DNA of 64,000 nt from Pseudanabaenaceae cyanobacterium SKYG29 (GTDB taxonomy: Bacteria > Cyanobacteriota > Cyanobacteriia > Pseudanabaenales > Pseudanabaenaceae). Position numbers and translations under genes: made by a program. Location of the stretch: contig JANWWT010000001.1 in the NCBI GenBank assembly GCA_025055675.1, positions 682,001-746,000 on the forward strand. The letters are read 5' to 3'. Numbering within the stretch: position 1 is the first letter of the stretch; the number at the start of each line of letters is the position of its first letter. Shown in pieces: positions 1 through 64,000 of this stretch. The notes under the pieces were generated by a model. That model ran no database searches and was not told where the DNA came from. It worked only from the letters and a program-made list of their open reading frames with translations.

Positions 1-327
1 CAATTTGGCTCTGATTATTTTGTCCATCTGGGCAAAGAATACCAACACAAACGGGATTTGCTTTTCCCTGCTCTCACAGAGGTTGGCTTAAGACCCTTCC
101 TACCCCAGGGGGCTTATTATATTTGGGCGGATGCCACTGCTATTGCTCCTGATGGTGAGAAGGCTGCCCGCTATCTGGCAGAATATGCCCGTATTGCTGC
201 TGTGCCTGGGAAGTGCTTTTCTAACCCCGATCGGTCGGTAGTTCCCTACATTCGTTTCTGCTTTGCTAAAAAAGACAGTACCTTAGTAACTGCTGTCCAG
301 AATCTTCTACAGTTAAAAAACAAATGA
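1..327 (+). CDS. Class I/II aminotransferase, C-terminal part
   Basis: The reading frame is open from the first base, so the gene starts outside the window and only about 108 residues are visible. The stretch YYIWADAT, then VPGKCF and YIRFCFAKKD near the end, is the usual C-terminal end of PLP-dependent class I aminotransferases of the methionine/kynurenine/aspartate type. The Arg in YIRFCFA corresponds to the residue that binds the substrate carboxylate. The PLP lysine would lie upstream and cannot be checked. Substrate cannot be assigned. The next gene starts 52 nt downstream on the same strand. Confidence 0.85.
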   Translation, partial: QFGSDYFVHLGKEYQHKRDLLFPALTEVGLRPFLPQGAYYIWADATAIAPDGEKAARYLAEYARIAAVPGKCFSNPDRSVVPYIRFCFAKKDSTLVTAVQNLLQLKNK

Positions 328-379
328 ACCGATCGAGGGGTTGTCAAGTCTATAACCCTTGTAAGGGGAGGGCTATTTT

Positions 380-748
380 ATGCAGCTAAAGACATGGTTG
401 TTGGTATTGGCTCTAACAAATCTACTCCCTGTCTTAGCCCAGGGGAAAAACGTCGACTACAACAACAAGACCATTACTTATCAAGGCACTCTGCAACGAC
501 AGAATAACACCACTATCAAGCAGGGCACAGTCACCAATCCCCAGGGACAAGTTGGCAACTACGATCGACAACGCACTTGTACTAACGACACTTGCACTGG
601 TACAAACACATTCCAAACCCCCAGAGGCTACATCCGCAAAAAAGATTACACTATTACTTGTCAAGGTGATCAATGTCAGAAAAACAGCCAGATCAATAAC
701 AGCAGAACCGATCGGATGAGAGCCAGGCAAGTCACTATTAGCCGTTAA
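380..748 (+). CDS. Small secreted protein of unknown function
   Basis: A 122-residue protein that I do not recognise. Residues 1-20 form a signal peptide (a Lys, then a Leu/Val-rich core ending near VLAQG), so the mature protein of about 100 residues is probably periplasmic or outside the cell. The mature part is rich in Asn, Gln, Thr and Arg. It carries two similar Cys pairs (CTNDTC and CQGDQC), which suggests two disulfide-bonded hairpins or an internal duplication of a motif of the form threonine-rich strand, Cys-x4-Cys. The start ATG sits about 10 nt after AGGGGAGGG, a good ribosome binding site. No neighbour suggests a role. Confidence 0.6.
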   Translation: MQLKTWLLVLALTNLLPVLAQGKNVDYNNKTITYQGTLQRQNNTTIKQGTVTNPQGQVGNYDRQRTCTNDTCTGTNTFQTPRGYIRKKDYTITCQGDQCQKNSQINNSRTDRMRARQVTISR

Positions 749-787
749 TGCTATACTGCTATAACCTACGACCAATCAGGGGACTCC

Positions 788-1291
788 ATGGCGAACGACA
801 AAATTTTGGAAGGGATTACCAGTCTGCTGGAATCAGTGGCGACTATCAAGACTGATTTAGCAGGGGTAAAAGCCGAACTGACAGAGGTCAAACAGGACTT
901 GGCAGGGGTAAAAGCCGAACTGACAGAGGTCAAACAGGACTTGGCAGGGGTAAAAGCCGAACTGACAGAGGTCAAGCAGGATTTGGCAGGGGTAAAAGCC
1001 GAACTGACAGAGGTCAAGCAGGATTTGGCAGGGGTAAAAGCCGAACTGACAGAGGTCAAGCAGGACTTTGCTACGTTCAAGGTAGAGGTTAACACCAGGC
1101 TTGATCATCTCGATCGGGAAGTAGCAACTCTCAGACAAGACTTTCGCGAATTGCGGATCAGCATGGATGCCTACCAAAAAGCAACGGATAGGGTTAATGG
1201 ACTAGTGACAACGATCGTGGCGGGGGCTTCCGCTGTAGTTATTCTTTCGCCCCTCAGCCGTCTGGTAGTTCGCTCCCTGGGGTTAGATTAA
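788..1291 (+). CDS. Coiled-coil protein with five 14-residue repeats and a C-terminal hydrophobic segment
   Basis: The 167-residue protein starts with a short amphipathic segment. Residues 23-92 are five perfect copies of a 14-residue unit (DLAGVKAELTEVKQ), two heptads each, so this part should form a long coiled coil. It is followed by a less regular coiled coil (about 93-135) and a hydrophobic segment near residues 138-157 that could anchor it in a membrane. No catalytic motif is seen. Proteins of this layout are common in cyanobacteria and are usually annotated only as hypothetical or DUF-type. The last 4 nt overlap the end of the convergent amidohydrolase gene. The near identity of the repeats at the DNA level points to recent expansion. 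Confidence 0.7.
   Translation: MANDKILEGITSLLESVATIKTDLAGVKAELTEVKQDLAGVKAELTEVKQDLAGVKAELTEVKQDLAGVKAELTEVKQDLAGVKAELTEVKQDFATFKVEVNTRLDHLDREVATLRQDFRELRISMDAYQKATDRVNGLVTTIVAGASAVVILSPLSRLVVRSLGLD
854..1063 (+). repeat. Five tandem 42-bp in-frame repeats
   Basis: Five direct copies of a 42-bp unit, each coding the same 14 residues. Copies 4 and 5 are identical and the others differ only at a few synonymous third positions (GAT/GAC, TTA/TTG, CAA/CAG-type changes). The period is a multiple of three, so copy number can change without a frameshift. Confidence 0.95.
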
Positions 1292-2499
1292 GTGTCGATC
1301 CGTTTACCGTTTCTGAGCACCTGACGATCCTGGGGGGGGAAGGAGAGTAACTCAGTATAAGTGCGACTAGCAAACAGCAACAAATCAGCGGGGCTGCCAG
1401 GGGCAATTAAGCCAGGTTCTATACCCATGATGCGGGCGGGGGTAGTCGTGATACAGGGCAGCCAGTAGTGATAGGGATTGTCCAGGTGTCCAATCAGAGT
1501 AGCAATAGCAAAAATTTGCAACAGGTCATGGTCACCGAGGGGATAGAAGGCATCACGGCAATTGTCGTGGGCAATAGCAACAGGAATCCCTGCCTGGTCT
1601 AGTTCGTGAATCAGGGTGATGCCCCGCCAACGCGGAGTACACTTGGGTTGACGGTCCTGCAAATAGAGATTACAGGTAGGTAAAGAAATAATGTTGATGC
1701 CCGCAGCAGCGACCAAGCCGATCGTTTCTCTAACTGTCTCTTCCGCCTGCAGAGCAAGACTGCAACAATGACCACAGCTAACAGGATAAGGAAATTTATG
1801 CCTAAGCACCGCCTCTGCTACTGCTTTTAGACATTGAGAATGGGGATCATTCGTTTCATCTACATGAAAATCCAAAGCTAGCTGTCTGTCCTTGGCTAAA
1901 CTAAAAACCCGATCGAGCTGGGCTACCAAATCAGGATGGGGGTATGCCACTCCTCCTAAAATACCGCCCATCTTGGCAAAAGTGTTGGCAACTTCTTCCC
2001 CATACTCACCCATAAATAAATCCAGACTGATGAGGGAAACAGCTTGTAATGTTATGCGACTGCTCCACTCCCTCTGTAACTCTTGGAATACTGCTACTGA
2101 AATCTGCAACTGACCAGGTGGTACGTCTAAATGAGTCCGAATAGCACGGGTACCATGGCGGTAACTACGGTCTAGGGCAAATTCCATGCGCTGATAGAGG
2201 TCAGAAGCTGTCCAATTTTTACGGTCCCCTTCCAAAGCTGCCAATGCCCCTGTAAATGTACCATCAGGATTAGGTGCCCGCTCCCCCGTGTGCGCCTTAT
2301 CTAAATGGGTGTGACAGTCGACTAAACAGGGCAAGACTAGACCGCCTCCTAAATCCCAGCCCTCTGTCCCAGGTTCCACTGTATGGGCAGGTACAACTGC
2401 CACAATCCGATCGTTTTCTATGGCAATATCTACTAACCCCTCATAGCGCTCTCCCAGGAAAGGGGGGGGAACCTGGGCACGCCGCAACCACATAGGCAT
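1288..2499 (-). CDS. Cytosine-deaminase-like amidohydrolase
   Basis: A 403-residue protein of the metal-dependent amidohydrolase superfamily, most like cytosine deaminase (cytosine to uracil plus ammonia, pyrimidine salvage). Visible metal and catalytic motifs are DCHTHLDK near residue 60, HVDET, CGHCCSLA, and AHDNCRDAF followed by LGDHDLLQ near residue 310, the arrangement seen in CodA-type enzymes. Guanine- or other N-heterocycle deaminase activity cannot be excluded. The ATG at 2499 overlaps the stop of the upstream Crp-family gene by 1 nt (TGATG), so the two are translationally coupled; a second ATG lies two codons later. It is the last gene of the run aroH, transglutaminase-like, Crp-like, deaminase. 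Confidence 0.8.
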   Translation of the reverse strand: MPMWLRRAQVPPPFLGERYEGLVDIAIENDRIVAVVPAHTVEPGTEGWDLGGGLVLPCLVDCHTHLDKAHTGERAPNPDGTFTGALAALEGDRKNWTASDLYQRMEFALDRSYRHGTRAIRTHLDVPPGQLQISVAVFQELQREWSSRITLQAVSLISLDLFMGEYGEEVANTFAKMGGILGGVAYPHPDLVAQLDRVFSLAKDRQLALDFHVDETNDPHSQCLKAVAEAVLRHKFPYPVSCGHCCSLALQAEETVRETIGLVAAAGINIISLPTCNLYLQDRQPKCTPRWRGITLIHELDQAGIPVAIAHDNCRDAFYPLGDHDLLQIFAIATLIGHLDNPYHYWLPCITTTPARIMGIEPGLIAPGSPADLLLFASRTYTELLSFPPQDRQVLRNGKRIDT

Positions 2500-3179
2500 C
2501 AGTGACTAAACAACTGGGCAAGCTGACGGGGATTATGGACAATCATAAGGTTGCTGTCCCGATCGCTATGCAGCCAATGTTTTTCCTGCATTTTTTCCAG
2601 GACACGGTTGGTTTCCTCTAGGCCACAATGGGCAAGGTCAGCGAGGTCTTGGGGAGCAAGGTAAGGAATACTCACCCCTTCCCCTGTGTCCGAACCGTAA
2701 CTTTCAGCTAGGTCTGCCAGTAAATAGGCAAGGCGAGACAAGCAAGTTTCCCGCTGTAGTTGTTGCAATTTGTACAGTTTGCGTAGACGTTGCATCGATC
2801 GTTGAAAAAAGCGATGATTAAGCTGGGGGTCTTTGAAGAGAAGTTGGAGAAACCTTTGGGCAGGAATTTCTAGCACCTCGACAGCAGTGATAGCTACCAC
2901 TTCCGTATCCCGTAAACTCTCATCTAGGATAGCCATTTCTCCAAAGAAATCCCCTTGCCCTATAACTGCTAGGGTGTAGGTTTTGTCTCCCCGCCGCTCC
3001 TGCCACTTCACCCAACCCTTGATGAGTAGATAAGCCGCATTGCCCCACTCCTCAGTCTCTACAATTGTTCCCCCCCTAGCCACCTGCTTTTCTGCCGCTA
3101 CTGATAAAAGCCACTCGATCGTCTCTAACTCTGCCGTTTCCGCCAGGGGAAATATCTCACCAAACCTGTCTGCGTCCAT
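2499..3179 (-). CDS. Crp/Fnr-family transcription regulator
   Basis: A 226-residue regulator with an N-terminal cyclic-nucleotide-binding-type beta barrel (about residues 10-125, including GDFFGEMAILDE, the phosphate-binding-cassette-like region) and a C-terminal winged helix (about 150-220; LAPQDLADLAHCGLEETNRVLEKM is the helix-turn-helix). The cassette keeps Gly-Glu but the segment after it (SLRDTEVVA) lacks the Arg-Ser/Thr pair that contacts cAMP in Crp, so the ligand is unclear. It lies 8 nt after the transglutaminase-like gene and overlaps the deaminase gene by 1 nt. It may regulate its own operon; that is inference. Confidence 0.85.
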   Translation of the reverse strand: MDADRFGEIFPLAETAELETIEWLLSVAAEKQVARGGTIVETEEWGNAAYLLIKGWVKWQERRGDKTYTLAVIGQGDFFGEMAILDESLRDTEVVAITAVEVLEIPAQRFLQLLFKDPQLNHRFFQRSMQRLRKLYKLQQLQRETCLSRLAYLLADLAESYGSDTGEGVSIPYLAPQDLADLAHCGLEETNRVLEKMQEKHWLHSDRDSNLMIVHNPRQLAQLFSH

Positions 3180-3187
3180 GACAGCAA

Positions 3188-5518
3188 CTACACCTTACCT
3201 TGAGTATAGGACATTCTGCGCCAGTTCAGTTTCCGCAACCTCTGGAGCAGGGCTTGCATTTCCCTCCAGGAGCAGGGAGTACGGTTACCATAGCGCCAAT
3301 CTTGGTAAATGTTTGTGATCTGCCACACCAAATCCGCCAGATCAGCTGGTAAATGTTCACTCAGGAGCTGGGCATATTCTTGGGGGGTACTGGCAGGGGG
3401 TTTGGGCATGCCCGTAGCCCGTATCATCAGCTGATAAGTCCGTTCCACAGGATGGAGGAGAGACAAGCGCAATTTATCCCACCACCACAGGCAGAATTGC
3501 CAAATACCCCACCCCACCAACGCCAGTAGGAACAGCACTGCCACCCCGACAAATATGCCTAACCAGCCTAGGCTGACTAACCAAGCCACTAGCCACCCGA
3601 AGAATTTACCCATCTGATTAAAGACAACTGCCAGAAACCCCACTAGGGGGGACGGTAAAAAGCCTGCCACCCATTGCCAAAAACTTTTGAGGGCACTGAA
3701 GGTCTGGTCTTCTTCCACGGAAGGGGGCAACAGAGGCTGCCCCGGCACAGGATTAAATGCCAACCAACCATAGCCAGGGAAAAAGACCTCCCCCATTGCC
3801 ATGGCATCGCTGTTCATCACCTCGTAGTAACCTGTGAAAGGATTAAATCTACCTGGTGCAAACCCCACCATGTAGCGGGCAGGCAGTCCTAGAGAGCGCA
3901 GTAATAGTACATAGGTAGAGACAAATTGTGCCCCATTTCCCTCTCTCTGGGTAAGGAACTGCTCCACTAAATCCTGAGCAGGGTCTAGGTTTTGCTCTGT
4001 GAGGTCAGCAAGGCGATAATTTTGCTTGAGGTACTGGGCTAGGTAAAGAGCAGCATCGTAAGCATTATCAATGTTCAGAGGTTCCCCACTGACAACACTG
4101 GCGGCTTCCCTGAGCAGCTTCTCCCCTAGGGTTTGCAACTGGGGCTGTAATGACGACGGTACCTGGAGGTAAACCTTGCCAATAGAGTCGGGGTATCTGA
4201 CGCGCACTTTTCGCAAGCGGTCTTGTTCCCTTCTGGCAACTTGGGAAATTACGGTATAGATAGTCTCCTTGGGCAGGGGGGCAGGGGCACGAAAATTGCC
4301 ATCGGGGTCAAATTCTATCTCATCACTGGGAAAGTACAGTTCTGTAGGCACAGCTGCGGCAGGGATCACATTGGGAAACGCATCAGTCACGATCGTGTAA
4401 GTTTGAATCACTTGACGGCTACGGGCAGGGATAACCAGGTTGGCAATATTAGTAGGCACATCAAAGCGATAACCTAGGGCATCCCGCTTAATCTTTTGCA
4501 CATACTCCTGTCCGCTGCGGGAAATTTTCCAGCCTGTGCCTGTATAAAAGTCGTAGGCTAATACACGCCAGAATAACTCCGCTTGGGAGCGCACCCGCAT
4601 CACCAACTCAGGGCGCACTAAAACTCCACGGGTAGCATCTAACTCTTCGCCAAACAGGGGCGGTAAACCCCTTCTCACCCTGCCTCTACCTGATCCCGCT
4701 TCCCCTGTTCCCTCACCACCGCCGCCACCGCTGCTCTCCCCATCACCTTGCATCTCCTGCTGGATTTGGGGTTGAATAATCCGCCCCGGCGGAGCTTGCC
4801 GCTGCACAATTTGGTCACTGACAGGGAATGTACGCACTTGATAACCAGGTAAGCGGGGCAACAGGAAAAACACCACTAAGCCTAACAGTAATACCAGACC
4901 CAGCAAAGTCACGATCGAGCCAGGGGAAATACCTAGTTGCTGGGGTCGCCAACTGTTACTGATTACACCCAGCCGCGAGCGCAAATCCAACACGAGAATG
5001 GGAATCACCAGGGCAGTAAAGGCAATAATCCACAGGCTAAAGGTCATAGTTTGACTCAGGGTAGCTGCCACTCCCAGCAGGATAAAGGCGATCACAATGG
5101 AATAACCCAAATCCTTGCGGCGGGGTAAGTCAAAGCTATGCAACACCTGTAGTTGGATCAGGAGCCGTGCCAACAGGATGCGAGTTTCATCGTTCCCCTG
5201 TACCAAGTCCGATAGGAAAACAAACAGTGCTGCTAGCATCCCCAAGGCAATGCCAATTTTTACAGGAATATTTTTCTGCCTACGGGCATACCACGCCCAG
5301 CTCGCTGCCATACCCCCCAGGGGAATTGCCCAGGTACTGTAATTCTTTTCTGCTAGTTGGTCAGTTGCCCCGATCGCTATGAACACCAACAGTTGCACTA
5401 ACACCCTTAGGGGGATGGATTCTTCCGTTTCCCAGTTGGTCGGTTCGCGAGTCTCACCGAGCGGCGGTTCGCGAGTCTCACGGTTCAGCGAGTGTTCATG
5501 AGTTTTTGTAGTTGCCAT
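3188..5518 (-). CDS. Transglutaminase-fold membrane protein (TgpA/DUF3488-DUF4129 type)
   Basis: A 776-residue protein with the TgpA layout: about six membrane helices between residues 30 and 225 (DUF3488), a large extracytoplasmic region with a transglutaminase-like core (about 480-590), another membrane helix near 650, and a C-terminal cytoplasmic DUF4129-like tail. The core retains LLRSLGLPARYMVGFAPG and FFPGYGW, but the positions of the Cys-His-Asp triad read GNGAQF, DAMAM and AFNP, so all three residues appear replaced. It is probably a non-catalytic cyanobacterial member; its role is unknown and an envelope function is a guess. It starts 6 nt after aroH. The first 30 residues contain a duplicated ETREP unit coded by a DNA repeat. 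Confidence 0.8.
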   Translation of the reverse strand: MATTKTHEHSLNRETREPPLGETREPTNWETEESIPLRVLVQLLVFIAIGATDQLAEKNYSTWAIPLGGMAASWAWYARRQKNIPVKIGIALGMLAALFVFLSDLVQGNDETRILLARLLIQLQVLHSFDLPRRKDLGYSIVIAFILLGVAATLSQTMTFSLWIIAFTALVIPILVLDLRSRLGVISNSWRPQQLGISPGSIVTLLGLVLLLGLVVFFLLPRLPGYQVRTFPVSDQIVQRQAPPGRIIQPQIQQEMQGDGESSGGGGGEGTGEAGSGRGRVRRGLPPLFGEELDATRGVLVRPELVMRVRSQAELFWRVLAYDFYTGTGWKISRSGQEYVQKIKRDALGYRFDVPTNIANLVIPARSRQVIQTYTIVTDAFPNVIPAAAVPTELYFPSDEIEFDPDGNFRAPAPLPKETIYTVISQVARREQDRLRKVRVRYPDSIGKVYLQVPSSLQPQLQTLGEKLLREAASVVSGEPLNIDNAYDAALYLAQYLKQNYRLADLTEQNLDPAQDLVEQFLTQREGNGAQFVSTYVLLLRSLGLPARYMVGFAPGRFNPFTGYYEVMNSDAMAMGEVFFPGYGWLAFNPVPGQPLLPPSVEEDQTFSALKSFWQWVAGFLPSPLVGFLAVVFNQMGKFFGWLVAWLVSLGWLGIFVGVAVLFLLALVGWGIWQFCLWWWDKLRLSLLHPVERTYQLMIRATGMPKPPASTPQEYAQLLSEHLPADLADLVWQITNIYQDWRYGNRTPCSWREMQALLQRLRKLNWRRMSYTQGKV
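5442..5481 (-). repeat. Two copies of a 16-bp repeat inside the start of the transglutaminase-like gene
   Basis: GGTTCGCGAGTCTCAC occurs at 5442-5457 and again at 5466-5481, a 24-bp period, giving the ETREP repeat near the N-terminus of the protein. A third degenerate copy follows. A relative (17 of 22 positions) lies in the start of murC at 13193-13214. Confidence 0.8.
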
Positions 5519-5524
5519 AGTTGT

Positions 5525-5911
5525 TTACCCAAGCGGGGGGGGTGATTCTAAATCGGGGCGCAGTACCCTTGCCCTTCTGAGATAGACATGGTGAATTTGA
5601 TGTTGCAACAAAGGGGTATAAACCTGCATCAGGACGCGGATACATTTTTCTAAGCCCCCCACCACTTCCATATGCTGCAGGTCCAGAAGAGGGACATTTT
5701 CCCAACCTAGGCGCATACGGGCAAAGCGGGCAGGAAAGGCAGCATCAATATCAGGGGTGACGGAAAACACAACGCTGACAATGTCGGTGGGATCAATGCC
5801 ATTGGCAACCTCTATCGCTTCTATGAGTTCTAGGGTGGCTTGGGCGATCGCCTCGACTGTATTTTCTTCAATTGTTGTTGCTCCCCGTACTCCCCGTACC
5901 TGCCAACTCAT
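5525..5911 (-). CDS. aroH: Chorismate mutase, AroH class
   Basis: Converts chorismate to prephenate in phenylalanine and tyrosine synthesis. The sequence has the AroH-type N-terminus VRGVRGATTIEENT, the middle SVTPDIDAAFPARFAR and the C-terminal VYLRRARVLRPDL, and is about the expected length for this small trimeric class. I prefer the ATG at 5911 (MSWQVRG) because family members begin this way and because a good -10-like element (TATATT on the minus strand, 5939-5944) lies only 6 nt upstream of the other possible ATG at 5932. It is the first gene of a minus-strand run; the transglutaminase-like gene begins 6 nt after its stop. Confidence 0.9.
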   Translation of the reverse strand: MSWQVRGVRGATTIEENTVEAIAQATLELIEAIEVANGIDPTDIVSVVFSVTPDIDAAFPARFARMRLGWENVPLLDLQHMEVVGGLEKCIRVLMQVYTPLLQHQIHHVYLRRARVLRPDLESPPPLG

Positions 5912-5932
5912 CCCTCGCCGCCGTGGTTTCAT

Positions 5933-5993
5933 CGTCCCAATATAGCAGAGAGTTTACATTTGTTACACTATTTAACGATTGCAATAGACTCCT
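5933..5993. promoter_or_regulatory. Divergent promoter region between aroH and the bilin lyase gene
   Basis: A 61-bp gap between divergent starts (82 bp if aroH starts at 5911). On the minus strand TATATT (5939-5944) is a good -10 hexamer; no clear -35 is seen. On the plus strand AT-rich sequence TTTACATTTGTTACACT could hold promoter elements but no consensus pair stands out. Confidence 0.35.
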
Positions 5994-6386
5994 ATGGACA
6001 TCTACACATTTTTTAGCCAGAGGGCAGGTTTGTGGCTGTCCCAGTCCACTGCCTATGATTTAGTAAGTAATAAATCCTACCACCATCGTACCCAAATTGA
6101 GGTGGAGTTAATTGCCCCTACGGAATTGCGGATGACGGTGGAAAAAAAAGTCAGTTTCCTCAAGGCCCGCCCTAAGGAAGAGGGGAGAACAGGGCATTTA
6201 CTGTGGCAAGGGTGGGAAGGGGAGTACCAGGGAGAATTTATTATTTCAGGGGATAGCATTCTGACGATGCGGCTAGGGGAGCGGGAGGAGAAATTGTGGT
6301 TCCCCTTGCCTAATTTGTGTATGCGCACGGCAGCAGTGGGTCTCTACCACACGCAATTTTGGACTGAGGTACGCAAACTGCGCTAG
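5994..6386 (+). CDS. CpcS/CpeS-family phycobiliprotein lyase-like protein
   Basis: A 130-residue protein resembling the CpcS/CpeS/CpcU lipocalin-fold lyases that attach bilins to cysteine in phycobiliproteins. The N-terminus (MDIYTFFSQRAGLWLSQST) and LWFPLPNLCMRTAAV near residue 100 match the family pattern of an opening Gly-x-Trp and a late WFxxPNLxxRTS-like strand. It is shorter than the usual 170-200 residues, with the loss in the middle and C-terminal strands, so it may be a CpcU/CpeU-like partner or a diverged member. It would act in the cytoplasm on phycobilisome subunits. The next gene, a type II NADH dehydrogenase, starts 10 nt downstream. Confidence 0.7.
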   Translation: MDIYTFFSQRAGLWLSQSTAYDLVSNKSYHHRTQIEVELIAPTELRMTVEKKVSFLKARPKEEGRTGHLLWQGWEGEYQGEFIISGDSILTMRLGEREEKLWFPLPNLCMRTAAVGLYHTQFWTEVRKLR

Positions 6387-6396
6387 ATTTTTCCCT

Positions 6397-7539
6397 ATGA
6401 AACCAATTGTCATTGTTGGGGGTGGGTTTGGCGGGCTTTATACAGCCCTCAGTTTGGCAAGACTGCCTATACAAGACTTGCCCCCCATAGTGCTGATTGA
6501 CCGCAACGATCGGTTTTTGTTTACGCCCTTGCTCTACGAACTGCTGACAGGGGAGCTAGAGGAGTGGGAGATTGCCCCTCGCTTTCGGGACTTACTTGCT
6601 GACACCCCAATCGAGTTCAAGTTAGGTAACGTCACCCAGGTTGATGGGGAAGGTAAGTACATACAGATGGTGAGTGAGGGCATGATCACCCAGCTAGAGT
6701 ACAGCTATTTAGTCTTGGCAGTGGGGGGAATTACACCCAATGTCCCCACGGGAGCGATCCCCTTTCGCACCTTGGCAGATTGTCATCGTTTAGAGGCACG
6801 CCTGCAGGAGTTGGAAAATACCAATCGGGAAAAAATCCGCGTGGTAATTGCTGGGGGGGGCACTAGTGGCGTGGAGTTAGCCTGTAAGTTAGCTGATCGC
6901 CTAGGGGAAAGGGGCAGAATTAGAATCGTCGATCGCAATGACTGTTTACTAGGACGCTCACCCCTGGTTAATCGGCGGTTTGCCCTACGGGAACTGGAGA
7001 AACGCTCGGTGTGGATTGACCTACGCACCTCTGTAGTAGCAGTAAAGGAAGAGAGTGTCACTTTGCAGGTCAACGGGCAGGTGGCAGATTTGCCCACAGA
7101 TATAGTGCTGTGGACAGTAGGGACAGCCGTACCCAGTTGGTTGACGGAGTTGCCAATTGCTACAGCCAACAAAATTGCCGTTAATGCCTATCTCCAGTGC
7201 CTCGGCTATCCCGAAATATTTGCCCTAGGAGATATTAGCCAGTTTACTCCTCCCCTCCCTGCTACAGCCCAAGTGGCAATTCAACAAGCCCAATACTGTG
7301 CCTGGAATATTTTTAATACTCTGCAGGGCTACCCACTACTCCCCTTTACCTACGTGCCCCTGGGGGAGATGGTCAGTTTAGGCACCGATCGGGCAGCAGT
7401 GGCTTTGTTCAATCGCTTTCCCCTTAACGGCAATCTGGGCTACTGGCTACGCCGCCTGGTCTACATTGGGCGGATGCCCACTCTCAGCCACCAGTTACGC
7501 ATTTTGGTGCATTACCTCAGTACGGCAGCAAACCGCTAG
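6397..7539 (+). CDS. Type II NAD(P)H dehydrogenase (NDH-2)
   Basis: A 380-residue FAD-dependent oxidoreductase that passes electrons from NAD(P)H to quinone without pumping protons. An FAD Rossmann motif begins the protein (VIVGGGFGGLYTAL), a second nucleotide motif lies near residue 150 (VVIAGGGTSGVELA) and FALGDISQF near residue 275 is the FAD-ribityl contact. LLYELLTGELEEWEIAPRFRDLL is typical of cyanobacterial Ndb proteins. It has no EF hand and no long membrane helix; membrane attachment would be through the C-terminal region. Which Ndb paralogue it is cannot be decided. It lies 10 nt after the lyase gene. Confidence 0.88.
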   Translation: MKPIVIVGGGFGGLYTALSLARLPIQDLPPIVLIDRNDRFLFTPLLYELLTGELEEWEIAPRFRDLLADTPIEFKLGNVTQVDGEGKYIQMVSEGMITQLEYSYLVLAVGGITPNVPTGAIPFRTLADCHRLEARLQELENTNREKIRVVIAGGGTSGVELACKLADRLGERGRIRIVDRNDCLLGRSPLVNRRFALRELEKRSVWIDLRTSVVAVKEESVTLQVNGQVADLPTDIVLWTVGTAVPSWLTELPIATANKIAVNAYLQCLGYPEIFALGDISQFTPPLPATAQVAIQQAQYCAWNIFNTLQGYPLLPFTYVPLGEMVSLGTDRAAVALFNRFPLNGNLGYWLRRLVYIGRMPTLSHQLRILVHYLSTAANR

Positions 7540-7570
7540 GTAATATCAGGGCAGACTCAAAGAGCTAGGG

Positions 7571-8959
7571 GTGTCTACGTCTAGCCCAAATTTACTTCAT
7601 AATGGTAAGGAGTTCCCTTGCCTGCTGTCTATGACCCTCTCACCTAACCAACAACTCCTACCCCTTACTGCTAAAGTTAACAGCCAATACCAATTGACGA
7701 TCGGGGGGTGTGCTGTCCCCCAACTGGTGCAGGAATTTGGTTCTCCCCTCTACATCCTGGACGAGGTGACTGTCCGTACAGCCTGCCAACAGTATCGGGA
7801 AGCCTTCAGACAATATTACCCCGCTGACCACCTAGTTTTGTATGCCTCTAAAGCCTGGAGTTGCTTAGCCTTGTGTGCCCTGGTTGCCTCTGAGGGCTTG
7901 GGCATAGACGTAGTTTCGGGGGGAGAGTTATACACAGCTCTGCAAGCAGGGGTTGACCCCCGCACTATCTATCTGCACGGCAACAATAAATCAGCCCAGG
8001 AGATTGCTGAAGCCATTGCCGCTGGTTGCACGATCGTTCTGGACAACTGGCATGACATTAAAATCAGTGAAAAAATTGCCAAGGAGCGCCAAACTCGCCC
8101 TAGGGTAATGGTACGGGTGACCCCAGGGATTGACTGTCATACCCACGCCTACATCCGCACAGGACAACGGGACAGCAAGTTTGGTTTTGACCTAGAAGAA
8201 TTGCCCCAGGTATTTGCCCATTTGCAAGCCAGTCTCCTAGAGTGTGTAGGACTCCATGCCCACAATGGTTCGCAGATTTTCTCCCTCGACCATCCCCACG
8301 ACCTGCCGCGGATTTTGTTAAACTATTACCAATTAGCACGCACTGAATTTGGCTTCCAATTTACTGAATTAAATGTTGGTGGGGGTTTAGGGATTCGCTA
8401 CACGGAACAGGATGACCCTCCCCCTATTACCGATTGGGTGAAGGCGGTAGCAACAGGTGTAATTTCTACCTGTAGGGAGTTAAATTTGCCCCTCCCCAAA
8501 CTATTGTGTGAGCCTGGGCGCTCGATCGTGGGTCCCGCCTGTGTAACTGCCTATACCGTGGGCAGCAGCAAGGTCATTCCAGGGGTGAGAACCTACGTTG
8601 CTGTTGATGGGGGCATGTCGGACAATCCCCGCCCGATTACGTACCAGGCCCAATACTGCGCTGTTGTTGCTAATCGCATGGGTTCCCCCCTAAGTCAAGC
8701 CGTTACAATTGCGGGCAAGCACTGTGAATCGGGGGATGTGTTGATTCAAGACATTACCCTACCGGCGCTAGAAGCAGGGGATATTTTAGTAGTTTTGGCA
8801 ACGGGGGCTTACAACTACAGCATGGCTTCCAATTACAATCGCTTACCCCGTTTAGCAGCTGTCCTAGTCAATGGTGGCAGGGCAGAATTGATCCTTAGAC
8901 GGGAGACCTATGCCGATCTCCTCCGCCAGGACTGTCTACCTACTCGGTTGCGTATCTGA
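7571..8959 (+). CDS. lysA: Diaminopimelate decarboxylase
   Basis: PLP enzyme of fold type III that decarboxylates meso-diaminopimelate to lysine. The YASKAW motif near residue 95 holds the PLP lysine, the glycine-rich LNVGGGLGIRY binds PLP phosphate, and CEPGRS, CESGD and the late GAYNYSMASNYN motif (substrate and PLP tyrosine) are all present. Length (462 residues) fits cyanobacterial LysA. A GTG start at 7571 gives the extended N-terminus common in cyanobacteria; an ATG at 7631 would shorten it by 20 residues. The diadenylate cyclase gene follows after 8 nt. Because diaminopimelate is also a peptidoglycan precursor, this enzyme sits at a branch between lysine and wall synthesis. Confidence 0.95.
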   Translation: MSTSSPNLLHNGKEFPCLLSMTLSPNQQLLPLTAKVNSQYQLTIGGCAVPQLVQEFGSPLYILDEVTVRTACQQYREAFRQYYPADHLVLYASKAWSCLALCALVASEGLGIDVVSGGELYTALQAGVDPRTIYLHGNNKSAQEIAEAIAAGCTIVLDNWHDIKISEKIAKERQTRPRVMVRVTPGIDCHTHAYIRTGQRDSKFGFDLEELPQVFAHLQASLLECVGLHAHNGSQIFSLDHPHDLPRILLNYYQLARTEFGFQFTELNVGGGLGIRYTEQDDPPPITDWVKAVATGVISTCRELNLPLPKLLCEPGRSIVGPACVTAYTVGSSKVIPGVRTYVAVDGGMSDNPRPITYQAQYCAVVANRMGSPLSQAVTIAGKHCESGDVLIQDITLPALEAGDILVVLATGAYNYSMASNYNRLPRLAAVLVNGGRAELILRRETYADLLRQDCLPTRLRI

Positions 8960-8967
8960 GGCAATGA

Positions 8968-9840
8968 ATGCAAAAGTTGCCGACTTGGCTACCCCTGGTC
9001 ATCGATATAACGGCAGTCTTTCTCCTCAGTTGGGGGCTGCTGAGTTTGAGCAACGATCGGCGCACGGTTTTGTTAGCACGGGGGTACATCTTTCTGGTGG
9101 TGGTAACTTTACTGCTACGGCAAATCATCAATTGGGGGAATGTAGAGCGTTTGCCTATGCTCACCCTTGTCCTCAACAGTTTATTAACCGGTATTTCTGT
9201 TGCTTTGGCAGTAATGTTTCAAACAGAAATTCGGCGCTTTCTAGAAAATTTGGGGGAGGGAAATTGGCGTTATTTTTTGCCCCAGGACCGCCAAGCCCGT
9301 GCTGGTTCCCGATCGGTTGCTGTCATCGATGAAATTATTGAAGCAGTGCGGGAACTATCACAAAATCGCACAGGGGCGTTACTAGTGGTAGAAACAGGGG
9401 AACCAATTGGGGAAAAGGACATCCACGAACCAGGGGTAAAAATTGATGCCCAGCTTTCCAAGGAGTTGTTACAAACTATCTTTCAAACCAGTACCTTGTT
9501 ACATGACGGGGCAGTAATTATTCGGGGGGACAAAATTGTGGCAGCGGGAGTAATTTTACCCCTATCCGAGCGCAAAGCCTCGCGGGAAATTGGCACCAGA
9601 CATCGCGCCGCTATGGGGATTACGGAACGCATCCCTGAATGCTTTTGTATTGTGGTGTCGGAAGAAACTGGCTCGATCGGGTTTGCTGAGGGAGGGAAGC
9701 TAGAGCGCCCCATTTCTAGTAGTAATTTACGGGAAATTTTAGAGGCTAAATTAGAGGTTAATACCAACATCACCATGACCCGACGGGTACGGCGTTTTCA
9801 GTTCCTATGGCATAAAATTAAACAACACTATCGGGAATAG
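8968..9840 (+). CDS. cdaA: Diadenylate cyclase CdaA (c-di-AMP synthase)
   Basis: Membrane-bound enzyme making cyclic di-AMP from two ATP. Three membrane helices occupy about residues 9-27, 38-56 and 62-83, followed by a linker and the DAC domain (about 115-270). The catalytic motifs are intact: DGA at 180-182 (LLHDGAVII) and RHR at 211-213 (GTRHRAA). The length of 290 residues is normal. It begins 8 nt after lysA, so wall-precursor metabolism and this second messenger, which controls osmotic and potassium balance in other bacteria, are likely co-transcribed. The last 23 nt overlap the end of the convergent glycosyltransferase gene. Confidence 0.95.
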   Translation: MQKLPTWLPLVIDITAVFLLSWGLLSLSNDRRTVLLARGYIFLVVVTLLLRQIINWGNVERLPMLTLVLNSLLTGISVALAVMFQTEIRRFLENLGEGNWRYFLPQDRQARAGSRSVAVIDEIIEAVRELSQNRTGALLVVETGEPIGEKDIHEPGVKIDAQLSKELLQTIFQTSTLLHDGAVIIRGDKIVAAGVILPLSERKASREIGTRHRAAMGITERIPECFCIVVSEETGSIGFAEGGKLERPISSSNLREILEAKLEVNTNITMTRRVRRFQFLWHKIKQHYRE

Positions 9841-10951
9841 CGCCGGCGCTTTCTAACAAATCAGCGTAGATAGTTGCGGTCTGTTGCAACATCTTTTCTA
9901 AAGTAAAATTTTCCCTATAGTAAGCCTGGGCTGCCTGTCCCATAGTCTGTCTGAGTTGGGGGTCAGAGATGAGTTTTGCCAAGGCAACCGTTAACCCGGA
10001 AATTGACCGCGGGGGTACCAGCATGCCAATTTGAGCCGAGGGGATTTGTTCGGGAGTACCGCCGACCTTAGTTGCCACGATCGGTTTTGCCAGAGCCATT
10101 GCCTCTAAAATTGCCAGACTAAAAGCTTCCTGGAGGGAAGGCAGAACAAAAATGTCCACCAGGGCTAGGAAATTTTCAGAGCGATCGATGTAACCCAAAA
10201 AGTTGACTTTGCTATGTAGATGGCGGTTAGTAACTTGCTTTTCTAACTCATGCCGCTGTTTTCCCTCTCCAGCAATCACTAGACGCAGGTTATTATATTG
10301 GCGGACTAATTGGCAAAAAGCTTCCAGGAGGTAAGTAATCCCTTTCTCAGGTGTTAAGCGGGCTAAAGTACCAATCACAATCTCCCCCTCCCCTAACGCC
10401 AATTTTTGCCTAAGTGCTTGGCAACTATTCTCTGAAATCGATGGCAGACAAACACCATTGTAAATGACTGTGAGCTTGTGCCGCTTGAGACCATATCCTA
10501 GGAGGATATTCCCTTCCCCGCGACAGACAGCGATCACCCGATCGGCACCCCAATTTGCCAGTTGACTGCCTAACCAATAGCTCCAGTTTTTGCCAGCACC
10601 ATGATAGCCATGGACAGTAAAAACGATCGGTATTTGTGGTAGAAATAGTTTTACTGCCAACATCAACTCAGGGGCAGCATGGACATGGATTAAATCAATT
10701 TTAGTCTGTTTATGAATAGCCTGGAGATGTTGGTATAGTTGGCAAATACCCTGGGCAAAATTAAAATCCCAGCGGGGAAAGTGATAGGGCAAGATGTCCA
10801 AAGCGGTAAATTGGTGGGCAGTGGAACCAGGGGGAGCAAGCAGAGACACACGATAAAATTGGCGGAAATACACAGCTAGGGAGAGAGTATGCTTTTCCGT
10901 CCCCCCCTGCTCCAAGTAAGGTAGTACGTACAACAAATGCCGCCGTGACAA
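9818..10951 (-). CDS. Family 4 glycosyltransferase
   Basis: A 377-residue GT-B fold enzyme. The N-terminal domain opens with YVLPYLEQGGTEKH, the typical acceptor-side loop; the C-terminal domain has GTLARLTPEKGITYLLEAF, then VDIFVLPSLQEAFSLAILEAMA and PIVATKVGGTPEQI, the GT4 donor-binding E-x7-E region. Donor and acceptor sugars cannot be read from sequence. The only in-frame start near the expected N-terminus is TTG at 10951. It follows murB by 1 nt and so is the third gene of a murC-murB-glycosyltransferase run, which suggests a role in the envelope. Its last 23 nt overlap cdaA. Confidence 0.88.
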   Translation of the reverse strand: MSRRHLLYVLPYLEQGGTEKHTLSLAVYFRQFYRVSLLAPPGSTAHQFTALDILPYHFPRWDFNFAQGICQLYQHLQAIHKQTKIDLIHVHAAPELMLAVKLFLPQIPIVFTVHGYHGAGKNWSYWLGSQLANWGADRVIAVCRGEGNILLGYGLKRHKLTVIYNGVCLPSISENSCQALRQKLALGEGEIVIGTLARLTPEKGITYLLEAFCQLVRQYNNLRLVIAGEGKQRHELEKQVTNRHLHSKVNFLGYIDRSENFLALVDIFVLPSLQEAFSLAILEAMALAKPIVATKVGGTPEQIPSAQIGMLVPPRSISGLTVALAKLISDPQLRQTMGQAAQAYYRENFTLEKMLQQTATIYADLLESAGAIPDSVV

Positions 10952-10952
10952 A

Positions 10953-11816
10953 CTAATAGCTAAAATCCCCGATCATCTTTACCTCTGGTTGCAATAAAAT
11001 TGACCACTGCTCCCACACCTTAAGCTTAATTGTCTCCATTAGTTCATAAATCTCCCGTGCCTTTGCTCCCCCTAAGTTCAAAATAAAATTGGCATGGAGT
11101 TCTGACACCTGGGCCTGCCCTAGTTGATAACCCTTTAACCCACAGCGATCGATTAACCAACCAGCAGCGTAGTTAGGCGGATTGCGAAATACACTGCCGC
11201 AACTGGGGAGATGATAGGGTTGGGTGCGATGGCGATGTTCATAATTCTGTCTTGTCCGCGCCAATACCGACTGTGGGTCATGTCCTGGCTGTAACTGTAG
11301 CACCACCTCTGTCACAATAGCATTGCCCCCCTGCAGCACGGAATGACGATAACTATATTGCAAATCCTCCCTAGCCAACCATTGCCGTTGACCAGCAGTA
11401 GTCCACACTTCTACCCCCACTACACAGTCCGCAGCACACCCCCCCTGCGCCCCCGCATTCATTACTGCCATACCCCCAGCCGTCCCTGGAATCCCTACCG
11501 CCCACTCCAAGCCTGCCCAGCCCCGCTTTGCCAACTGCCAAGCCAATTTGGGCAGAGGTTCTCCTGCCCCCACATAGACCCTGTCTGCCGTCCACCTGAC
11601 ACCCCGCAGATACTTGGTACAGATGACCAAACCAGGAATACCCCGATCGCTGACTAACAAATTGCTGCCCGCCCCCAAAAAAGTCAAGGGTAAACCCTGC
11701 CCCCGCTCCAAGATTGCCTGTAGTTCCAAGACCGATCGCGGTAGAGCCAAAAATTCCGCTGCCCCTCCCACCCGCCAAGAGGTAAAGTTACTCAGGGGTA
11801 CACCTGTCTGCCACAT
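10953..11816 (-). CDS. murB: UDP-N-acetylenolpyruvoylglucosamine reductase
   Basis: FAD enzyme that makes UDP-N-acetylmuramate in the second step of peptidoglycan precursor synthesis. It opens with the usual LSNFTSWRVGG, has FLGAGSNLLVSD (FAD pyrophosphate), GIPGTAGGMAVMNAGAQG, the catalytic-serine region SCGSVFRNP, and VSELHANFILN, whose Glu is catalytic. At 287 residues it is the short (type II) form. The ATG overlaps the murC stop by 1 nt (TAATG), so translation is coupled to murC. Confidence 0.96.
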   Translation of the reverse strand: MWQTGVPLSNFTSWRVGGAAEFLALPRSVLELQAILERGQGLPLTFLGAGSNLLVSDRGIPGLVICTKYLRGVRWTADRVYVGAGEPLPKLAWQLAKRGWAGLEWAVGIPGTAGGMAVMNAGAQGGCAADCVVGVEVWTTAGQRQWLAREDLQYSYRHSVLQGGNAIVTEVVLQLQPGHDPQSVLARTRQNYEHRHRTQPYHLPSCGSVFRNPPNYAAGWLIDRCGLKGYQLGQAQVSELHANFILNLGGAKAREIYELMETIKLKVWEQWSILLQPEVKMIGDFSY

Positions 11817-13219
11817 TACACCCTTGCTCCTGCCCGTGCCATTGCTTCCAAGGTGGGCGTAATGATTTGATTCAAGTTACCCGCTCCTAGGAACAGCGCC
11901 AAATCCCCTGGGGACAGACATTTCAGCAAAAAAGCTTGCACATCACTCAAACGGGGTTGATAGGAAACGCAGGGATGCATCTTTGCCACTGCCGCTGCCA
12001 CATCCGCCCCAGAAATATTAAAAGTGTTACTCTCCCCTGCACCGTAGATGTCCGTGATTACCACCCGATCGGCATCCGCAAACGCCTGGGCAAATTCCTG
12101 TAGTAGGGCTTGGGTACGGCTATAGCGGTGGGGCTGAAAGATAGCCACAATTTGGTGTTGTCTATGTAATTTTGCCGAAGTGAGGGTCGCCCGAATTTCG
12201 CTGGGGTGATGGGCATAGTCATCGATGAAGGTAATGCCATTGTAGCTCCCTTTCCATTCAAACCGCCGTTTTGCCCCTGCAAATAGTGGTAGAGCAGCAG
12301 TGATTACCTGCCAACTTACTCCCAGATGCCGTGCTACAGCAATCGCTGCCAAGGTATTCAACAAATTATGCTTACCCAAAATCCGCAATTGAATTATCCC
12401 TTGGGGTTGACCCCGTTCCCATACCTCTGCTAAGGTGCCCTCTGCCCTGTAGTGAATTTGCCGCGCTGTGTAATCCGCTGCTTGTTCTAACCCATAGGTA
12501 ATAGTTGCTGGCAAATGCGCCCGCACATTGTGGCAGTCCACGCAGGCAACCAAGGTTTCACACTGCCGTCCAAAGTGCTGAAAAGTAGCAATCACTTGTT
12601 CCAAACTGCTGTAGTGGTCGGGATGGTCTAGTTCAATGTTCGTTACTACCCCAATTTGGGGAGCAAACCTGACCAGGGAACCGTCTGACTCATCTGCCTC
12701 TGCTACAAGGTACTGACTTTGCCCCAGTCTGGCATTCCCCTCCCAAGTGTCCACCTCACCACCGACTACGATCGTGGGGTCTAAACCCGCCTGCAGCAAT
12801 AGGAAACCAATTAAACTGCTCGTCGTAGTTTTACCATGGGTTCCTGCCACCGCAATGCTGTGGGACTGTGCCATCAACGCTGCCAACACATCCGATCGGT
12901 GTAACACAGGCAGGTTATGGGTTAGGGCTGTTTGCAATTCAACATTGTGGGGATGAATAGCACTAGAACAGACAACTTGGGGTTGGGCTGCAACATTGAT
13001 ATTCTGCAACTCATGTCCTTGGAAGATACGCACACCTAGTTGTTCCAGTTGCCGCGTGATGCGATTAGGGGCAATATCTGAGCCAGTGACTGTCAGACCC
13101 TTTTTTGCCAGAATGTGCGCAATTCCCGACATTCCAATCCCGCCAATACCGATAAAGTGGAAGGGCCTCCCGCTGAAGTCAACTGGTTTCAGCAGCTCGT
13201 GAGTCTCGCCGAACGCCAT
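11816..13219 (-). CDS. murC: UDP-N-acetylmuramate-L-alanine ligase
   Basis: Adds L-alanine to UDP-MurNAc using ATP. Residues 24-34 are the N-terminal Rossmann loop (GIGGIGMSGIA), AGTHGKTTT at 125-133 is the ATP P-loop, and the Mur-ligase centre and C-terminal domain follow (DDYAHHPSEIRATL, FQPHRYSRT). Length 467 is normal. The first seven residues (MAFGETH) are coded by a copy of a short repeat that also occurs in the transglutaminase-like gene, so the N-terminal extension is probably repeat-derived. It heads the murC-murB-glycosyltransferase run; the 82-nt gap upstream holds no obvious promoter consensus. Confidence 0.96.
   Translation of the reverse strand: MAFGETHELLKPVDFSGRPFHFIGIGGIGMSGIAHILAKKGLTVTGSDIAPNRITRQLEQLGVRIFQGHELQNINVAAQPQVVCSSAIHPHNVELQTALTHNLPVLHRSDVLAALMAQSHSIAVAGTHGKTTTSSLIGFLLLQAGLDPTIVVGGEVDTWEGNARLGQSQYLVAEADESDGSLVRFAPQIGVVTNIELDHPDHYSSLEQVIATFQHFGRQCETLVACVDCHNVRAHLPATITYGLEQAADYTARQIHYRAEGTLAEVWERGQPQGIIQLRILGKHNLLNTLAAIAVARHLGVSWQVITAALPLFAGAKRRFEWKGSYNGITFIDDYAHHPSEIRATLTSAKLHRQHQIVAIFQPHRYSRTQALLQEFAQAFADADRVVITDIYGAGESNTFNISGADVAAAVAKMHPCVSYQPRLSDVQAFLLKCLSPGDLALFLGAGNLNQIITPTLEAMARAGARV
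13193..13214 (-). repeat. Dispersed repeat copy at the start of murC
   Basis: GCTCGTGAGTCTCGCCGAAC matches the 5442-5463 repeat at 17 of 22 positions over the full span. It lies inside codons 2-9 of murC. Confidence 0.5.
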
Positions 13220-13301
13220 TGTTCATCCTTTACACCACGCCAAGTTGAGTATAACTCCAGAGAGGGAGCTTGTACAGCCGAAAATAGCGGAATTTTTGCC
13301 C

Positions 13302-14660
13302 CTAGTTATCCCTGGTGCATCTTAGTTGCTGATAGCGTCGACACAGCCCTTGCCACCGCTGGAGTAGATATGTCTTGCCACCAAAATGGAGATGGACATA
13401 GGCAGCATGGACATTTAACAGACTCCAACCATCGGGATTTGCTGGTAGTTGGGAGTTATATCTGTGCAATTGGAAGACAGGCTGAGGACTATATTTCGTT
13501 AAGACCGATCGGTGAAATTCATGCCCCCAAAATTGTTCCCCTACTTGACAGAGGAAACTGGGATTTTGTACAGTAGCTAAGCGATAGCCCAGTGTCAGTT
13601 TATCAGTCATTTTTGCCGTAGTGGGTAGAATATTTAACAGAGGGTAGAACCGATCGTTACTATCAACAATTCCCTGGCAGAGATACATCAAACCCCCACA
13701 CTCAGCATAGGTAGGTATGCCACTATAAATTAGCCTTTGTAGGCAGTCAATCAGCTCAGTATTGTTAGATAGACAATCGCCAAACAGTTCAGGAAATCCT
13801 CCACCGAAATACAAGCCATCGACACCAGGAGGTAGAGCGCAATCCTGTAGGGGACTGAAATATACCAACTCCATACCTACAGACTGCAGCAAATCAAAAT
13901 TGTCAGCATAATAGAAGTTAAATGCCTCATCCCAGGCAACTGCTAATCTTACTGTTGGTTGGGGTGGTGACGGTAGACAATCATGGGAATCTGTTTGCAG
14001 TAATGGCAATAATAAATCCCAAGTAAAGCTAGATTTACCTAGATGGGCTAAGTGATCAATAATGTCGTCTAAATTAAGTAATTCCCCAGGAGGAACTAAA
14101 CCAAGATAGCGCTCAGGAACTGTGGGAGCTTGACCACGCCAAATACGACCTAGAATGGGTAGATTGAAACTAGCAATTGCCTGCTCCAAAATCTCCACAT
14201 GCCTGTCACTACTGATAAAATTTAGTATGACACCTGCTATCTTTACCTGGGGATCAAACGTAGTATAGCCCTGTATAATTGCCCCGATCGATCGGGAAAT
14301 ACTGCTACAATTGAGCACGAGAACTACAGGTATATCCAACAATTTAGCGATATGGGCAGTGCTACCAAAATCATTAACACCAGTAGCACCGTCAAATAAA
14401 CCCATCACCCCTTCAATAAGGCAATAGGACTGAGCATGGCGAGCAAAGCACTCTTGAACATAGTCTTCTGATGTCAAAATAGGGTCGAGATTACGGCAGG
14501 GTAAACCAGTAATTTTGGTATGATACATAGGGTCAATGTAGTCGGGACCGACCTTAAAAGATTGCACCACTTTACCCCAACATTTCATTGCTGCTAAAAT
14601 AGCAAGGGCAACTGTTGTTTTGCCCACACCACTCCTTTCGCTTGCAATTATTACTGCCAT
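13302..14660 (-). CDS. cobB: Cobyrinate a,c-diamide synthase
   Basis: ATP-dependent amidation of cobyrinate side chains a and c in cobalamin synthesis, using glutamine. The N-terminal P-loop (ASERSGVGKTT) begins at residue 6, so the ATG at 14660 must be close to the true start; it is preceded by AAGGCGG on the minus strand. The C-terminal glutaminase domain has YAECGGLMYLCQ with the nucleophilic Cys, and WGHEFHRS near the end. Length of 452 residues is normal. CobN is divergent, with its ATG at 14662, so only one base separates the two start codons. Together with cobU at 43.5 kb it shows that this organism makes a corrinoid. Confidence 0.93.
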   Translation of the reverse strand: MAVIIASERSGVGKTTVALAILAAMKCWGKVVQSFKVGPDYIDPMYHTKITGLPCRNLDPILTSEDYVQECFARHAQSYCLIEGVMGLFDGATGVNDFGSTAHIAKLLDIPVVLVLNCSSISRSIGAIIQGYTTFDPQVKIAGVILNFISSDRHVEILEQAIASFNLPILGRIWRGQAPTVPERYLGLVPPGELLNLDDIIDHLAHLGKSSFTWDLLLPLLQTDSHDCLPSPPQPTVRLAVAWDEAFNFYYADNFDLLQSVGMELVYFSPLQDCALPPGVDGLYFGGGFPELFGDCLSNNTELIDCLQRLIYSGIPTYAECGGLMYLCQGIVDSNDRFYPLLNILPTTAKMTDKLTLGYRLATVQNPSFLCQVGEQFWGHEFHRSVLTKYSPQPVFQLHRYNSQLPANPDGWSLLNVHAAYVHLHFGGKTYLLQRWQGLCRRYQQLRCTRDN

Positions 14661-14661
14661 T

Positions 14662-17600
14662 ATGCACCGCCTTGTGACTACGCCAGGTAAAAGTGAAAGT
14701 ACTACTGATAGTATTATATTTGTCAATCAAGAACCAGCTCCCATTATTTTCATTACCGCTGCTGATACCGATATTCAAATTTTGGCCCAGGTAGCAACCA
14801 ATTTGCCAACAGATTTTCCTGCCCTGAGAGTAGTAAATATTTTGCAGCTGCAGCAACAAATTGTTATCGATACCTACGCTGATGAGGTCTTAAGGTTTGC
14901 CCAAGTAATTATCTTGCGCATTATTGGTGGCAGGTCATATTGGAGTTATGGCTTAGAGGTAGTAAAGGCAACAGCAGAAACAACGGGCGCGCAGTTAATT
15001 GTTCTACCAGGGGATGACATACCTGACCTAGATTTGCTGAGTCACTCCACAGTAGATGCTGTTACAGTCAACTATATTTGGCAGTACTTTCTGGAGGGAG
15101 GTAGTCAGAACTATCAAAATTTGCTCTACTACATCGCTAACCGATGCTTGGGTTATGCCATTGACTACCATGAGCCAGCAACTATACCCCGCTTTGGTAT
15201 TTACCCCACCCCCCACAAAACCTTGACTACAGATAGGAAAGTTGCCCTACTCTTCTACCGTGCCCATTATCTATCAGGAAATACCAAAACGATCGATGAA
15301 TTAGTTTATGCCCTGGGGGAGAAACAGATACAAGTTATCCCTATCTATGTCTCATCTCTGAAGAACCCTGACATCCAAAAAGCTGTGAGGGAACTATGTG
15401 CAGATTGTCAGGTGATTCTCAATACTACTAGCTTCTCTATTGCTGACCTAAAACAAGAAGTATCTACAATTGATTTATGGCAAAATCTGAATGTGCCTGT
15501 GCTACAAGTAATTTTTTCTACTAATACTAAACAAGCCTGGCTAAATAGCAAAAAAGGTCTGGCACCTCGTGACATGGCAATGAATGTTGTCATGCCTGAA
15601 GTAGATGGCAGAATTAGCACCAGAGTTGCCTCCTTCAAAGCAGATTTAGACTTTAGCCAATCACTACAAACACAAGTTTTAGCCTATGAACCACACCGAT
15701 CGGGCATTGCCTTTATTGTTGACTTAACTGATGGTTGGATAAGGTTGAGACAAAAGCCAAATTCTGAAAAAAAGATAGCTCTTATCCTCGCTAACTACCC
15801 TAATCAAGATGGCAGAATTGGTAACGGTGTAGGGTTAGATACACCCCACAGCTGCCTAAAAATTTTGCAAGCATTGCAGGAAGCTGGATATAAGTTATCA
15901 GGAATTCCCAGCACAGGTGAGGAGTTAATTAATTTACTTACTACTACAAAAACTAATGACCGTGCAGCCAACATAGTCCGCCCTAGCCGTCAAACCTTAT
16001 CCCAACAACAGTATGCAGAGTTTTGGTTAAAATTACCCGATCGGGTGCAAACAGAAATAACTAAGCAATGGGGAGACTATCAACAGATAGGGGAGTTTAG
16101 TATAGCTGGTCAGCAATTTGGCAATATTTTTGTCGGTATTCAACCAGCCAGGAGCCATGACCCTGACCCTAGTTGCAATTACCACAATCCTGACCTAGTT
16201 CCCCCCCATGAGTATTTAGCTTTTTACATTTGGCTGAGGGAAATTTTTCAGGCAGATGCCATAGTCCATGTAGGTAAGCATGGAAATTTAGAATGGCTGC
16301 CAGGTAAAGCAGTGGCTTTGTCAGAGACATGTTACCCTGAGTTAATTTTAGGAGCTATTCCCCACTTTTATCCCTTCATAGTTAATGACCCTGGGGAAGG
16401 ATCACAGGCAAAGAGACGCACGCACGCTGTTATCTTAGACCATCTAACTCCGCCCATGACTAGGGCTGAACTCTATGGTAAATTGCAACAACTGGAATGC
16501 TTGATTGATGAATACTACGAGGTAGAAACCCTAGAACCCGATCGGCTACCTCTGGTCAGAGAAAGACTAGTCAATTTAATTAAGTCAGAGCATCTGCACT
16601 ATGACTTGGGGATTAGTATAGAGGAGTTAAATCAAAACATCGATCGGATTCTCTCTACTGCTGATGGCTACTTGTGTGAACTAAAGGAATTACAAATTAG
16701 AGACGGCTTGCATATTTTTGGTTGTTGTCCCAGCGGTACACAGTTAAGGGATTTAATTATTGCCATTGCCCGCAATCCTACAGCCAGCCGATCGGGTTTA
16801 ACTAGGGCAATTGCGAAAAGCTGGGGCTTAAACTTTGACCCCCTCACTGCTAATTTAGGTGATAAGCTAGCCACAACCAACAGCTATATTGCTGACTGTC
16901 GTACCATTGGTGATGCTGTGAGCAAAATTGAAGAGCATGCTATTACTTTAGTAGAGAAGTTATTAGGGGGGACCAATACAGAAGCACTACAGGAGCCAAT
17001 CCGATCGGAGTTAGTGTGGGTGCAGGAATATCTATTACCAAGGCTCTACAGAACTGAGCAGGAGACTACTAATTTATTAAGGGGCCTTAATGGAGAGTTT
17101 GTACCAAGTGGTGCGTCAGGGGCACCGACTAGAGGCAGACCAGAAGTTTTACCGACAGGACGGAACTTTTACAGTGTAGATATTCGGGCTATACCAACAG
17201 AAACGGCATGGGATGTGGGTAGCAGAGCTGCAGAAAATTTAATAGAATATCACACACAAATGCATGGGGAATATCCCAGAAGTGTAGCTATTTCTATCTG
17301 GGGAACGGCTACAATGCGTACTGGTGGTGATGACTTTGCCCAAGCTCTGGCTTTGTTGGGAGCACAACCAATTTGGGATGGAATTTCCCGCCGAGTGGTA
17401 GACTTTGCTATTTTACCAACTACAATTCTGGGCAGACCCAGAGTAGATGTCACTTTAAGAGTATCAGGCTTTTTCCGGGATGCTTTTCCCAATTTGCTGG
17501 AGTTATTCGATCGGGTTATCAAGTCAATTACCACCTTAGATGAACCAGAGGATGTCAACCCCTTGGCTGCAAAAGTAAAGCAAGAAATAGCAATTTGGCA

Positions 17601-18366
17601 ACAGCGGGGGCTATCTTTTTATGAGGCAGAGAAGAGGGCTACTGCTCGTATTTTTAGTTCTGCCCCTGGGTGTTTTGGCGCAGGATTACAGGGGCTTATT
17701 ACTTCTAAAAATTGGTCTAGTCCAGCTGATTTAGCCCGTGCTTATATTGATAACAGTTATTTTGCTTACGGTGGGAACATGGAAGGCGAAGCATTACCAG
17801 AGGTATTTGCTACCAGACTAGGGGAATTAGAAGTAGTATTACATAATCAAGACAACCGGGAACACGATTTACTAGATTCTGATGACTACTATCAGTTTCA
17901 AGGCGGCTTAGCTAATGCCGTTAAACAAATTACTGGGGTTATGCCTGCGGTTTATTTTGGGGATAACTCCTGTCAACAAAATCCAAAAATAAGGACACTG
18001 CAGGAGGAAATTGCTAGGGTTTATCGTGCTAGAGTGATTAATCCCAAGTGGATCAAGGGTATGATGCGCCATGGCTACAAGGGGGCGTTTGAATTAGCAG
18101 CAACAGTCGATTTTTTATTTGCCTACGATGCCACAACTAACTGTGTTGCTGATTTTATGTATGAGGGTGTAGCTAATGCTTATGTTCTGGACGAACAAGT
18201 ACAAAAATTTATAGCAACGGTCAATCCCTGGGCACTGAGAGATATTGCCGAGCGGCTGTTAGAAGCACAGCAAAGAAACCTATGGCAAAATGCCCCGATC
18301 GGTATGATCGATCAACTCAAAATGATTGCCAACTGGGCGGAGGGAATTATAGAAGAGAAAATGTAG
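14662..18366 (+). CDS. cobN: Cobaltochelatase large subunit CobN
   Basis: Large subunit of the ATP-dependent cobalt chelatase acting on hydrogenobyrinate diamide; a relative of the Mg-chelatase subunit ChlH. The start MHRLVTTPG, the IFITAADTDIQ stretch, GGRSYWSYGLEVVK and LPGDD, and the middle VGKHGNLEWLPGK, HTQMHGEYPRSVAISIWG and YGGNMEGEALPE are CobN rather than ChlH forms. Length of 1,234 residues suits CobN and is shorter than ChlH. In cyanobacteria the CobS/CobT partners are usually absent and ChlI/ChlD are thought to serve both chelatases; chlI lies 26 kb away beside cobU. I chose ATG 14662 because family members begin at this point; the upstream in-frame TTG at 14620 would lie inside cobB. 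Confidence 0.93.
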   Translation: MHRLVTTPGKSESTTDSIIFVNQEPAPIIFITAADTDIQILAQVATNLPTDFPALRVVNILQLQQQIVIDTYADEVLRFAQVIILRIIGGRSYWSYGLEVVKATAETTGAQLIVLPGDDIPDLDLLSHSTVDAVTVNYIWQYFLEGGSQNYQNLLYYIANRCLGYAIDYHEPATIPRFGIYPTPHKTLTTDRKVALLFYRAHYLSGNTKTIDELVYALGEKQIQVIPIYVSSLKNPDIQKAVRELCADCQVILNTTSFSIADLKQEVSTIDLWQNLNVPVLQVIFSTNTKQAWLNSKKGLAPRDMAMNVVMPEVDGRISTRVASFKADLDFSQSLQTQVLAYEPHRSGIAFIVDLTDGWIRLRQKPNSEKKIALILANYPNQDGRIGNGVGLDTPHSCLKILQALQEAGYKLSGIPSTGEELINLLTTTKTNDRAANIVRPSRQTLSQQQYAEFWLKLPDRVQTEITKQWGDYQQIGEFSIAGQQFGNIFVGIQPARSHDPDPSCNYHNPDLVPPHEYLAFYIWLREIFQADAIVHVGKHGNLEWLPGKAVALSETCYPELILGAIPHFYPFIVNDPGEGSQAKRRTHAVILDHLTPPMTRAELYGKLQQLECLIDEYYEVETLEPDRLPLVRERLVNLIKSEHLHYDLGISIEELNQNIDRILSTADGYLCELKELQIRDGLHIFGCCPSGTQLRDLIIAIARNPTASRSGLTRAIAKSWGLNFDPLTANLGDKLATTNSYIADCRTIGDAVSKIEEHAITLVEKLLGGTNTEALQEPIRSELVWVQEYLLPRLYRTEQETTNLLRGLNGEFVPSGASGAPTRGRPEVLPTGRNFYSVDIRAIPTETAWDVGSRAAENLIEYHTQMHGEYPRSVAISIWGTATMRTGGDDFAQALALLGAQPIWDGISRRVVDFAILPTTILGRPRVDVTLRVSGFFRDAFPNLLELFDRVIKSITTLDEPEDVNPLAAKVKQEIAIWQQRGLSFYEAEKRATARIFSSAPGCFGAGLQGLITSKNWSSPADLARAYIDNSYFAYGGNMEGEALPEVFATRLGELEVVLHNQDNREHDLLDSDDYYQFQGGLANAVKQITGVMPAVYFGDNSCQQNPKIRTLQEEIARVYRARVINPKWIKGMMRHGYKGAFELAATVDFLFAYDATTNCVADFMYEGVANAYVLDEQVQKFIATVNPWALRDIAERLLEAQQRNLWQNAPIGMIDQLKMIANWAEGIIEEKM

Positions 18367-18374
18367 TAGTGGCA

Positions 18375-18393
18375 CAGAGTTTCCCAAACTCTG
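18375..18393. terminator. Inverted repeat between convergent cobN and Uma2 gene
   Basis: CAGAGTTT-CCC-AAACTCTG is a perfect 8-bp stem with a 3-nt loop starting 8 nt after the cobN stop and 45 nt from the end of the convergent gene. There is no T tract directly after the stem, so it is only a possible bidirectional terminator. Confidence 0.45.
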
Positions 18394-18437
18394 ACGAAGA
18401 TACTTTGGTTTCGGTTTTCAGTTCGACATATCTGTAC

Positions 18438-19007
18438 TTACCACAAAAATGACAGGGAGAGTGTAAATCCTGCTAAGACATCTTCCCCAGAAAGAGTGGG
18501 AGGAGCAGTAAGAATTTCAGGCGGTTTGTGGGGACGATAGATGGCTACTTTCTTTGTTTTGGGGTCAATCAACCACCCCAGCCGACAACCGTTATCCATG
18601 TATTCTTGCATCTTAGCTAGACCACCTTGCCAACTATCGGAAGGCGAAAGTAACTCTATCACAAAATCAGGGCAGAGAGGTAAGAATTTTTGTCGTTCTT
18701 CCGCAGTTAAATTATCCCACTTTTGTAGGGGAATCCAGGCAGCATTAGGGGAACGCACCGCTCCATTGGGGAGAATAAAACCAGCAGAAGAATCAAATAC
18801 TCTTCCTTGTTTCTTTGCCCGATTCCAGTTACCAAGGTCTATCACTATTTCAGCGTTCTGATTACTAGTTTCACCACCAGCGGGGGGCATGATAACTAAC
18901 TCTCCTGCCGCCGTCAATTCTAACCTCAAATCAGGATTAGCAGCACATAGTTTCTCAAACTCTGCTAGGGTTACCCTACCGATCGGTTCCAGATTTAACA
19001 CAGTCAT
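18438..19007 (-). CDS. Uma2-family (DUF820) nuclease-like protein, copy 1
   Basis: One of five tandem paralogues. Uma2 proteins have a PD-(D/E)XK restriction-nuclease-like fold and are greatly expanded in cyanobacteria; their cellular role is not established. The protein has MTVLNLEPIGRVTL at the start, MPPAGGETSNQN, the core CPDFVIELLSPSDSW with the catalytic-type Glu, the Lys in GGLAKMQEYMDNG and the closing WLIDPKTKKVAIYRP. The first catalytic acid, usually Asp in RSPD, is Asn here (RSPNAAW), so this copy may be inactive. ATG 19007 is 2 nt after the stop of copy 2; a GTG at 19016 is an alternative. Last gene of the array. Confidence 0.85.
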   Translation of the reverse strand: MTVLNLEPIGRVTLAEFEKLCAANPDLRLELTAAGELVIMPPAGGETSNQNAEIVIDLGNWNRAKKQGRVFDSSAGFILPNGAVRSPNAAWIPLQKWDNLTAEERQKFLPLCPDFVIELLSPSDSWQGGLAKMQEYMDNGCRLGWLIDPKTKKVAIYRPHKPPEILTAPPTLSGEDVLAGFTLSLSFLW

Positions 19008-19009
19008 AG

Positions 19010-19579
19010 TTACCACAGAAATGACAGAGAGAGAGTAAAGTTTTCCAGGACATCTTCCCCTGAGAGAGTGGCAGGAGCTGTGAGAATTTCAGGCGGTCTG
19101 TGGGGGCGATAGATAGCTACTTTCTTAGTTTGAGGGTCAATCAACCACCCCAGCCGACAGCCGTTATCCATGTATTCTTGCATCTTGATTAGACCAGCTT
19201 GCCAATTATCAGAAGGGGAAAGTAATTCCATGACAAAGTCGGGACAAAGGGGAAGAAATTTTTGTCGCTGTGTAGGAGTCAGGCTATTCCATTTTTCCAA
19301 AGTAACCCAAGCTAAATCAGGAGAACGTACAGCTTTATTTGGTAATATGAAACCAGCAGATGAATCAAAAGCTTTTCCCTTGCCAACACGTCGATTCCAC
19401 ATACCTAACTCTACACCAATTTCAAAATTTCTGTTGCTAGTCTCTCCACCAGCGGGGGGCATAACAATTAATTCTCCTGCCGCTGTCAATTCTAACCTCA
19501 AATCAGGATTAGCCTTACACAGTTTCTCAAACTCCGCCAGGGTTATTTTACCGATCGGTTCCAGATTTAACACAGTCAT
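19010..19579 (-). CDS. Uma2-family (DUF820) nuclease-like protein, copy 2
   Basis: Paralogue of copy 1 with all three expected PD-(D/E)XK-type positions present: Asp in RSPDLAW, Glu in CPDFVMELLSP and Lys in GLIKMQEYMDNG. The central segment (GVELGMWNRRVGKGK) differs most between the copies, while the first 40 and last 50 residues are nearly the same in all. ATG 19579 lies 2 nt after the stop of copy 3; the upstream GTG at 19588 would overlap it. Function unknown. Confidence 0.85.
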   Translation of the reverse strand: MTVLNLEPIGKITLAEFEKLCKANPDLRLELTAAGELIVMPPAGGETSNRNFEIGVELGMWNRRVGKGKAFDSSAGFILPNKAVRSPDLAWVTLEKWNSLTPTQRQKFLPLCPDFVMELLSPSDNWQAGLIKMQEYMDNGCRLGWLIDPQTKKVAIYRPHRPPEILTAPATLSGEDVLENFTLSLSFLW

Positions 19580-19581
19580 AG

Positions 19582-20151
19582 TTACCACAGAAATGATAGA
19601 GAGAGAGTAAAGTTTTCCAGGACATCTTCTCCAGAAAGAGTAGCGGGAGCAGTAAGAATTTCAGGTAGTCTGTGGGGGCGATAGATAGCTACTTTCTTAG
19701 TTTGAGGGTCGATCAACCAGCCCAGCCGACAGCCATTGTCCATGTATTCTTGCATCTTAGCTAAACCACTTTGCCAACTGTCAGAAGGGGAAAGCAGATC
19801 TATCACAAAATCAGGGCAGAGAGGTAAGAATTTTTGGCGCTCTTCAGTAGTCAAGCTGTCCCATTTTTGCAGAGGAACCCAAGCAGCATCGGGGGAACGC
19901 ACAGCTCCATTGGGAAGAACGAAACCAGCAGAAGAATCAAATACTTTCCCCCTCTGACTAGAGCGGTTCCAAATACTAATGTCCGTTACTATTTCGGCAT
20001 TCCGATTACTAGTTTCACCACCAGCGGGGGGCATAACAACTAACTCTCCCGTAGCCGTCAATTCTAACCTCAAATCAGGATTAGCCTTACACAGCTTCTC
20101 AAACTCTGCTAGGGTTACCTTACCGATCGGTTCCAAGTTTAATACAGTCAT
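19582..20151 (-). CDS. Uma2-family (DUF820) nuclease-like protein, copy 3
   Basis: Third paralogue. It keeps Asp (RSPDAAW) and Lys (GLAKMQEYMDNG) but has Asp in place of the usual Glu (CPDFVIDLLSP), a conservative change at the metal site. ATG 20151 overlaps the stop of copy 4 by 4 nt (ATGA), so these two are translationally coupled. The variable middle reads ISIWNRSSQRGK. Confidence 0.85.
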   Translation of the reverse strand: MTVLNLEPIGKVTLAEFEKLCKANPDLRLELTATGELVVMPPAGGETSNRNAEIVTDISIWNRSSQRGKVFDSSAGFVLPNGAVRSPDAAWVPLQKWDSLTTEERQKFLPLCPDFVIDLLSPSDSWQSGLAKMQEYMDNGCRLGWLIDPQTKKVAIYRPHRLPEILTAPATLSGEDVLENFTLSLSFLW

Positions 20152-20723
20152 AACTGCCACAGAAATGATAAAGAGAGAGTAAAGTTTTCCAGGACATCTT
20201 CCCCTGAGAGAGCAGCCGGAGCTGTGAGAATTTCAGGAGCTTTGTTAGAGCGATAAATTGCTACGCGTTGGCTTTCTGGGTCAATCAGCCACCCCAACCG
20301 ACAACCATTGTCCATGTATTCTTGCATCTTGGTTAGACCACTTTGCCAATCGTCAGAGGGAGATAGTAATTCTAGGACGAAATCCGGGCACAGGGGCAAG
20401 AATTTTTTGCGCTCCTCGGGAGTCAAACTGTTCCATCTTTCCATACTCACCCAAGCAGCATCGGGAGAACGCACTGCCCCATTAGGTAGTACAAATCCAG
20501 TGGAAGAATCAAATACCCTACCTTTGCCACTAACACGATTCCACAAAACTAAATCTGCATTTAACTCCGCATTATAGCTACCAGTTTCACCACCAGCGGG
20601 GGGCATAACAACTAACTCTCCCGTAGCCGTCAATTCTAACCTCAAATCAGGATTAGCCTTACACAGCTTCTCAAACTTTGCTAGGGTTACTTTACCGATC
20701 GGTTCCAGATTTAATACACTCAT
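20148..20723 (-). CDS. Uma2-family (DUF820) nuclease-like protein, copy 4
   Basis: Fourth paralogue, 191 residues, with Asp (RSPDAAW), Glu (CPDFVLELLSP) and Lys (GLTKMQEYMDNG) intact, so together with copy 2 it is the best candidate for an active enzyme. It ends with two extra residues (QL) because the stop seen in the other copies is changed and translation runs into the overlap with copy 3. ATG 20723 is 5 nt from the fossil stop of the broken copy 5. Confidence 0.85.
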   Translation of the reverse strand: MSVLNLEPIGKVTLAKFEKLCKANPDLRLELTATGELVVMPPAGGETGSYNAELNADLVLWNRVSGKGRVFDSSTGFVLPNGAVRSPDAAWVSMERWNSLTPEERKKFLPLCPDFVLELLSPSDDWQSGLTKMQEYMDNGCRLGWLIDPESQRVAIYRSNKAPEILTAPAALSGEDVLENFTLSLSFLWQL

Positions 20724-20728
20724 AGTTA

Positions 20729-21281
20729 CTACAGAAACGACAAAGATAGAGTAAAGTTTTCCAGGACATCTTCCCCTGAGAGAGCAGCCGGAGCTGTGAG
20801 AATTTCAGGAGCTTGGTTAGGACGATAAATTGCTACCCGTTTGCTTTCTGCCCAACCGACAACCATTGTCCATGTATTCTTGCATCTTGGTTAGACCACT
20901 TTGCCAATCGTCAGAGGGAGAAAGCAATTCCAAGAGGAAATCGGGACATAGGGGCAAGAATTTTTTGCGCTCCTCGGAAGTCAAACTGTTCCATCTTTCC
21001 ATACTCACCCAGGCAGCATTGGGAGAACGTACTGCCCCATTGGGTAGCAAAAATCCAGTGGAGGAGTCAAAAGCTTTTCCTTTGTCGTAGCAACGGTTCC
21101 ATACACCCAGTTCCACATTAATTGCAAAGTTTTTATTGCCAGTTTCGCCACCAGTGGGAGGGATAACAATTAATTCTCCTTGGGCTGTCATTTCTAAACG
21201 CAAATCAGGGTTAGCTGCACACAGTTTTTCAAAGTCAGCAAGAGTGAGTTTAGTAATAGGGCTGAGATTTAGTACGGTCAT
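20729..21281 (-). pseudogene. Uma2-family copy 5, frameshifted by a 14-bp deletion
   Basis: Nearest to ycf37. Comparison with copy 4 shows a 14-bp deletion at 20850/20851, inside the codons after CRLG. The frame then ends at 20817 with an unrelated tail (RKQTGSNLSS). Downstream of the deletion the old frame is still readable (ESKRVAIYRPNQAPEILTAP, then the NFTLSLSFL end) to a stop at 20729-20731, so the loss is recent. It also has Asn at the first catalytic position (RSPNAAW). The truncated protein of 154 residues would lack the last strand and helix. Its ATG overlaps the ycf37 stop by 4 nt. Confidence 0.88.
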
Positions 21282-21784
21282 ACCCGTTTCTGTAAAGACT
21301 CTAGTCTCTGTTGGGCAGTTTTGTTGTTAGCATCGATCGTTATTGTTTTTTGATAGGCCTCAATCGCTTGGGGAATCAATTTTTTCTTCTCGTAGGCATG
21401 ACCAAGGTTGTTCCAGGCAACAGTATAGTCAGGTTTAGCTTCAACAGCTTCTTTGTAGGTTTTGATGGCAAGGTCATACTGTTCCTGGCAGAAGTAGGCA
21501 TAGCCCAAGGCGTTAAGGGCTTCGGGAAAAGGAGACGGGGATTTTTTGATGGCTTGTTGTAGTTCTTTAATAGCGGCAGCATAGAGTTTCTTTTTGAGAT
21601 AGACGCTACCTAATTCATAGTGTTCCTCTGGCGTACCTTTTTGTTTTTGTAACTTGGGTTGCAGCTCGCTGATCACTTTTTCTAATTCGCGATTGCGCAG
21701 AATTTCCCTGACTACTAAGAAACCTACAACTGCCAATATCGCTATCAACAAAAGCAAATAGGAAAGGGCTAAGGGTGTTTCCAT
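21278..21784 (-). CDS. ycf37: Ycf37-like TPR protein for photosystem I assembly
   Basis: An N-terminal membrane helix (LALSYLLLLIAILAVVGFLVV) is followed by a short charged linker and three TPR units (about residues 50-155, including NALGYAYFCQEQYDLAIKTYKEAVEAKPDYTVAWNNLGHAYEKKK in which the repeat consensus is clear). This layout and length match Ycf37, a thylakoid protein that helps build and stabilise photosystem I. I chose ATG 21784 (METPLALSY); an upstream ATG at 21811 would add nine hydrophobic residues. It heads the run into the five Uma2 copies, with a 4-nt overlap to copy 5, so the array was probably inserted behind a housekeeping gene. Confidence 0.8.
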   Translation of the reverse strand: METPLALSYLLLLIAILAVVGFLVVREILRNRELEKVISELQPKLQKQKGTPEEHYELGSVYLKKKLYAAAIKELQQAIKKSPSPFPEALNALGYAYFCQEQYDLAIKTYKEAVEAKPDYTVAWNNLGHAYEKKKLIPQAIEAYQKTITIDANNKTAQQRLESLQKRV

Positions 21785-21843
21785 AAAAACTACACAGCTT
21801 AAACAAAACAATTATATGCTACCAAATTTTCACCCCCTCGCTC

Positions 21844-21849
21844 TATAAT
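21844..21849 (+). promoter_or_regulatory. Consensus -10 hexamer upstream of the DUF3352 gene
   Basis: TATAAT lies 25 nt before the ATG at 21875, a suitable distance for a sigma-70 start. No good -35 element is found 16-18 nt upstream, as is common in cyanobacteria. Confidence 0.4.
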
Positions 21850-21874
21850 AACGACGGTTTCTGTTATCTTTGTC

Positions 21875-23470
21875 ATGGTTGCCCCTAGGAAGAAAAGACA
21901 GACTACCTTTAGTCGTTGGTGGTTGATACTCCTACTATTGCCAATCGCTGGTGTGGGTTTGGGTTTATGGTTCGGCTGGTCCCGTCAGCAGGTGGTTAAT
22001 CTGGACTACGTTGCTACTCTCTTGCCTCAAACTACAGAGGTTTTGTGCACAGTGGATATGACTCCCCAGGCTTGGTCGTTTGTCCATAAGTCTGTTGCCC
22101 CCAGTGCTAGGGAAGTCCTGGCAAAAAGCCTCGATCGTTTACCTGTAATGAGGATGGTGCAACAGGCGGGATTAGACTGGCAAAGGCATGTACAGCCCTG
22201 GTCAAGGGGCATGGTGGGTTTGGCTCTTTTAGGTAGTAGTCAGGATGAGAGTACAGCCGTGGCGGTGCTTATACCTGCTCAGAGTACAGCGGGGGCAAAG
22301 GATTTTATCAGACGTTATCAGGGGAGCTGGAGTCAAAGTGAAGAACGTAGCTATGAAGGGATTATCTATCAGCAAAATAGTAACCCCGATCGTTCAGAAG
22401 TTGTTGCCCTAGTCAAGGATGCAGTGGTTATCGCTAGTCACCCCCAAGCCTTGTTCCAGATCATTGATGTGGCACAAAACAGACAACCGGCTTTAGCAGC
22501 TTTAGCAGTTTGGCAGTCATCAAGCTCGCTCAAATTGCAGACAGAAACTACCGATCGGTTACTCCTCCATGGTCTGGTGAGACAGAATACCAATTTATTT
22601 GCTGATAAAACTCGGCTAAAAGAACCAGAAGCTTTCTCTTTTGCCCTGACAACACTGCCGCAGGGATTACATGTCAAATTCCAGACCTACTTCCGTAACC
22701 CTCTACCCCCCATTTCTGATAGAGAGTCCAAGCTGGTTGCTCTGCTGCCAGCACAAACATTCTTCTATGTGAGCGGCTGGCAACTGAGGGAGAGTTGGTT
22801 GTTTTTCACTAATGTTTTCGCCGATCAGACAAAAATTACGGAATGGCGCAATTCTCTGCTCAGTGAAGCAGGTTTAGACCTGGAACAGGATGTTTTTGGT
22901 TGGATGCAGGGGGAATGGGGTATCGCAGGAATACCTACCCAAACTGGTGTACTAGGTAAAACCACGGGGTTTGGTCTGGTTTTTTTGGCGGAAGGGGGTA
23001 GACAGGCAAGTCAGCGTTTTTTTGAGCAGTTGGATAATTTGGCAGTTAATTCCCAGGGTGGGTTGTTACCCAAGGGTGTGACTTTGCAGGGAAAAAATGA
23101 CCGCACTCTGTGGTTAGTCGGTAAATCAGTTGCGGCTAGTCATGGCGCAGTTGGTGGATATAACTTCTGGGCAATGGGGGAATTGGGGGATCAAATTAAG
23201 TTCAATAATTCACTGTTAAGCGATGCTAAATGGCAACGATCGGTGGCAGGTTTGCCGCAGACAAATGGCGGTTATTTCTATCTAGATATGGGGGTGGCAC
23301 GGGCTTTGTTTAGTAACAATATTGCTCCTCCAGAATGGCAAGCTCAGGATTGGTTCAAGGAGACAATGGCAATTCTCAACTCCATTGACGCAATTACCTT
23401 TACACAAACTCGTGTTGACGATCGTACAACTCGCTTAGAAGGGCAGATTATCCTTTCTCCTGTTTCTTAG
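21875..23470 (+). CDS. DUF3352-domain envelope protein
   Basis: A 531-residue protein with an Arg/Lys-rich start, one membrane helix at about residues 14-34 and a long extracytoplasmic part. LLPQTTEVLCTVDMTPQAWS after the helix and the later DLEQDVFGWMQGEWGIAG are typical of DUF3352 proteins, which are widespread in cyanobacteria and have no known function. No catalytic motif is seen. A TATAAT box lies just upstream. The last 23 nt overlap the end of the convergent tadA gene. Confidence 0.8.
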   Translation: MVAPRKKRQTTFSRWWLILLLLPIAGVGLGLWFGWSRQQVVNLDYVATLLPQTTEVLCTVDMTPQAWSFVHKSVAPSAREVLAKSLDRLPVMRMVQQAGLDWQRHVQPWSRGMVGLALLGSSQDESTAVAVLIPAQSTAGAKDFIRRYQGSWSQSEERSYEGIIYQQNSNPDRSEVVALVKDAVVIASHPQALFQIIDVAQNRQPALAALAVWQSSSSLKLQTETTDRLLLHGLVRQNTNLFADKTRLKEPEAFSFALTTLPQGLHVKFQTYFRNPLPPISDRESKLVALLPAQTFFYVSGWQLRESWLFFTNVFADQTKITEWRNSLLSEAGLDLEQDVFGWMQGEWGIAGIPTQTGVLGKTTGFGLVFLAEGGRQASQRFFEQLDNLAVNSQGGLLPKGVTLQGKNDRTLWLVGKSVAASHGAVGGYNFWAMGELGDQIKFNNSLLSDAKWQRSVAGLPQTNGGYFYLDMGVARALFSNNIAPPEWQAQDWFKETMAILNSIDAITFTQTRVDDRTTRLEGQIILSPVS

Positions 23471-23945
23471 CAGCTCGCAGTTGCCGAAACCAAGATTGCA
23501 TCAATTCACGACATTCTCTGTCTTTCACGCCTTTAATCACTGTCACACTGTGAAAAGCGGCAGGACTGCGGGGAATATCTAAAACAGACCCCATAGCCCC
23601 CGTTTTGCTATCAGCAGCCCCGTAGATGACCATGCCCAGACGGGCTAAAACGATCGCGCCGGCACACATGGGACAGGGTTCCAACGTGACATAAAGACGA
23701 CAGTTGAGTAAATAGCGACATTGCAGAACGCGGGTAGCTTGCTGAATGGCTAAAATTTCGGCGTGGGCGAGGGGGTCACCGTCCCTTTCTTTGCGGTTGT
23801 TTGCCTTGGCAAGGACATTATCTTGGTCATCAACTATCACCGCTCCTACAGGAATCTCTCCCGCTGCTCCTGCTTGTCGCGCTAGCTCTAGGGCTTGCTC
23901 CATCCAATAGGTGTGTTCGGTTAGCTCACGGGAACCGTGTAACAT
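23448..23945 (-). CDS. tadA: tRNA-specific adenosine deaminase
   Basis: Deaminates adenosine 34 to inosine in the anticodon of tRNA-Arg(ACG). Zinc ligands are in HAE at 61-63 (His61, with Glu63 as proton shuttle) and PCPMC at 90-94 (Cys91 and Cys94). The N-terminal helix EHTYWMEQALELARQAG and the IPVGAVIV strand are typical. Length of 165 residues is normal. It is convergent with the DUF3352 gene (23-nt overlap) and divergent from chlM, whose ATG is 29 nt away. Confidence 0.94.
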   Translation of the reverse strand: MLHGSRELTEHTYWMEQALELARQAGAAGEIPVGAVIVDDQDNVLAKANNRKERDGDPLAHAEILAIQQATRVLQCRYLLNCRLYVTLEPCPMCAGAIVLARLGMVIYGAADSKTGAMGSVLDIPRSPAAFHSVTVIKGVKDRECRELMQSWFRQLRAAKKQEKG

Positions 23946-23974
23946 AGTTGAGATGACTATAAAGTTTTGTATCT

Positions 23975-24856
23975 ATGACAAGTCTATTCTGGACACAATG
24001 GCAATCGTTGCTTTTTCTGGCTTTGGTTGTGGTAGGTATAACGATCGGTTTGACCATCAAACCTCGGTTCTCGTTCGACCGAAGGGCTGAGTTTAGCGAA
24101 GACAAGCTCTGGTTCGACAAGCTCTGGTTCGACAAGCTCTGGTTCGACAAGCTCACCAGACGAGATATCGACAAGCTCACCAGACGAGATAATGATAAAG
24201 AGGTGGTCAAGGAGTACTTTAACGGTGTAGGCTTCGAGCGGTGGCGGCGCATCTATGGTACAGAACCAGTCAATTCCGTGCAAGCGGATATTCGCCTGGG
24301 ACATCAACAAACGATCGATCGGGTGCTCACCTGGCTAAAAGAAGAGGGCAGTTTAGAAAACATCAGTATTTGTGATGTGGGTTGTGGCACAGGTAGTTTA
24401 AGTCTTCCCCTAGCACAACTAGGAGCAAAAGTTTGGGCAAATGACATTTCTGCCAGGATGGTAGAAGTAGCGAAATCCCAAGCAGTTAATCCTGACAATC
24501 CCCAGTTCCAAGTTGCTGACCTAGAGCAAATTACAGGTACTTACGATACAGTTATCTGTCTGGATGTCCTTATTCACTATCCCCTGGCAGATGCCCAAAG
24601 AATGATCAAGCATCTTGCTAGTTTGAGCACCCACCGTCTGATTTTAAGCTTTGCCCCCAAGACTCTTTACTACGCCATCCTCAAAAAAATTGGCTCCCTT
24701 TTCCCTGGGGCTAGTAAAGCTACTCGCGCCTACCTCCATCCTGAAAGTGCAATCCGCCAAACTCTAGCAGCCGCGGGATTCACTGTCACCAAAGACGCGA
24801 TGCAGAAAACAAAGTTTTACTTCTCCCGTCTATTGCTAGCGGAGCGTAAAACCTAA
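23975..24856 (+). CDS. chlM: Mg-protoporphyrin IX methyltransferase with an unusual N-terminal extension
   Basis: SAM-dependent methylation of Mg-protoporphyrin IX in chlorophyll synthesis. The enzyme proper begins near residue 75 (VVKEYFNGVGFERWRRIYG) and contains the SAM motif CDVGCGTGSLSLPLA and the closing TRAYLHPES and KFYFSRLL of ChlM. Typical cyanobacterial ChlM proteins start close to that point. Here the ATG adds a membrane helix at about residues 9-28 and then a repeat-coded linker (DKLWF units and IDKLTRRD units, residues about 43-70). No other in-frame ATG precedes the core; a GTG at the VVKEYF codons is the only short alternative. The extension would anchor the enzyme in a membrane if made. 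Confidence 0.85.
   Translation: MTSLFWTQWQSLLFLALVVVGITIGLTIKPRFSFDRRAEFSEDKLWFDKLWFDKLWFDKLTRRDIDKLTRRDNDKEVVKEYFNGVGFERWRRIYGTEPVNSVQADIRLGHQQTIDRVLTWLKEEGSLENISICDVGCGTGSLSLPLAQLGAKVWANDISARMVEVAKSQAVNPDNPQFQVADLEQITGTYDTVICLDVLIHYPLADAQRMIKHLASLSTHRLILSFAPKTLYYAILKKIGSLFPGASKATRAYLHPESAIRQTLAAAGFTVTKDAMQKTKFYFSRLLLAERKT
24101..24190 (+). repeat. Short tandem repeats inside chlM
   Basis: Three perfect 15-bp copies of GACAAGCTCTGGTTC at 24101-24115, 24116-24130 and 24131-24145, followed by two 22-bp copies with a 24-bp period at 24145-24166 and 24169-24190 that contain GACAAGCTCACCAGACGAG. All periods are multiples of three. The same core (TTCGACAAGCTCACC) occurs between genes at 26979-26993. 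Confidence 0.9.
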
Positions 24857-25297
24857 CTAGTAGGCAATCGGTAGTTGAGGGGCAGGGTCTGGGCTCGGCG
24901 TAGGGGGTTGGATAGGGGGACGGGGTGGTTGAGCTTCAATAAAAATAATCCGATCGGGGGTTTCCCGCAGTAATTTTCCCTCTTCCCAAGCCTGTTGTAT
25001 GCGATCGTGCTGCAGAGCTTCCGTTGCATTGATTAGCCTACCTTCTAGTTGCTTTAGGTATTCCAGCTTGCTGTATTGCTGATTCCAGCGCTTTTGTACG
25101 TAAACCGTCCAGGCATAGAGGACAAACACACAACCCGTCAGGAGAACAACACTGCCAACTGCCAAATTTTGCAACAACTGTAAGCGATGGAGGAGTTGGG
25201 TTTGGGATGTAGGTTTTGGTTTGGCTCTTCTCTGGGTTAGGGGGCGGGAAACAGGGCGAGTCTCAATCCGCGGTAGGGGCGCTCTGCTCGCTGTCAT
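24857..25297 (-). CDS. Single-pass membrane protein with FtsL/DivIC-like layout, function unknown
   Basis: A 146-residue protein: a basic, Pro/Arg-rich cytoplasmic N-terminus of about 45 residues, a membrane helix near 48-68 (VGSVVLLTGCVFVLYAWTVYV), a helical segment likely to be a coiled coil (70-110) and a Pro-rich outer tail. This layout resembles the small divisome proteins FtsL and DivIC, but the sequence match is too weak to name it. The gene abuts chlM: its stop codon at 24857 begins one base after the chlM stop. Confidence 0.65.
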   Translation of the reverse strand: MTASRAPLPRIETRPVSRPLTQRRAKPKPTSQTQLLHRLQLLQNLAVGSVVLLTGCVFVLYAWTVYVQKRWNQQYSKLEYLKQLEGRLINATEALQHDRIQQAWEEGKLLRETPDRIIFIEAQPPRPPIQPPTPSPDPAPQLPIAY

Positions 25298-25364
25298 GTT
25301 GCTTACTCCTCATCACTTAGCTTTAACTTGTATCACCTTTTGCCGCCTTCGGCGAGTAGTCCGA

Positions 25365-25388
25365 ACCTCTAACCGCAAGATTAGAGGT
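25365..25388. terminator. Inverted repeat between two minus-strand genes
   Basis: ACCTCTAA-CCGCAAGA-TTAGAGGT is a perfect 8-bp stem with an 8-nt loop, lying 22 nt after the thioesterase stop. A second small stem GCCG-CCTT-CGGC lies just beyond at 25342-25353. No T tract follows on the minus strand, so termination or mRNA end protection is only possible, not shown. Confidence 0.35.
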
Positions 25389-25410
25389 ATGTATAAGTAT
25401 TGTCTCTTAT

Positions 25411-25821
25411 TCATTCCCCTTTGTATAGGAGGAACTTTGTCCGCTGTTCAGGGGTAAAGCGTTGGGGCTTGCGGGTTTGCGCGTTGATGAATAGTGCTTT
25501 TTGCTTAGATGTAGCAATTAAGGTGCTGTGCTCATTGCGAATTTCTCCCACAATCATGACAGAGGCATAACTCACTTCCCCACACCACATCTGCAGGTGC
25601 ATAGTGTTATGGAGGTAGAGGGGATGTCTGTACTCAATAGCAAAATTAGCTATGATAGGGATGATACCTCCTTCGAGGAGCTGGGGGATGGGCAATCCCA
25701 CCTGCGCTAGTAGCAATTGCCTTGCCTCCTCTAGCCACTGGAAATAGACGCCGTTGTTCACGTGACCAGCAAAGTCAATCTGATAGGTGAAAATCGGGGC
25801 ACTATAGGTCAACTTAGGCAC
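25411..25821 (-). CDS. Hotdog-fold acyl-CoA thioesterase (4HBT family)
   Basis: A 136-residue single hotdog domain. YQIDFAGHVNNGVYFQWLEEAR at residues 13-34 has the catalytic Asp (Asp16) and the hallmark GHVNN of YbgC/FadM-type 4HBT thioesterases. In cyanobacteria a member of this family hydrolyses 1,4-dihydroxy-2-naphthoyl-CoA in phylloquinone synthesis, so that is a possible role, but general acyl-CoA hydrolysis is equally likely. The GTG start at 25821 overlaps the 3-prime end of leuD by 8 nt. Confidence 0.8.
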   Translation of the reverse strand: MPKLTYSAPIFTYQIDFAGHVNNGVYFQWLEEARQLLLAQVGLPIPQLLEGGIIPIIANFAIEYRHPLYLHNTMHLQMWCGEVSYASVMIVGEIRNEHSTLIATSKQKALFINAQTRKPQRFTPEQRTKFLLYKGE

Positions 25822-26362
25822 GGTTGGGAATCATTCCAGTCTGGCGCGCGTAGGCGAATAGTCCCCCAGCTTCAATAACGGGGCGAATTTCTCCCAGGGG
25901 ACGTAAGGGATAGGTTTTTCCTGTGGTTTCGTTATGTATGAGGTTTTGATCAAAATCGATCGTGGCTAGGTGTCCGGTTTGGAATTCTTCACAGAGGCGG
26001 GTTTCGCACTCCCATGGGTAGAGTTCCCCTGTGGCGGCGCAGTTACGGAAGAAGATGCGGGCATAGGATTGGGCGACTACGGCTTCTACTCCTGCTGCTC
26101 CTAGGGCTATGGGGGCATGTTCCCGCGATGAACCACAGCCGAAATTTTCCCCCGCAATTACGATCGGGTATTTGGTCTTCATCTCCCCTAGTTCCACAAA
26201 TTTGCCGTAGCGATCGGGTAAGCCACTGAGGGCATAGCTCCCCAATTTTTCGTACTCTTCCGGATTAGAAGGAACAAGGGTCAGGTACTCGGCTGGGATG
26301 ATTTGGTCAGTATCGATGTTGTCATCCACAACAAAAACTGGACCACGGATGATTTTCGTCAT
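25814..26362 (-). CDS. leuD: 3-isopropylmalate dehydratase small subunit
   Basis: Swivel-domain subunit of isopropylmalate isomerase in leucine synthesis, acting with the iron-sulfur LeuC subunit, which is not in this window. VFVVDDNIDTDQIIPAEYL at residues 9-27 and NFGCGSSREHAP near residue 73 are the substrate-binding loops of LeuD; FFRNCAATGELYP follows. The 182-residue length is between bacterial LeuD (about 200) and the archaeal type (about 165), as usual in cyanobacteria. The 3-prime end overlaps the thioesterase gene by 8 nt. Confidence 0.92.
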   Translation of the reverse strand: MTKIIRGPVFVVDDNIDTDQIIPAEYLTLVPSNPEEYEKLGSYALSGLPDRYGKFVELGEMKTKYPIVIAGENFGCGSSREHAPIALGAAGVEAVVAQSYARIFFRNCAATGELYPWECETRLCEEFQTGHLATIDFDQNLIHNETTGKTYPLRPLGEIRPVIEAGGLFAYARQTGMIPNRA

Positions 26363-26465
26363 ACTAGCTGCAAGAAGAGTAATGCTAATTATAGAGGGAA
26401 AGTAACGATCGTTTCCCCCACCCTATGTTAAATTAAGTAGAGTTGCGCGGGTTCATGTCTCACCT

Positions 26466-26933
26466 ATGCCATTGTTGACTACTACCAAGATTCTGCAGGA
26501 TATTGAAAAGTATGGGGCACTGGGGATGTATGTCCCGCCAGAGGGGGGCTATGAGGGTCGTTTCCAGCGACTGTTGCGCAATTCTGGCTACGAAGTTTTG
26601 TTTATCACAGCACGAGGGCTAGGGGATGTGGCTGCCTACTTGACAGGCATTCATGGTGTTCGCCCTCCCCACTTGGGTAAGCAACCAGGCCCACCAAATG
26701 TGAGGCGTTATTTCCTTCCCCCCAAAATTCAATACCGCTTGGCAAATCTCTCTCCTAAATCCAAGGGTTTGCTAGTCTGGCTAATTGAGGGTAAATTTCT
26801 CTCGCGCCAAGAGTGGCAAGTAATTGCCAACATTCCCCAACAGGATAGCCGTGTCAAAATTGTCTTGGAAGTGGGTAGTGGGCGGGAAGTATACTGGAAA
26901 CCCCTGGCAGAACTAGTGCAGCAAGCGGCGTGA
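26466..26933 (+). CDS. ndhN: NAD(P)H-quinone oxidoreductase subunit N
   Basis: Small peripheral subunit of the photosynthetic NDH-1 complex, found only in cyanobacteria and plastids, used in cyclic electron flow and respiration. MPLLTTTKILQDIEKYGALGMYVPPEGGYEGRF, the start, and the later RGLGDVAAYLTGIHGVRPPHLGK are diagnostic of NdhN. Length of 155 residues is normal and no membrane helix is present. A cluster of short repeats begins 3 nt after the stop. Confidence 0.94.
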   Translation: MPLLTTTKILQDIEKYGALGMYVPPEGGYEGRFQRLLRNSGYEVLFITARGLGDVAAYLTGIHGVRPPHLGKQPGPPNVRRYFLPPKIQYRLANLSPKSKGLLVWLIEGKFLSRQEWQVIANIPQQDSRVKIVLEVGSGREVYWKPLAELVQQAA

Positions 26934-26936
26934 TGA

Positions 26937-27014
26937 TTCGGCAAGCTCATCAACTAGTTCGGCAAGCTCATCAACTAGTTCGACAAGCTCACCAGAATAT
27001 GGTTCGGCAAGCTT
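26937..27014 (+). repeat. Tandem 21-bp repeats between ndhN and the DUF6464-like gene
   Basis: Two perfect 21-bp copies starting TTCGGCAAGCTCATC at 26937-26957 and 26958-26978, a diverged third copy (TTCGACAAGCTCACCAG) at 26979-26999 and a partial fourth, TTCGGCAAGCTT. The family consensus TTCGRCAAGCTCAYC is shared with the repeats inside chlM. AAGCTT/CAAGCTC parts are imperfectly self-complementary, as in REP-type elements. Confidence 0.88.
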
Positions 27015-27062
27015 ACTTTCCCTTGGTAGGCTCATCAACGCAGCGAAAGTTTGCCTCTCTTG

Positions 27063-27422
27063 ATGGACTGGATGGACTCTCTCAATAACGGTTTGCCAGT
27101 GGAGTTGCGTTCCCACGATCGGCTTATTGCTAGGCTAATTCTTGACCATCAACCCCAACCAGGGCAGTGCATCGAGGTAGAGGGCAATCTGTACCGCATT
27201 TTGGAGCGCCGTCACCTCTACCGTTTGCAGAAAGGCAAGTATCGGCTTTACAAAGCGACTCTAGCTGTGCAACCCCTGGAGAGAGGGGAGCTGTACGAGT
27301 GGGAGGGACGTTGGGTGCTAGGGAATCCCAATTGCAGGTATAGTGCCCGCTCGGAGTTAGTGCGTTGTGCTGTCTATCCCGCTGGTCCCTGTAGTAACTG
27401 CCCCCACTTTGAGGGACTCTAG
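27063..27422 (+). CDS. Conserved cyanobacterial protein, DUF6464-like
   Basis: A protein of about 119 residues with a small beta-rich core ([38 protein letters not shown]) and a C-terminal Cys cluster: [20 protein letters not shown], giving four cysteines that could bind a metal. It resembles the cyanobacterial DUF6464 family, of unknown function; the family name is from memory of the pattern and not checked. I chose the ATG at 27063 over the TTG at 27051. The last 66 nt overlap, on the opposite strand, the C-terminal codons of nrdR. Confidence 0.7.
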
Positions 27423-27875
27423 TTCCAGTAGGCGCAATGTGTCAGCAAAGTCCTTCACACCCTTGAACTGACGATAGACGGAGGCAAACCGTACGTAGGC
27501 AACTTCGTTGAGTGTACGCAGGTAGCATAGCACCATCTCCCCAATTTCCGCACTGGTGACGGTAATCTTCCGATCGCCCCGACTCTGTAACAGTGCTTCG
27601 ATCTCATCCACAATCCCCTGAATTTGCTCTTCTGTAACATCTGTCTTTTCGCAAGCACGCACAATTCCTCGCAGGAGCTTGGAACGATCGAAGGATTCAT
27701 GACTGCCATCCCGCTTAATTACAGTAATCGGCACAAATTCGATCCGCTCGTAGGTAGTAAAGCGCCGCCGACAACTGGGATTGAGGCATTCCCGCCGCCT
27801 TCTTATGCTACCATCTTCCACCGATCGGGATTCTAGGACTCTGCTGTCAGGATGGCGGCAGAAAGGGCAGCGCAT
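27357..27875 (-). CDS. nrdR: Transcriptional repressor NrdR
   Basis: Represses ribonucleotide reductase genes in response to ATP/dATP. The N-terminal zinc ribbon is clear ([13 protein letters not shown], then [18 protein letters not shown]) and is followed by the ATP-cone ([20 protein letters not shown] through the [19 protein letters not shown] end). Length is 172 residues, about 15 more than usual; the extra C-terminal tail lies in the region that overlaps the convergent DUF6464-like gene. It starts 3 nt after secA and so is probably co-transcribed with it. Confidence 0.94.
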
Positions 27876-27878
27876 AGG

Positions 27879-30668
27879 TCATACCACTTCTACTTCGATT
27901 TGCTCACTGGGGGGCTGGGGACGGGGGTCAAATTCAAAGATGGAGTAGACCACATTACGTCTTATGTCTGTCATCATGGCGAAAAAGAGGTCAAACCCTT
28001 CCGTCTTATACTCGATGAGAGGGTCTTTCTGTCCATAACCCCTTAAGCTTACCGATTCCCGCAGTGCTTCCATCGCCTGGAGGTGTTCCCGCCACAGGGT
28101 GTCAATCTGCTGCAAGATGTAGAACCTCTCCACCTGGCGCATCAAGCCTGGCTGCACGCTGTCTACTTCCATCTCTTTGATTTCGTAGGCGCGTCTTACT
28201 TCTTCTTTTAGGTAGGCGGTGATTTCCTCATGATTCATGCCTTCCAAATGCTGGGGTTGTAAGTCTTTCAGCAGTTTGACAAATTCCTTGGTCTTATTGA
28301 CTAGCCCTTCCAAGTTCCATTCCTCTGGCGGCAGGTCAGGATTGACATAGTAGTTGACTAAGTCTTCTACCGTTTGGTCAGCATACTCTAACACCCGCTC
28401 CCGCAGATTCTCACCCCGCAAAACCCGTGCCCGTTCGGCATAAATTGCCCGCCTTTGCTTGTTCATCACTTCGTCATACTCAAACACCTGCTTGCGTATG
28501 TCGTAATAGTAGGTCTCCACCTTCTTCTGCGCCCCTTCCAAACTGCGGGTCAAAAGACCAGAGGTAATAGGCATATCTTCTTCCACCCGAAAAGCATTCA
28601 TCAAACTAGCCACCCGATCGCCGCCAAAAATGCGCATCAGGTTATCTTCTAAACTCAAGAAGAATTTGGTGGAGCCAGGGTCTCCCTGCCGGGCACAGCG
28701 TCCCCGCAGTTGGTTGTCAATGCGCCGCGATTCATGGCGTTCTGTGCCAATTACATGCAAGCCCCCCAACTCTATTACCTCTTTCTGTTCTTGTTTGGTG
28801 TATTGTTCATACTCCGATCGGATCAAGTTAAACACTTCCCGCAGTTTTTGAATGACAGGGTCATTGGTAGGCGACTTTTCCGCCGCGATCGCTAGGAGGT
28901 CTTCTGCCTGCAATTCCGTCACGCTCTGTTCCCCCAATTTCTCCACTGCAAAATCTAGGGCTTCTTTGAGTCTCTCTCGGGTAGCCATGGACAGCTCCGC
29001 GGGGAAAAGATGCTCAGAAGCTTTCCAGGTCTTCCTCTTAGCCGTACCGAAACCTTCTCCCCCCGATCGCCTGCTAAATAACGTCCGCTGCATCAGACTG
29101 TCATCCTCTGGGCGCACAATCCGCGGGAATAGTTCTTCCCTAATTTTCAGCCTCGCCATGTAGTCAGGATTCCCACCCAAGATGATGTCCGTTCCCCGCC
29201 CTGCCATGTTGGTAGCGATCGTGATGGTTTTCTTTCTCCCTGCCTGCGCAATGATCTCCGCTTCTCTCTCTACATTCTCTGGCTTGGCATTGAGGAGGTT
29301 GTGGGGAATTCCCATCTGCGTTAACAGAGAGGAGAGTAATTCTGATTTTTCAACACTAGTTGTACCGACTAGAACAGGTCTGCCTTTTTCGTACATCTCT
29401 TGACATTCCCGCGCCACGGCCCGCCACTTCGCTGCCTCTGTTTTGTACACCTCATCGGGGTAGTCAATACGGCGGTTTTTCTTATTCGTAGGAATACAGG
29501 TGACTTCTAGGTTATAGATTTTCACAAATTCTGCTTCTTCCGTTTTGGCAGTCCCCGTCATGCCCGACAGTTTGGGGTACAAAAGAAAGAGATTCTGATA
29601 GGTAATGGAAGCCAGGGTTTGCGTTTCCGGTTCGATCGGTACACCTTCTTTCGCCTCGATCGCTTGGTGCAAACCATCACTCCACCTTCTGCCAGGCATT
29701 ACCCGCCCTGTGAATTCATCCACGATCACCACTTCATTATTTCTGACAATGTAGTTAACATCCCTGAGAAACAATTCTTTCGCTTTAATGGCATTGAAAA
29801 CAAAGTGTGCCCAGGGGTCATTTTGGTCAAACAAGTCCTTTACCCCTAGGAGTTTTTCTGCCATCTCAAACCCCTCATCTGTTAGGATGATATTGCGCTG
29901 CTTCTCGTCCACCTCATAGTGTTTTTCCCTCTCTAATTGGGCAGCGATTTGGGCAGCGATCGTGTATTTTTCCGTTGGTCTTTCTACTTGCCCTGAAATG
30001 ATTAGGGGCGTGCGGGCTTCGTCAATCAGAATGGAATCTACTTCGTCGATGATGCAGTAGTGGAAGGGACGTTGTACAACTTCTTCCAGGGAGGTAGCCA
30101 TGTTGTCCCGCAGGTAGTCAAAACCCAGCTCACTATTTGTTACATAGGTAATATCGCAGGCATAGTTGCGTTGGCGTTCGACTGGGTCCATAGACTGCTG
30201 AATTAGCCCCACGGTTAGTCCCAAGAAGCGGTGCACTTGTCCCATCCATTCCGCGTCCCGTCGAGCTAGGTAATCATTGACCGTGACTACTTGTACCCCC
30301 TTGCCCGTAAGAGCGTTGAGGTAACTAGGCAGAGTGGCAACTAGGGTTTTCCCTTCTCCTGTCTTCATTTCCGCAATTTGCCCCGCATGCAGTACCATGC
30401 CCCCCATCAGTTGCACATCGAAATGGCGCAACCCTAAAACACGGCGGGAAGCTTCTCTGACAGTGGCAAACGCCTCCGGCAACAGGTCATCTAGGTCTTC
30501 GCCCTTCTCCAATCTCTGCTTGAATTCCGCGGTTTTCGCCTGCAATGCTTCGTCACTGAGGGCTTGGTATTCAGCTTCCAGGGAGTTGATCAAAGCCACG
30601 TAGGGTTTGAGTTTGTTTAACTGGCGCTGATTGGAGTCGCCTAGTAACATTTGCAGGACGTTTACCAT
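27879..30668 (-). CDS. secA: Preprotein translocase ATPase SecA
   Basis: Motor that drives proteins through SecYEG into the periplasm or thylakoid lumen. Visible features: [11 protein letters not shown] near residue 100 (Walker A), [18 protein letters not shown] near 205 (DEAD-type motif II), [22 protein letters not shown] (motif V region), [30 protein letters not shown] near 640, and the helical wing and scaffold domains. The length of 929 residues fits cyanobacterial SecA; the C-terminal zinc-binding tail of the E. coli protein is absent. nrdR follows after 3 nt. A 74-bp gap separates it from the divergent TauE-like gene. Confidence 0.97.
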
Positions 30669-30742
30669 ATCTCGATCGGACTCTTGCGTGCATCTACTTT
30701 ATCTATCATAGACGATATTGTCTAACTACAAATTGCGGGTGG

Positions 30743-31507
30743 ATGATATTTGGTTGGGGTATGTGGCAGGCACTTTGGTTATTGGCTTTGGGGATGGGGG
30801 TGGGGATTTTAGCCGCAATTTTGGGGATTGGGGGTGGCTTAGTGATTGTCCCAGTTCTCAATTTTTTAGGAGCAACGCCCGTGCAGGCAACTGCTACTAG
30901 TTTAGTGGGGGTATTTTTAGGGGCAACTGCAGCTACAGTACAGAACTGGTACAGCGGCAATTTGGCAGGGGGAATAGTGATTTATTTGGCGCTACCTGCA
31001 TTACTGACGACAGAATTAGGCGTAAGACTTGCCAATATTTTACCTGGACGCTACCTGCTACTTGCTTTTGCTCTTCTATTAATTACCGCCATATTTTTGT
31101 TGGACTTAAAGAAGCAGATTAGTAAACAAGAGCATACCCCCCGCTTTGTCACTGGTGCTCCCCTGATTGGTGGGATAGCAGGTATGTTGTCAGGACTTTT
31201 GGGGGTAGGGGGTGGATTAGTAATGGTACCTCTACAAATGTTGTGGCTAGGTCAAAACATTAAAGATGCTATCCGATCGAGTCTAGGCGCTATCACAATT
31301 ATTTCTCTGTGGGGGGTAGTCAGCCATAGCTTGAAGGGAAATGTGTTATGGGAGAAAGGATTCTGGTTGGGGATGGGCACAGCTCTGGGGGGACAGTTGG
31401 GAGCTAGCTTATTACCAAAACTACCCGATCGGTTAGTCACCCATCTATTTCGCCTTTTCCTGGTAATAATGGCAATTTACATGGTCTATAAGGCTTGGCA
31501 CATGTAA
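30743..31507 (+). CDS. TauE/SafE-family anion permease
   Basis: A 254-residue membrane protein with about eight helices in two repeats. The paired GxGGGLVIVPVL (near residue 28) and GVGGGLVMVPLQ (near residue 150) motifs mark the TauE/SafE family (sulfite, sulfoacetate or related anion export). The substrate cannot be told from the sequence and there is no sulfur gene nearby. It is divergent from secA and convergent with the aldehyde dehydrogenase gene, whose end is 5 nt away. Confidence 0.87.
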   Translation: MIFGWGMWQALWLLALGMGVGILAAILGIGGGLVIVPVLNFLGATPVQATATSLVGVFLGATAATVQNWYSGNLAGGIVIYLALPALLTTELGVRLANILPGRYLLLAFALLLITAIFLLDLKKQISKQEHTPRFVTGAPLIGGIAGMLSGLLGVGGGLVMVPLQMLWLGQNIKDAIRSSLGAITIISLWGVVSHSLKGNVLWEKGFWLGMGTALGGQLGASLLPKLPDRLVTHLFRLFLVIMAIYMVYKAWHM

Positions 31508-31512
31508 GAAGA

Positions 31513-32877
31513 CTAGACAAACCATTTGAGGAAATTGAGGTTAATTTTGTAGGGGGGATAGCGCCACTGTTGGTCAAACTTTAGGGATTTTTTGAGGATA
31601 CTTTTGTAGTGAGTGAAGGTGTCAAAGGTGTACTTGCCGTGGTATCTTCCCATGCCACTATCCCCGATACCCCCAAAAGGTAAATAAGGACTAGAAAGGT
31701 GCATGATTGTATCATTAATACAGCCACCGCCAAAGGGAATAGATTTGATGACTTCCTCCTGGAGCTTTTTATTGTCTGAGAAGAAATAGAGGGCAAGGGG
31801 ACGAGGACGGTCATTAATTTTCTTGATCACATCCGCCAAGTCAGTGTAGGTAAGTAGGGGCAGAATGGGACCAAAAATCTCCTCCTGCATCACAGGACTA
31901 TCCCAACTTACACCTGCAACAATTGTAGGGGCAATATAAAGATTTTCCCGATCGTGGTTTCCGCCCCACACTATCTGTCCTTCCCCTAGAAAATTAACCA
32001 ACCGCTGCCAATGCCGATCGTTGACAATGCGACCATAATCGGGACTTTGTTGGGGGTCATCACCATAAAATTCCCTGATGGCATCAATCAGAGCTGCCTT
32101 GAGTTGGTCATAAATATCAGCATGGACTAGGACATAGTCAGGGGCAATACAAGTCTGACCACAGTTAAAAAATTTCCCCCATGCTACCCGCCTTGCTGCC
32201 GTTTTAATATTGACAGCCCGATCGATAATACAAGGACTTTTACCCCCCAATTCCAATGTCACAGGTGTGAGGTGTTCTGCCGCTTTTGCCATGACAATCT
32301 TGCCCACCCTAGTACTGCCTGTGAAGAAAATATGGTCAAATTTCTGGGCCAATAATTCCTGACTGACTGTAGCGTCCCCCTCTACAACACTGATAAAAGC
32401 AGGATTGAAATTCTGCCGAAAAATCTGAGCAATCACTTGGGAGACATGGGGAGTAAACTCTGAGGGTTTAAGGACAGCACAATTGCCAGCAGCGATCGCA
32501 CCAATCAGGGGACTGACCAGTAACTGAAATGGGTAGTTCCAGGGAGCAATGATTAATACTACACCTAGTGGTTGGGGATAGACAAAACCCTTAGCAGGAA
32601 ATTGACCGAGAGAAATCTTAGCGGGTTGGGGTTTTACCCATTGCTTAAGATGTTTACAGACAAAATTGATTTCCTCCAGAAGAATGAGAATTTCACTAGC
32701 ATAGGCTTCAAATCTAGGCTTACCCAAATCTTTCTGGAGTGCGGCAATAATCACCTCCTGCTGCGTTTGGATCACTTGCTTTAGTAACTGCAGTTGTGCC
32801 AGACGATAATCTACAGCTAGAGTGGCATTAGTAGCAAAAAATTCCCTCTGCTTAGTAACAATATCTGCAATAGTCAT
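31513..32877 (-). CDS. Class 3-type aldehyde dehydrogenase
   Basis: A 454-residue NAD(P)-dependent aldehyde dehydrogenase close to the class 3 and fatty-aldehyde group. LGVVLIIAPWNYPFQL, VTLELGGKSPCII (catalytic Glu), GKFFNCGQTCIAPDYVL (catalytic Cys) and MQEEIFGPILPLL are in order. The C-terminus is hydrophobic (YPPYKINLNFLKWFV), as in membrane-associated fatty aldehyde dehydrogenases such as the cyanobacterial AldE; that function is a guess. ATG 32877 overlaps the idi stop by 4 nt (ATGA); a longer TTG start at 32916 would lie within idi. Confidence 0.9.
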   Translation of the reverse strand: MTIADIVTKQREFFATNATLAVDYRLAQLQLLKQVIQTQQEVIIAALQKDLGKPRFEAYASEILILLEEINFVCKHLKQWVKPQPAKISLGQFPAKGFVYPQPLGVVLIIAPWNYPFQLLVSPLIGAIAAGNCAVLKPSEFTPHVSQVIAQIFRQNFNPAFISVVEGDATVSQELLAQKFDHIFFTGSTRVGKIVMAKAAEHLTPVTLELGGKSPCIIDRAVNIKTAARRVAWGKFFNCGQTCIAPDYVLVHADIYDQLKAALIDAIREFYGDDPQQSPDYGRIVNDRHWQRLVNFLGEGQIVWGGNHDRENLYIAPTIVAGVSWDSPVMQEEIFGPILPLLTYTDLADVIKKINDRPRPLALYFFSDNKKLQEEVIKSIPFGGGCINDTIMHLSSPYLPFGGIGDSGMGRYHGKYTFDTFTHYKSILKKSLKFDQQWRYPPYKINLNFLKWFV

Positions 32878-33383
32878 AGGTAACTCAAAAACTGGGGATA
32901 ACACTGCCGTAGCCAATAGGTAAAGCGATCGGGGTAGTTCCTGATCTCCTCCTCTAATTTCTTAGCATCAATCCAGCGCCAAGCTACTACTTCTAAAGGG
33001 TTAACTTGAGGAACGCCTGCGAATTTCCCTAGCAGTACATGGTCATACTCATGCTCAATCAGTCCCCCATCCAGTTCTGCATAGTAAATGAAGCTAAATA
33101 ACTCCACCAACTCACAATCAAATCCCATCTCCTCCTGCAAACGCCGATGGGCAGCTTCCAACACCAACTCACCCGGACGGGGATGACTACAACAGGTATT
33201 TGTCCATAACCCCCCCGAATGATACTTATCCCATGCCCGTTGTTGCAAGAGAAGTTCTCCCTGGGGATTGACCACAAAAATAGAAAAAGCTCGGTGTAAT
33301 TGCCCCGATCGGTGTACTGCCAACTTTTCCCCCACACCGATTTCCCGATCGTGTTCATCTACCAAGATCAATAGTTCTGACAC
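32874..33383 (-). CDS. idi: Isopentenyl-diphosphate isomerase, type I
   Basis: Interconverts IPP and DMAPP. The Nudix-like fold is marked by LHRAFSIFVVNPQGELLLQQRA, the catalytic Cys in WTNTCCSHPRPGE, the Nudix-type helix EAAHRRLQEEMGFD and the catalytic Glu in EHEYDHVLLG. The length of 169 residues is normal. Most cyanobacteria are known to use the unrelated FMN-dependent type II enzyme, so a type I form here is less usual and may be acquired. GTG start at 33383; it lies 4 nt after the DNA methylase gene and overlaps the aldehyde dehydrogenase start. ispE and crtE in the same window act in the same pathway. Confidence 0.93.
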   Translation of the reverse strand: MSELLILVDEHDREIGVGEKLAVHRSGQLHRAFSIFVVNPQGELLLQQRAWDKYHSGGLWTNTCCSHPRPGELVLEAAHRRLQEEMGFDCELVELFSFIYYAELDGGLIEHEYDHVLLGKFAGVPQVNPLEVVAWRWIDAKKLEEEIRNYPDRFTYWLRQCYPQFLSYL

Positions 33384-33387
33384 TTCC

Positions 33388-34221
33388 TCACTCTAAACTT
33401 AGTTTTAGTTGCTGCACAGATTTTATAGGATAATTAGCAATAAAAATTTCCTGCCCATGTGGAGCAGTCGATCGTTTATAGTTGTTCATACCATATTGCA
33501 GACTCCAAGGAGAAATATTACACCATTGGTAGAGGCTGCGGATAAAGGGGCTATCATCATAGGTGAGCAACCAGTGATGACGTGTGGTAAGCAGCACTTG
33601 AGCCAGGCGGGGATGATCAAATTCAATATGAATCCTGCCTTGCCTGCCGTAAAGACGTGAATCGGCAGCAGAATAATAGGGGGGATCAAGGAATAGGAAA
33701 ACCTCCTCACCAGCAGCAACAACCACTGGTTCATAGTCCCCCCAGGTAATCTTTACTCCTTCTAAAAGAGGTGCTATTTTTCGCAACCGATCGATGGATG
33801 ACAATGTAAACCGTCCTTTGAATGCCTGTTCCGAGTAGCCTCCTGAGTCAACTGTCCCAGAAAAAGTAATTCTATTGAGTACAAAGAAACGTACTGCACG
33901 CTCAAATTCATCTCCCTGCCCATAGCGGTCTAACAGGTAATAAAAGAGGGATTTGCCGTTCTGTGTTTCCCAATATATTTGCTCAACAGCTGCAGCTAAG
34001 CGTTCACCATATCCTTGAAGAGTTTTCCAAAAGCAAAACAACTCGTAGTTAATATCGTTGATCCAGAATTTACAGTCAGGAAATTTTTGTCTGAGGGCAA
34101 TAAATATGGAGCCACCGCCAACCATTGGCTCACGGTATTCTTCGAAGGCTGGCACTAGGGGCAGTATTTGGGTGAGGGCGCGCGACTTACCGCCAGGGAA
34201 CCGCAAGGGACTTTTAAGCAT
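33388..34221 (-). CDS. D12-class N6-adenine DNA methyltransferase
   Basis: A 277-residue Dam/DpnM-type enzyme transferring methyl from SAM to adenine. The opening LRFPGGKSRAL and EYREPMVGGGSIF form the SAM site, and FLFLDPPYYS near residue 180 is the DPPY catalytic motif; LLTYDDSPFIRSLY follows. Dam-type enzymes recognise GATC, but D12 enzymes with other targets exist, so the target is open. The start overlaps by 8 nt the end of the gene pair that looks like its restriction partner, and idi follows after 4 nt. If the target is GATC it would modify every CGATCG site. Confidence 0.88.
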   Translation of the reverse strand: MLKSPLRFPGGKSRALTQILPLVPAFEEYREPMVGGGSIFIALRQKFPDCKFWINDINYELFCFWKTLQGYGERLAAAVEQIYWETQNGKSLFYYLLDRYGQGDEFERAVRFFVLNRITFSGTVDSGGYSEQAFKGRFTLSSIDRLRKIAPLLEGVKITWGDYEPVVVAAGEEVFLFLDPPYYSAADSRLYGRQGRIHIEFDHPRLAQVLLTTRHHWLLTYDDSPFIRSLYQWCNISPWSLQYGMNNYKRSTAPHGQEIFIANYPIKSVQQLKLSLE

Positions 34222-34900
34222 TAGTACCCTCCACTATACCCTTTATATTTAACAGGCGTAACTCTTCATTTAACCACATTAGTTTAGTAATAGATTTACT
34301 CCTCAAGCCAGCAGAGGAAGCAAAAGTTCTTATTACTGCATCATCATTAGGCAGAGTTAAGCTACCAGAAAATTTTCCCGTTAGTCTGAGACGGGCACAG
34401 TGAGTTAAACTCCTCTTTTCTATCTGCAACTCCTGTAACTGAGAGTAGAGTAGCAACTTAAAGAGACCATCTTTTATATCATCCCAAGCGAGAATATATG
34501 ACTTTGTCGTGTTTTTGCTTTCTTGAATTATAACCTCATCTCCGTTTCCAAAAATGATCTCATCAGCAGTTAAGTAATAAACTCCACGTGAGCAATCCCT
34601 TATTTCTAATAACCCCTTTGCCGTACCAGCTTGCACTTTTTCCAGATTGTGCTCTGTCCTCACTTCTCTTTCTGCCGCACTTGATGAGTCATCTGAGGAT
34701 TTTTTTGCGTATTTTTCTAAGTCCAATAACCAGGGTCTAGAATCGTCTTTCACATCCTCTAGGAACTGTTTGTGCGCTGTCTCACTGTGAAGAGTAACCC
34801 CCCGTTTTTTACTGATTGACTCATAACTTTTTAAGGCTCTATTGTAAATAGAGATGAAATTCCGCCTAAAGTGTTGTCGATTCCAACAGCGGGCATCCAT
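34214..34900 (-). CDS. Probable restriction endonuclease, C-terminal part after a frameshift
   Basis: A 228-residue frame continuing the N-terminal part at 34831-35352 in another frame. Reading with one extra A in the A7 tract (T7 on the plus strand, 34924-34930) joins both parts into a protein of about 380 residues, entering this frame upstream of its first ATG (KQIFSCEMDARCWNRQHFRRNF). Near residue 125, GDEVIIQESKNTTK has the D-x(n)-E-x-K form of PD-(D/E)XK nucleases. It sits directly before a DNA methylase, which supports a type II restriction role. I do not recognise the enzyme family. The end overlaps the methylase start by 8 nt. Confidence 0.65.
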   Translation of the reverse strand: MDARCWNRQHFRRNFISIYNRALKSYESISKKRGVTLHSETAHKQFLEDVKDDSRPWLLDLEKYAKKSSDDSSSAAEREVRTEHNLEKVQAGTAKGLLEIRDCSRGVYYLTADEIIFGNGDEVIIQESKNTTKSYILAWDDIKDGLFKLLLYSQLQELQIEKRSLTHCARLRLTGKFSGSLTLPNDDAVIRTFASSAGLRSKSITKLMWLNEELRLLNIKGIVEGTNA

Positions 34901-35352
34901 CTCGCAACTGAAAATTTGTTTAATTTTTTTCGGACATGGCTAACTTCCAATTTTTGGTTAGTCAGTCGCTTCCCATCCTTTTCTTTAGCTTCACTATACC
35001 ATGCTAATATTATGTAAATATTCATCGAGTTCATCCAGGAAAGGGTAGTATAATTAATTCGATCGAGATTGGTGTCACCACCTTCATCTTTAATAATGGG
35101 AATTACAGTAATTGTTTTCCCACTATGGGAATAGGTATTGTAAACTTTTGCTAGGGGATAAGTGCGGGTGCGTTTTGGTCCCCTCCACTTAGATAACGCA
35201 ATTTCTGCTCCTGAAGAAAATCTAATTTTACAGGCAGGTTTGGCTATATTTATGTGAAAATTATCCCAATCATATTCCACTAAGTTAGATAATTGCCCGC
35301 GGAAATGTAGAGCTTCAATCTTTGCTTTTAACCGTAATATAGGTCTTGCCAT
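34831..35352 (-). CDS. Probable restriction endonuclease, N-terminal part before a frameshift
   Basis: A 173-residue frame that carries conserved-looking sequence (KWRGPKRTRTYPLAKVYNTY, then ITVIPIIKDEGGDTNLDRIN) up to the A7 tract at 34924-34930. The last 33 residues after that tract are out of the original frame. Together with 34214-34900 it forms one gene. The base composition is more AT-rich than the genes on either side, and CGATCG motifs are sparse, which fits acquisition. The start is 3 nt after the end of the HdrB-like gene. Confidence 0.65.
   Translation of the reverse strand: MARPILRLKAKIEALHFRGQLSNLVEYDWDNFHINIAKPACKIRFSSGAEIALSKWRGPKRTRTYPLAKVYNTYSHSGKTITVIPIIKDEGGDTNLDRINYTTLSWMNSMNIYIILAWYSEAKEKDGKRLTNQKLEVSHVRKKLNKFSVARWMPAVGIDNTLGGISSLFTIEP
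34924..34930 (-). repeat. A7 homopolymer where the restriction gene changes frame
   Basis: Seven T on the plus strand (A7 in the coding strand). Adding one A restores one continuous frame across both gene parts. It may be a phase-variable tract, a true inactivation, or a sequencing error. Confidence 0.7.
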
Positions 35353-35355
35353 TTT

Positions 35356-36243
35356 TTAGTAGCTAGCAATTTTGTCTAATAAACTGTTTGTTGGTACTAC
35401 ATGACGGTCTAATCCTAAAACTTTAGGAGAGATACCCAAAGCTAGACCAATCAATTGCGGTAGGTGCAAAACAGGAATGCTCAGTTTTCTTCCTATAACT
35501 GCTTCCACTTCTGGTTGGCGGGAATCCAAATTAAGATGACAAAGAGGACAAGGAGTAACTAAACAATCTGCTCCTAGCTCGATCGCTTCTTGGAGATGCT
35601 TACCTGCCATCCGGAAGGAGGTTTGGGTGTCGTAACTAGATAGGGGAAAGCCACAGCATTGTATCCTACCATTGTAATAAATTGGTGTTGCTCCCACTGC
35701 CCTAAACACCTGCTCCAAACTCTCGGGATGATAGGGGTCATCAAATCTTTGTATTGTTTGCCCCCGCAACAAGTAACACCCATAAAAAGCCGCACATTTT
35801 AATCCTGTTAATGGTCGGATAATTTTATTAGTTAAACGATCGAGTCCATAATCCCTAATCATCACCCACAGGAAGTGTAAAACTTCGATCGTGCCTCGAT
35901 ATTCCATTCCCTGCTTGCCTAAAACTTGATTAACTTCTGCCCGCCGATCGGCATTATTTTGCAATTTTTCGTTGACTCTCCCAATTACACCTTGACAGGT
36001 ACTGCACTGAGTCATCAGCGGGAGATTGATTGCCTCAGCGAGGGCAATATTGCGAGCATTAATTGTATCTTCTAGGAGGGGATCGGATTCCCTAAATGTA
36101 CCAGCGCCACAACAACTGCCTTGGTCTAATTCTACTAATTCAATACCCAAAACTTGGGCAATAGCGGTGGTAGAAGCGTGTAATTCTCGACAAGCTCCCT
36201 TAGCTACACAGCCAGGATAGTAGGCGTATTTAAGTACCTTCAT
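35356..36243 (-). CDS. HdrB-like protein with two CCG domains
   Basis: A 295-residue protein of the heterodisulfide reductase subunit B family, with two cysteine-rich CCG domains: one with YYPGCVAKG, ELDQGSCCGAGTF and MTQCSTCQG, and one with CAAFYGCYLLRG, IQCCGFPLSSYD and VTPCPLCHLNLD. In methanogens such domains bind the [4Fe-4S] site that splits CoM-CoB disulfide; cyanobacteria have homologues without that substrate, possibly linked to succinate or other quinone-dependent dehydrogenases. The role here is open. The start overlaps the previous gene by 14 nt, and a restriction gene begins 3 nt after its stop. Confidence 0.85.
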   Translation of the reverse strand: MKVLKYAYYPGCVAKGACRELHASTTAIAQVLGIELVELDQGSCCGAGTFRESDPLLEDTINARNIALAEAINLPLMTQCSTCQGVIGRVNEKLQNNADRRAEVNQVLGKQGMEYRGTIEVLHFLWVMIRDYGLDRLTNKIIRPLTGLKCAAFYGCYLLRGQTIQRFDDPYHPESLEQVFRAVGATPIYYNGRIQCCGFPLSSYDTQTSFRMAGKHLQEAIELGADCLVTPCPLCHLNLDSRQPEVEAVIGRKLSIPVLHLPQLIGLALGISPKVLGLDRHVVPTNSLLDKIASY

Positions 36244-36955
36244 AGAGAGATTTCATTGCCCCTGCAATTACGGCTGCCACATAGCGATTTTCGTCCGAAT
36301 TAGGTAGTTTATCGGCTGTATCTGCCAATTTCTTTTCCAATGAGGCAAAGGTGTCACATTTTTTGAACAACTGGAGGAGTAAATCATCAAGAATATAGGC
36401 GCTAAGAGCCGACCAATCACGGTCTTGGGGATTGAACCGAAAGTGTAAAGCAGAAAACAGCAGTATCTTAGCTTGCAGCGGACTGACCTGGCGGGCAATT
36501 TCCGCTCGTAAATCAAAGGGACGGGGAATGTAGTCCAGTTTTTTGCCAGTTGCTAGTTTGTGATAGTCATATTCCGAGTCTTCATAGTAGATTACTTCCG
36601 CACTGGTATCATCAGTTACAGTGGTTGCTTCTTCTAAGAGGTCAGAGCTGTTGGTTGCCTCAGTGTTGCGCTGGGCATAGACAGGACCTAATGTGTCAAT
36701 AATAGCATCTGCCGCAAGAAAGTATTCTGCCTGTTTGTTGAGCTTTTTGACATGACTGTTGAGCATTTCTTTGAGTTTGTCCAGGGTAGGAATAATTTCT
36801 AACATTTCATGAATCAATTCCCCGATCGGTGTGCCATCTAAGTCGTAATTTTCATCTGCCCAAAAATCATGGCAAGTAAATAGGATTAGCTTTTTGATGC
36901 GATGAATGTCTTCCCGCTTTTCTAGGTCCGCAAATATTTCTTCCCAAAAGTCCAT
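36230..36955 (-). CDS. Conserved acidic protein, function unknown
   Basis: A 241-residue soluble protein with a helical N-terminal part (1-100), a low-complexity acidic linker (about 100-135, rich in Thr, Asp, Glu) and a helical C-terminal part (150-241). It has no signal peptide, membrane helix or recognised catalytic motif. I do not recognise a named family. It begins 8 nt after the pentapeptide-repeat gene and its end overlaps the HdrB-like gene by 14 nt, so it is likely to be made together with both. Confidence 0.65.
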   Translation of the reverse strand: MDFWEEIFADLEKREDIHRIKKLILFTCHDFWADENYDLDGTPIGELIHEMLEIIPTLDKLKEMLNSHVKKLNKQAEYFLAADAIIDTLGPVYAQRNTEATNSSDLLEEATTVTDDTSAEVIYYEDSEYDYHKLATGKKLDYIPRPFDLRAEIARQVSPLQAKILLFSALHFRFNPQDRDWSALSAYILDDLLLQLFKKCDTFASLEKKLADTADKLPNSDENRYVAAVIAGAMKSLYEGT

Positions 36956-36963
36956 AACTCCCC

Positions 36964-37956
36964 CTAGTTATTTACTCTGCCGTCTGGCATGGTTGTACCC
37001 TGTAAAATTGCCCGCATCAGAATTGCCCCGCTGATTTCCGCTTTTTCCAATATAGCTCTTGTTAAGTCTGCTTCTGTCAGATTTGCCCTGGCTAGGTAGG
37101 CATCCACAAGGGAGGCTTCCCGCAGGAGCGCTCGGGTTAGGTTAGCACGGCTGAAGTCTGCTCCACTGAAAATGCCCATACTTAAGTCTGCTTCTACAAG
37201 AGAGGCACTGCTCAGATTGGCACGGTTGGCACTAGCCCGTTTTAGGATGACTTTGTCCAGTTTGGATTGACTGAGGTTGGCGCGAGTGAGGGTGGCTTCA
37301 GTCATGTCCGCCCCTGTGAGGATAGCTTCACTGATGTCAGCTTCCGCTAGTTGTACCCCTTTCATAATGGCACCGATTAGGTTAGCCCCCTTCAAATTAG
37401 CACGCACTAGGGTAGTATCACTGAGGTTTGCCCCACTGAGGTCAGCGCCAGCTAAGTCCACACCTGTAAGGTTTGCCCCCCGTAGGTCAGCTTTTTGCAG
37501 GTTAGCCCTGGCAAGGCTGGTGGTGGGATAGCCCCGTTCTTCCCTTAGGTTAGCAGCTGCAAGGATTGCCCCCTTTAGGTTTGCCCCCCGTAAATTGACG
37601 TTGCGCAGGTCTGCACTGGTTAAATCAGCATCCATCAAATTAGCAAGGGCAAGATTAGCCCCGAACAAATTAACCCGCTGTAGTCTGGCTCCGTGCAAAT
37701 CCGCCTCACTGAGGTTGGCGTTGGTCATTTCCGCTTGGTTGAGGGTTGCCCCTCCTAGACGTGTCCCTGTCAGTTTGGTACCGCTGAAGTTGGCTTTGCT
37801 CAAAAAGGCGAGAACGAGGTTGGCTCTGCTGATGTCCGATCGGCTGAAATCTGCCCCCAGTAGGTCTGCCTGGAACAAGTTGATCCCCACTAAGCTGGTG
37901 CGACTGAAATCCCTTGTACCTGTGGCGTATTCCTTCAAAATTTTCTCGGCGTTCAT
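36964..37956 (-). CDS. Pentapeptide-repeat protein
   Basis: After a short N-terminal part (MNAEKILKEYATGTRDFS), nearly the whole 330-residue protein consists of A(D/N)LxX five-residue repeats, about 60 of them, which fold into a right-handed four-sided beta helix. One break near residue 140 (REERGYPTTS) may be a loop between two helical blocks. Such proteins are abundant in cyanobacteria; some mimic DNA or protect gyrase, most have unknown roles. No transmembrane domain is present. It lies 42 nt after ispE and 8 nt before the acidic protein gene. Confidence 0.9.
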   Translation of the reverse strand: MNAEKILKEYATGTRDFSRTSLVGINLFQADLLGADFSRSDISRANLVLAFLSKANFSGTKLTGTRLGGATLNQAEMTNANLSEADLHGARLQRVNLFGANLALANLMDADLTSADLRNVNLRGANLKGAILAAANLREERGYPTTSLARANLQKADLRGANLTGVDLAGADLSGANLSDTTLVRANLKGANLIGAIMKGVQLAEADISEAILTGADMTEATLTRANLSQSKLDKVILKRASANRANLSSASLVEADLSMGIFSGADFSRANLTRALLREASLVDAYLARANLTEADLTRAILEKAEISGAILMRAILQGTTMPDGRVNN

Positions 37957-37998
37957 GGCACTTTCGTTCTTCCAATAATACTTTACAGGGATTTGTGC

Positions 37999-38880
37999 TC
38001 ACTTTTCCTGATTCTTTACGATCACACCTACAGGCACAGTATGGGTCAACCAGGTGGCAACAGTGGGGAACCGATCGCTAATTCTGTGCTGCATCTCTAC
38101 TCCTGCTGCCTCGGTGGGTACAACCGCAAACACCGCCGCTCCTGAGCCGGACATGAGCACTCCCTCAGCCCCCAATTCCTGTAAAGCATTTTTTAGCTCC
38201 CTAATTTGGGGATAGTGGGGTAAAACTGCCTGTTCTAGGTCGTTGGTCAGCAGGCGGGGGTCGGTTTGCCAACTGTAGAGGAGAGACTCGATCGGGATTG
38301 TCTTAGGCTTTTCGATGAAGCGCCCTGCTTTGTAACTTTGATAAGCCCAGGCTGTGGAAATGCTTAAGTCTCTGTGTTTACAGACCAAAACCCACCAATT
38401 GGGACTGGGTAAGGGTGTGAGAATTTCGCCTCTGCCCCTACCCCAGGCTGTCCCCCCCCGCACACAGAAGGGCACATCAGAACCTAACTCCAGCGCCAAT
38501 TCTTGCAACTGTGGTGTACTTAACCCCAAGCCCCATAGGTTATTCAACCCCACTAATACCCCTGCCGCATCTGCTGACCCCCCAGCTAGTCCTGCCCCGA
38601 TCGGGATTTCTTTGTGCAATTCGATGGTGACTCCGCCCCAGTCAGGGAATTTTGCCTGTAACAAGTGGGCAGCTTTAAGGGCAAGGTTAGAGCGATCGGT
38701 AGGTAATTCTGGGTGGTTACAGATCAATTGGGTTTCTACACTAGATGTCAGATGGATGGTATCCCAAATACCTATGCTTTGAAACACTAGACTGAGTTCG
38801 TGATAGCCATCGGCTCTTTCTGATACGATTTGGAGAATAGGGTTAATTTTGGCTGCGACCTGAATCTGGAGGGTTGCCAT
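37999..38880 (-). CDS. ispE: 4-diphosphocytidyl-2-C-methyl-D-erythritol kinase
   Basis: GHMP kinase of the MEP isoprenoid pathway. It has AAKINPILQIVSERADGYHEL at the start, the ATP loop PIGAGLAGGSADAAG near residue 92 and the late VLMSGSGAAVFAV. The usual LNLFL near the start is INPIL here. ATG 38880 (MATLQIQ) is preferred; the TTG at 38892 would overlap the upstream gene. It starts 8 nt after the oxygenase-like gene. Its products feed the idi and crtE steps also coded in this window. Confidence 0.93.
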   Translation of the reverse strand: MATLQIQVAAKINPILQIVSERADGYHELSLVFQSIGIWDTIHLTSSVETQLICNHPELPTDRSNLALKAAHLLQAKFPDWGGVTIELHKEIPIGAGLAGGSADAAGVLVGLNNLWGLGLSTPQLQELALELGSDVPFCVRGGTAWGRGRGEILTPLPSPNWWVLVCKHRDLSISTAWAYQSYKAGRFIEKPKTIPIESLLYSWQTDPRLLTNDLEQAVLPHYPQIRELKNALQELGAEGVLMSGSGAAVFAVVPTEAAGVEMQHRISDRFPTVATWLTHTVPVGVIVKNQEK

Positions 38881-38888
38881 AAATAATC

Positions 38889-39704
38889 TCAATCTTTGTT
38901 TTTGATAGTGAGACCAATATAGAGCAGTACGTTATCACCTAAGGGGGCTAAGTAGCGCAGAAATAGCCAGATGTGGAAGCGAACAAGGCGTAATTGAAAT
39001 AGCTCATAACAGTTGCAAGTACCCACTACACAGCCACAGGGCAGGACAAAATAACGGGATTGAGTAGCAATGGTGCGGGAAGTGATATGCCAATAGCCTA
39101 GCTTATCAGTACCGCAAGTTAAGCTGACCAAAACACGTATATCTGAGCAGGGGGGATAAGGTTCAGTGGAGTGCAAAAATCCTTCCCCAAAAATAATTGC
39201 TTCCCCTAATTTGTAACGATAGATGTTGGTTTTGTGTCGGTCATCTCTATAGCATAGGTTGCCATGGTTTGTTGATAGTGCTAGCAAGGGAGTAATTAAA
39301 GTATAGGCATTTGCGCCTTGGCGATAGTCATAGTGCCATTTGGGCTGCCTGATAACATTGCTGACCACGAGAAATCCGCAATACATGACAATTTTCTCTC
39401 TGTAATCAACGAGAAGTTTAATGTCATCAATGATGTCTAACTTATCTAGGAACTGACGGTAAAGATTATAGGTTTTGGCAGTGTTACTGGACACCCATAG
39501 CAGAGTAGTACCAGGATAATTAACGAGATGATATTCTCCTAAGTCTTTTTCTTGTAGTTCTTTGGGTTGCAACAATTGCGGCTGGTCAGATAGAAGGGGA
39601 TGTACATACTGATAGTAAGACTGTCGAATGTCCTCCAGTAACTCTACCGCAAAGGAAACAGTGTAGGCGTTTAAGTTTTCCCCTAGTTGTTTTAACCTAC
39701 GCAT
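38889..39704 (-). CDS. Unknown protein with a 2-oxoglutarate/Fe(II)-oxygenase-like core
   Basis: A 271-residue protein I do not recognise. The stretch from about residue 123 to 200 has the order expected of a double-stranded beta-helix oxygenase: WHYDYR (His and Asp of an HxD motif), LITPLLALS, YRYKLGEAIIFGEGFLHSTEPYP (distal His) and SDIRVLVSLT (Arg for a carboxylate). The C-terminal part carries a Cys cluster (CGCVVGTCNCYE) and a hydrophobic tail. It may be a hydroxylase; the substrate is unknown. It is the first gene of the minus-strand run through ispE and is divergent from hom with an 85-bp gap. Confidence 0.55.
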   Translation of the reverse strand: MRRLKQLGENLNAYTVSFAVELLEDIRQSYYQYVHPLLSDQPQLLQPKELQEKDLGEYHLVNYPGTTLLWVSSNTAKTYNLYRQFLDKLDIIDDIKLLVDYREKIVMYCGFLVVSNVIRQPKWHYDYRQGANAYTLITPLLALSTNHGNLCYRDDRHKTNIYRYKLGEAIIFGEGFLHSTEPYPPCSDIRVLVSLTCGTDKLGYWHITSRTIATQSRYFVLPCGCVVGTCNCYELFQLRLVRFHIWLFLRYLAPLGDNVLLYIGLTIKNKD

Positions 39705-39789
39705 TACTTAACCTATGGAATTTTTCTCTATCAATATACCCTAGGTACTACTCTTAAGTTATCATCATAGAACTGTTGTCAAATCCACC

Positions 39790-41055
39790 ATGACGATCAA
39801 AATTGGCTTACTAGGCATGGGGACGGTGGGTACAGGGGTTGTGCAGGTGCTCACTGACCCCGCAGGGCGGCATCCACTGTTACAGGAAGTGGAAATTGTC
39901 AAAATTGGTGTGCGGGATACCTCTAAGCCCCGATCGGTCACCCTCAGTCCTAGTTTATTTACTGCTGACTTGGAAAGTATTGTTAACGATCCGTCAATTC
40001 AAATTGTGGTGGAGGTGATGGGGGGAATTGAGCCAGCCCGAGACTTAGTATTACAGGCAATTAGCAACAATAAACACGTAGTAACTGCTAACAAAGCCTT
40101 GCTTGCTCGCCATGGGGAGGAGATTTTTGAGTTAGCCAAACGCCACCAAGTCTATGTCATGCTGGAAGCTTCGGTGGGGGGAGGTATTCCCATCGTCAAT
40201 GTGCTCAAGCAGTTTCTGGGAGCTAACCGCCTAACCAGTATCCAAGGTATTGTTAACGGCACGACTAACTATATCCTGACCCGCATGCACCAGGAGGGGG
40301 GCGATCTAGCGGAGATTTTGGCGGACGCGCAGAGACTGGGCTATGCCGAAGCTGACCCCACCGCTGATATTGATGGCTTTGATGCCGCCGATAAGATCGC
40401 TATTCTTGCCAGTCTTGCTTTTGGTCAACGGATTCCCCTCAGTGAGGTTAGCCGTGAAGGTATCCGCCATGTGTCTAGTTTGGAGATTGCTTCTGCTGCT
40501 CGATTGGGGTATGTCATTAAACTAATTGCCCGTGCCCAGCTGGTGACAGGGGGTTTAGAAATTGGCGTTTATCCTATGCTGGTTCCCCAAGAGCATCCCC
40601 TGGCTACCATCAACGGCGTAACTAATGCTATTGCCATTAAAGGTGACCCGATCGGGGAGATTGTGTTTGCTGGTCCAGGGGCGGGGCAGGGGGCTACTGC
40701 TAGTGCGGTAGTTGCCGATCTAATTAATGTCTGTGCTTTGTTGTCCCATCCTCCCCACCCGCTGTTATCCTACATGCCTACCAGCAAGGCGCAGATTGTC
40801 CCCCCCAGGGAGAATCAATTCTATGCTCGTTTTACTACCCTCGACCAGCCGGGTGTGATTGGAGAACTGGGGACAATTTTTGGTCGCTATAGCGTCAGTC
40901 TGGAGACGATTTTCCAGCAGAACCGACTGGGGAAATACGCCCAAGTAGTAGTCATCACCCACACAGTGCGGGAAGCAGATTTTTGGCAGGCAATTCGGGA
41001 AATTAAGGAACTGCCTACCTTGCAGACTGTGGGAGCTGTTTTGCGCGTCCTCTAA
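39790..41055 (+). CDS. hom: Homoserine dehydrogenase
   Basis: Reduces aspartate semialdehyde to homoserine for threonine and methionine. It has the NAD(P) motif [13 protein letters not shown], the catalytic region [11 protein letters not shown] and [14 protein letters not shown], and [20 protein letters not shown]-terminal ACT domain (about 345-415; [21 protein letters not shown]) makes feedback control by threonine likely. The length of 421 residues is normal. Its last 4 nt overlap the end of rplT on the other strand. Confidence 0.96.
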
Positions 41056-41402
41056 CCTTGGGTAGCAACTTGGATGATGTAGTCGAAGGTTTGGGGGTCT
41101 TTGACGGCGATTTGGGCAAGCATTTTGCGATTGAGCTGAATATTAGCTTTGCGCAGTTTGTCTGCTAGCTGGCTATAGGTCAGCCCCCGGCTACGGGCAG
41201 CGGCATTAATGCGGACAATCCACAGCCCCCGAAAGTCCCGTTTTTTCTTGCGCCGATCGCGGTAGGCGTTGCGCAGGGCTTTCATTACCTGCTGGTTGGC
41301 AGTACGGAAAAGGGTGGAATGGGAACCCCTAAATCCCTTAGCCAGTTTCAAGATTTTGTTGCGCCGTTTACGGGCGACATTTCCTCGCTTAACTCTGGTC
41401 AT
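41052..41402 (-). CDS. rplT: 50S ribosomal protein L20
   Basis: Early-assembly 23S rRNA-binding protein; 116 residues with [30 protein letters not shown] and [14 protein letters not shown], all standard. The start overlaps the end of rpmI by 14 nt, so translation of the two is coupled. infC, which often precedes rpmI-rplT in other bacteria, is not adjacent here. Confidence 0.97.
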
Positions 41403-41646
41403 GGCTATTTTCTACGGTAGTAGTTTTTACAGTGTTCCGCTGGGGACGTTTGACGTAGGGCAACATCCCGTGTACCCGATCGGTGTCGGTTTCATGGAGG
41501 AGGGCTGGGTGGGAGAGCCGATTCTTGCGCGTACTGGTTTTGTGCTGTAGGAGGTGATTTTTGCAAGCCCGACGGCGGACTATCTTGCCCGTGCCGGTCA
41601 CCCGAAAGCGCTTGGCAGCCGATCGGCGGGTCTTGAGTTTGGGCAC
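41389..41646 (-). CDS. rpmI: 50S ribosomal protein L35 with a C-terminal extension
   Basis: The first 65 residues ([18 protein letters not shown] to HGMLPYVKR) are ordinary L35. The frame then runs on for about 20 residues rich in Thr, Asn and Ser and overlaps the rplT start by 14 nt. Usual L35 ends just after MLPY. The GTG start at 41646 is the one that gives the conserved N-terminus. Confidence 0.95.
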
Positions 41647-41670
41647 AGCTAATTTATCAAAGCAACTTTT

Positions 41671-42318
41671 CTAGGATAGCATGAGTTCTTGCAGTTTACG
41701 CTTGACTGCTTGGATGTCTTGCCACATCAACCACTTGGGGCTACCCTGTTCACGGCTGGGGTTGCGGAGGAGGTAAGCGGGATGGAAAATAGGCATCACC
41801 CAGCGACCTTCCCATTGACTCCACTGCCCCCGAATTTTGGTAATCCCCTGTTTGTCGCCCGTAATTGCCCGTACAGCTGTTGCCCCCGTCAGTAGAATAA
41901 TCTTGGGGTTGACTAGGCGAATTTGCTCCAGGAGGTAGGGTTTGCAACTCTCGATTTCCTCATCTGTGGGTACACGGTTGCCAGGGGGACGACATTTCAC
42001 CACGTTGCAAATGTAGACATCCCGATCGGGGTCAAGATTGACAGAAGCCAAGATTTTATCCAGTAACTGCCCCGCTTTTCCCACAAAGGGTAGTCCCTGC
42101 TCGTCTTCATGCTGTCCTGGACCTTCCCCGATAATCATAATGGGGGCATTTCTACTACCCCGTTCTACTACGATGTTAGTCCTGGTCGCTCCTAGGGGAC
42201 ATTTTTGACACTGACTTGCCACCACCACCAGTTCATCTAGGCTGGCAAAAGTACCAGGAGGAGTGGGGGGAGAGGGATCGGGTTCGCCAAAGTCAAACAG
42301 ACTAATTTGCTGGGGCAT
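41671..42318 (-). CDS. Uracil-DNA glycosylase, family 4
   Basis: Removes uracil from DNA to begin base excision repair. After a short Pro-rich leader come Cys37 and Cys40 (CQKC), then IGEGPGQHEDEQGLPFVGKAG (active-site motif A), YICNVVKCRPPGNR, SCKPYLLEQI (further iron-sulfur Cys) and motif B HPAYLLRNPS. Four Cys fit the [4Fe-4S] cluster of family 4. The ATG at 42318 (MPQQISLFDFG) is preferred and lies 17 nt inside the end of the upstream hydrolase gene. Confidence 0.93.
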   Translation of the reverse strand: MPQQISLFDFGEPDPSPPTPPGTFASLDELVVVASQCQKCPLGATRTNIVVERGSRNAPIMIIGEGPGQHEDEQGLPFVGKAGQLLDKILASVNLDPDRDVYICNVVKCRPPGNRVPTDEEIESCKPYLLEQIRLVNPKIILLTGATAVRAITGDKQGITKIRGQWSQWEGRWVMPIFHPAYLLRNPSREQGSPKWLMWQDIQAVKRKLQELMLS

Positions 42319-43483
42319 AACCAAGGAAACGTTCCGCGCAACGGACAAAAATTTCTACCCCTGTCCCCAGTACAGTTTCATCAAAGTCAAAGCGGGGGTG
42401 ATGGTGGGGGTAATGTAAACCTTTGGCGGGGTTAGCGCTACCCAAGAAGAAGAAACACCCAGGTACTTCTTGTAGGAAAAAGGACATATCCTCTGCTGCT
42501 AATGTTGCACAGTTGGGTACCACTTCTAAATCGATCGTCTCTTGTACTACCGATCGCACTAATTCTGTCATTGCGGGGTGATTGACGACAGGGGGATAAC
42601 ACTTCTGGTAGTCCAGAGTATAACTGGCACCGTAGCTAGCACAAATACCTTGTAGAATCTGCTCAATCCTCTGATAGATTACATCTCCCACCCTAGGGGA
42701 AAAGTAACGCACTGTGCCGCTGAGGTGGGCCTCTTGGGCAATGACATTGGGAGCTGTCCCAGCCTGTAACTTGCCGATCGTGACCACAGCGCTATCCAGG
42801 GGATCAATATTGCGGCTGACAATGGTTTGCAGAGCACTTACTACTTGGGCAGCTACTACTACCGCATCGATCGTTTGTTGGGGGATCGCTCCGTGCCCTC
42901 CCTTGCCGGTAATAGTGCAATGGAAGATGTCCACCGCTGCCATTAGTGCCCCCTGTTTCAGCCCGATCGTGCCTAAGGGGAGATTGTTCCAGATATGCAA
43001 CCCCAGAATGCCATCTACCTTGGGATTCGCCAAAACTCCCGCCGTAATCATAGGTTTTGCCCCCCCTGGTCCCTCCTCGGCGGGCTGAAAAATCACTTTT
43101 ACTGTGCCCTTGAGTTCCTGACGGTGTTGCCAGAGGTAATAGGCTGTACCCAGAGCGATCGCTGTATGCCCATCATGGCCGCAAGCATGCATCAGTCCGT
43201 CGATTTGGGAGCGGTATTCCACCATGTTTAGCTCCTGGATAGGCAGAGCATCCATATCTGCCCTGATTGCCAATACCTTGCCCCCTGACCCATCAGAAAT
43301 TGTCGCTACCACCCCTGTATCCAGTAGTACTTCATAGGGGATGCCCCACTCCCGCAGGTGGGATTGAATAAAGGCACTAGTTTGCTTCTCCTTAAAGCCC
43401 AATTCCGGGAAACGGTGGAAGTGCCTACGCCAGCGAATCAGACTTGACTGCAATTGTCGAATCTCTGGTCTGACTCCTACCAT
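42302..43483 (-). CDS. M20-family amidohydrolase
   Basis: A 393-residue zinc hydrolase of the IAA-amino-acid/N-acyl-amino-acid amidohydrolase group. Metal and catalytic motifs: IRADMDALPI, HACGHDGHT near residue 102, FQPAEEGPGGAKPM with the catalytic Glu pair, LHIWNNLPLG, and the late PHHHPRFDFDE. The dimerisation domain lies at about 180-290. Substrate is probably an N-acyl amino acid or amide but is not shown. ATG 43483 is preferred to the TTG one codon before. Confidence 0.9.
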   Translation of the reverse strand: MVGVRPEIRQLQSSLIRWRRHFHRFPELGFKEKQTSAFIQSHLREWGIPYEVLLDTGVVATISDGSGGKVLAIRADMDALPIQELNMVEYRSQIDGLMHACGHDGHTAIALGTAYYLWQHRQELKGTVKVIFQPAEEGPGGAKPMITAGVLANPKVDGILGLHIWNNLPLGTIGLKQGALMAAVDIFHCTITGKGGHGAIPQQTIDAVVVAAQVVSALQTIVSRNIDPLDSAVVTIGKLQAGTAPNVIAQEAHLSGTVRYFSPRVGDVIYQRIEQILQGICASYGASYTLDYQKCYPPVVNHPAMTELVRSVVQETIDLEVVPNCATLAAEDMSFFLQEVPGCFFFLGSANPAKGLHYPHHHPRFDFDETVLGTGVEIFVRCAERFLGYAPAN

Positions 43484-43548
43484 CAAAATTCCCCTAGGAT
43501 ATTAGCCTTATATTGTAGCTCAGTAGGTCTGAGTTGTTTGCAGCCACT

Positions 43549-44073
43549 TTAGGACAAGGGTTCCCCTATTTGGGAGAGATCGAGGGCGTACCCCGCTACT
43601 ACCAATACAACCCGATCGGCGATTTTACTAACTTCCCGCACCAGAACTCCCAGGCGGTCACAGAATAATCTGCCGAGGGGATAGGGAGATACCAAGCCCC
43701 AACCCACTTCCTCTGCTACGATAACGATCTCGGCTGGGGACAGTTGCAAAGCGGTAAGGAAATCTTGGCAGTATTGCTCCCATTGGGGAGAGGAGAGGAG
43801 GTTAGTGACCCAAGTACCCAGGGAATCAATGAGGACAAAGGCAGGGGAGGGGAGAGAGGGGAGCACGGTGGGCAAATCAATGGGTATTTCCAGCACTTGC
43901 CAGTGAGGGGGGCGGCGATAGCGGTGTCGGGCAATTCTGTCCTGCCATTCGGGGTCATCGGGGTAGTTTTGAGCAGTAGCGATATAGATAACCGGCAGAG
44001 AAGAGGAGAGGGCTAATTTTTCTGCCCATTCACTCTTACCCGATCGGGTTGGTCCTGTCACCAAGGTGATCAC
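43549..44073 (-). CDS. cobU: Adenosylcobinamide kinase/guanylyltransferase
   Basis: Phosphorylates adenosylcobinamide and then adds GMP in the nucleotide-loop part of B12 synthesis (CobU/CobP). The P-loop is VTGPTRSGKSEWAEKLA at residues 4-20, the guanylated His is in RHRYRRPPHW (near residue 50), and VLIDSLGTWVTNLL and VAEEVGWGLVS are standard. The GTG start overlaps the chlI stop by 4 nt (GTGA), tying expression of a B12 gene to a chelatase subunit gene. Confidence 0.94.
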   Translation of the reverse strand: MITLVTGPTRSGKSEWAEKLALSSSLPVIYIATAQNYPDDPEWQDRIARHRYRRPPHWQVLEIPIDLPTVLPSLPSPAFVLIDSLGTWVTNLLSSPQWEQYCQDFLTALQLSPAEIVIVAEEVGWGLVSPYPLGRLFCDRLGVLVREVSKIADRVVLVVAGYALDLSQIGEPLS

Positions 44074-45113
44074 GCTACTTGGGCAAACACTTCCTGGAAT
44101 ACCTTTTGCACCCTATCCCCTGAGTCAATAGAAGCTAGGGGGTCTTTGCGGAGGCGGTGGCGCAGACAGAGAACTATTACTTTTTCTATATCCCCCACTG
44201 TCACAGTTGTTCTGCCTTCATAGGCACAGAGAGCTTTAGCAGCACGGTTAGTGACAATATCCCCCCGCAGTCCATCCACGTCCAGTTGGGCACAGACTTG
44301 GGAAATCTTCAGTTTTAACTCCTGGGGCACTGTGACCTGGGGTAACAGTTGTTGAGCTGCCGTAATTCTGTGCTCTAATTCTGCCTGCGCACTGGCATAG
44401 GCACTCAGAAAGGCATAGGGATTCTGGTCAAACTGGGTGCGTTGTTCAACAATTTTCACCCGTAGTTCAGGGTCTTTGACTGTCCTAATCTGGGCGTGCA
44501 TACCAAAGCGATCGAGTAATTGGGGGCGCAATTCTCCCTCCTCGGGATTACCTGACCCCACTAGCACAAATCTAGCCGGATGACGAATGGAAATCCCTTC
44601 CCTTTCTACGGTATTCCAGCCAGAAGCCGCTGCATCCAACAGCACATCTACTAAGTGGTCATCTAACAAATTCACTTCATCGATGTATAAAATGCCCCGA
44701 TTTGCTTTTGCTAACAGACCAGGCTCAAAGGCTTTTACTCCCTCACTTAACGCCCGCTCAATATCGATCGTGCCGCATACTCTATCTTCTGTTGCTCCCA
44801 GGGGCAAATCCACCATGGCTACTTTTTTGCGCACAATCGGTAATACTTCTCCCCGCGCTAGGCGCTCCCGCACAAACTCACTCTGCAGCTCACTGTCAGT
44901 CGGGTGACTATTAAAGGGGTCATCAGCCACAACTTCAATTTCGGGGAGCAAGTCCGCTAAGGCACGGATGGTTGTAGATTTACCCGTACCCCGATCGCCC
45001 ATGATCATCACACCGCCAATTTTGGGGTCAATGACATTGAGGATCAGGGCAAGTTTCATCTCCTCCTGCCCGATGATGGCACTAAAGGGAAAAACAGGAC
45101 GCTTTTGGTTCAA
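44070..45113 (-). CDS. chlI: Magnesium chelatase ATPase subunit ChlI
   Basis: AAA+ motor of Mg chelatase, the first committed step to chlorophyll; it works with ChlD and ChlH. FPFSAIIGQEEMKLALILN, MIMGDRGTGKSTTIRAL (Walker A near residue 45), RGILYIDEVNLLDDHLVDVLLDAA (Walker B) and VLVGSGNPEEGELRPQLLDRFG (sensor region) are all intact; length 347 is normal. No in-frame ATG lies near the conserved start, so TTG 45113 is the likely start. Translational coupling to cobU fits the idea that ChlI also serves the CobN chelatase in cyanobacteria. Confidence 0.95.
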   Translation of the reverse strand: MNQKRPVFPFSAIIGQEEMKLALILNVIDPKIGGVMIMGDRGTGKSTTIRALADLLPEIEVVADDPFNSHPTDSELQSEFVRERLARGEVLPIVRKKVAMVDLPLGATEDRVCGTIDIERALSEGVKAFEPGLLAKANRGILYIDEVNLLDDHLVDVLLDAAASGWNTVEREGISIRHPARFVLVGSGNPEEGELRPQLLDRFGMHAQIRTVKDPELRVKIVEQRTQFDQNPYAFLSAYASAQAELEHRITAAQQLLPQVTVPQELKLKISQVCAQLDVDGLRGDIVTNRAAKALCAYEGRTTVTVGDIEKVIVLCLRHRLRKDPLASIDSGDRVQKVFQEVFAQVA

Positions 45114-45441
45114 GGTAATTGTTTGGCTAACTACTCTTCCAGTATAGCGGTTGCTTCTGCTGCCAATAACTGGGAAATAACTGTTCTAATTTGCTAATCT
45201 CTATACCTTAGCATCGGTTGATTTTAACAGAGCTATGAACAGGATAGGAGAGCACTAACAGCATTTTCCCAAGGTGTAGCACGATGTCATTTGTTTGTCT
45301 TCTGCCCCTGCCTACCGACTGTTCTGCCAAAATATACAGAAAGGTATGCCTGTGATGATTGTTGCCAAGCGTGGTTAAAATACACTACTAGGCTTTCGGG
45401 GGATACAGGGAAACCTATTGGACAAAAAACAAAGTAATAAC
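45114..45441. other. Gap between chlI and the integrase gene; no gene seen
   Basis: 328 bp between divergent genes. No tRNA, riboswitch or direct repeat that could serve as an attachment site was recognised. TAAAAT at 45376-45381 is a possible -10 for the integrase gene but there is no matching -35. Confidence 0.5.
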
Positions 45442-46575
45442 ATGAAACGCAAAAAACAAAAACGCCACCGCAAAGGGGAAGTTGCTGTCTGTGACGATCG
45501 GGGCAATCTACGTCTAGTTTTTAGTTTCCATAAACAGAGGTTTTTTTGGAGCCTACGCCTGCCCGATACACCCCATAACCGCCTCATTGCCCATCAAAAA
45601 GCCTTGAAAATTCGTCAGGACATTGAACTAGGGCTATTTCGCCCAGAAAATAAGTCTTTATACATAACTAACGAACGCCCAGAGGGTCAGACCGTCCGTT
45701 TAGCAGAACTGTGGCAGCGATTTGTCGACTACCAAAAGCAAATTCTCTCCCCCACCACGATCGTTAACAGCTATGAGGCAGTCACACGCTATCTAGCCAA
45801 ATGTTCTACAGAAGGACTGCAAGACCCTGTTAGCCTGCGGGGAGAGCTACTACAAATTACGACCAAAGGGCAAGCCCAGGATGCGCTGATGTACCTGTCT
45901 AAGTGTTGTCAGTGGGGTATAAAACATGGATTGCTCGATCGGAATCCCTTTGCGGGTATGTACAGAGAAATCAAAACCAATAAACCTACTGCTCCTGTTG
46001 CCTTTACACGGGAAGAAAGAGATCAGATTATTGCTGCCTTTGTCAATCATTCCACCTACAGCCACTATGCCCCCCTGGTGAAATTTTTGTTTTGGACTGG
46101 CTGTCGTCCCTGTGAAGCAGTGGGACTGAAATGGTCTGCTGTTGCCTTAGATTGCAGTTTTGTCCAGTTTGCTGCCAGCATTGTTATAGCAGGCAGTAAG
46201 CTAATAGAACGCCAATCCACTAAAACCGGTGTTGTACGCAAGTTTCCCTGTAATCAAGCATTGCAAGAACTACTGCAGTCCCTCGATCGTTCTACTAATC
46301 CCCTCGTCTTTCCCAGCAAAAGGGGCAAACCAATCAACATCAGGAACTTCAACGTAGGAGCGTGGCGGGGGGTATTAGCTAGTTTAGGCTTGGATTACAA
46401 AAATGGCATCCGCATGACCCCCTACAACTGCCGTGACACCTTTATCAGTCTGCAAATTGCGGCTGGTGTTTCCTCCGATGTTGTTGCCTACTGGGTCGGC
46501 AATTCCCCCGCTGTTATCCGTCAAAAATACCTAGACCCCGCTGCCCTTGACCGCCTTGCCCCTGTGCTAGGCTAA
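45442..46575 (+). CDS. Tyrosine-recombinase integrase
   Basis: A 377-residue site-specific recombinase. The N-terminus is very basic, followed by an arm-type DNA-binding part, a SAM-like core-binding domain (about 80-175) and the catalytic domain. Catalytic positions: Arg in FWTGCRPCEAVGL (about 225), Arg in TPYNCRDTFISLQ, and the Tyr in IRQKYLD near the end. The usual His residues are replaced (YNCR, and WVGNS in place of LGHS), a variation also common among cyanobacterial integrases. It is followed by 600 bp without a clear gene and then a damaged glycosyltransferase gene. ATG 45442 is preferred to the TTG at 45418. Confidence 0.88.
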   Translation: MKRKKQKRHRKGEVAVCDDRGNLRLVFSFHKQRFFWSLRLPDTPHNRLIAHQKALKIRQDIELGLFRPENKSLYITNERPEGQTVRLAELWQRFVDYQKQILSPTTIVNSYEAVTRYLAKCSTEGLQDPVSLRGELLQITTKGQAQDALMYLSKCCQWGIKHGLLDRNPFAGMYREIKTNKPTAPVAFTREERDQIIAAFVNHSTYSHYAPLVKFLFWTGCRPCEAVGLKWSAVALDCSFVQFAASIVIAGSKLIERQSTKTGVVRKFPCNQALQELLQSLDRSTNPLVFPSKRGKPINIRNFNVGAWRGVLASLGLDYKNGIRMTPYNCRDTFISLQIAAGVSSDVVAYWVGNSPAVIRQKYLDPAALDRLAPVLG

Positions 46576-47175
46576 ATGGTGATTCCATCTCTAGAGACTA
46601 GGTACAGACCGATGGTGTAGCTCCCGTGATCGCCTGCGACAGAAAAATGTCAAATAGAACTTAACAAAATATTATGGTGTAGATCATCTTTGCCATGACC
46701 AAACCAGCACAGTTCACCCATTTACATCTCCTCCCATCAACTATAACAGTAGATAAACCATCAGAACAACCCATATATTTTTAGTGATAAGCTTACCGAA
46801 TTTTAATTCTTCCCGCCAAAATTGCACAGCATCTATACCTCCCATTCCAAAGGGCTTACAAGGTCGTCTAACTAGTGGCATTCCATTTGACAAGTGTTAG
46901 ACAGAATTTGGCATAAGCACTTTACCGGCGTTAATCCGTCCTTTACCCATGCTCCTTTGTTAACTGGTGTTCCCTGTGGTATACCCAAGGGCTATCTTTA
47001 TAGCAAAACTTTTCCCTGCCTCGTTTGTGTATGTCCTGATACAAATTCACACAGTGGGCACCGCTAGTCTGCTACTATGCCTTTTATTTAACATGGTAAT
47101 GATTTCCCAGTTATTATTTCCTTGAAGTTTCTACTAGAATATTATTAAGTAGATTATCTTCGCTCCTGGGAGATT
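46576..47175. other. 600-bp region without a recognisable gene, after the integrase
   Basis: AT-rich and nearly free of CGATCG motifs, unlike the rest of the window. All long frames are interrupted. A 46-codon minus-strand frame at 46741-46881 (MPLVRRPCKPFGMGG...) has no known match. It may contain decayed mobile-element DNA or the recombination site of the integrase, but no paired repeats were identified by eye. Confidence 0.5.
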
Positions 47176-48702
47176 ATGGGGGGACTGGCCAAGGACTTGG
47201 TAATATGGAACCTGTTCCTAGACCCAATTTTTCTGCGCACTGTCTTTACTACTAACTTCCCCCACATTCTACAAAGTTTGGGCATCAGTTTAGCAGTGTC
47301 CACCTACCAAGCAGGTTTTTTAATCATAGTGAGGGCGGATGGAGATAAACTCAATACCCACTTCCGTAAGTTCGACAAGCCTATGGGACTGGCAGCGGAT
47401 GGTGAAAAAATTGCCCTCGGTTCCAGTTATCAGATTTTGGAATTCCGCAATTTGCCAGCTGTCACTGCTAAATTGATCCCTCCCTACAAACACGATGCCT
47501 GTTATCTTCTCCGTCAATCCCATATTACGGGAGATATTGACATCCATGAAATGGCTTATGCAGATGATGAAATTTGGTTTATCAATACTAAGCTTTCCTG
47601 TCTTTGCACGATCGATCGCGTCCACAGTTTTGTACCCCAGTGGCGGCCACCGTTTATTTCGGGTTACGATTTAACCGATCGGTGTCATTTGAATGGCTTG
47701 GGGGTGAGGGAGGGCAAACCCCGCTATGTTACAGCTTTAGGGGAGACAGATACACCTAACGGCTGGCGCGCAAATAGAGCTAGGGGTGGGATATTGATGG
47801 ATATAGCAACCAATGAGTTTATCTGTCGGGGGTTGTCTATGCCCCATTCCCCTAGATGGTACAGAGATAGGTTATGGGTGTTGGAGTCAGGTAAAGGTAG
47901 TGTTGCCACCGTTGACTTACGAACGGGAGCACTAACCACAGTGGCAGAACTGCCAGTTTTTACCAGGGGGATAGATTTTTGGGGTAATCTAGCTTTCATT
48001 GGTCTTTCGCAAGTGCGGGAAACTGCTGTGTTTAGCGGTATTCCCCTTACCCAGAGATTGACAGAGCGAATTTGTGGTATATGGATTGTCAATATTGTTA
48101 CAGGAGAAACATTGGGATTTTTACGATTTATAGAGGGAGTGCAGGAAATTTTTGCCATCTCTGTTTTACCCCATCGTTATCCTGAGGTGCTGGAGACTAA
48201 CGACGTTCACTTGACTAACTCTTTCTTTTTACCTGATGAGGCTGTTTGTCAATTTGTACAGACTGAACTGTCCACGCCCCCAGAACGAGTGATTGACTCC
48301 TTTTCTGTCATCATACCTGTGTACAACACTAACAGGAGAGGCAAGGGGGTTCTAGAAAGGACACTCAAGAGTATAGAGGCTAGCATTGATTACTACTTAG
48401 CACAGGAGAAACCAGAACACCACTGTAAATATGAGGTAATACTAGTGAATGACGGCTCTACAGATAATACCTGGGAGATAGTCCAACAGTTTGTCCGGGG
48501 TAAATCTTTCTATCGTTTGATAGAACATGACCGGAAGCGGGGGCGACCAGCAGCACGCAATACAGGGGCAAGGGCAGCCACAGGCAAGGTGTTATTTTTC
48601 TGTAATGATGATGACCTCTACTATCCGCAACATATTTACTCTGCTTTGCTACTCTGCTTTGCAGTTAATGAGTCGTCCAGTGAATACAAGTGCCAAGTTT
48701 AG
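47176..48702 (+). CDS. Multi-domain glycosyltransferase, 5-prime part (TIGR03032-like domain plus GT2), frameshifted
   Basis: The first 360 residues resemble the TIGR03032/DUF4915 family, a predicted beta-propeller-like protein of unknown role (STYQAGFLIIVR, IHEMAYADDEIWFINTKLSCL, HLNGLGVREGKPRYVTALGETD, GWR near 205). Residues about 375-495 are a GT2 glycosyltransferase start (FSVIIPVYNT, VILVNDGSTDNTWEI, FFCNDDDLYYPQHI). At 48637-48662 a perfect 13-bp tandem duplication shifts the frame and the product stops after VNESSSEYKCQV. Removing one copy joins it (HIYSALQLMSRPVN) to the frame ending at 50323, giving one protein of about 1,045 residues. Likely cell-surface glycan synthesis. Confidence 0.8.
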   Translation: MGGLAKDLVIWNLFLDPIFLRTVFTTNFPHILQSLGISLAVSTYQAGFLIIVRADGDKLNTHFRKFDKPMGLAADGEKIALGSSYQILEFRNLPAVTAKLIPPYKHDACYLLRQSHITGDIDIHEMAYADDEIWFINTKLSCLCTIDRVHSFVPQWRPPFISGYDLTDRCHLNGLGVREGKPRYVTALGETDTPNGWRANRARGGILMDIATNEFICRGLSMPHSPRWYRDRLWVLESGKGSVATVDLRTGALTTVAELPVFTRGIDFWGNLAFIGLSQVRETAVFSGIPLTQRLTERICGIWIVNIVTGETLGFLRFIEGVQEIFAISVLPHRYPEVLETNDVHLTNSFFLPDEAVCQFVQTELSTPPERVIDSFSVIIPVYNTNRRGKGVLERTLKSIEASIDYYLAQEKPEHHCKYEVILVNDGSTDNTWEIVQQFVRGKSFYRLIEHDRKRGRPAARNTGARAATGKVLFFCNDDDLYYPQHIYSALLLCFAVNESSSEYKCQV

Positions 48703-50323
48703 GCTGCCTTTTAATTTGCCAGCGGCGGTGCAGATGGGCGTACACACTGCTGATCCTCTACATCCCTACTGGAAAGCACAAATGGAAAGGGTTATTTGTC
48801 TGAATTTGTGTGTCAGAAAGGAAGCCCATGATTTTATAGAGGGGTTTCCTGAAGATGAGTTGGATAAGGCAGATGGGGTGTATACCAATTGTTTGGCTAA
48901 TTTTTGTGCGATCGTTTCCTCTGCAGAGGAGACGGTGGAGTATATGCGCTATCCAGGCAATTCCTTCGATCGGCAGTTACAGCAGTTGCAGAATGCCCCA
49001 AGCACTGTGGACTTGTCTATCTCGCCGGCTGAGCAGGCGGGGCTTGATTGCCAGCATCGTTTACAGTATTTGGCAGAAAAACTCCAGCGTCTGTCCAGGG
49101 AAAACCCTGACGTTATGTTGCAGTGGGGGAATGATTTGTATAACCAGGGGGATTTAGATTCAGCTTTGCAGTATTATCAGCGCTGCCTCGAACTAGACCC
49201 TGACTTTTTACAAGCGAAGTATAACATGGCAACTACTCTCCTAGACCTAGATAGACCCCAAGAGGCTTTCCCTATATTTGAGGAAATTGTCAAAATACAG
49301 CCTGATCACGCTGATGCTTGGAATTCCCTGGGGAGAATTTGTGCTCGTTATCGGGAGTGGGATAGGGCAATTGCATTTTACGAGAAGGCGGTTAGTATAC
49401 AACCCGATCAAGCGACCGCCCATTGGCATCTAGGCATAGAACTGTTACGAAAGGGTGACTTCATGCGAGGGTGGGAAGAATATGAATGGCGATGGCGAAC
49501 TCCCGGATTTACCCCTCTAAATGTCCCCAAACCCCGCTGGCAGGGGGAAGACATCAGTGACAAAACAATTCTGCTCTACACAGAGCAAGGCACAGAGGAG
49601 GCAATTCAGTTTATTCGTTACGCTCCAATCGTTAAACGCTTGTGTAAGCGCCTGCTAGTTTTGTGTCCCAAACAGCTGTACGGATTATTCAAATTGGTAG
49701 AAGGGATTGATGAACTGCTGTTAGCGGGAGAGATTCTCCTGTCCTCGTTTGATACCTATATTCCATTGTTAAGTGTGCCACAGGTCTTAAAAACTACTCT
49801 TGACAACATCCCTGCTGCTATTCCCTATATCACACCTGTTTTCAGACCGCAAATTGACGAATTCATGCAGGAGCATTTAGGTAAATTTAACGTTGGTTTT
49901 GCTTGGGCTAGTAATAACGATCTGCGATCCTGTCCAATTATTGATCTGTTACCAATTTTAGCCATGTCTGGAGTGACTTTTTTCAGTTTACAAAAGGGCG
50001 ATCGGGCAAGAGATTTACAACAATTACCAAATACTGTACAAGTGATAGACCTAGAACCCTACCTGAAAGACTATTTAGACCTAGCTTGGGCAATGACTAA
50101 GTTAGATTTGATTATCAGTGTTGATAGTTCTGTGCTGCATTTGGCAGGAGCAATAGGTAAACCCGCGTGGGGGATGCTTTGCTTTGTCCCTGATTGGCAG
50201 TGGTTGCGTTTACAGGAAACGAGTCCCTGGTATCCTTCCATGCGTCTGTTTTGGCAGCAAGAATACAAAAGCTGGGCAGAGGTGGTGGAAAGTGTACAAA
50301 GAGCACTGCTGCAGTTGCAATAG
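48527..50323 (+). CDS. Multi-domain glycosyltransferase, 3-prime part (rest of GT2, TPR, GT9-like), after frameshift
   Basis: In the frame-corrected gene the meaningful sequence starts at about 48663 (QLMSRPVNTSAKFR); the residues before it read a GT2 region out of frame. Next come the end of GT2 (VHTADPLHPYWKAQMERVICLNLCVRKEAHDFIEGFPE), three or four TPR units (DVMLQWGNDLYNQGDLDSAL to the WEEYEWRW region) and a C-terminal domain like heptosyltransferase/GT9 or the TPR-linked sugar transferases (LYTEQGTEEAIQFIRY, LDLIISVDSSVLHLAGAIGKPAWG). If expressed alone from 48527 or an internal start it would lack a working GT2 domain. Confidence 0.75.
   Translation: MTGSGGDQQHAIQGQGQPQARCYFSVMMMTSTIRNIFTLLCYSALQLMSRPVNTSAKFRLPFNLPAAVQMGVHTADPLHPYWKAQMERVICLNLCVRKEAHDFIEGFPEDELDKADGVYTNCLANFCAIVSSAEETVEYMRYPGNSFDRQLQQLQNAPSTVDLSISPAEQAGLDCQHRLQYLAEKLQRLSRENPDVMLQWGNDLYNQGDLDSALQYYQRCLELDPDFLQAKYNMATTLLDLDRPQEAFPIFEEIVKIQPDHADAWNSLGRICARYREWDRAIAFYEKAVSIQPDQATAHWHLGIELLRKGDFMRGWEEYEWRWRTPGFTPLNVPKPRWQGEDISDKTILLYTEQGTEEAIQFIRYAPIVKRLCKRLLVLCPKQLYGLFKLVEGIDELLLAGEILLSSFDTYIPLLSVPQVLKTTLDNIPAAIPYITPVFRPQIDEFMQEHLGKFNVGFAWASNNDLRSCPIIDLLPILAMSGVTFFSLQKGDRARDLQQLPNTVQVIDLEPYLKDYLDLAWAMTKLDLIISVDSSVLHLAGAIGKPAWGMLCFVPDWQWLRLQETSPWYPSMRLFWQQEYKSWAEVVESVQRALLQLQ
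48637..48662 (+). repeat. 13-bp perfect tandem duplication causing a frameshift
   Basis: TACTCTGCTTTGC occurs at 48637-48649 and again at 48650-48662 with no spacer. With a single copy the glycosyltransferase frame is continuous. Loss by replication slippage would restore the gene, so this could act as an on/off switch. Confidence 0.93.
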
Positions 50324-50525
50324 CTCCTATTACCTGAAAGATTTTGACAGGGGTTTAAGCAGCAAGGTGAGAAATGCAATCAACTAGGAGCTTACCTAAC
50401 TCAAATAGTTGTCAAAGAACTCAGCCACAAAGTTGTTAAAGGCTCTAGGGGAAAAGTAGCATAAGCGAAAAACAGCCCTGGAATTTGGCGTTTGTCACTA
50501 TTTTGCAGTTTTGGGGGTGAACAAA

Positions 50526-50954
50526 TTAGAGTAACCACCACATCAAAACAATTCCCACAATCGCCCCTACTACCACTTGCACAGGTGTGTGTCCTAAGAG
50601 TTCCTTGAGGGGGTCAGGGGGAGAATCCTCGTACAATTCCACCACAATTTGGTTAAGCAGTTGCGCTTGTTGACCTGCTGCCCGCCGAATCCCTGTAGCA
50701 TCATACATCACAATGACAGCAAAGACACAGGCAATAGCAAATAGCCCACTGTCCCAACCCTGGGTAAGACCAATCCCTGTTGCCAAAGCTGATACTAACG
50801 CGGAATGGGAACTAGGCATCCCCCCTGTTTCAAAAAACACCTGCAATTTCAAGCAGCGATGGCGAATACTCTCAATGATTACTTTAATCAGCTGTGCTAC
50901 CAGACTAGCACTCAGGGCAATCAATAACACACGGTTATCAAGGAGATGTTCCAT
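50526..50954 (-). CDS. Divergent PAP2-family protein (DUF212/YuiD type)
   Basis: A 142-residue membrane protein with about four helices. ETGGMPSSHSALVSALATGIG at residues 41-61 keeps the SxxH-type motif of acid phosphatase/vanadium haloperoxidase relatives, and MYDATGIRRAAGQQAQLLN follows, typical of the DUF212 family. Substrate unknown; lipid phosphate is plausible. It lies 6 nt after crtE, a neighbourhood common in cyanobacteria. Confidence 0.88.
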   Translation of the reverse strand: MEHLLDNRVLLIALSASLVAQLIKVIIESIRHRCLKLQVFFETGGMPSSHSALVSALATGIGLTQGWDSGLFAIACVFAVIVMYDATGIRRAAGQQAQLLNQIVVELYEDSPPDPLKELLGHTPVQVVVGAIVGIVLMWWLL

Positions 50955-50960
50955 ACTATG

Positions 50961-51857
50961 CTAGTTAGTGCGCTCCACAATGTAGTCTGCCAGTGACTGC
51001 AGGGGTATTGCCCGATCGCCAAAGGTTGCCAGTAGTTGTTTGGCTTCTTGAATTAGTGCCTGGGCTTTCTGTTGGGAGGTTGCAATGCCCCATAGCTTGG
51101 GATAGGTCAGTTTTTGCGCTTTCTCATCCTTGCCTACGCTTTTGCCCAATTCTTCAGGGGTAGAAGTGATGTCTAAAATGTCATCAATGATCTGAAAGGC
51201 TAAGCCAATGTTCTGGGAGTATTGCCGCAACAGTTCTATCTGCTGGTCACTTGCCCCTGCGACGATCGCTCCCCCTACTACTGCCGCTTCCAACAGGGCT
51301 GCTGTCTTGTGTTTGTGAATGTAATCCAGCATTTCTTCTGTGGCATGGGGATTGCCTTCCATCTCTAAATCTACCACTTGACCACCCACCAAGCCTGCCG
51401 CAGAAACCGATCGGGCAAGCAGCCCAATCACGCGCACCACTCTATCTCTGGGTACTTCCAGGGGGGTGCGATCAGCAATGACTTGAAAAGCATAGGCAAG
51501 GAGTCCATCCCCCGCCAAGATCGCTATGTCTTCCCCAAAGACTTTGTGGTTAGTGGGTTTACCCCGCCGATAGTCGTCATTGTCCATTGCCGGCAGGTCG
51601 TCGTGAATTAAAGACATGGTGTGGATCATCTCCACCGCCACCGCCGTCGGCATTGCCCAATCTGGTGTACCACCACAGAGTTCACAACTAGCTAAGACTA
51701 AAATGGGTCGCAACCGTTTTCCCCCTGCTAGGAGGGAATAGCGCATCGCTTCATAGATTTTGGGGGGATAGCCCATCGGTAAATATGTATCCAGGGCAGT
51801 TTCTACCTGCTGGCGATACCGATCGAGGTAACTTTTGAGGTCAAAGGTAAGTGCCAT
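50961..51857 (-). CDS. crtE: Geranylgeranyl diphosphate synthase
   Basis: Makes GGPP, precursor of carotenoids, phytol and plastoquinone tails. It has the GGKRLRP motif near residue 45, the first Asp-rich motif in [18 protein letters not shown] and the second in IIDDILDIT. The residues before the first Asp-rich motif ([11 protein letters not shown]) fit a C20-producing, bacterial type enzyme. Length of 298 residues is normal. Its start lies 17 nt inside the end of folD. Confidence 0.93.
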
Positions 51858-52701
51858 ACCGTTGGCAGTAGCTCCATAATGTATTTTGCAACAAAAGCGT
51901 AACGGTCATAGGACCAACTCCGCCAGGCACAGGGGTAATGTAGCTAGCCACCTGGGAAACTTCGCCAAAGTCCACATCTCCCACTAGTTTATCCCCCACT
52001 CGATTAATCCCCACGTCGATTACCACTGCCCCTGCCTTGACCATGTCGCCCCTAATTAAATTGGGTTTACCTGCAGCTACGACCAAAATATCTGCTGTCT
52101 GGGTAATTTCCTGGGGGTTGGGAGTACGGGAATGGACGATCGTGACAGTGGCGTTAGCTTCTAGGAGCATAAGGGCTAGGGGTTTGCCCACCAAAATACT
52201 TCGCCCCACTACTACTGCCCGTTTGCCAGCCAGGGGGAGCGGTAGAGTTTTTAATAGCTCCATTACTCCTGCGGGAGTACAACTTCTTAGCCCTGGTTCC
52301 CCTCTCACTAGTTTGCCTAGGTTAACAGGATGGAGACCATCTGCATCCTTCTGGGGCAGGATTGTGTTGATTATTGCACTACTATCGAGATGAGGTGGCA
52401 CAGGTAGCTGCAACAAAATACCATCTACGAGAGGGTTACTGTTTAACTCTTCAATTAGCGCCCGTAACTCCGATTGGGTGGTATTTGCGGGGAGATGTTT
52501 GCCGAAGGAAGCTATCCCGACGCGCTGGCAGGCTTTTTCCTTGTTGGCGACATAGGTAGCACTAGCGGGGTTGTTCCCCACCATAATCACTGCTAATCCC
52601 GGTGGACGACCATATTCTGGTGCTAGTTGTTGGATACGCTGGGCAATTTTTTCCTGGAAAGCCTGGGCAATTGCTTTGCCATCTATAATCTGAGCAGTCA
52701 T
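51841..52701 (-). CDS. folD: Bifunctional methylene-THF dehydrogenase/cyclohydrolase
   Basis: Interconverts methylene-, methenyl- and formyl-tetrahydrofolate. [18 protein letters not shown] has the catalytic Tyr and Lys, [11 protein letters not shown] and [10 protein letters not shown] follow, [17 protein letters not shown] is the NADP site and [20 protein letters not shown]-type sequence (here [13 protein letters not shown]) closes the protein. Length 286 is normal. It sits between sui1 (1-nt gap) and crtE (17-nt overlap). Confidence 0.96.
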
Positions 52702-52702
52702 C

Positions 52703-53023
52703 CTACCCTCTCTTACACTGTTTATAACCCCATTCCACCAGGGCAGTGACTATTTTATCTGCATGTTCCCCTTGAACTTCGATCGTGTCCGCTTTGACTG
52801 TCCCGCCTGCCCCGCAGAGAGTCTTTAGTTTTTTGAGTAGTTCTTTGTAGGTATCCTCGGTTCCCTGCACACCCGAAATTACAGTCACTGTCTTGCCCCC
52901 TCTCCCTTTGCGGGAAATTTGCACCCTCACTTTTTGTTGGGCAATCGGTAATGGGGTGGTTTTTGGTTCAGGTTCTGGCTCTTTGCCAAATTCGCGATAA
53001 ACTACCCGCTTGTTCACAGGCAT
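52703..53023 (-). CDS. SUI1/eIF1-like translation factor
   Basis: A 106-residue YciH-type protein. After a variable, charged N-terminus come [36 protein letters not shown] and the end [16 protein letters not shown], which are the SUI1 domain. In bacteria it is thought to affect start-site fidelity but is not essential. ATG 53023 is preferred to the TTG one codon before. It heads the sui1-folD-crtE run. Confidence 0.92.
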
Positions 53024-53194
53024 CAACCCTGATTCCGATAGTGATGGAGATTATAGCAAAGTCTGGCTACGGCGCAGGCATTAACGTGAACCCTATCAAA
53101 TAGAGTTCAGCCTACAATTTCCCAAAAATCGGTCTTCAAATTTTGATTAAACCTATGGTACTATGCCACTAAGCTAACCTTCTGCTTGACTACT

Positions 53195-54283
53195 ATGCTT
53201 CACTTCTTTCTTATCCCCTATCTCTTACGAGAGCACAGTTATGAAGTTTACGAATACTCAAATGCAGAGATATGTAAATGGGCAGAGTTTTACCTAAGTA
53301 GAAAAACAGGTTTTCATCTAACAAACTTCTTAGCTGGGAAAGTAACTGAGAACCCAAATGATATTTTGCTGGGACACCCCACATTTATTGATCAGCCTGA
53401 GAAACATCCGTGTGGAAAAGTTATTCGCAATTGGGTAAAGGACAATGCCCTAACTACTGATCTACTCTGTCATCCCAATACTTACATTTTCATGCCTTGG
53501 GTTCCAGTTTTTCCTCCTGAATGGACTGAATGCATGCCTTTTTGGCAATCGCAACTATTATCAGCACGCAAAATTTTTGGTCTATGTGGCAGAATATGGT
53601 ACGATCGGACTCTAGAATTAGAAGATAGTTCTATCCAATGTCAGGTTAAGCACAAATTGGTACACATTAACATGGGATTAGCAGCGCAAAATATTTTTCC
53701 TTATAAAAGCATGTTCAACCCTATTGGACAGAGAGGAATTCTACACATTAGCCACCTAGGAACATACAAAGGTTTTGATATTACCTGTGCCAGTTTGATG
53801 GGGCTAGATGTACTTCTGCATGTAGCTGGAAATGTACCGCAACTTCATGAAGGTTTGATCAAAACTCATATACAGGGGGAAGAATTTGTTTTCAATTTCT
53901 TGGGGTGTATTGATAATAGCGATCCATTTACTAACCAGTGGATTATAGAAAATTATGACTTTTACATACACACAGCAACGATGGATGCTCAAGCCACTAC
54001 AATTTTGGAGAATGTTGCTAGAGGATTAATTCCTTTGGTAACCCCTGAGAGTGGATTCATCAGTGATCACGCTATCTACTTAACTCATGATCCCGATGAA
54101 AATCGCAAAATCATTAGGTGGGCATTAAACTTACCTGAGTCTGAGTTGCTGAAAAGAAGTCAGCTTTTAAGGGAGCAAGTTCTCCGAGAACATAACTGGG
54201 AGAACATTTTTAATAAGGTCTGGGATGAAATTTCCATGGATATAGAAATGCGCAAACAGAAACAGGAGGGAGCAAAACTATGA
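53195..54283 (+). CDS. Probable glycosyltransferase, family not assigned
   Basis: A 362-residue protein with GT-B-like features in its second half: GILHISHLGTYKGFDI near residue 185, VLLHVAGNVPQ, then FYIHTATMDAQATTILENVARGLIPLVTPESGF, which resembles the donor-site E-x7-E region of GT4 enzymes (here with Ala/Thr changes). The N-terminal half does not match a family I know. The gene is AT-rich relative to its surroundings and overlaps a methyltransferase gene by 4 nt (ATGA), so the two probably build one sugar-containing product. Start at ATG 53195. Confidence 0.7.
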   Translation: MLHFFLIPYLLREHSYEVYEYSNAEICKWAEFYLSRKTGFHLTNFLAGKVTENPNDILLGHPTFIDQPEKHPCGKVIRNWVKDNALTTDLLCHPNTYIFMPWVPVFPPEWTECMPFWQSQLLSARKIFGLCGRIWYDRTLELEDSSIQCQVKHKLVHINMGLAAQNIFPYKSMFNPIGQRGILHISHLGTYKGFDITCASLMGLDVLLHVAGNVPQLHEGLIKTHIQGEEFVFNFLGCIDNSDPFTNQWIIENYDFYIHTATMDAQATTILENVARGLIPLVTPESGFISDHAIYLTHDPDENRKIIRWALNLPESELLKRSQLLREQVLREHNWENIFNKVWDEISMDIEMRKQKQEGAKL

Positions 54284-54867
54284 GCAGATCTGATGAGGGG
54301 AAGACAAGTAAAGTTGATAAACACATCTTTTTGACCAAAGCAGAGCTATTAGAAATTGAGAATCGGATTCGTATTGGGCGCCATGTAGAACGGTATGCTC
54401 TACTCAGGCAATTTGCCAAGGGTGTAGTGTGCGATGCAGCTTGTGGTTGTGGTTATGGTAGTTACCTGTTAGCAACGAACCCTGATGTACATTCTGTAAT
54501 TGGGATTGACTCTGATCCAGGAGTTATTGATTTTGCTAAACGGGAATATGCTAGCTCTAAGGTTAGTTTTGTACAAGGTGACTTGAATACCTGGACTAGC
54601 GATCGACCTATAGATATGTTAATTTCTGTGGAAACAATTGAGCATATCCCCGAAACATTAGTACTACCAAATTTCTGTGATAGGAACCTGATTAATCATG
54701 TCATCCTAACATACCCCTCCAAAAAGACTACCCACTACAATCCTTTTCATTTTCATGATTTCAAGTTGCAGGATATCCTAAATATATTTTCTAAGTTTAT
54801 TTGCTACAAGCACTTCAACTGGGAATATGAGTTTGATGTCGTATTTTTGATTCGGGAATCAGCTTAG
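54280..54867 (+). CDS. Class I SAM-dependent methyltransferase
   Basis: A 195-residue Rossmann methyltransferase: VVCDAACGCGYGSYLLA (SAM motif I near residue 50), VIGIDSDPGVIDFA (motif II acid), FVQGDLNTW and DMLISVETIEHIPE (motif IV region). The target is unknown; the coupled glycosyltransferase suggests a sugar or a glycan chain. It is short at the C-terminus and ends with FLIRESA. Base composition is AT-rich like its partner, fitting joint transfer. Confidence 0.82.
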   Translation: MSRSDEGKTSKVDKHIFLTKAELLEIENRIRIGRHVERYALLRQFAKGVVCDAACGCGYGSYLLATNPDVHSVIGIDSDPGVIDFAKREYASSKVSFVQGDLNTWTSDRPIDMLISVETIEHIPETLVLPNFCDRNLINHVILTYPSKKTTHYNPFHFHDFKLQDILNIFSKFICYKHFNWEYEFDVVFLIRESA

Positions 54868-54871
54868 TAAA

Positions 54872-54890
54872 GCTTTTTAAGCAATTTTTT
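54872..54890 (+). terminator. Possible terminator after the methyltransferase gene
   Basis: GCTT-TTT-AAGC followed by AATTTTTT, starting 4 nt after the stop codon. The stem is only 4 bp, but the T run is good. The convergent DUF58 gene ends 3 nt further on. Confidence 0.35.
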
Positions 54891-54893
54891 GTC

Positions 54894-56015
54894 CTAACTA
54901 GGATAGGACTGCAACCAAGCAGCTAATTCACTATCAGGGCGAGCAACCCCTGCAAACAAGCCAGGCAAATTAGTACGCGGTTCCTTTTCTCCCCAATACA
55001 ACCAACAGCTACCAAGGGGCAAGTCATCTAAGCCTACTTGAGAATGGGTCAACCACACTAGGGGCAGCTGGGGTAACTCTCCTTCCCTGTCATCAATTCC
55101 TATCCCCGCCAGGGCTTCATAGACTTCCGCGGCATCCCTAAGCACACCTGTAGGGACTGACCAAAAGGAGACTGTAAAGTTATGCTTAACTGCATAGTTG
55201 TAAAGAGAAGCAGCGGCAATTACTGCCTGCTCAAAGCAATGGTCTAACCAACCCGATCGGGTATCTAGGGCAATGACAAATTCTTGTCCTCCTGTGGTCA
55301 CCTCCAATTCCCTTACCCGCAATTCCCCATAGCGCGCACTTGTCCGCCAATGCACCAGTCGAATGGGATCGCCCCAGCGATAGGGGCGTAGGTTTTTCGT
55401 CAAGCCTTCCGTAGCATTGTTGAAATTTAACTCCGTTGTATGGGGGCGAGGACTGGTCTCTGCACCTAACCGATCGAGAATAGGGCAATAACTGAGGGGC
55501 AAGATCAGCGGGTAGACTACCACAGGCTGGGGTGCCGATCGTTTTCTGCGACTGCGAAACAAACCCAAAGGAGCAGCGGTGATAATATCCACCCGATCGA
55601 ATTGATAAATCCCCCGTTTAGTCGTGGGCACGCTGTAACGCCATGTCCAGGTTTGCTTAGCAGGCAGTAGCTCGATCGTGGTCTGAGGGCTAGCAGTAAA
55701 AGTGGCAGGGAGGAAATCCCACACTTGAATCAGCTTGCGACTGACCTTGCCCCGGTTCTCCACCAGCAATACCCCCTCTAAAAAATCCCCCGCGCTGACT
55801 GGTTCTATCTTGGGGCGGGTAATAACAATATCGGCGAGGGAGCGGGGCGGCAAGGTTGCCCCTGCAATCAGCAAACCTATGCTAATACCACTGATGACAT
55901 AGAGCCAACCCGAAAGAGTGTTGGTAGCAGCGGCAAAAAAGAAAACACTAAGCCAGAATAGCAAACCACCGCCATACTCAGGGGTACTAAAGTGAAACTC
56001 CAGCCAGCGCCACAT
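54894..56015 (-). CDS. DUF58-domain protein
   Basis: A 373-residue protein with two membrane helices near the start (about 18-55) followed by a beta domain and the DUF58 region: LRPYRWGDPIRLVHWRTSARYGELRVRELE near residue 210-240 is diagnostic. A von Willebrand-like fold follows with EFVIALDTRSGWLD. DUF58 proteins are often coded near MoxR ATPases and transglutaminase-like proteins; neither is adjacent here, though a TgpA-like gene lies at 3.2 kb. Function unknown. It lies 2 nt after the phosphoesterase gene. Confidence 0.88.
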   Translation of the reverse strand: MWRWLEFHFSTPEYGGGLLFWLSVFFFAAATNTLSGWLYVISGISIGLLIAGATLPPRSLADIVITRPKIEPVSAGDFLEGVLLVENRGKVSRKLIQVWDFLPATFTASPQTTIELLPAKQTWTWRYSVPTTKRGIYQFDRVDIITAAPLGLFRSRRKRSAPQPVVVYPLILPLSYCPILDRLGAETSPRPHTTELNFNNATEGLTKNLRPYRWGDPIRLVHWRTSARYGELRVRELEVTTGGQEFVIALDTRSGWLDHCFEQAVIAAASLYNYAVKHNFTVSFWSVPTGVLRDAAEVYEALAGIGIDDREGELPQLPLVWLTHSQVGLDDLPLGSCWLYWGEKEPRTNLPGLFAGVARPDSELAAWLQSYPS

Positions 56016-56017
56016 AA

Positions 56018-57169
56018 CTAGTAAGTGGGGATAAACTTCATTGCCCGTTCCTCCGGAGTGAGGTCAGATTCGTTAATGTCTAGGCGATAAATCTGCCCTG
56101 TGGGGGTAGCAATCAAGCGGGGCAACTCCGACAGCTGTACTACCTGCAGAGTACGCATATTGTAGGTGGTGTAGGTCACAGTCTCAGAGTCAGTTTTGAC
56201 ATCAATGATTGTCATCGCCTTAAACAAGGGCGTATTGCCATTGAGCAACTGCCGCACACCGCTGCCCAGAATCCCCATGTTCAGTAACTCCAACTTGCCC
56301 TTGTGAGCAGGATAGTAGGCATGGTCATGTCCACTGATGTAGGTGTGTACTCGATATTTTTCCATCAGTGCCCGTAACTCTTCCGCCCGATCGAGATACT
56401 CCCCCGGAAACTCCCGCCCGTAGGTAATAGCATAGAGGGGTAAATGTCCCACCACAATCCGCACCTTGGCTTTTTGGGCCACCTCACTGGCTAAACTCCG
56501 CTCCGCCCAGTCAATCTGCTCTTGGGGTATAACATTGCCAGAAGCATCCCAGGTGAGGAAAAATCCCTCCTTCACCATAAAGGAGTAATAGAAGGGAAAG
56601 TCCCCCCGATCGATAAAATTCAAGCCCGTGGGATGATTGGGGTCGCGCCAGTAAGCAGCTGCTAAGTCTCGTTCCGTCTTAAACAAAAAACCACCGCTCA
56701 AGCTGCGGGCACTGGAGGCATCATGATTACCCAAGGTAAAGCCATAGGGCAACTTAGCTTTACGGAGGGGAGCCGCCACATTCAGGTCAAAGGCATCCCA
56801 CATCGCCTTAATCTCTGCTTCCGTCAGACTGGGGAATTGCCCCGCTACCATGTCCCCGCTGCACAGCACCAAATCAGGCTGCCAGTAGGGAATCAACTCC
56901 ACTGCCTTGAGTACCTCTGGTTCATAGGTGGTGGAACCATACTGACTGTTGAGGTCACTGATCACTGCAATGCGCAGGTCACCCCTAGGGGGGGCATACA
57001 TACCAGGCGGAGCAGGGTTAGGCGAGGGAGCTGTAAGAGGAGCAGACAAGGAAGAACCAGGAGAGGTAACTGGTGGTTTTTGGGTCTGGAAACGCCGCGC
57101 TACCCCTGTCCCTAGAGCCACTCCACCACAGGCTACACTGGCTAGAAACAGAAACTGTCGCCGTTTCAT
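56018..57169 (-). CDS. Exported metallophosphoesterase
   Basis: A 383-residue calcineurin-like phosphoesterase. The N-terminus (MKRRQFLFLASVACGG) has a twin-Arg-like RR pair with a hydrophobic segment, so Tat export or membrane anchoring is likely; a Pro-rich linker follows. Metal motifs: VISDLNSQYG, LCSGDMVAG, FTLGNHDAS, VVGHLPLYAI and YISGHDHAYY. The first motif has Asn where many members have His (DLH becomes DLN), as in some cyanobacterial relatives. Substrate unknown. Its ATG overlaps the psb28 stop by 1 nt (TAATG). Confidence 0.87.
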   Translation of the reverse strand: MKRRQFLFLASVACGGVALGTGVARRFQTQKPPVTSPGSSLSAPLTAPSPNPAPPGMYAPPRGDLRIAVISDLNSQYGSTTYEPEVLKAVELIPYWQPDLVLCSGDMVAGQFPSLTEAEIKAMWDAFDLNVAAPLRKAKLPYGFTLGNHDASSARSLSGGFLFKTERDLAAAYWRDPNHPTGLNFIDRGDFPFYYSFMVKEGFFLTWDASGNVIPQEQIDWAERSLASEVAQKAKVRIVVGHLPLYAITYGREFPGEYLDRAEELRALMEKYRVHTYISGHDHAYYPAHKGKLELLNMGILGSGVRQLLNGNTPLFKAMTIIDVKTDSETVTYTTYNMRTLQVVQLSELPRLIATPTGQIYRLDINESDLTPEERAMKFIPTY

Positions 57170-57504
57170 TAGGAATTGCGCGTCAACTCCATCCCATTTT
57201 CGGCGGCAAAGCGCTCCATGAAACGCAGAAATCTTTGAAATTCTGCTTCCCCACGCATCTTGTATTCCGCCACAATCGCGGTTGCCTCCCCATTGAGGAA
57301 TTTGGCATTGACAGAGCGGGAAATTAGCTCCCCTTCCTCATCGATGAGATACAGACCTGTGATGCTTTGCTCGCCATTTTCCAGACACTTGGGCTTTTGA
57401 AAATAGAACTTGGCTACACTAAATGCCCCATCCCGTGACCTGGTAATTCTTACGTCCAATACGTCTTCGTCAATACCCCGTGCCAATTGAATTCTAGCTG
57501 TCAT
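57169..57504 (-). CDS. psb28: Photosystem II assembly protein Psb28
   Basis: Soluble cytoplasm-side factor that binds photosystem II assembly intermediates near CP47. The 111-residue sequence IQLARGIDEDVLDVRITRSRDG, FYFQKPKC, GLYLIDEEGEL and NAKFLNGEATAIVAEYKM matches Psb28. ATG 57504 (MTARIQ) is preferred; the longer frame to 57543 would add 13 residues not found in the family. It lies 39 nt after the CheW-like gene and is coupled to the phosphoesterase gene. Confidence 0.94.
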   Translation of the reverse strand: MTARIQLARGIDEDVLDVRITRSRDGAFSVAKFYFQKPKCLENGEQSITGLYLIDEEGELISRSVNAKFLNGEATAIVAEYKMRGEAEFQRFLRFMERFAAENGMELTRNS

Positions 57505-57543
57505 CAATTCCTTTCCTAAGCAATAAGATAAATCCTGCCACAA

Positions 57544-57978
57544 CTAGGCAGATATTGGTAACAGTTTGTCAGCACTTAGGGCTAAAATTGTCTGCCCATC
57601 GGGGGAAATCCAAGCTCCCTGCCCAAATTTGACTAGTTCTGGGGCATCAGAGCGTAGTTCCTGAGGAGCACACCTGACCATCTTGCCCACTTGTACGACA
57701 GCCAGACCGATCGGGTTTTGTCTGCAGCTACTGATCACCACAGGAAACCTACGCAAGCGGGTCGGCTGCTGATAGAGGGGTTCCAAGCCCAGGAGGGCAG
57801 ATAAGTCTAATACCCACAACACCTCCCCTCGCCAATTGGTAACGCCCATCGTGTAGGGTGGAGTAGCAGGAATGGGAGATAGGCGGTCAACCGAGAGAGA
57901 TATAACTTCTAATAACTGTTGTGTAGGCAACATTACCCTCTGGCTAGGCAGCAGCAGGGTCAGGAATTGCTCTGCCAT
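57544..57978 (-). CDS. CheW-like signalling adaptor (PixI/PilI type)
   Basis: A 144-residue CheW domain with the usual landmarks: LLEVISLSVDRLSPIPATPPYTMGVTNWRGEVLWVLDLSALLG and a second half with PIGLAVVQVGKMV. It would link a chemoreceptor to a CheA kinase in phototaxis or pilus control. It starts 1 nt after the PixH-like gene. The receptor (PixJ) and kinase (PixL) that normally complete this cluster are not downstream; psb28 follows instead. Confidence 0.88.
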   Translation of the reverse strand: MAEQFLTLLLPSQRVMLPTQQLLEVISLSVDRLSPIPATPPYTMGVTNWRGEVLWVLDLSALLGLEPLYQQPTRLRRFPVVISSCRQNPIGLAVVQVGKMVRCAPQELRSDAPELVKFGQGAWISPDGQTILALSADKLLPISA

Positions 57979-57979
57979 A

Positions 57980-58342
57980 CTACTTGATCAGCAACTTGAC
58001 TGTGCGCAGCAGTTCTTCTGTATCGATCGGTTTCGTGAGATAGGCAGCTGCCCCCTGTTTCATGCCCCAAAACTTGTCCATCTCCCCACTCTTGGTAGAA
58101 CACATAACAACGGGGATGTCTTTAGTCGCTTCGTTCTCTTTGAGTTCGCGACAAAATCCAAAACCGCTTTCCCCTGGTAACACCACATCCAGAATCAGTA
58201 AATTGGGCTTTTGTTGGGCTAACTTGGCCTTGGCATCCTCACTACTGGTGGCAACAACTACTGTGTAGCCAGCATTGCGCAGAGTCCCCGCTATCAGTTC
58301 TGCCTGGGTAAGGGTATCTTCCACCACCAAAATTGTCGCCAT
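57980..58342 (-). CDS. Response regulator, PixH/PilH type
   Basis: A single receiver domain of 120 residues. VVEDTLTQAELI holds the acidic pocket, LLILDVVLPGESGF the phosphorylated Asp (near residue 52), MCSTKSG the Thr/Ser region and YLTKPID the Lys. CheY-like with no output domain. It lies 15 nt after the PixG-like gene and 1 nt before the CheW-like gene, the usual order of the pix/pil taxis cluster. Confidence 0.9.
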   Translation of the reverse strand: MATILVVEDTLTQAELIAGTLRNAGYTVVVATSSEDAKAKLAQQKPNLLILDVVLPGESGFGFCRELKENEATKDIPVVMCSTKSGEMDKFWGMKQGAAAYLTKPIDTEELLRTVKLLIK

Positions 58343-58357
58343 ACCAAAACTCCTCTG

Positions 58358-59506
58358 TCATTTCTTAATATATTTTTGGATAATTTGCAGCACTTTTTCC
58401 TCTTCAGGGGGCTTACTCACAAAATCGGTAGAACCTGCTAACTTCGCCCGCACACGGTCAACTACCCCATCGTGCCCCGTCAAAATCACGATCGGTACCT
58501 CCTGGAACTGGGAGGTTTTGCGCAGAAACGTACATAACTCATAACCATTGGTGTTGGGCATGACCAGGTCAAGAAAAATTAAATCTGGTTTCTTCTGTAA
58601 GAGTGTGCTTACGCCCTGGAGGGGATCAGTGATGACAATTGTCTCGTAACCATGGGGGTTCAGGATCGCCGCCAGCGTCTGCCCAATTTGGGGGCTGTCA
58701 TCAATACAGGCAATCACTCCTCGTTTGGTAGCTTTGGCACTGACCCTGCTCAAAAAGGGCAGAGCAATATCTGGTACTTCTCGGAATTCCACAATCCCAT
58801 CTAACACTAAGGGCAACAGGGAGCGCATAACTGCAATCATGGATTTTTGCATCAGGAAGGACAAGTCCCAGAGCGTGTTTTTGCCGTTTACCAGTTTCTC
58901 CAAGTTGGGATAAGCACCTGTAGTCAGCACCTGGTGAAACCGATCGTTATCCACTACCACGGGAGCCAGTTCAAAACTAAATCCCGAAATCATATTTTGC
59001 ACGTGGGAGAGTCCTGCTTCCTGCCATTTGGCTTTGGCGGTGGCAATATTTTGCAGTACTTGCTCAGCAGAGATAACCACTAGGGGGCGGAACGTCGCTT
59101 CTTTCTCCTCCCACTTCGTCTCCACAATTTTTTGGTCAACTATTGTTAGAAATACCTCGCGGATAGAAGACTGGATGACTTGCTTTGCCTGGTCAGAAGT
59201 AATTTTGTTTTCAATTACTGCCCGCGTCAAAACATCTATTTCCCAGGGAGATTGCAAATCGTTAAGTGTAGCAAACCATTCCTTACTTAAGTTGTTAATG
59301 TCGCAGTGTAAACGTACTGCGCGAATCCACCGCCGCGCCCGATGCATGCCCCCCGTAGCATAGGTCAAGCGCCCCAGATAGACATAAAGTTCCCAGTCGG
59401 GATAGTCTGGTTTTTCATGTTTTACGCGCAGGATGCCTGAAACATTCTGACTTTGCAGCTGGCGTAAGTCATTTGCTACCTTTAGTTGACTCAGTTCAGT
59501 AGTCAT
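58358..59506 (-). CDS. PatA/PixG-type response regulator
   Basis: A 382-residue protein with an N-terminal PATAN/DUF4388-like domain (VSGILRVKHEKPDYPDWELYVYLGRLTYATGGMHRARRW, residues about 18-60) and a helical middle, and a C-terminal receiver domain (about 262-380: VIACIDDSPQIGQTLA, LIFLDLVMPNTNGYEL with the phosphorylated Asp, ILTGHDG, FVSKPP). This is the PatA/PixG/TaxP1 layout that controls type IV pilus motility in phototaxis or heterocyst pattern in filamentous species. Gene order pixG-pixH-pixI favours a motility role. Confidence 0.9.
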   Translation of the reverse strand: MTTELSQLKVANDLRQLQSQNVSGILRVKHEKPDYPDWELYVYLGRLTYATGGMHRARRWIRAVRLHCDINNLSKEWFATLNDLQSPWEIDVLTRAVIENKITSDQAKQVIQSSIREVFLTIVDQKIVETKWEEKEATFRPLVVISAEQVLQNIATAKAKWQEAGLSHVQNMISGFSFELAPVVVDNDRFHQVLTTGAYPNLEKLVNGKNTLWDLSFLMQKSMIAVMRSLLPLVLDGIVEFREVPDIALPFLSRVSAKATKRGVIACIDDSPQIGQTLAAILNPHGYETIVITDPLQGVSTLLQKKPDLIFLDLVMPNTNGYELCTFLRKTSQFQEVPIVILTGHDGVVDRVRAKLAGSTDFVSKPPEEEKVLQIIQKYIKK

Positions 59507-59640
59507 GCTCTGGGCGTTAAATTTAGTCTAGTGCTCATCTTAACACAAACGCCCTTGACCATAGCCAGAAGTTGTTGGCGAAAATCTGCCGATCGGGGTG
59601 CAAATTCCGCTACAATACCTGAGGTTTTGAGATAAAGACA

Positions 59641-61467
59641 TTGAGATACCTCTGGCTGTTTCTACTGAGTGGTGTGTGGGGATTGAGTGTGGTGGCGCAG
59701 CCCCTCAAGACTCCCGATGACATCGATCGTGATTCCTTGGGCGATCCCCCTGTAATTACTTCTATGCCTATCAATACCCTAGAGGCAATTGCCATGCGGC
59801 AGGAATTACAGGATTTAATTGGCAGAGTAGAGAGTGCAATGCTAGCGGGCGGCATTCAGGGGGAAAATGCCATACTCCTGGAGGCTAAAAATTTCCTTAA
59901 GCAAATGCCCGGTTTAATTGCCCAGGGTAGAGACCTACAGGTAAGGACACAATGGGAACAACTACGGCAGAATTTGTGGCGGGCTTACCCTACCGATGCC
60001 TTGTCTTCTCTACCGGAAGTGCGGGCAATCTGGCTCGATCGGGGCACGATCGTGGCGGCTAAGTCTGCAGAAGGGCTAAAGGGGATTTTCGATCGCATGG
60101 CAGCGGCTGGTGTGAACACAGTGTTTATTGAAACTGTAAACGCTGGCTATCCTATTTACCCTAGTAGTGTAGCGCCTGAACAGAATCCCCTCACCAAGGG
60201 CTGGGACCCCCTAGCCGTAGCAGTCAAGCTTGCCCAAGAGCGCAAGATGGAAATCCATGCCTGGGTTTGGGTATTTGCGGCAGGCAATCGTCGCCACAAC
60301 CTGTTGGTGGGTAAGGATAGCGATTATCCTGGGCCAGTGTTAAGCCTGTATCCCCAGTGGGCGGATGCCAGTGCCAGCGGGAGTATCTTCCCCCCCGAAA
60401 ACAAAACCTTCCTTGACCCTGCTAATCCCCAGGTGCAGGAATATTTACTCAGGCTCTATCGGGAAATTATCACCCGCTATGATGTGGATGGCTTGCATTT
60501 GGATTACATTCGCTACCCCCGCCAGAGTAGTTGGCACAGCGCTAGTTATGGGCAGGCTTCTCGGGAGGGCTTCAAACAACTGACTGGGGTTGACCCCGTC
60601 AATATCACACCCAACGATCGTTCTCTGTGGTGGCTGTGGACACAATACCGCGCTGAGCAGATCAATCAATTTGTTGCTAGGGTTGCTAAAGAGTTACGCC
60701 CCCTGCGCCCGCGACTAGTGATTTCGGCAGCGGTGTTTCCCTGGAAGCAAATCGATCGGTTAAACCGCATTCAACAGAACTGGGAGACTTGGGTAGCAGA
60801 GGGGCACGTGGATTGGTTGGTGCCTATGACCTATGCCCCGGAAACTAGCCGCTTTTTGCAGGAGAAGGTACAGCCCGCCCTAACTGGTATGGGTGCTTCC
60901 CCTGGTCTCTTCCTGCCGGGGGTATTGCTTAAAAACGTGAGCGAGGGAGAATTACTGGATAAATTGCAGGCAGTGCGGGATTTGCCGGCAGGGGGCTTTT
61001 CCCTCTTTGCGGCTGAATATTTGAATGCCAAACACGAAGAACTGTTGAAGTCCACCCGCTCTACTCCTGAGGGGAGGATACTGCCCCATCGCAATCCCTT
61101 CCAAGCAGCTCTGATTCGCTATGAACTTCTGTTAAAGGAATGGCAGCCCTTTTTGGCGGGGGAACGCCTATGGCTACGGGGATTGACTCTACAGGCAATG
61201 CAAAACAAAACTCAAGCTTTCAAGACGGCTTTGGTAAACTTGCAAACCAGCCCCACTCGTACTAATTACCAGGCTGCGATCACAGCGCTGCGGAGTCTCA
61301 GTCAAGATTTACCCCAATGGCTGCGCCTAGAAGCCCTGGAACGCCCCTACCGGGTCAACACCTGGCATAACCGTTTAACAGCGATCGAGCGGATGTTGCA
61401 ATATGGAGAGCGCACAATCATTGCTAGCAAAAACAATAAGCTGCAAGCGAATGTCCCTTCCCCCTAA
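59641..61467 (+). CDS. GHL10-type (DUF187) glycoside hydrolase-like exported protein
   Basis: A 608-residue protein with a signal peptide (RYLWLFLLSGVWGLSVVAQP), a helical segment (50-120) and a TIM-barrel of the GHL10/DUF187 family from about residue 125: VRAIWLDRGTIV, AAAGVNTVFIETVNAGYPIYPS, KMEIHAWVWVFAAGN, FLDPANPQVQEYLLRLYREIITRYDVDGLHLDYIRYP and VDWLVPMTYAP. The acids in GLHLDYIRYP and MTYAP regions are the likely catalytic site. An acidic and helical C-terminal tail follows. Substrate unknown; peptidoglycan or other polysaccharide is possible. No ATG is available at the start; TTG 59641 is the first codon that yields the signal peptide, with TACAAT at 59611-59616 as possible -10. Confidence 0.85.
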   Translation: MRYLWLFLLSGVWGLSVVAQPLKTPDDIDRDSLGDPPVITSMPINTLEAIAMRQELQDLIGRVESAMLAGGIQGENAILLEAKNFLKQMPGLIAQGRDLQVRTQWEQLRQNLWRAYPTDALSSLPEVRAIWLDRGTIVAAKSAEGLKGIFDRMAAAGVNTVFIETVNAGYPIYPSSVAPEQNPLTKGWDPLAVAVKLAQERKMEIHAWVWVFAAGNRRHNLLVGKDSDYPGPVLSLYPQWADASASGSIFPPENKTFLDPANPQVQEYLLRLYREIITRYDVDGLHLDYIRYPRQSSWHSASYGQASREGFKQLTGVDPVNITPNDRSLWWLWTQYRAEQINQFVARVAKELRPLRPRLVISAAVFPWKQIDRLNRIQQNWETWVAEGHVDWLVPMTYAPETSRFLQEKVQPALTGMGASPGLFLPGVLLKNVSEGELLDKLQAVRDLPAGGFSLFAAEYLNAKHEELLKSTRSTPEGRILPHRNPFQAALIRYELLLKEWQPFLAGERLWLRGLTLQAMQNKTQAFKTALVNLQTSPTRTNYQAAITALRSLSQDLPQWLRLEALERPYRVNTWHNRLTAIERMLQYGERTIIASKNNKLQANVPSP

Positions 61468-61542
61468 AAAATCTGGTACAAGGGAGATGGCGACGGGGCA
61501 GCAATCAGTTAACAATTTAGTCCCACGGCAATAGGAACTGGG

Positions 61543-61896
61543 ATGACCACAATTGTCTATGTTTGTACCACCTGTGCTAGTACTTGGGAAAATGGCAAAA
61601 GAGTTGGCATTAGTGGCGGCGAAATGTTGTTGCGGGCTTTAACGGACAGCAACAGTGATCAGGAATTGGTGATTAGACCGGTAAACTGTATGAGTGCCTG
61701 CAGCCAGTCTTGTGCCGTGGCGTTTATGTCTCCTGGCAAGTACAGTTATTTATTTGGCAATTTGCAAACAGAATCGGTGGCGGCTATTCTTGAGTGTGCT
61801 GCAATTTATCACCGCAAACCCGATGGTATGATGGCATGGCAGGAACGCCCTGTTCCGCTGCGTTCTAATTTGCTGGCTAAATTACCGCCCCTTTAG
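61543..61896 (+). CDS. DUF1636 metal-binding protein
   Basis: A 117-residue protein with YVCTTCAS at the start and MSACSQSCAVAFMSPGKYSYLFGNL in the middle: the Cys pattern C-x2-C and C-x3-C on a thioredoxin-like ferredoxin fold that marks DUF1636. Members are often found near cobalamin or metal-uptake genes, and a [2Fe-2S] cluster is plausible but not shown. The next gene, an ABC permease, starts 2 nt downstream. Confidence 0.83.
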   Translation: MTTIVYVCTTCASTWENGKRVGISGGEMLLRALTDSNSDQELVIRPVNCMSACSQSCAVAFMSPGKYSYLFGNLQTESVAAILECAAIYHRKPDGMMAWQERPVPLRSNLLAKLPPL

Positions 61897-61898
61897 TT

Positions 61899-62702
61899 AT
61901 GAAAAACTGGTGGTTAACTACTATTTTGTGGCTGGGGGTAGCTGTTCTTTTGCTGCCTTTACTATTTGTCCTGCTTACCTCCCTAGCTCCCCCTGATTTT
62001 CGTCCCGCTGTGAGTTGGTTGCCCTCTCGCTTAACCATCGCCAACTATACCAAAGCCTGGAACCAAGCAAATTTTATCTTGGCATTTGTCAACTCCACGA
62101 TCGTGGCGGTAGCCACAACTGTTTTGCAAGTGCTGACATCTTTGTTAGCTGCCTATGCCCTCTCCCGCCTACAATTTTACGGCAAGAACTTCGTACTATT
62201 TGCTGTAATTGCCACCTTAGTCATTCCCTTTCAGCTCCTAGCCCTACCCATCTTTTTAATCCTACGGCTGGGTAATTTAATTAATACCTACGCTGCTCTA
62301 ATTCTACCCACGGCAGCAAGTGGGTTTGGCATTTTTTGGTTGCGGCAATACATGGAAACAATTCCTATTGCTTTGGAAGAAGCTGCCATGCTTGATGGTG
62401 CCAACCGCTGGCAAATCCTTTGGTATATTATTTTCCCTTTGACCAGACCAGCTATTGTGACCCTTGGTCTTTTTGCCTTTATTGGCGAGTGGAATGACCT
62501 ATTCAAACCCCTCCTTTTTACCACCAAACCCAGTTTACAGACAGTGCAACAGGTATTAGCCGGCTTTCAGGAACTCTACACCGCCGACTGGTCATTACTG
62601 ATGGCAGCTGTTGTCATAGCAACTCTTCCTGTTTTAGTGTTATTTTGGCTAGGACAACAACAAATCCTGCGGGGGGTAGCAGCCACAGGCTTGAAAAACT
62701 AG
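61899..62702 (+). CDS. Sugar ABC transporter permease (MalG-like)
   Basis: A 267-residue inner-membrane permease with six predicted helices and the cytoplasmic EAA loop (LEEAAMLDGANRWQILWYIIFPLTRPA, near residue 160). It belongs to the CUT1 group that imports oligosaccharides or polyols; the cyanobacterial GgtD is a relative. The partner permease, binding protein and ATPase are not adjacent, so its complex must be completed from elsewhere. It starts 2 nt after the DUF1636 gene. Confidence 0.88.
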   Translation: MKNWWLTTILWLGVAVLLLPLLFVLLTSLAPPDFRPAVSWLPSRLTIANYTKAWNQANFILAFVNSTIVAVATTVLQVLTSLLAAYALSRLQFYGKNFVLFAVIATLVIPFQLLALPIFLILRLGNLINTYAALILPTAASGFGIFWLRQYMETIPIALEEAAMLDGANRWQILWYIIFPLTRPAIVTLGLFAFIGEWNDLFKPLLFTTKPSLQTVQQVLAGFQELYTADWSLLMAAVVIATLPVLVLFWLGQQQILRGVAATGLKN

Positions 62703-62764
62703 GGAACATTTGTAAGTATTGATATTCTTTGCTTAAGGTAGGCGTGATTGAGAAAGAGGTAAGC

Positions 62765-63487
62765 ATGATTAGACAATTTGTTGCTGTTACGGGCAGTTTA
62801 CTACTAGGCATGGCTGCACCCACATTGGCAATGACAGAACAACAGGCGATAAGTCGTCTCAGTTCTGTGCCTCTATTTGTGTTGATGACCCCCCAAAATG
62901 AACCAGTGGTTTTATCTTTGACTAACAAGGGTAAGGAAGTGCAACTTGTTCGTTTTTACCTCAGCTACAATGATGCCCAAGTGGCTTTCCAGGACTTACA
63001 AAAAGTTAACCCCCAACTGGCAAGACAGGTGCGCATTGTTGCTGCTGCTATGCCTCAGTTTTTTGAACTGCAAAGGCAAAAGAAAGCTACCAATATCGAT
63101 TTTGTTATTGTGCCTGCCCGTAACAGTTTGGAGGCTACCCGTGCTGTCCTCAGGGAACAGGGTAAACCTGATAACCAATTTGAGGGCATTCCTGTCTTCT
63201 ATGCTACTGCCGATAAAAATGGTAGTTTGATCATGATTGAGGAGGGAGGAAGAAAATTTACACCCTTCTACTTCGATCGTTCGGACTTACAAAATTTCAT
63301 CAACGACTATCGCCGTGCCAATCCCCAAGCCCCCCAGCCCAGAATTGAGGTGGTGCCCCTCGATCGGGTGATTAGCGCTATGATTACCACCCCCACTAAC
63401 AAACCTGACCCCGCTAGTGCTACCTTCCAATTTGTCCCTTCCAGCAGTGCGGTGCAAAAAGCCTTGGAGACCCAGGGGAAGAAGTAG
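62765..63487 (+). CDS. Tic22-like protein, copy 1
   Basis: A 240-residue protein with a signal peptide (MIRQFVAVTGSLLLGMAAPTLAM), then the Tic22 core: ISRLSSVPLFVLMTPQNEPVVL, VQLVRFYLSYNDAQVAFQDLQK, IDFVIVPARNSLEATRAVL, GIPVFYATADKNGSLIM and the FYFDRSDLQNFINDYRR end. The cyanobacterial protein works in the periplasm or thylakoid lumen as a chaperone linked to outer-membrane biogenesis and is essential in some species. ATG 62765 gives a clean signal peptide; TTG 62729 is unlikely. A second copy follows after 45 nt. Confidence 0.9.
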   Translation: MIRQFVAVTGSLLLGMAAPTLAMTEQQAISRLSSVPLFVLMTPQNEPVVLSLTNKGKEVQLVRFYLSYNDAQVAFQDLQKVNPQLARQVRIVAAAMPQFFELQRQKKATNIDFVIVPARNSLEATRAVLREQGKPDNQFEGIPVFYATADKNGSLIMIEEGGRKFTPFYFDRSDLQNFINDYRRANPQAPQPRIEVVPLDRVISAMITTPTNKPDPASATFQFVPSSSAVQKALETQGKK

Positions 63488-63532
63488 CGTTGATCTGCTA
63501 AACTAGGGGCATCCCCCTTCAGGAGTAAGTTT

Positions 63533-64000
63533 GTGGTTAACTTTTGTGTCCGTCTGCTGGTGCTGGTTTTCCTCCTTACCAGTTTTGCCCTGCCTGCTTT
63601 TGCCCTCACAGAAGCCCAGGTGGTGGAGCGTTTAGCCACTATTCCTATTTTTGTCATTGCTGATAGCCAGGGTATTCCTTTGGTGGGTACAAATGGTGAC
63701 AAGGACAGCGATCGGGTATTGCCCTTCTTTCTCAGTCCCCAGGACGCGGAAACTACCCTCAAACAAATTCAAAGCAGTAATGCGGAATTAGAGCCGCAAA
63801 TTCTAGCCCGATCGATGCGGGATATGTACAATTTTGTCCACACCAACCAGGACAAAGGTATTATCTACCAACTAGTTCCTTCGGAATCCAGCTTACAAGC
63901 CGCAGCGGCAATCTTTGGTGGGGATGGCGAAGAACTCCCTAATGTGCCTGTCTTTTTCGCCGTAGAAATGACGGACGAACAAACCCCTAATTTGTTTACC
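63533..64000 (+). CDS. Tic22-like protein, copy 2 (runs off the window)
   Basis: From GTG 63533, preceded by AGGAG, the frame is open to the last base (156 residues visible). It has a signal peptide (VNFCVRLLVLVFLLTSFALPAFA), then VVERLATIPIFVIADSQGIPLV and FFLSPQDAETTLKQIQ, the same order as copy 1, so it is a diverged tandem paralogue. The C-terminus is outside the window. Confidence 0.82.
   Translation, partial: MVNFCVRLLVLVFLLTSFALPAFALTEAQVVERLATIPIFVIADSQGIPLVGTNGDKDSDRVLPFFLSPQDAETTLKQIQSSNAELEPQILARSMRDMYNFVHTNQDKGIIYQLVPSESSLQAAAAIFGGDGEELPNVPVFFAVEMTDEQTPNLFT

What the first reader, a model, noticed from the sequence alone, without database searches (positions are those of the whole stretch)
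34214..35352. Putative restriction gene broken, or switched, at an A7 tract
Two overlapping frames join perfectly if the A7 run at 34924-34930 had eight A. The joined protein has an E-x-K nuclease-like motif and sits before a DNA adenine methylase. Homopolymer-length switching of restriction genes is known in other bacteria.
Basis: partly seen in the sequence, partly recalled or inferred. Interest (0 to 1): 0.65.

Follow-up and report, generated by a model that had tools for sequence, protein, structure and literature searches.

The report
Decaying GGCC restriction gene, intact methylase
This cyanobacterium carries a type II restriction gene that is broken by a one-base slip in a run of seven As, next to an intact partner DNA methylase; relatives suggest the gene is wearing out rather than being switched on and off, which is an ordinary fate for such genes.

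Summary
Two overlapping minus-strand frames (34831-35352 and 34214-34900) are one type II restriction-endonuclease gene, broken at the A7 run at 34924-34930. Both halves match the same PADLOC REase_II model separately, and the joined reading matches it across the junction. Relatives, including one in the same genus and synteny, encode the protein in one uninterrupted frame.

The switch idea is not supported. No aligned homologue has an A7 at that place, A7 is no more than codon usage predicts, and the own copy carries nine radical changes at conserved positions while its methylase carries none. In the same genus one species has an open frame but lacks nine strongly conserved residues; in the other the locus is absent. 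In the sampled cyanobacteria the nuclease is broken in 8 of 21 genomes, at different sites; the methylase is nearly always intact.

The neighbour is D12 class; by literature relatives (M.CbeI, DmtB, M.Ssp6803II) more likely a GGCC N4-cytosine than an adenine methylase. GGCC is the most avoided 4-bp palindrome here (observed/expected 0.10).

Best reading: a recent loss-of-function allele of a GGCC restriction-modification pair, leaving the methylase effectively orphan. Ordinary. An assembly error at A7 cannot be excluded without reads.

The parts
34214..35352 (-). Type II restriction endonuclease gene, interrupted (379 aa if read across the break)
   Evidence: REase_II PDLC03572, 1.7e-45 across the junction; uninterrupted syntenic orthologue L025:3113-4225
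34831..35352 (-). Upstream frame: N-terminal part (about 142 native residues plus 31 out-of-frame residues), no E-x-K motif
   Evidence: PDLC03572 positions 2-148
34214..34900 (-). Downstream frame: C-terminal part with the conserved E-x-K (ESK) and the region with weak fold likeness to PD-(D/E)xK nucleases
   Evidence: PDLC03572 positions 153-303 and PDLC03474; structure comparison of relative L023
34924..34930 (-). A7 run at which the reading frame breaks (in phase A_AAA_AAA)
33388..34221 (-). Intact D12-class DNA methyltransferase, start overlapping the end of the restriction gene by 8 bases; probable GGCC N4-cytosine specificity (inferred)
   Evidence: PF02086 8e-33; PADLOC MTase_II PDLC03247 2e-123; intact, 80% identical in G387
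35356..36243 (-). HdrB-like cysteine-rich (CCG) protein, upstream neighbour; absent together with the R-M pair in sister species G386
   Evidence: PF02754; gap in G386 contig C49

Best explanation
The locus is a type II restriction-modification pair, most likely GGCC-specific and of the CbeI/SuaI kind, in which the nuclease gene has recently lost function. A one-base slip in an A7 run cuts off the C-terminal part that carries the conserved E-x-K motif, and other substitutions at conserved sites have accumulated. The methylase is kept intact under constraint and now acts as an orphan. Shown: the gene identity by profile, the frame break in the held assembly, uninterrupted relatives, extra damage, and an intact methylase. 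Inferred: the GGCC specificity, loss of activity, and that the slip is real and not a sequencing error.
For: Joined and separate halves match REase_II. A single open frame is present in the syntenic same-genus relative L025, in L023, and in ten more cyanobacterial copies. At columns where at most one other sequence deviates, the own nuclease deviates 12 times out of 100, 9 of them radical; its methylase deviates 4 times out of 108, none radical; Fisher P = 0.001. Changes unique to own versus unique to L025, polarised by L023, are 37:20 for the nuclease and 12:17 for the methylase (P = 0.04 between genes). In the same genus, G387 lacks nine strongly conserved residues (YPLAKVYNT block) in an otherwise open frame, and G386 has no copy. 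Over the cyanobacteria searched, the nuclease is uninterrupted in 11 genomes, has the in-frame deletion in 1, is broken in 8, and is unclear in 1 (contig ends), while the adjacent methylase is broken in only one (G392). It is the only single-copy gene with a frame break against 60 kb of syntenic G387. GGCC is the rarest 4-bp palindrome against expectation in the own genome sample, 47 seen and 476 expected. The family model rings in Sulfolobus acidocaldarius among the control genomes, whose only restriction system is GGCC-specific SuaI (PMC5809426).
Against: The downstream frame has no further stop in 228 codons, so the break is recent or the gene still has some use. Average dN/dS against G387 is 0.13, so the gene was under constraint for most of its history. 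Read support for A7 was not available. The decay statistics rest on a few changes and one outgroup; the 37:20 excess alone is P = 0.03. One distant but open copy (L002) deviates even more at conserved columns, so deviations do not prove loss of function. GGCC avoidance also occurs in relatives without this system (G346 0.02, G408 0.05), so it is weak evidence of specificity.
Confidence: 0.72

Rival explanations
1. Assembly or sequencing error at A7: the real gene is uninterrupted and working.
For: One homopolymer base is a classic error. Seven of the runs of 7 or more elsewhere lie inside intact orthologues, so errors are not general, but one error is possible. The downstream frame is open throughout.
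Against: No other single-copy frame break in the syntenic region. The nine radical changes at conserved positions do not depend on the A7.
Confidence: 0.15
2. Phase-variable switch: slipped-strand mispairing in the A7 turns restriction on and off while the methylase stays on.
For: A one-base change would join the frames. In two other genomes (G396, G187) the frame break also lies at an A7 run.
Against: The runs lie at different codons in each species and the uninterrupted relatives lack one at the own position. A7 is no more frequent than synonymous shuffles give (P = 0.36). The run is short. A switching gene should keep its conserved residues, but the own copy does not. By the published criteria for frame transitions (PMC3711429) it looks like a singleton or pseudogene, not a conserved switch.
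Confidence: 0.06
3. Programmed -1 ribosomal frameshift or transcriptional slippage on A_AAA_AAA makes some full-length enzyme.
For: The heptamer is in the right phase, and a downstream hairpin folds better than most shuffles (z = -2.5).
Against: The site is not conserved in any homologue. The hairpin starts 20 bases after the run, farther than in known bacterial sites (own knowledge). Phase fits by chance one time in three. Conserved residues are lost.
Confidence: 0.05
4. The two frames work as separate subunits of a split enzyme.
For: An ATG lies at the start of the downstream frame, inside the end of the upstream one.
Against: That methionine is already present inside uninterrupted relatives (KMDA in L023 and L025), the upstream product ends in 31 out-of-frame residues, and no homologue is organised this way at this position.
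Confidence: 0.02

Closest known systems
CbeI / M.CbeI of Caldicellulosiruptor bescii (GG^CC; PMC3425538)
   Same: Nuclease gene next to a D12-class methylase with DPPY motif; predicted GGCC specificity; D12 annotation as 'adenine-specific' that proved to be N4-cytosine
   Different: Here the nuclease is interrupted.
SuaI of Sulfolobus acidocaldarius (GGCC; PMC5809426)
   Same: The family model that fits this nuclease rings in the S. acidocaldarius genome, whose only restriction system is SuaI
   Different: M.SuaI is a beta-class methylase (PMC3425538), not D12; the locus that matched was not shown
M.Ssp6803II (sll0729) of Synechocystis and DmtB of Anabaena variabilis (GGm4CC; PMC6560206, PMC3425538)
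   Same: Cyanobacterial GGCC N4-cytosine methylases; M.CbeI and DmtB are 57% identical. The own methylase is 50-59% identical to homologues next to this nuclease in other cyanobacteria
   Different: The own methylase still has the remains of its nuclease.

Membership tests
Type II REase (PADLOC REase_II PDLC03572, CbeI/SuaI-like) | Full-length profile match | tested here: met
   1.7e-45 over residues 2-312 of the joined reading; both halves match separately
Type II REase (PADLOC REase_II PDLC03572, CbeI/SuaI-like) | Conserved E-x-K nuclease motif | tested here: met
   ESK identical in all 13 aligned sequences, but located after the break
Type II REase (PADLOC REase_II PDLC03572, CbeI/SuaI-like) | PD-(D/E)xK fold | tested here: inconclusive
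   Model of L023 (pLDDT 84.5): residues 235-382 align to NucS/EndoMS, SduA, McrC, MunI at Z 4.5-6.1; Foldseek found nothing at E <= 0.001
Type II REase (PADLOC REase_II PDLC03572, CbeI/SuaI-like) | Continuous coding frame | tested here: not met
   Broken at 34924-34930 as assembled; so it is a broken member, not a working one
Type II REase (PADLOC REase_II PDLC03572, CbeI/SuaI-like) | Cleaves GGCC | not testable with these tools
   Only indirect: GGCC avoidance, which is not specific to carriers
D12-class GGCC N4-cytosine methylase (M.CbeI/DmtB/M.Ssp6803II) | D12 domain with DPPY motif | tested here: met
   PF02086 8.4e-33; FLFLDPPYYS in the translation
D12-class GGCC N4-cytosine methylase (M.CbeI/DmtB/M.Ssp6803II) | Methylates GGm4CC | not testable with these tools
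   No methylome at hand
Phase-variable restriction gene (simple-repeat switch) | Repeat tract longer than expected and kept in relatives | tested here: not met
   P = 0.36 against synonymous shuffles; absent from relatives at this position
Phase-variable restriction gene (simple-repeat switch) | Mixed tract lengths in a population | not testable with these tools
   No reads
Programmed frameshift gene | Slippery site conserved between homologues | tested here: not met

The most novel reading that the evidence does not exclude
A-runs in this cyanobacterial nuclease family act as reversible on/off sites whose position moves between species (A7 breaks in own, G396 and G187), giving cells that keep GGCC methylation while restriction flickers.
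Probability: 0.05. Interest if true: 0.55.

Novelty: new member of a known kind. Interest (0 to 1): 0.18.

Why it matters
It is a snapshot of a restriction-modification pair turning into an orphan methylase. GGCC N4-cytosine methylases without a nuclease are common in cyanobacteria and can gain regulatory roles (Synechocystis M.Ssp6803II affects pigment synthesis, PMC11662147). The several broken nuclease copies next to intact methylases found here are an intermediate stage of that route. It also corrects a likely wrong 'adenine methylase' label.

Tried and rejected
PDB sequence search with the joined protein gave nothing useful, and Pfam and NCBIfam have no model for it. tblastn against plasmids found no match. 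GGCC avoidance was tried as a test of specificity: it fits, but relatives without this system avoid GGCC just as strongly, so it is only weak support. A HaeIII-type nuclease (PF09556) as another cause of avoidance in the own genome was not found. A-run enrichment as a sign of selection for switching was not seen. Conserved slippery site: rejected. Homologue search from the phylum of L023 was not possible. Foldseek gave no significant match; the second look gave only middling PD-(D/E)xK-type matches. The paper describing CbeI itself (PMC4269323) is not held. Supplementary record for L023 not held.

Full report
Setting. The window lies in a 2.56 Mb genome in 18 contigs, 97% complete. Kinship lists and the HIP1-like CGATCG frequency point to a cyanobacterium (inference). 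All genes of interest are on the minus strand: HdrB-like protein 35356-36243, restriction gene 34214-35352, methylase 33388-34221, then an NUDIX/isopentenyl-diphosphate-isomerase-like gene 32874-33383.

Check of the observation. The A7 run is at 34924-34930 as stated. The upstream frame ends 31 residues after it, and the downstream frame runs without a stop to 34214. Upstream, downstream and joined readings all hit the PADLOC type II restriction enzyme model PDLC03572, in consecutive profile ranges for the two halves. The alignment with uninterrupted relatives has no gap at the junction and places the change of frame at the A7.

Relatives. The same-genus species G387 has the gene in the same place between the same neighbours, as one frame of 370 aa, 64% identical. 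A metagenome-assembled bacterium, SKYG83 (L023), has a 382-aa copy, 55% identical, followed by the methylase (70%). Its other genes on the contig (Gfo/Idh/MocA, HEAT repeat proteins) do not resemble the window's neighbourhood, which suggests horizontal transfer (inference). Ten copies among 386 sampled genomes of the phylum, and G388 in the same family, are uninterrupted. The third genome of the genus, G386, lacks the HdrB-like gene, nuclease and methylase at this site; its flanking genes are 99 bases apart, and no copy of the methylase or nuclease was found elsewhere in it (the genome is 90% complete).

Decay. The nuclease evolves faster than its methylase (64% against 80% identity to G387), though dN/dS of 0.13 shows long constraint. 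At conserved columns the own copy has 12 changes, 9 radical, among them changes to the conserved NYLGG turn, a histidine to cysteine and a proline to leucine; the methylase has none that is radical (Fisher P = 0.001). With L023 as outgroup, own-specific changes outnumber G387-specific ones 37 to 20 in the nuclease but 12 to 17 in the methylase. The G387 copy lacks a nine-residue block (YPLAKVYNT region) that is otherwise strongly conserved, so it may be damaged as well. The in-frame broken copies in G396, G187 and G382 have frame breaks at A7, A7 and near an A6 run respectively, each at a different place; G308 and G385 have internal stops; G174 keeps only the first 94 residues directly before an intact methylase; G392 is broken more than once and its adjacent methylase too. 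G005 is split between contig ends and left unclear.

Is the A7 a switch? Runs of A7 in the own gene are as frequent as synonymous codon shuffles give (2 seen, 1.25 expected, P = 0.36). Uninterrupted relatives do not carry a run at this place. A gene kept for switching should keep its conserved residues. The frameshift classes of Antonov et al. (PMC3711429) use a conserved site for programmed shifts and a repeat plus earlier association for phase variation; neither condition is met here. Recurrent breaks at A-runs fit ordinary slippage hot spots. The phase A_AAA_AAA and a hairpin 20 bases downstream (z = -2.5) leave leaky frameshifting possible but unsupported.

Is it an error? Against 60 kb of syntenic G387 the nuclease is the only single-copy gene with a frame break, and seven runs of seven or more lie in intact orthologues. 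Errors are therefore not general in this assembly, but one cannot be excluded. The amino-acid damage does not depend on it.

Specificity. The methylase has the D12 domain and DPPY motif, which would be read as adenine-specific. M.CbeI was annotated in just that way and turned out to be a GGCC N4-cytosine methylase, similar to DmtB of Anabaena (PMC3425538); M.Ssp6803II of Synechocystis has the same specificity (PMC6560206). The nuclease model rings in S. acidocaldarius, the host of GGCC-specific SuaI (PMC5809426). GGCC is the most avoided palindrome in the own genome sample (0.10), in G387 (0.06) and in every nuclease carrier tested, but also in non-carriers G346 and G408. GGCC is therefore the likeliest site, not a shown one. 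The own genome has three further D12 methylases, two of them only about 22-25% identical to this one and the third with no detectable match.

Structure. The model of the L023 protein is good (pLDDT 84.5, pTM 0.85). Its C-terminal part (235-382), which holds the E-x-K, resembles PD-(D/E)xK nucleases only at middling Z (4.5-6.1). In the own gene this part lies wholly after the break, so the protein made from the upstream frame would lack the E-x-K motif.

Verdict. A recent loss-of-function allele of a GGCC-type restriction-modification pair is the best explanation; assembly error is the main rival; switching and programmed frameshifting are unlikely.

Noticed in passing
window 18438-21281: Tandem array of five Uma2 (PF05685, putative nuclease) genes about 572 bases apart on the minus strand; the fifth (20817-21281) has a frame break near 20855, not at a homopolymer. 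In G387 the array reaches the contig end.
   Followed up: partly
L025:3113-4225: The same-genus orthologue of the nuclease is one open frame but lacks a nine-residue block conserved in nearly all other copies; it may be inactive too.
   Followed up: partly
window 35356-36243 and L055:7296-7396: The HdrB-like gene is absent together with the R-M pair in G386, as if the three form one present-or-absent segment.
   Followed up: partly
whole window; loci L062-L101: GGCC and CCGG are strongly avoided in most sampled cyanobacteria of this family, with or without this system.
   Followed up: partly
L049:425-1291: In G392 the methylase next to the broken nuclease is broken as well, while a second intact copy lies on another contig (C108).
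   Followed up: no
L023:4001-6011: The closest relative of the R-M pair outside the genus is in a metagenome-assembled genome with unrelated neighbouring genes, suggesting transfer between distant bacteria.
   Followed up: no
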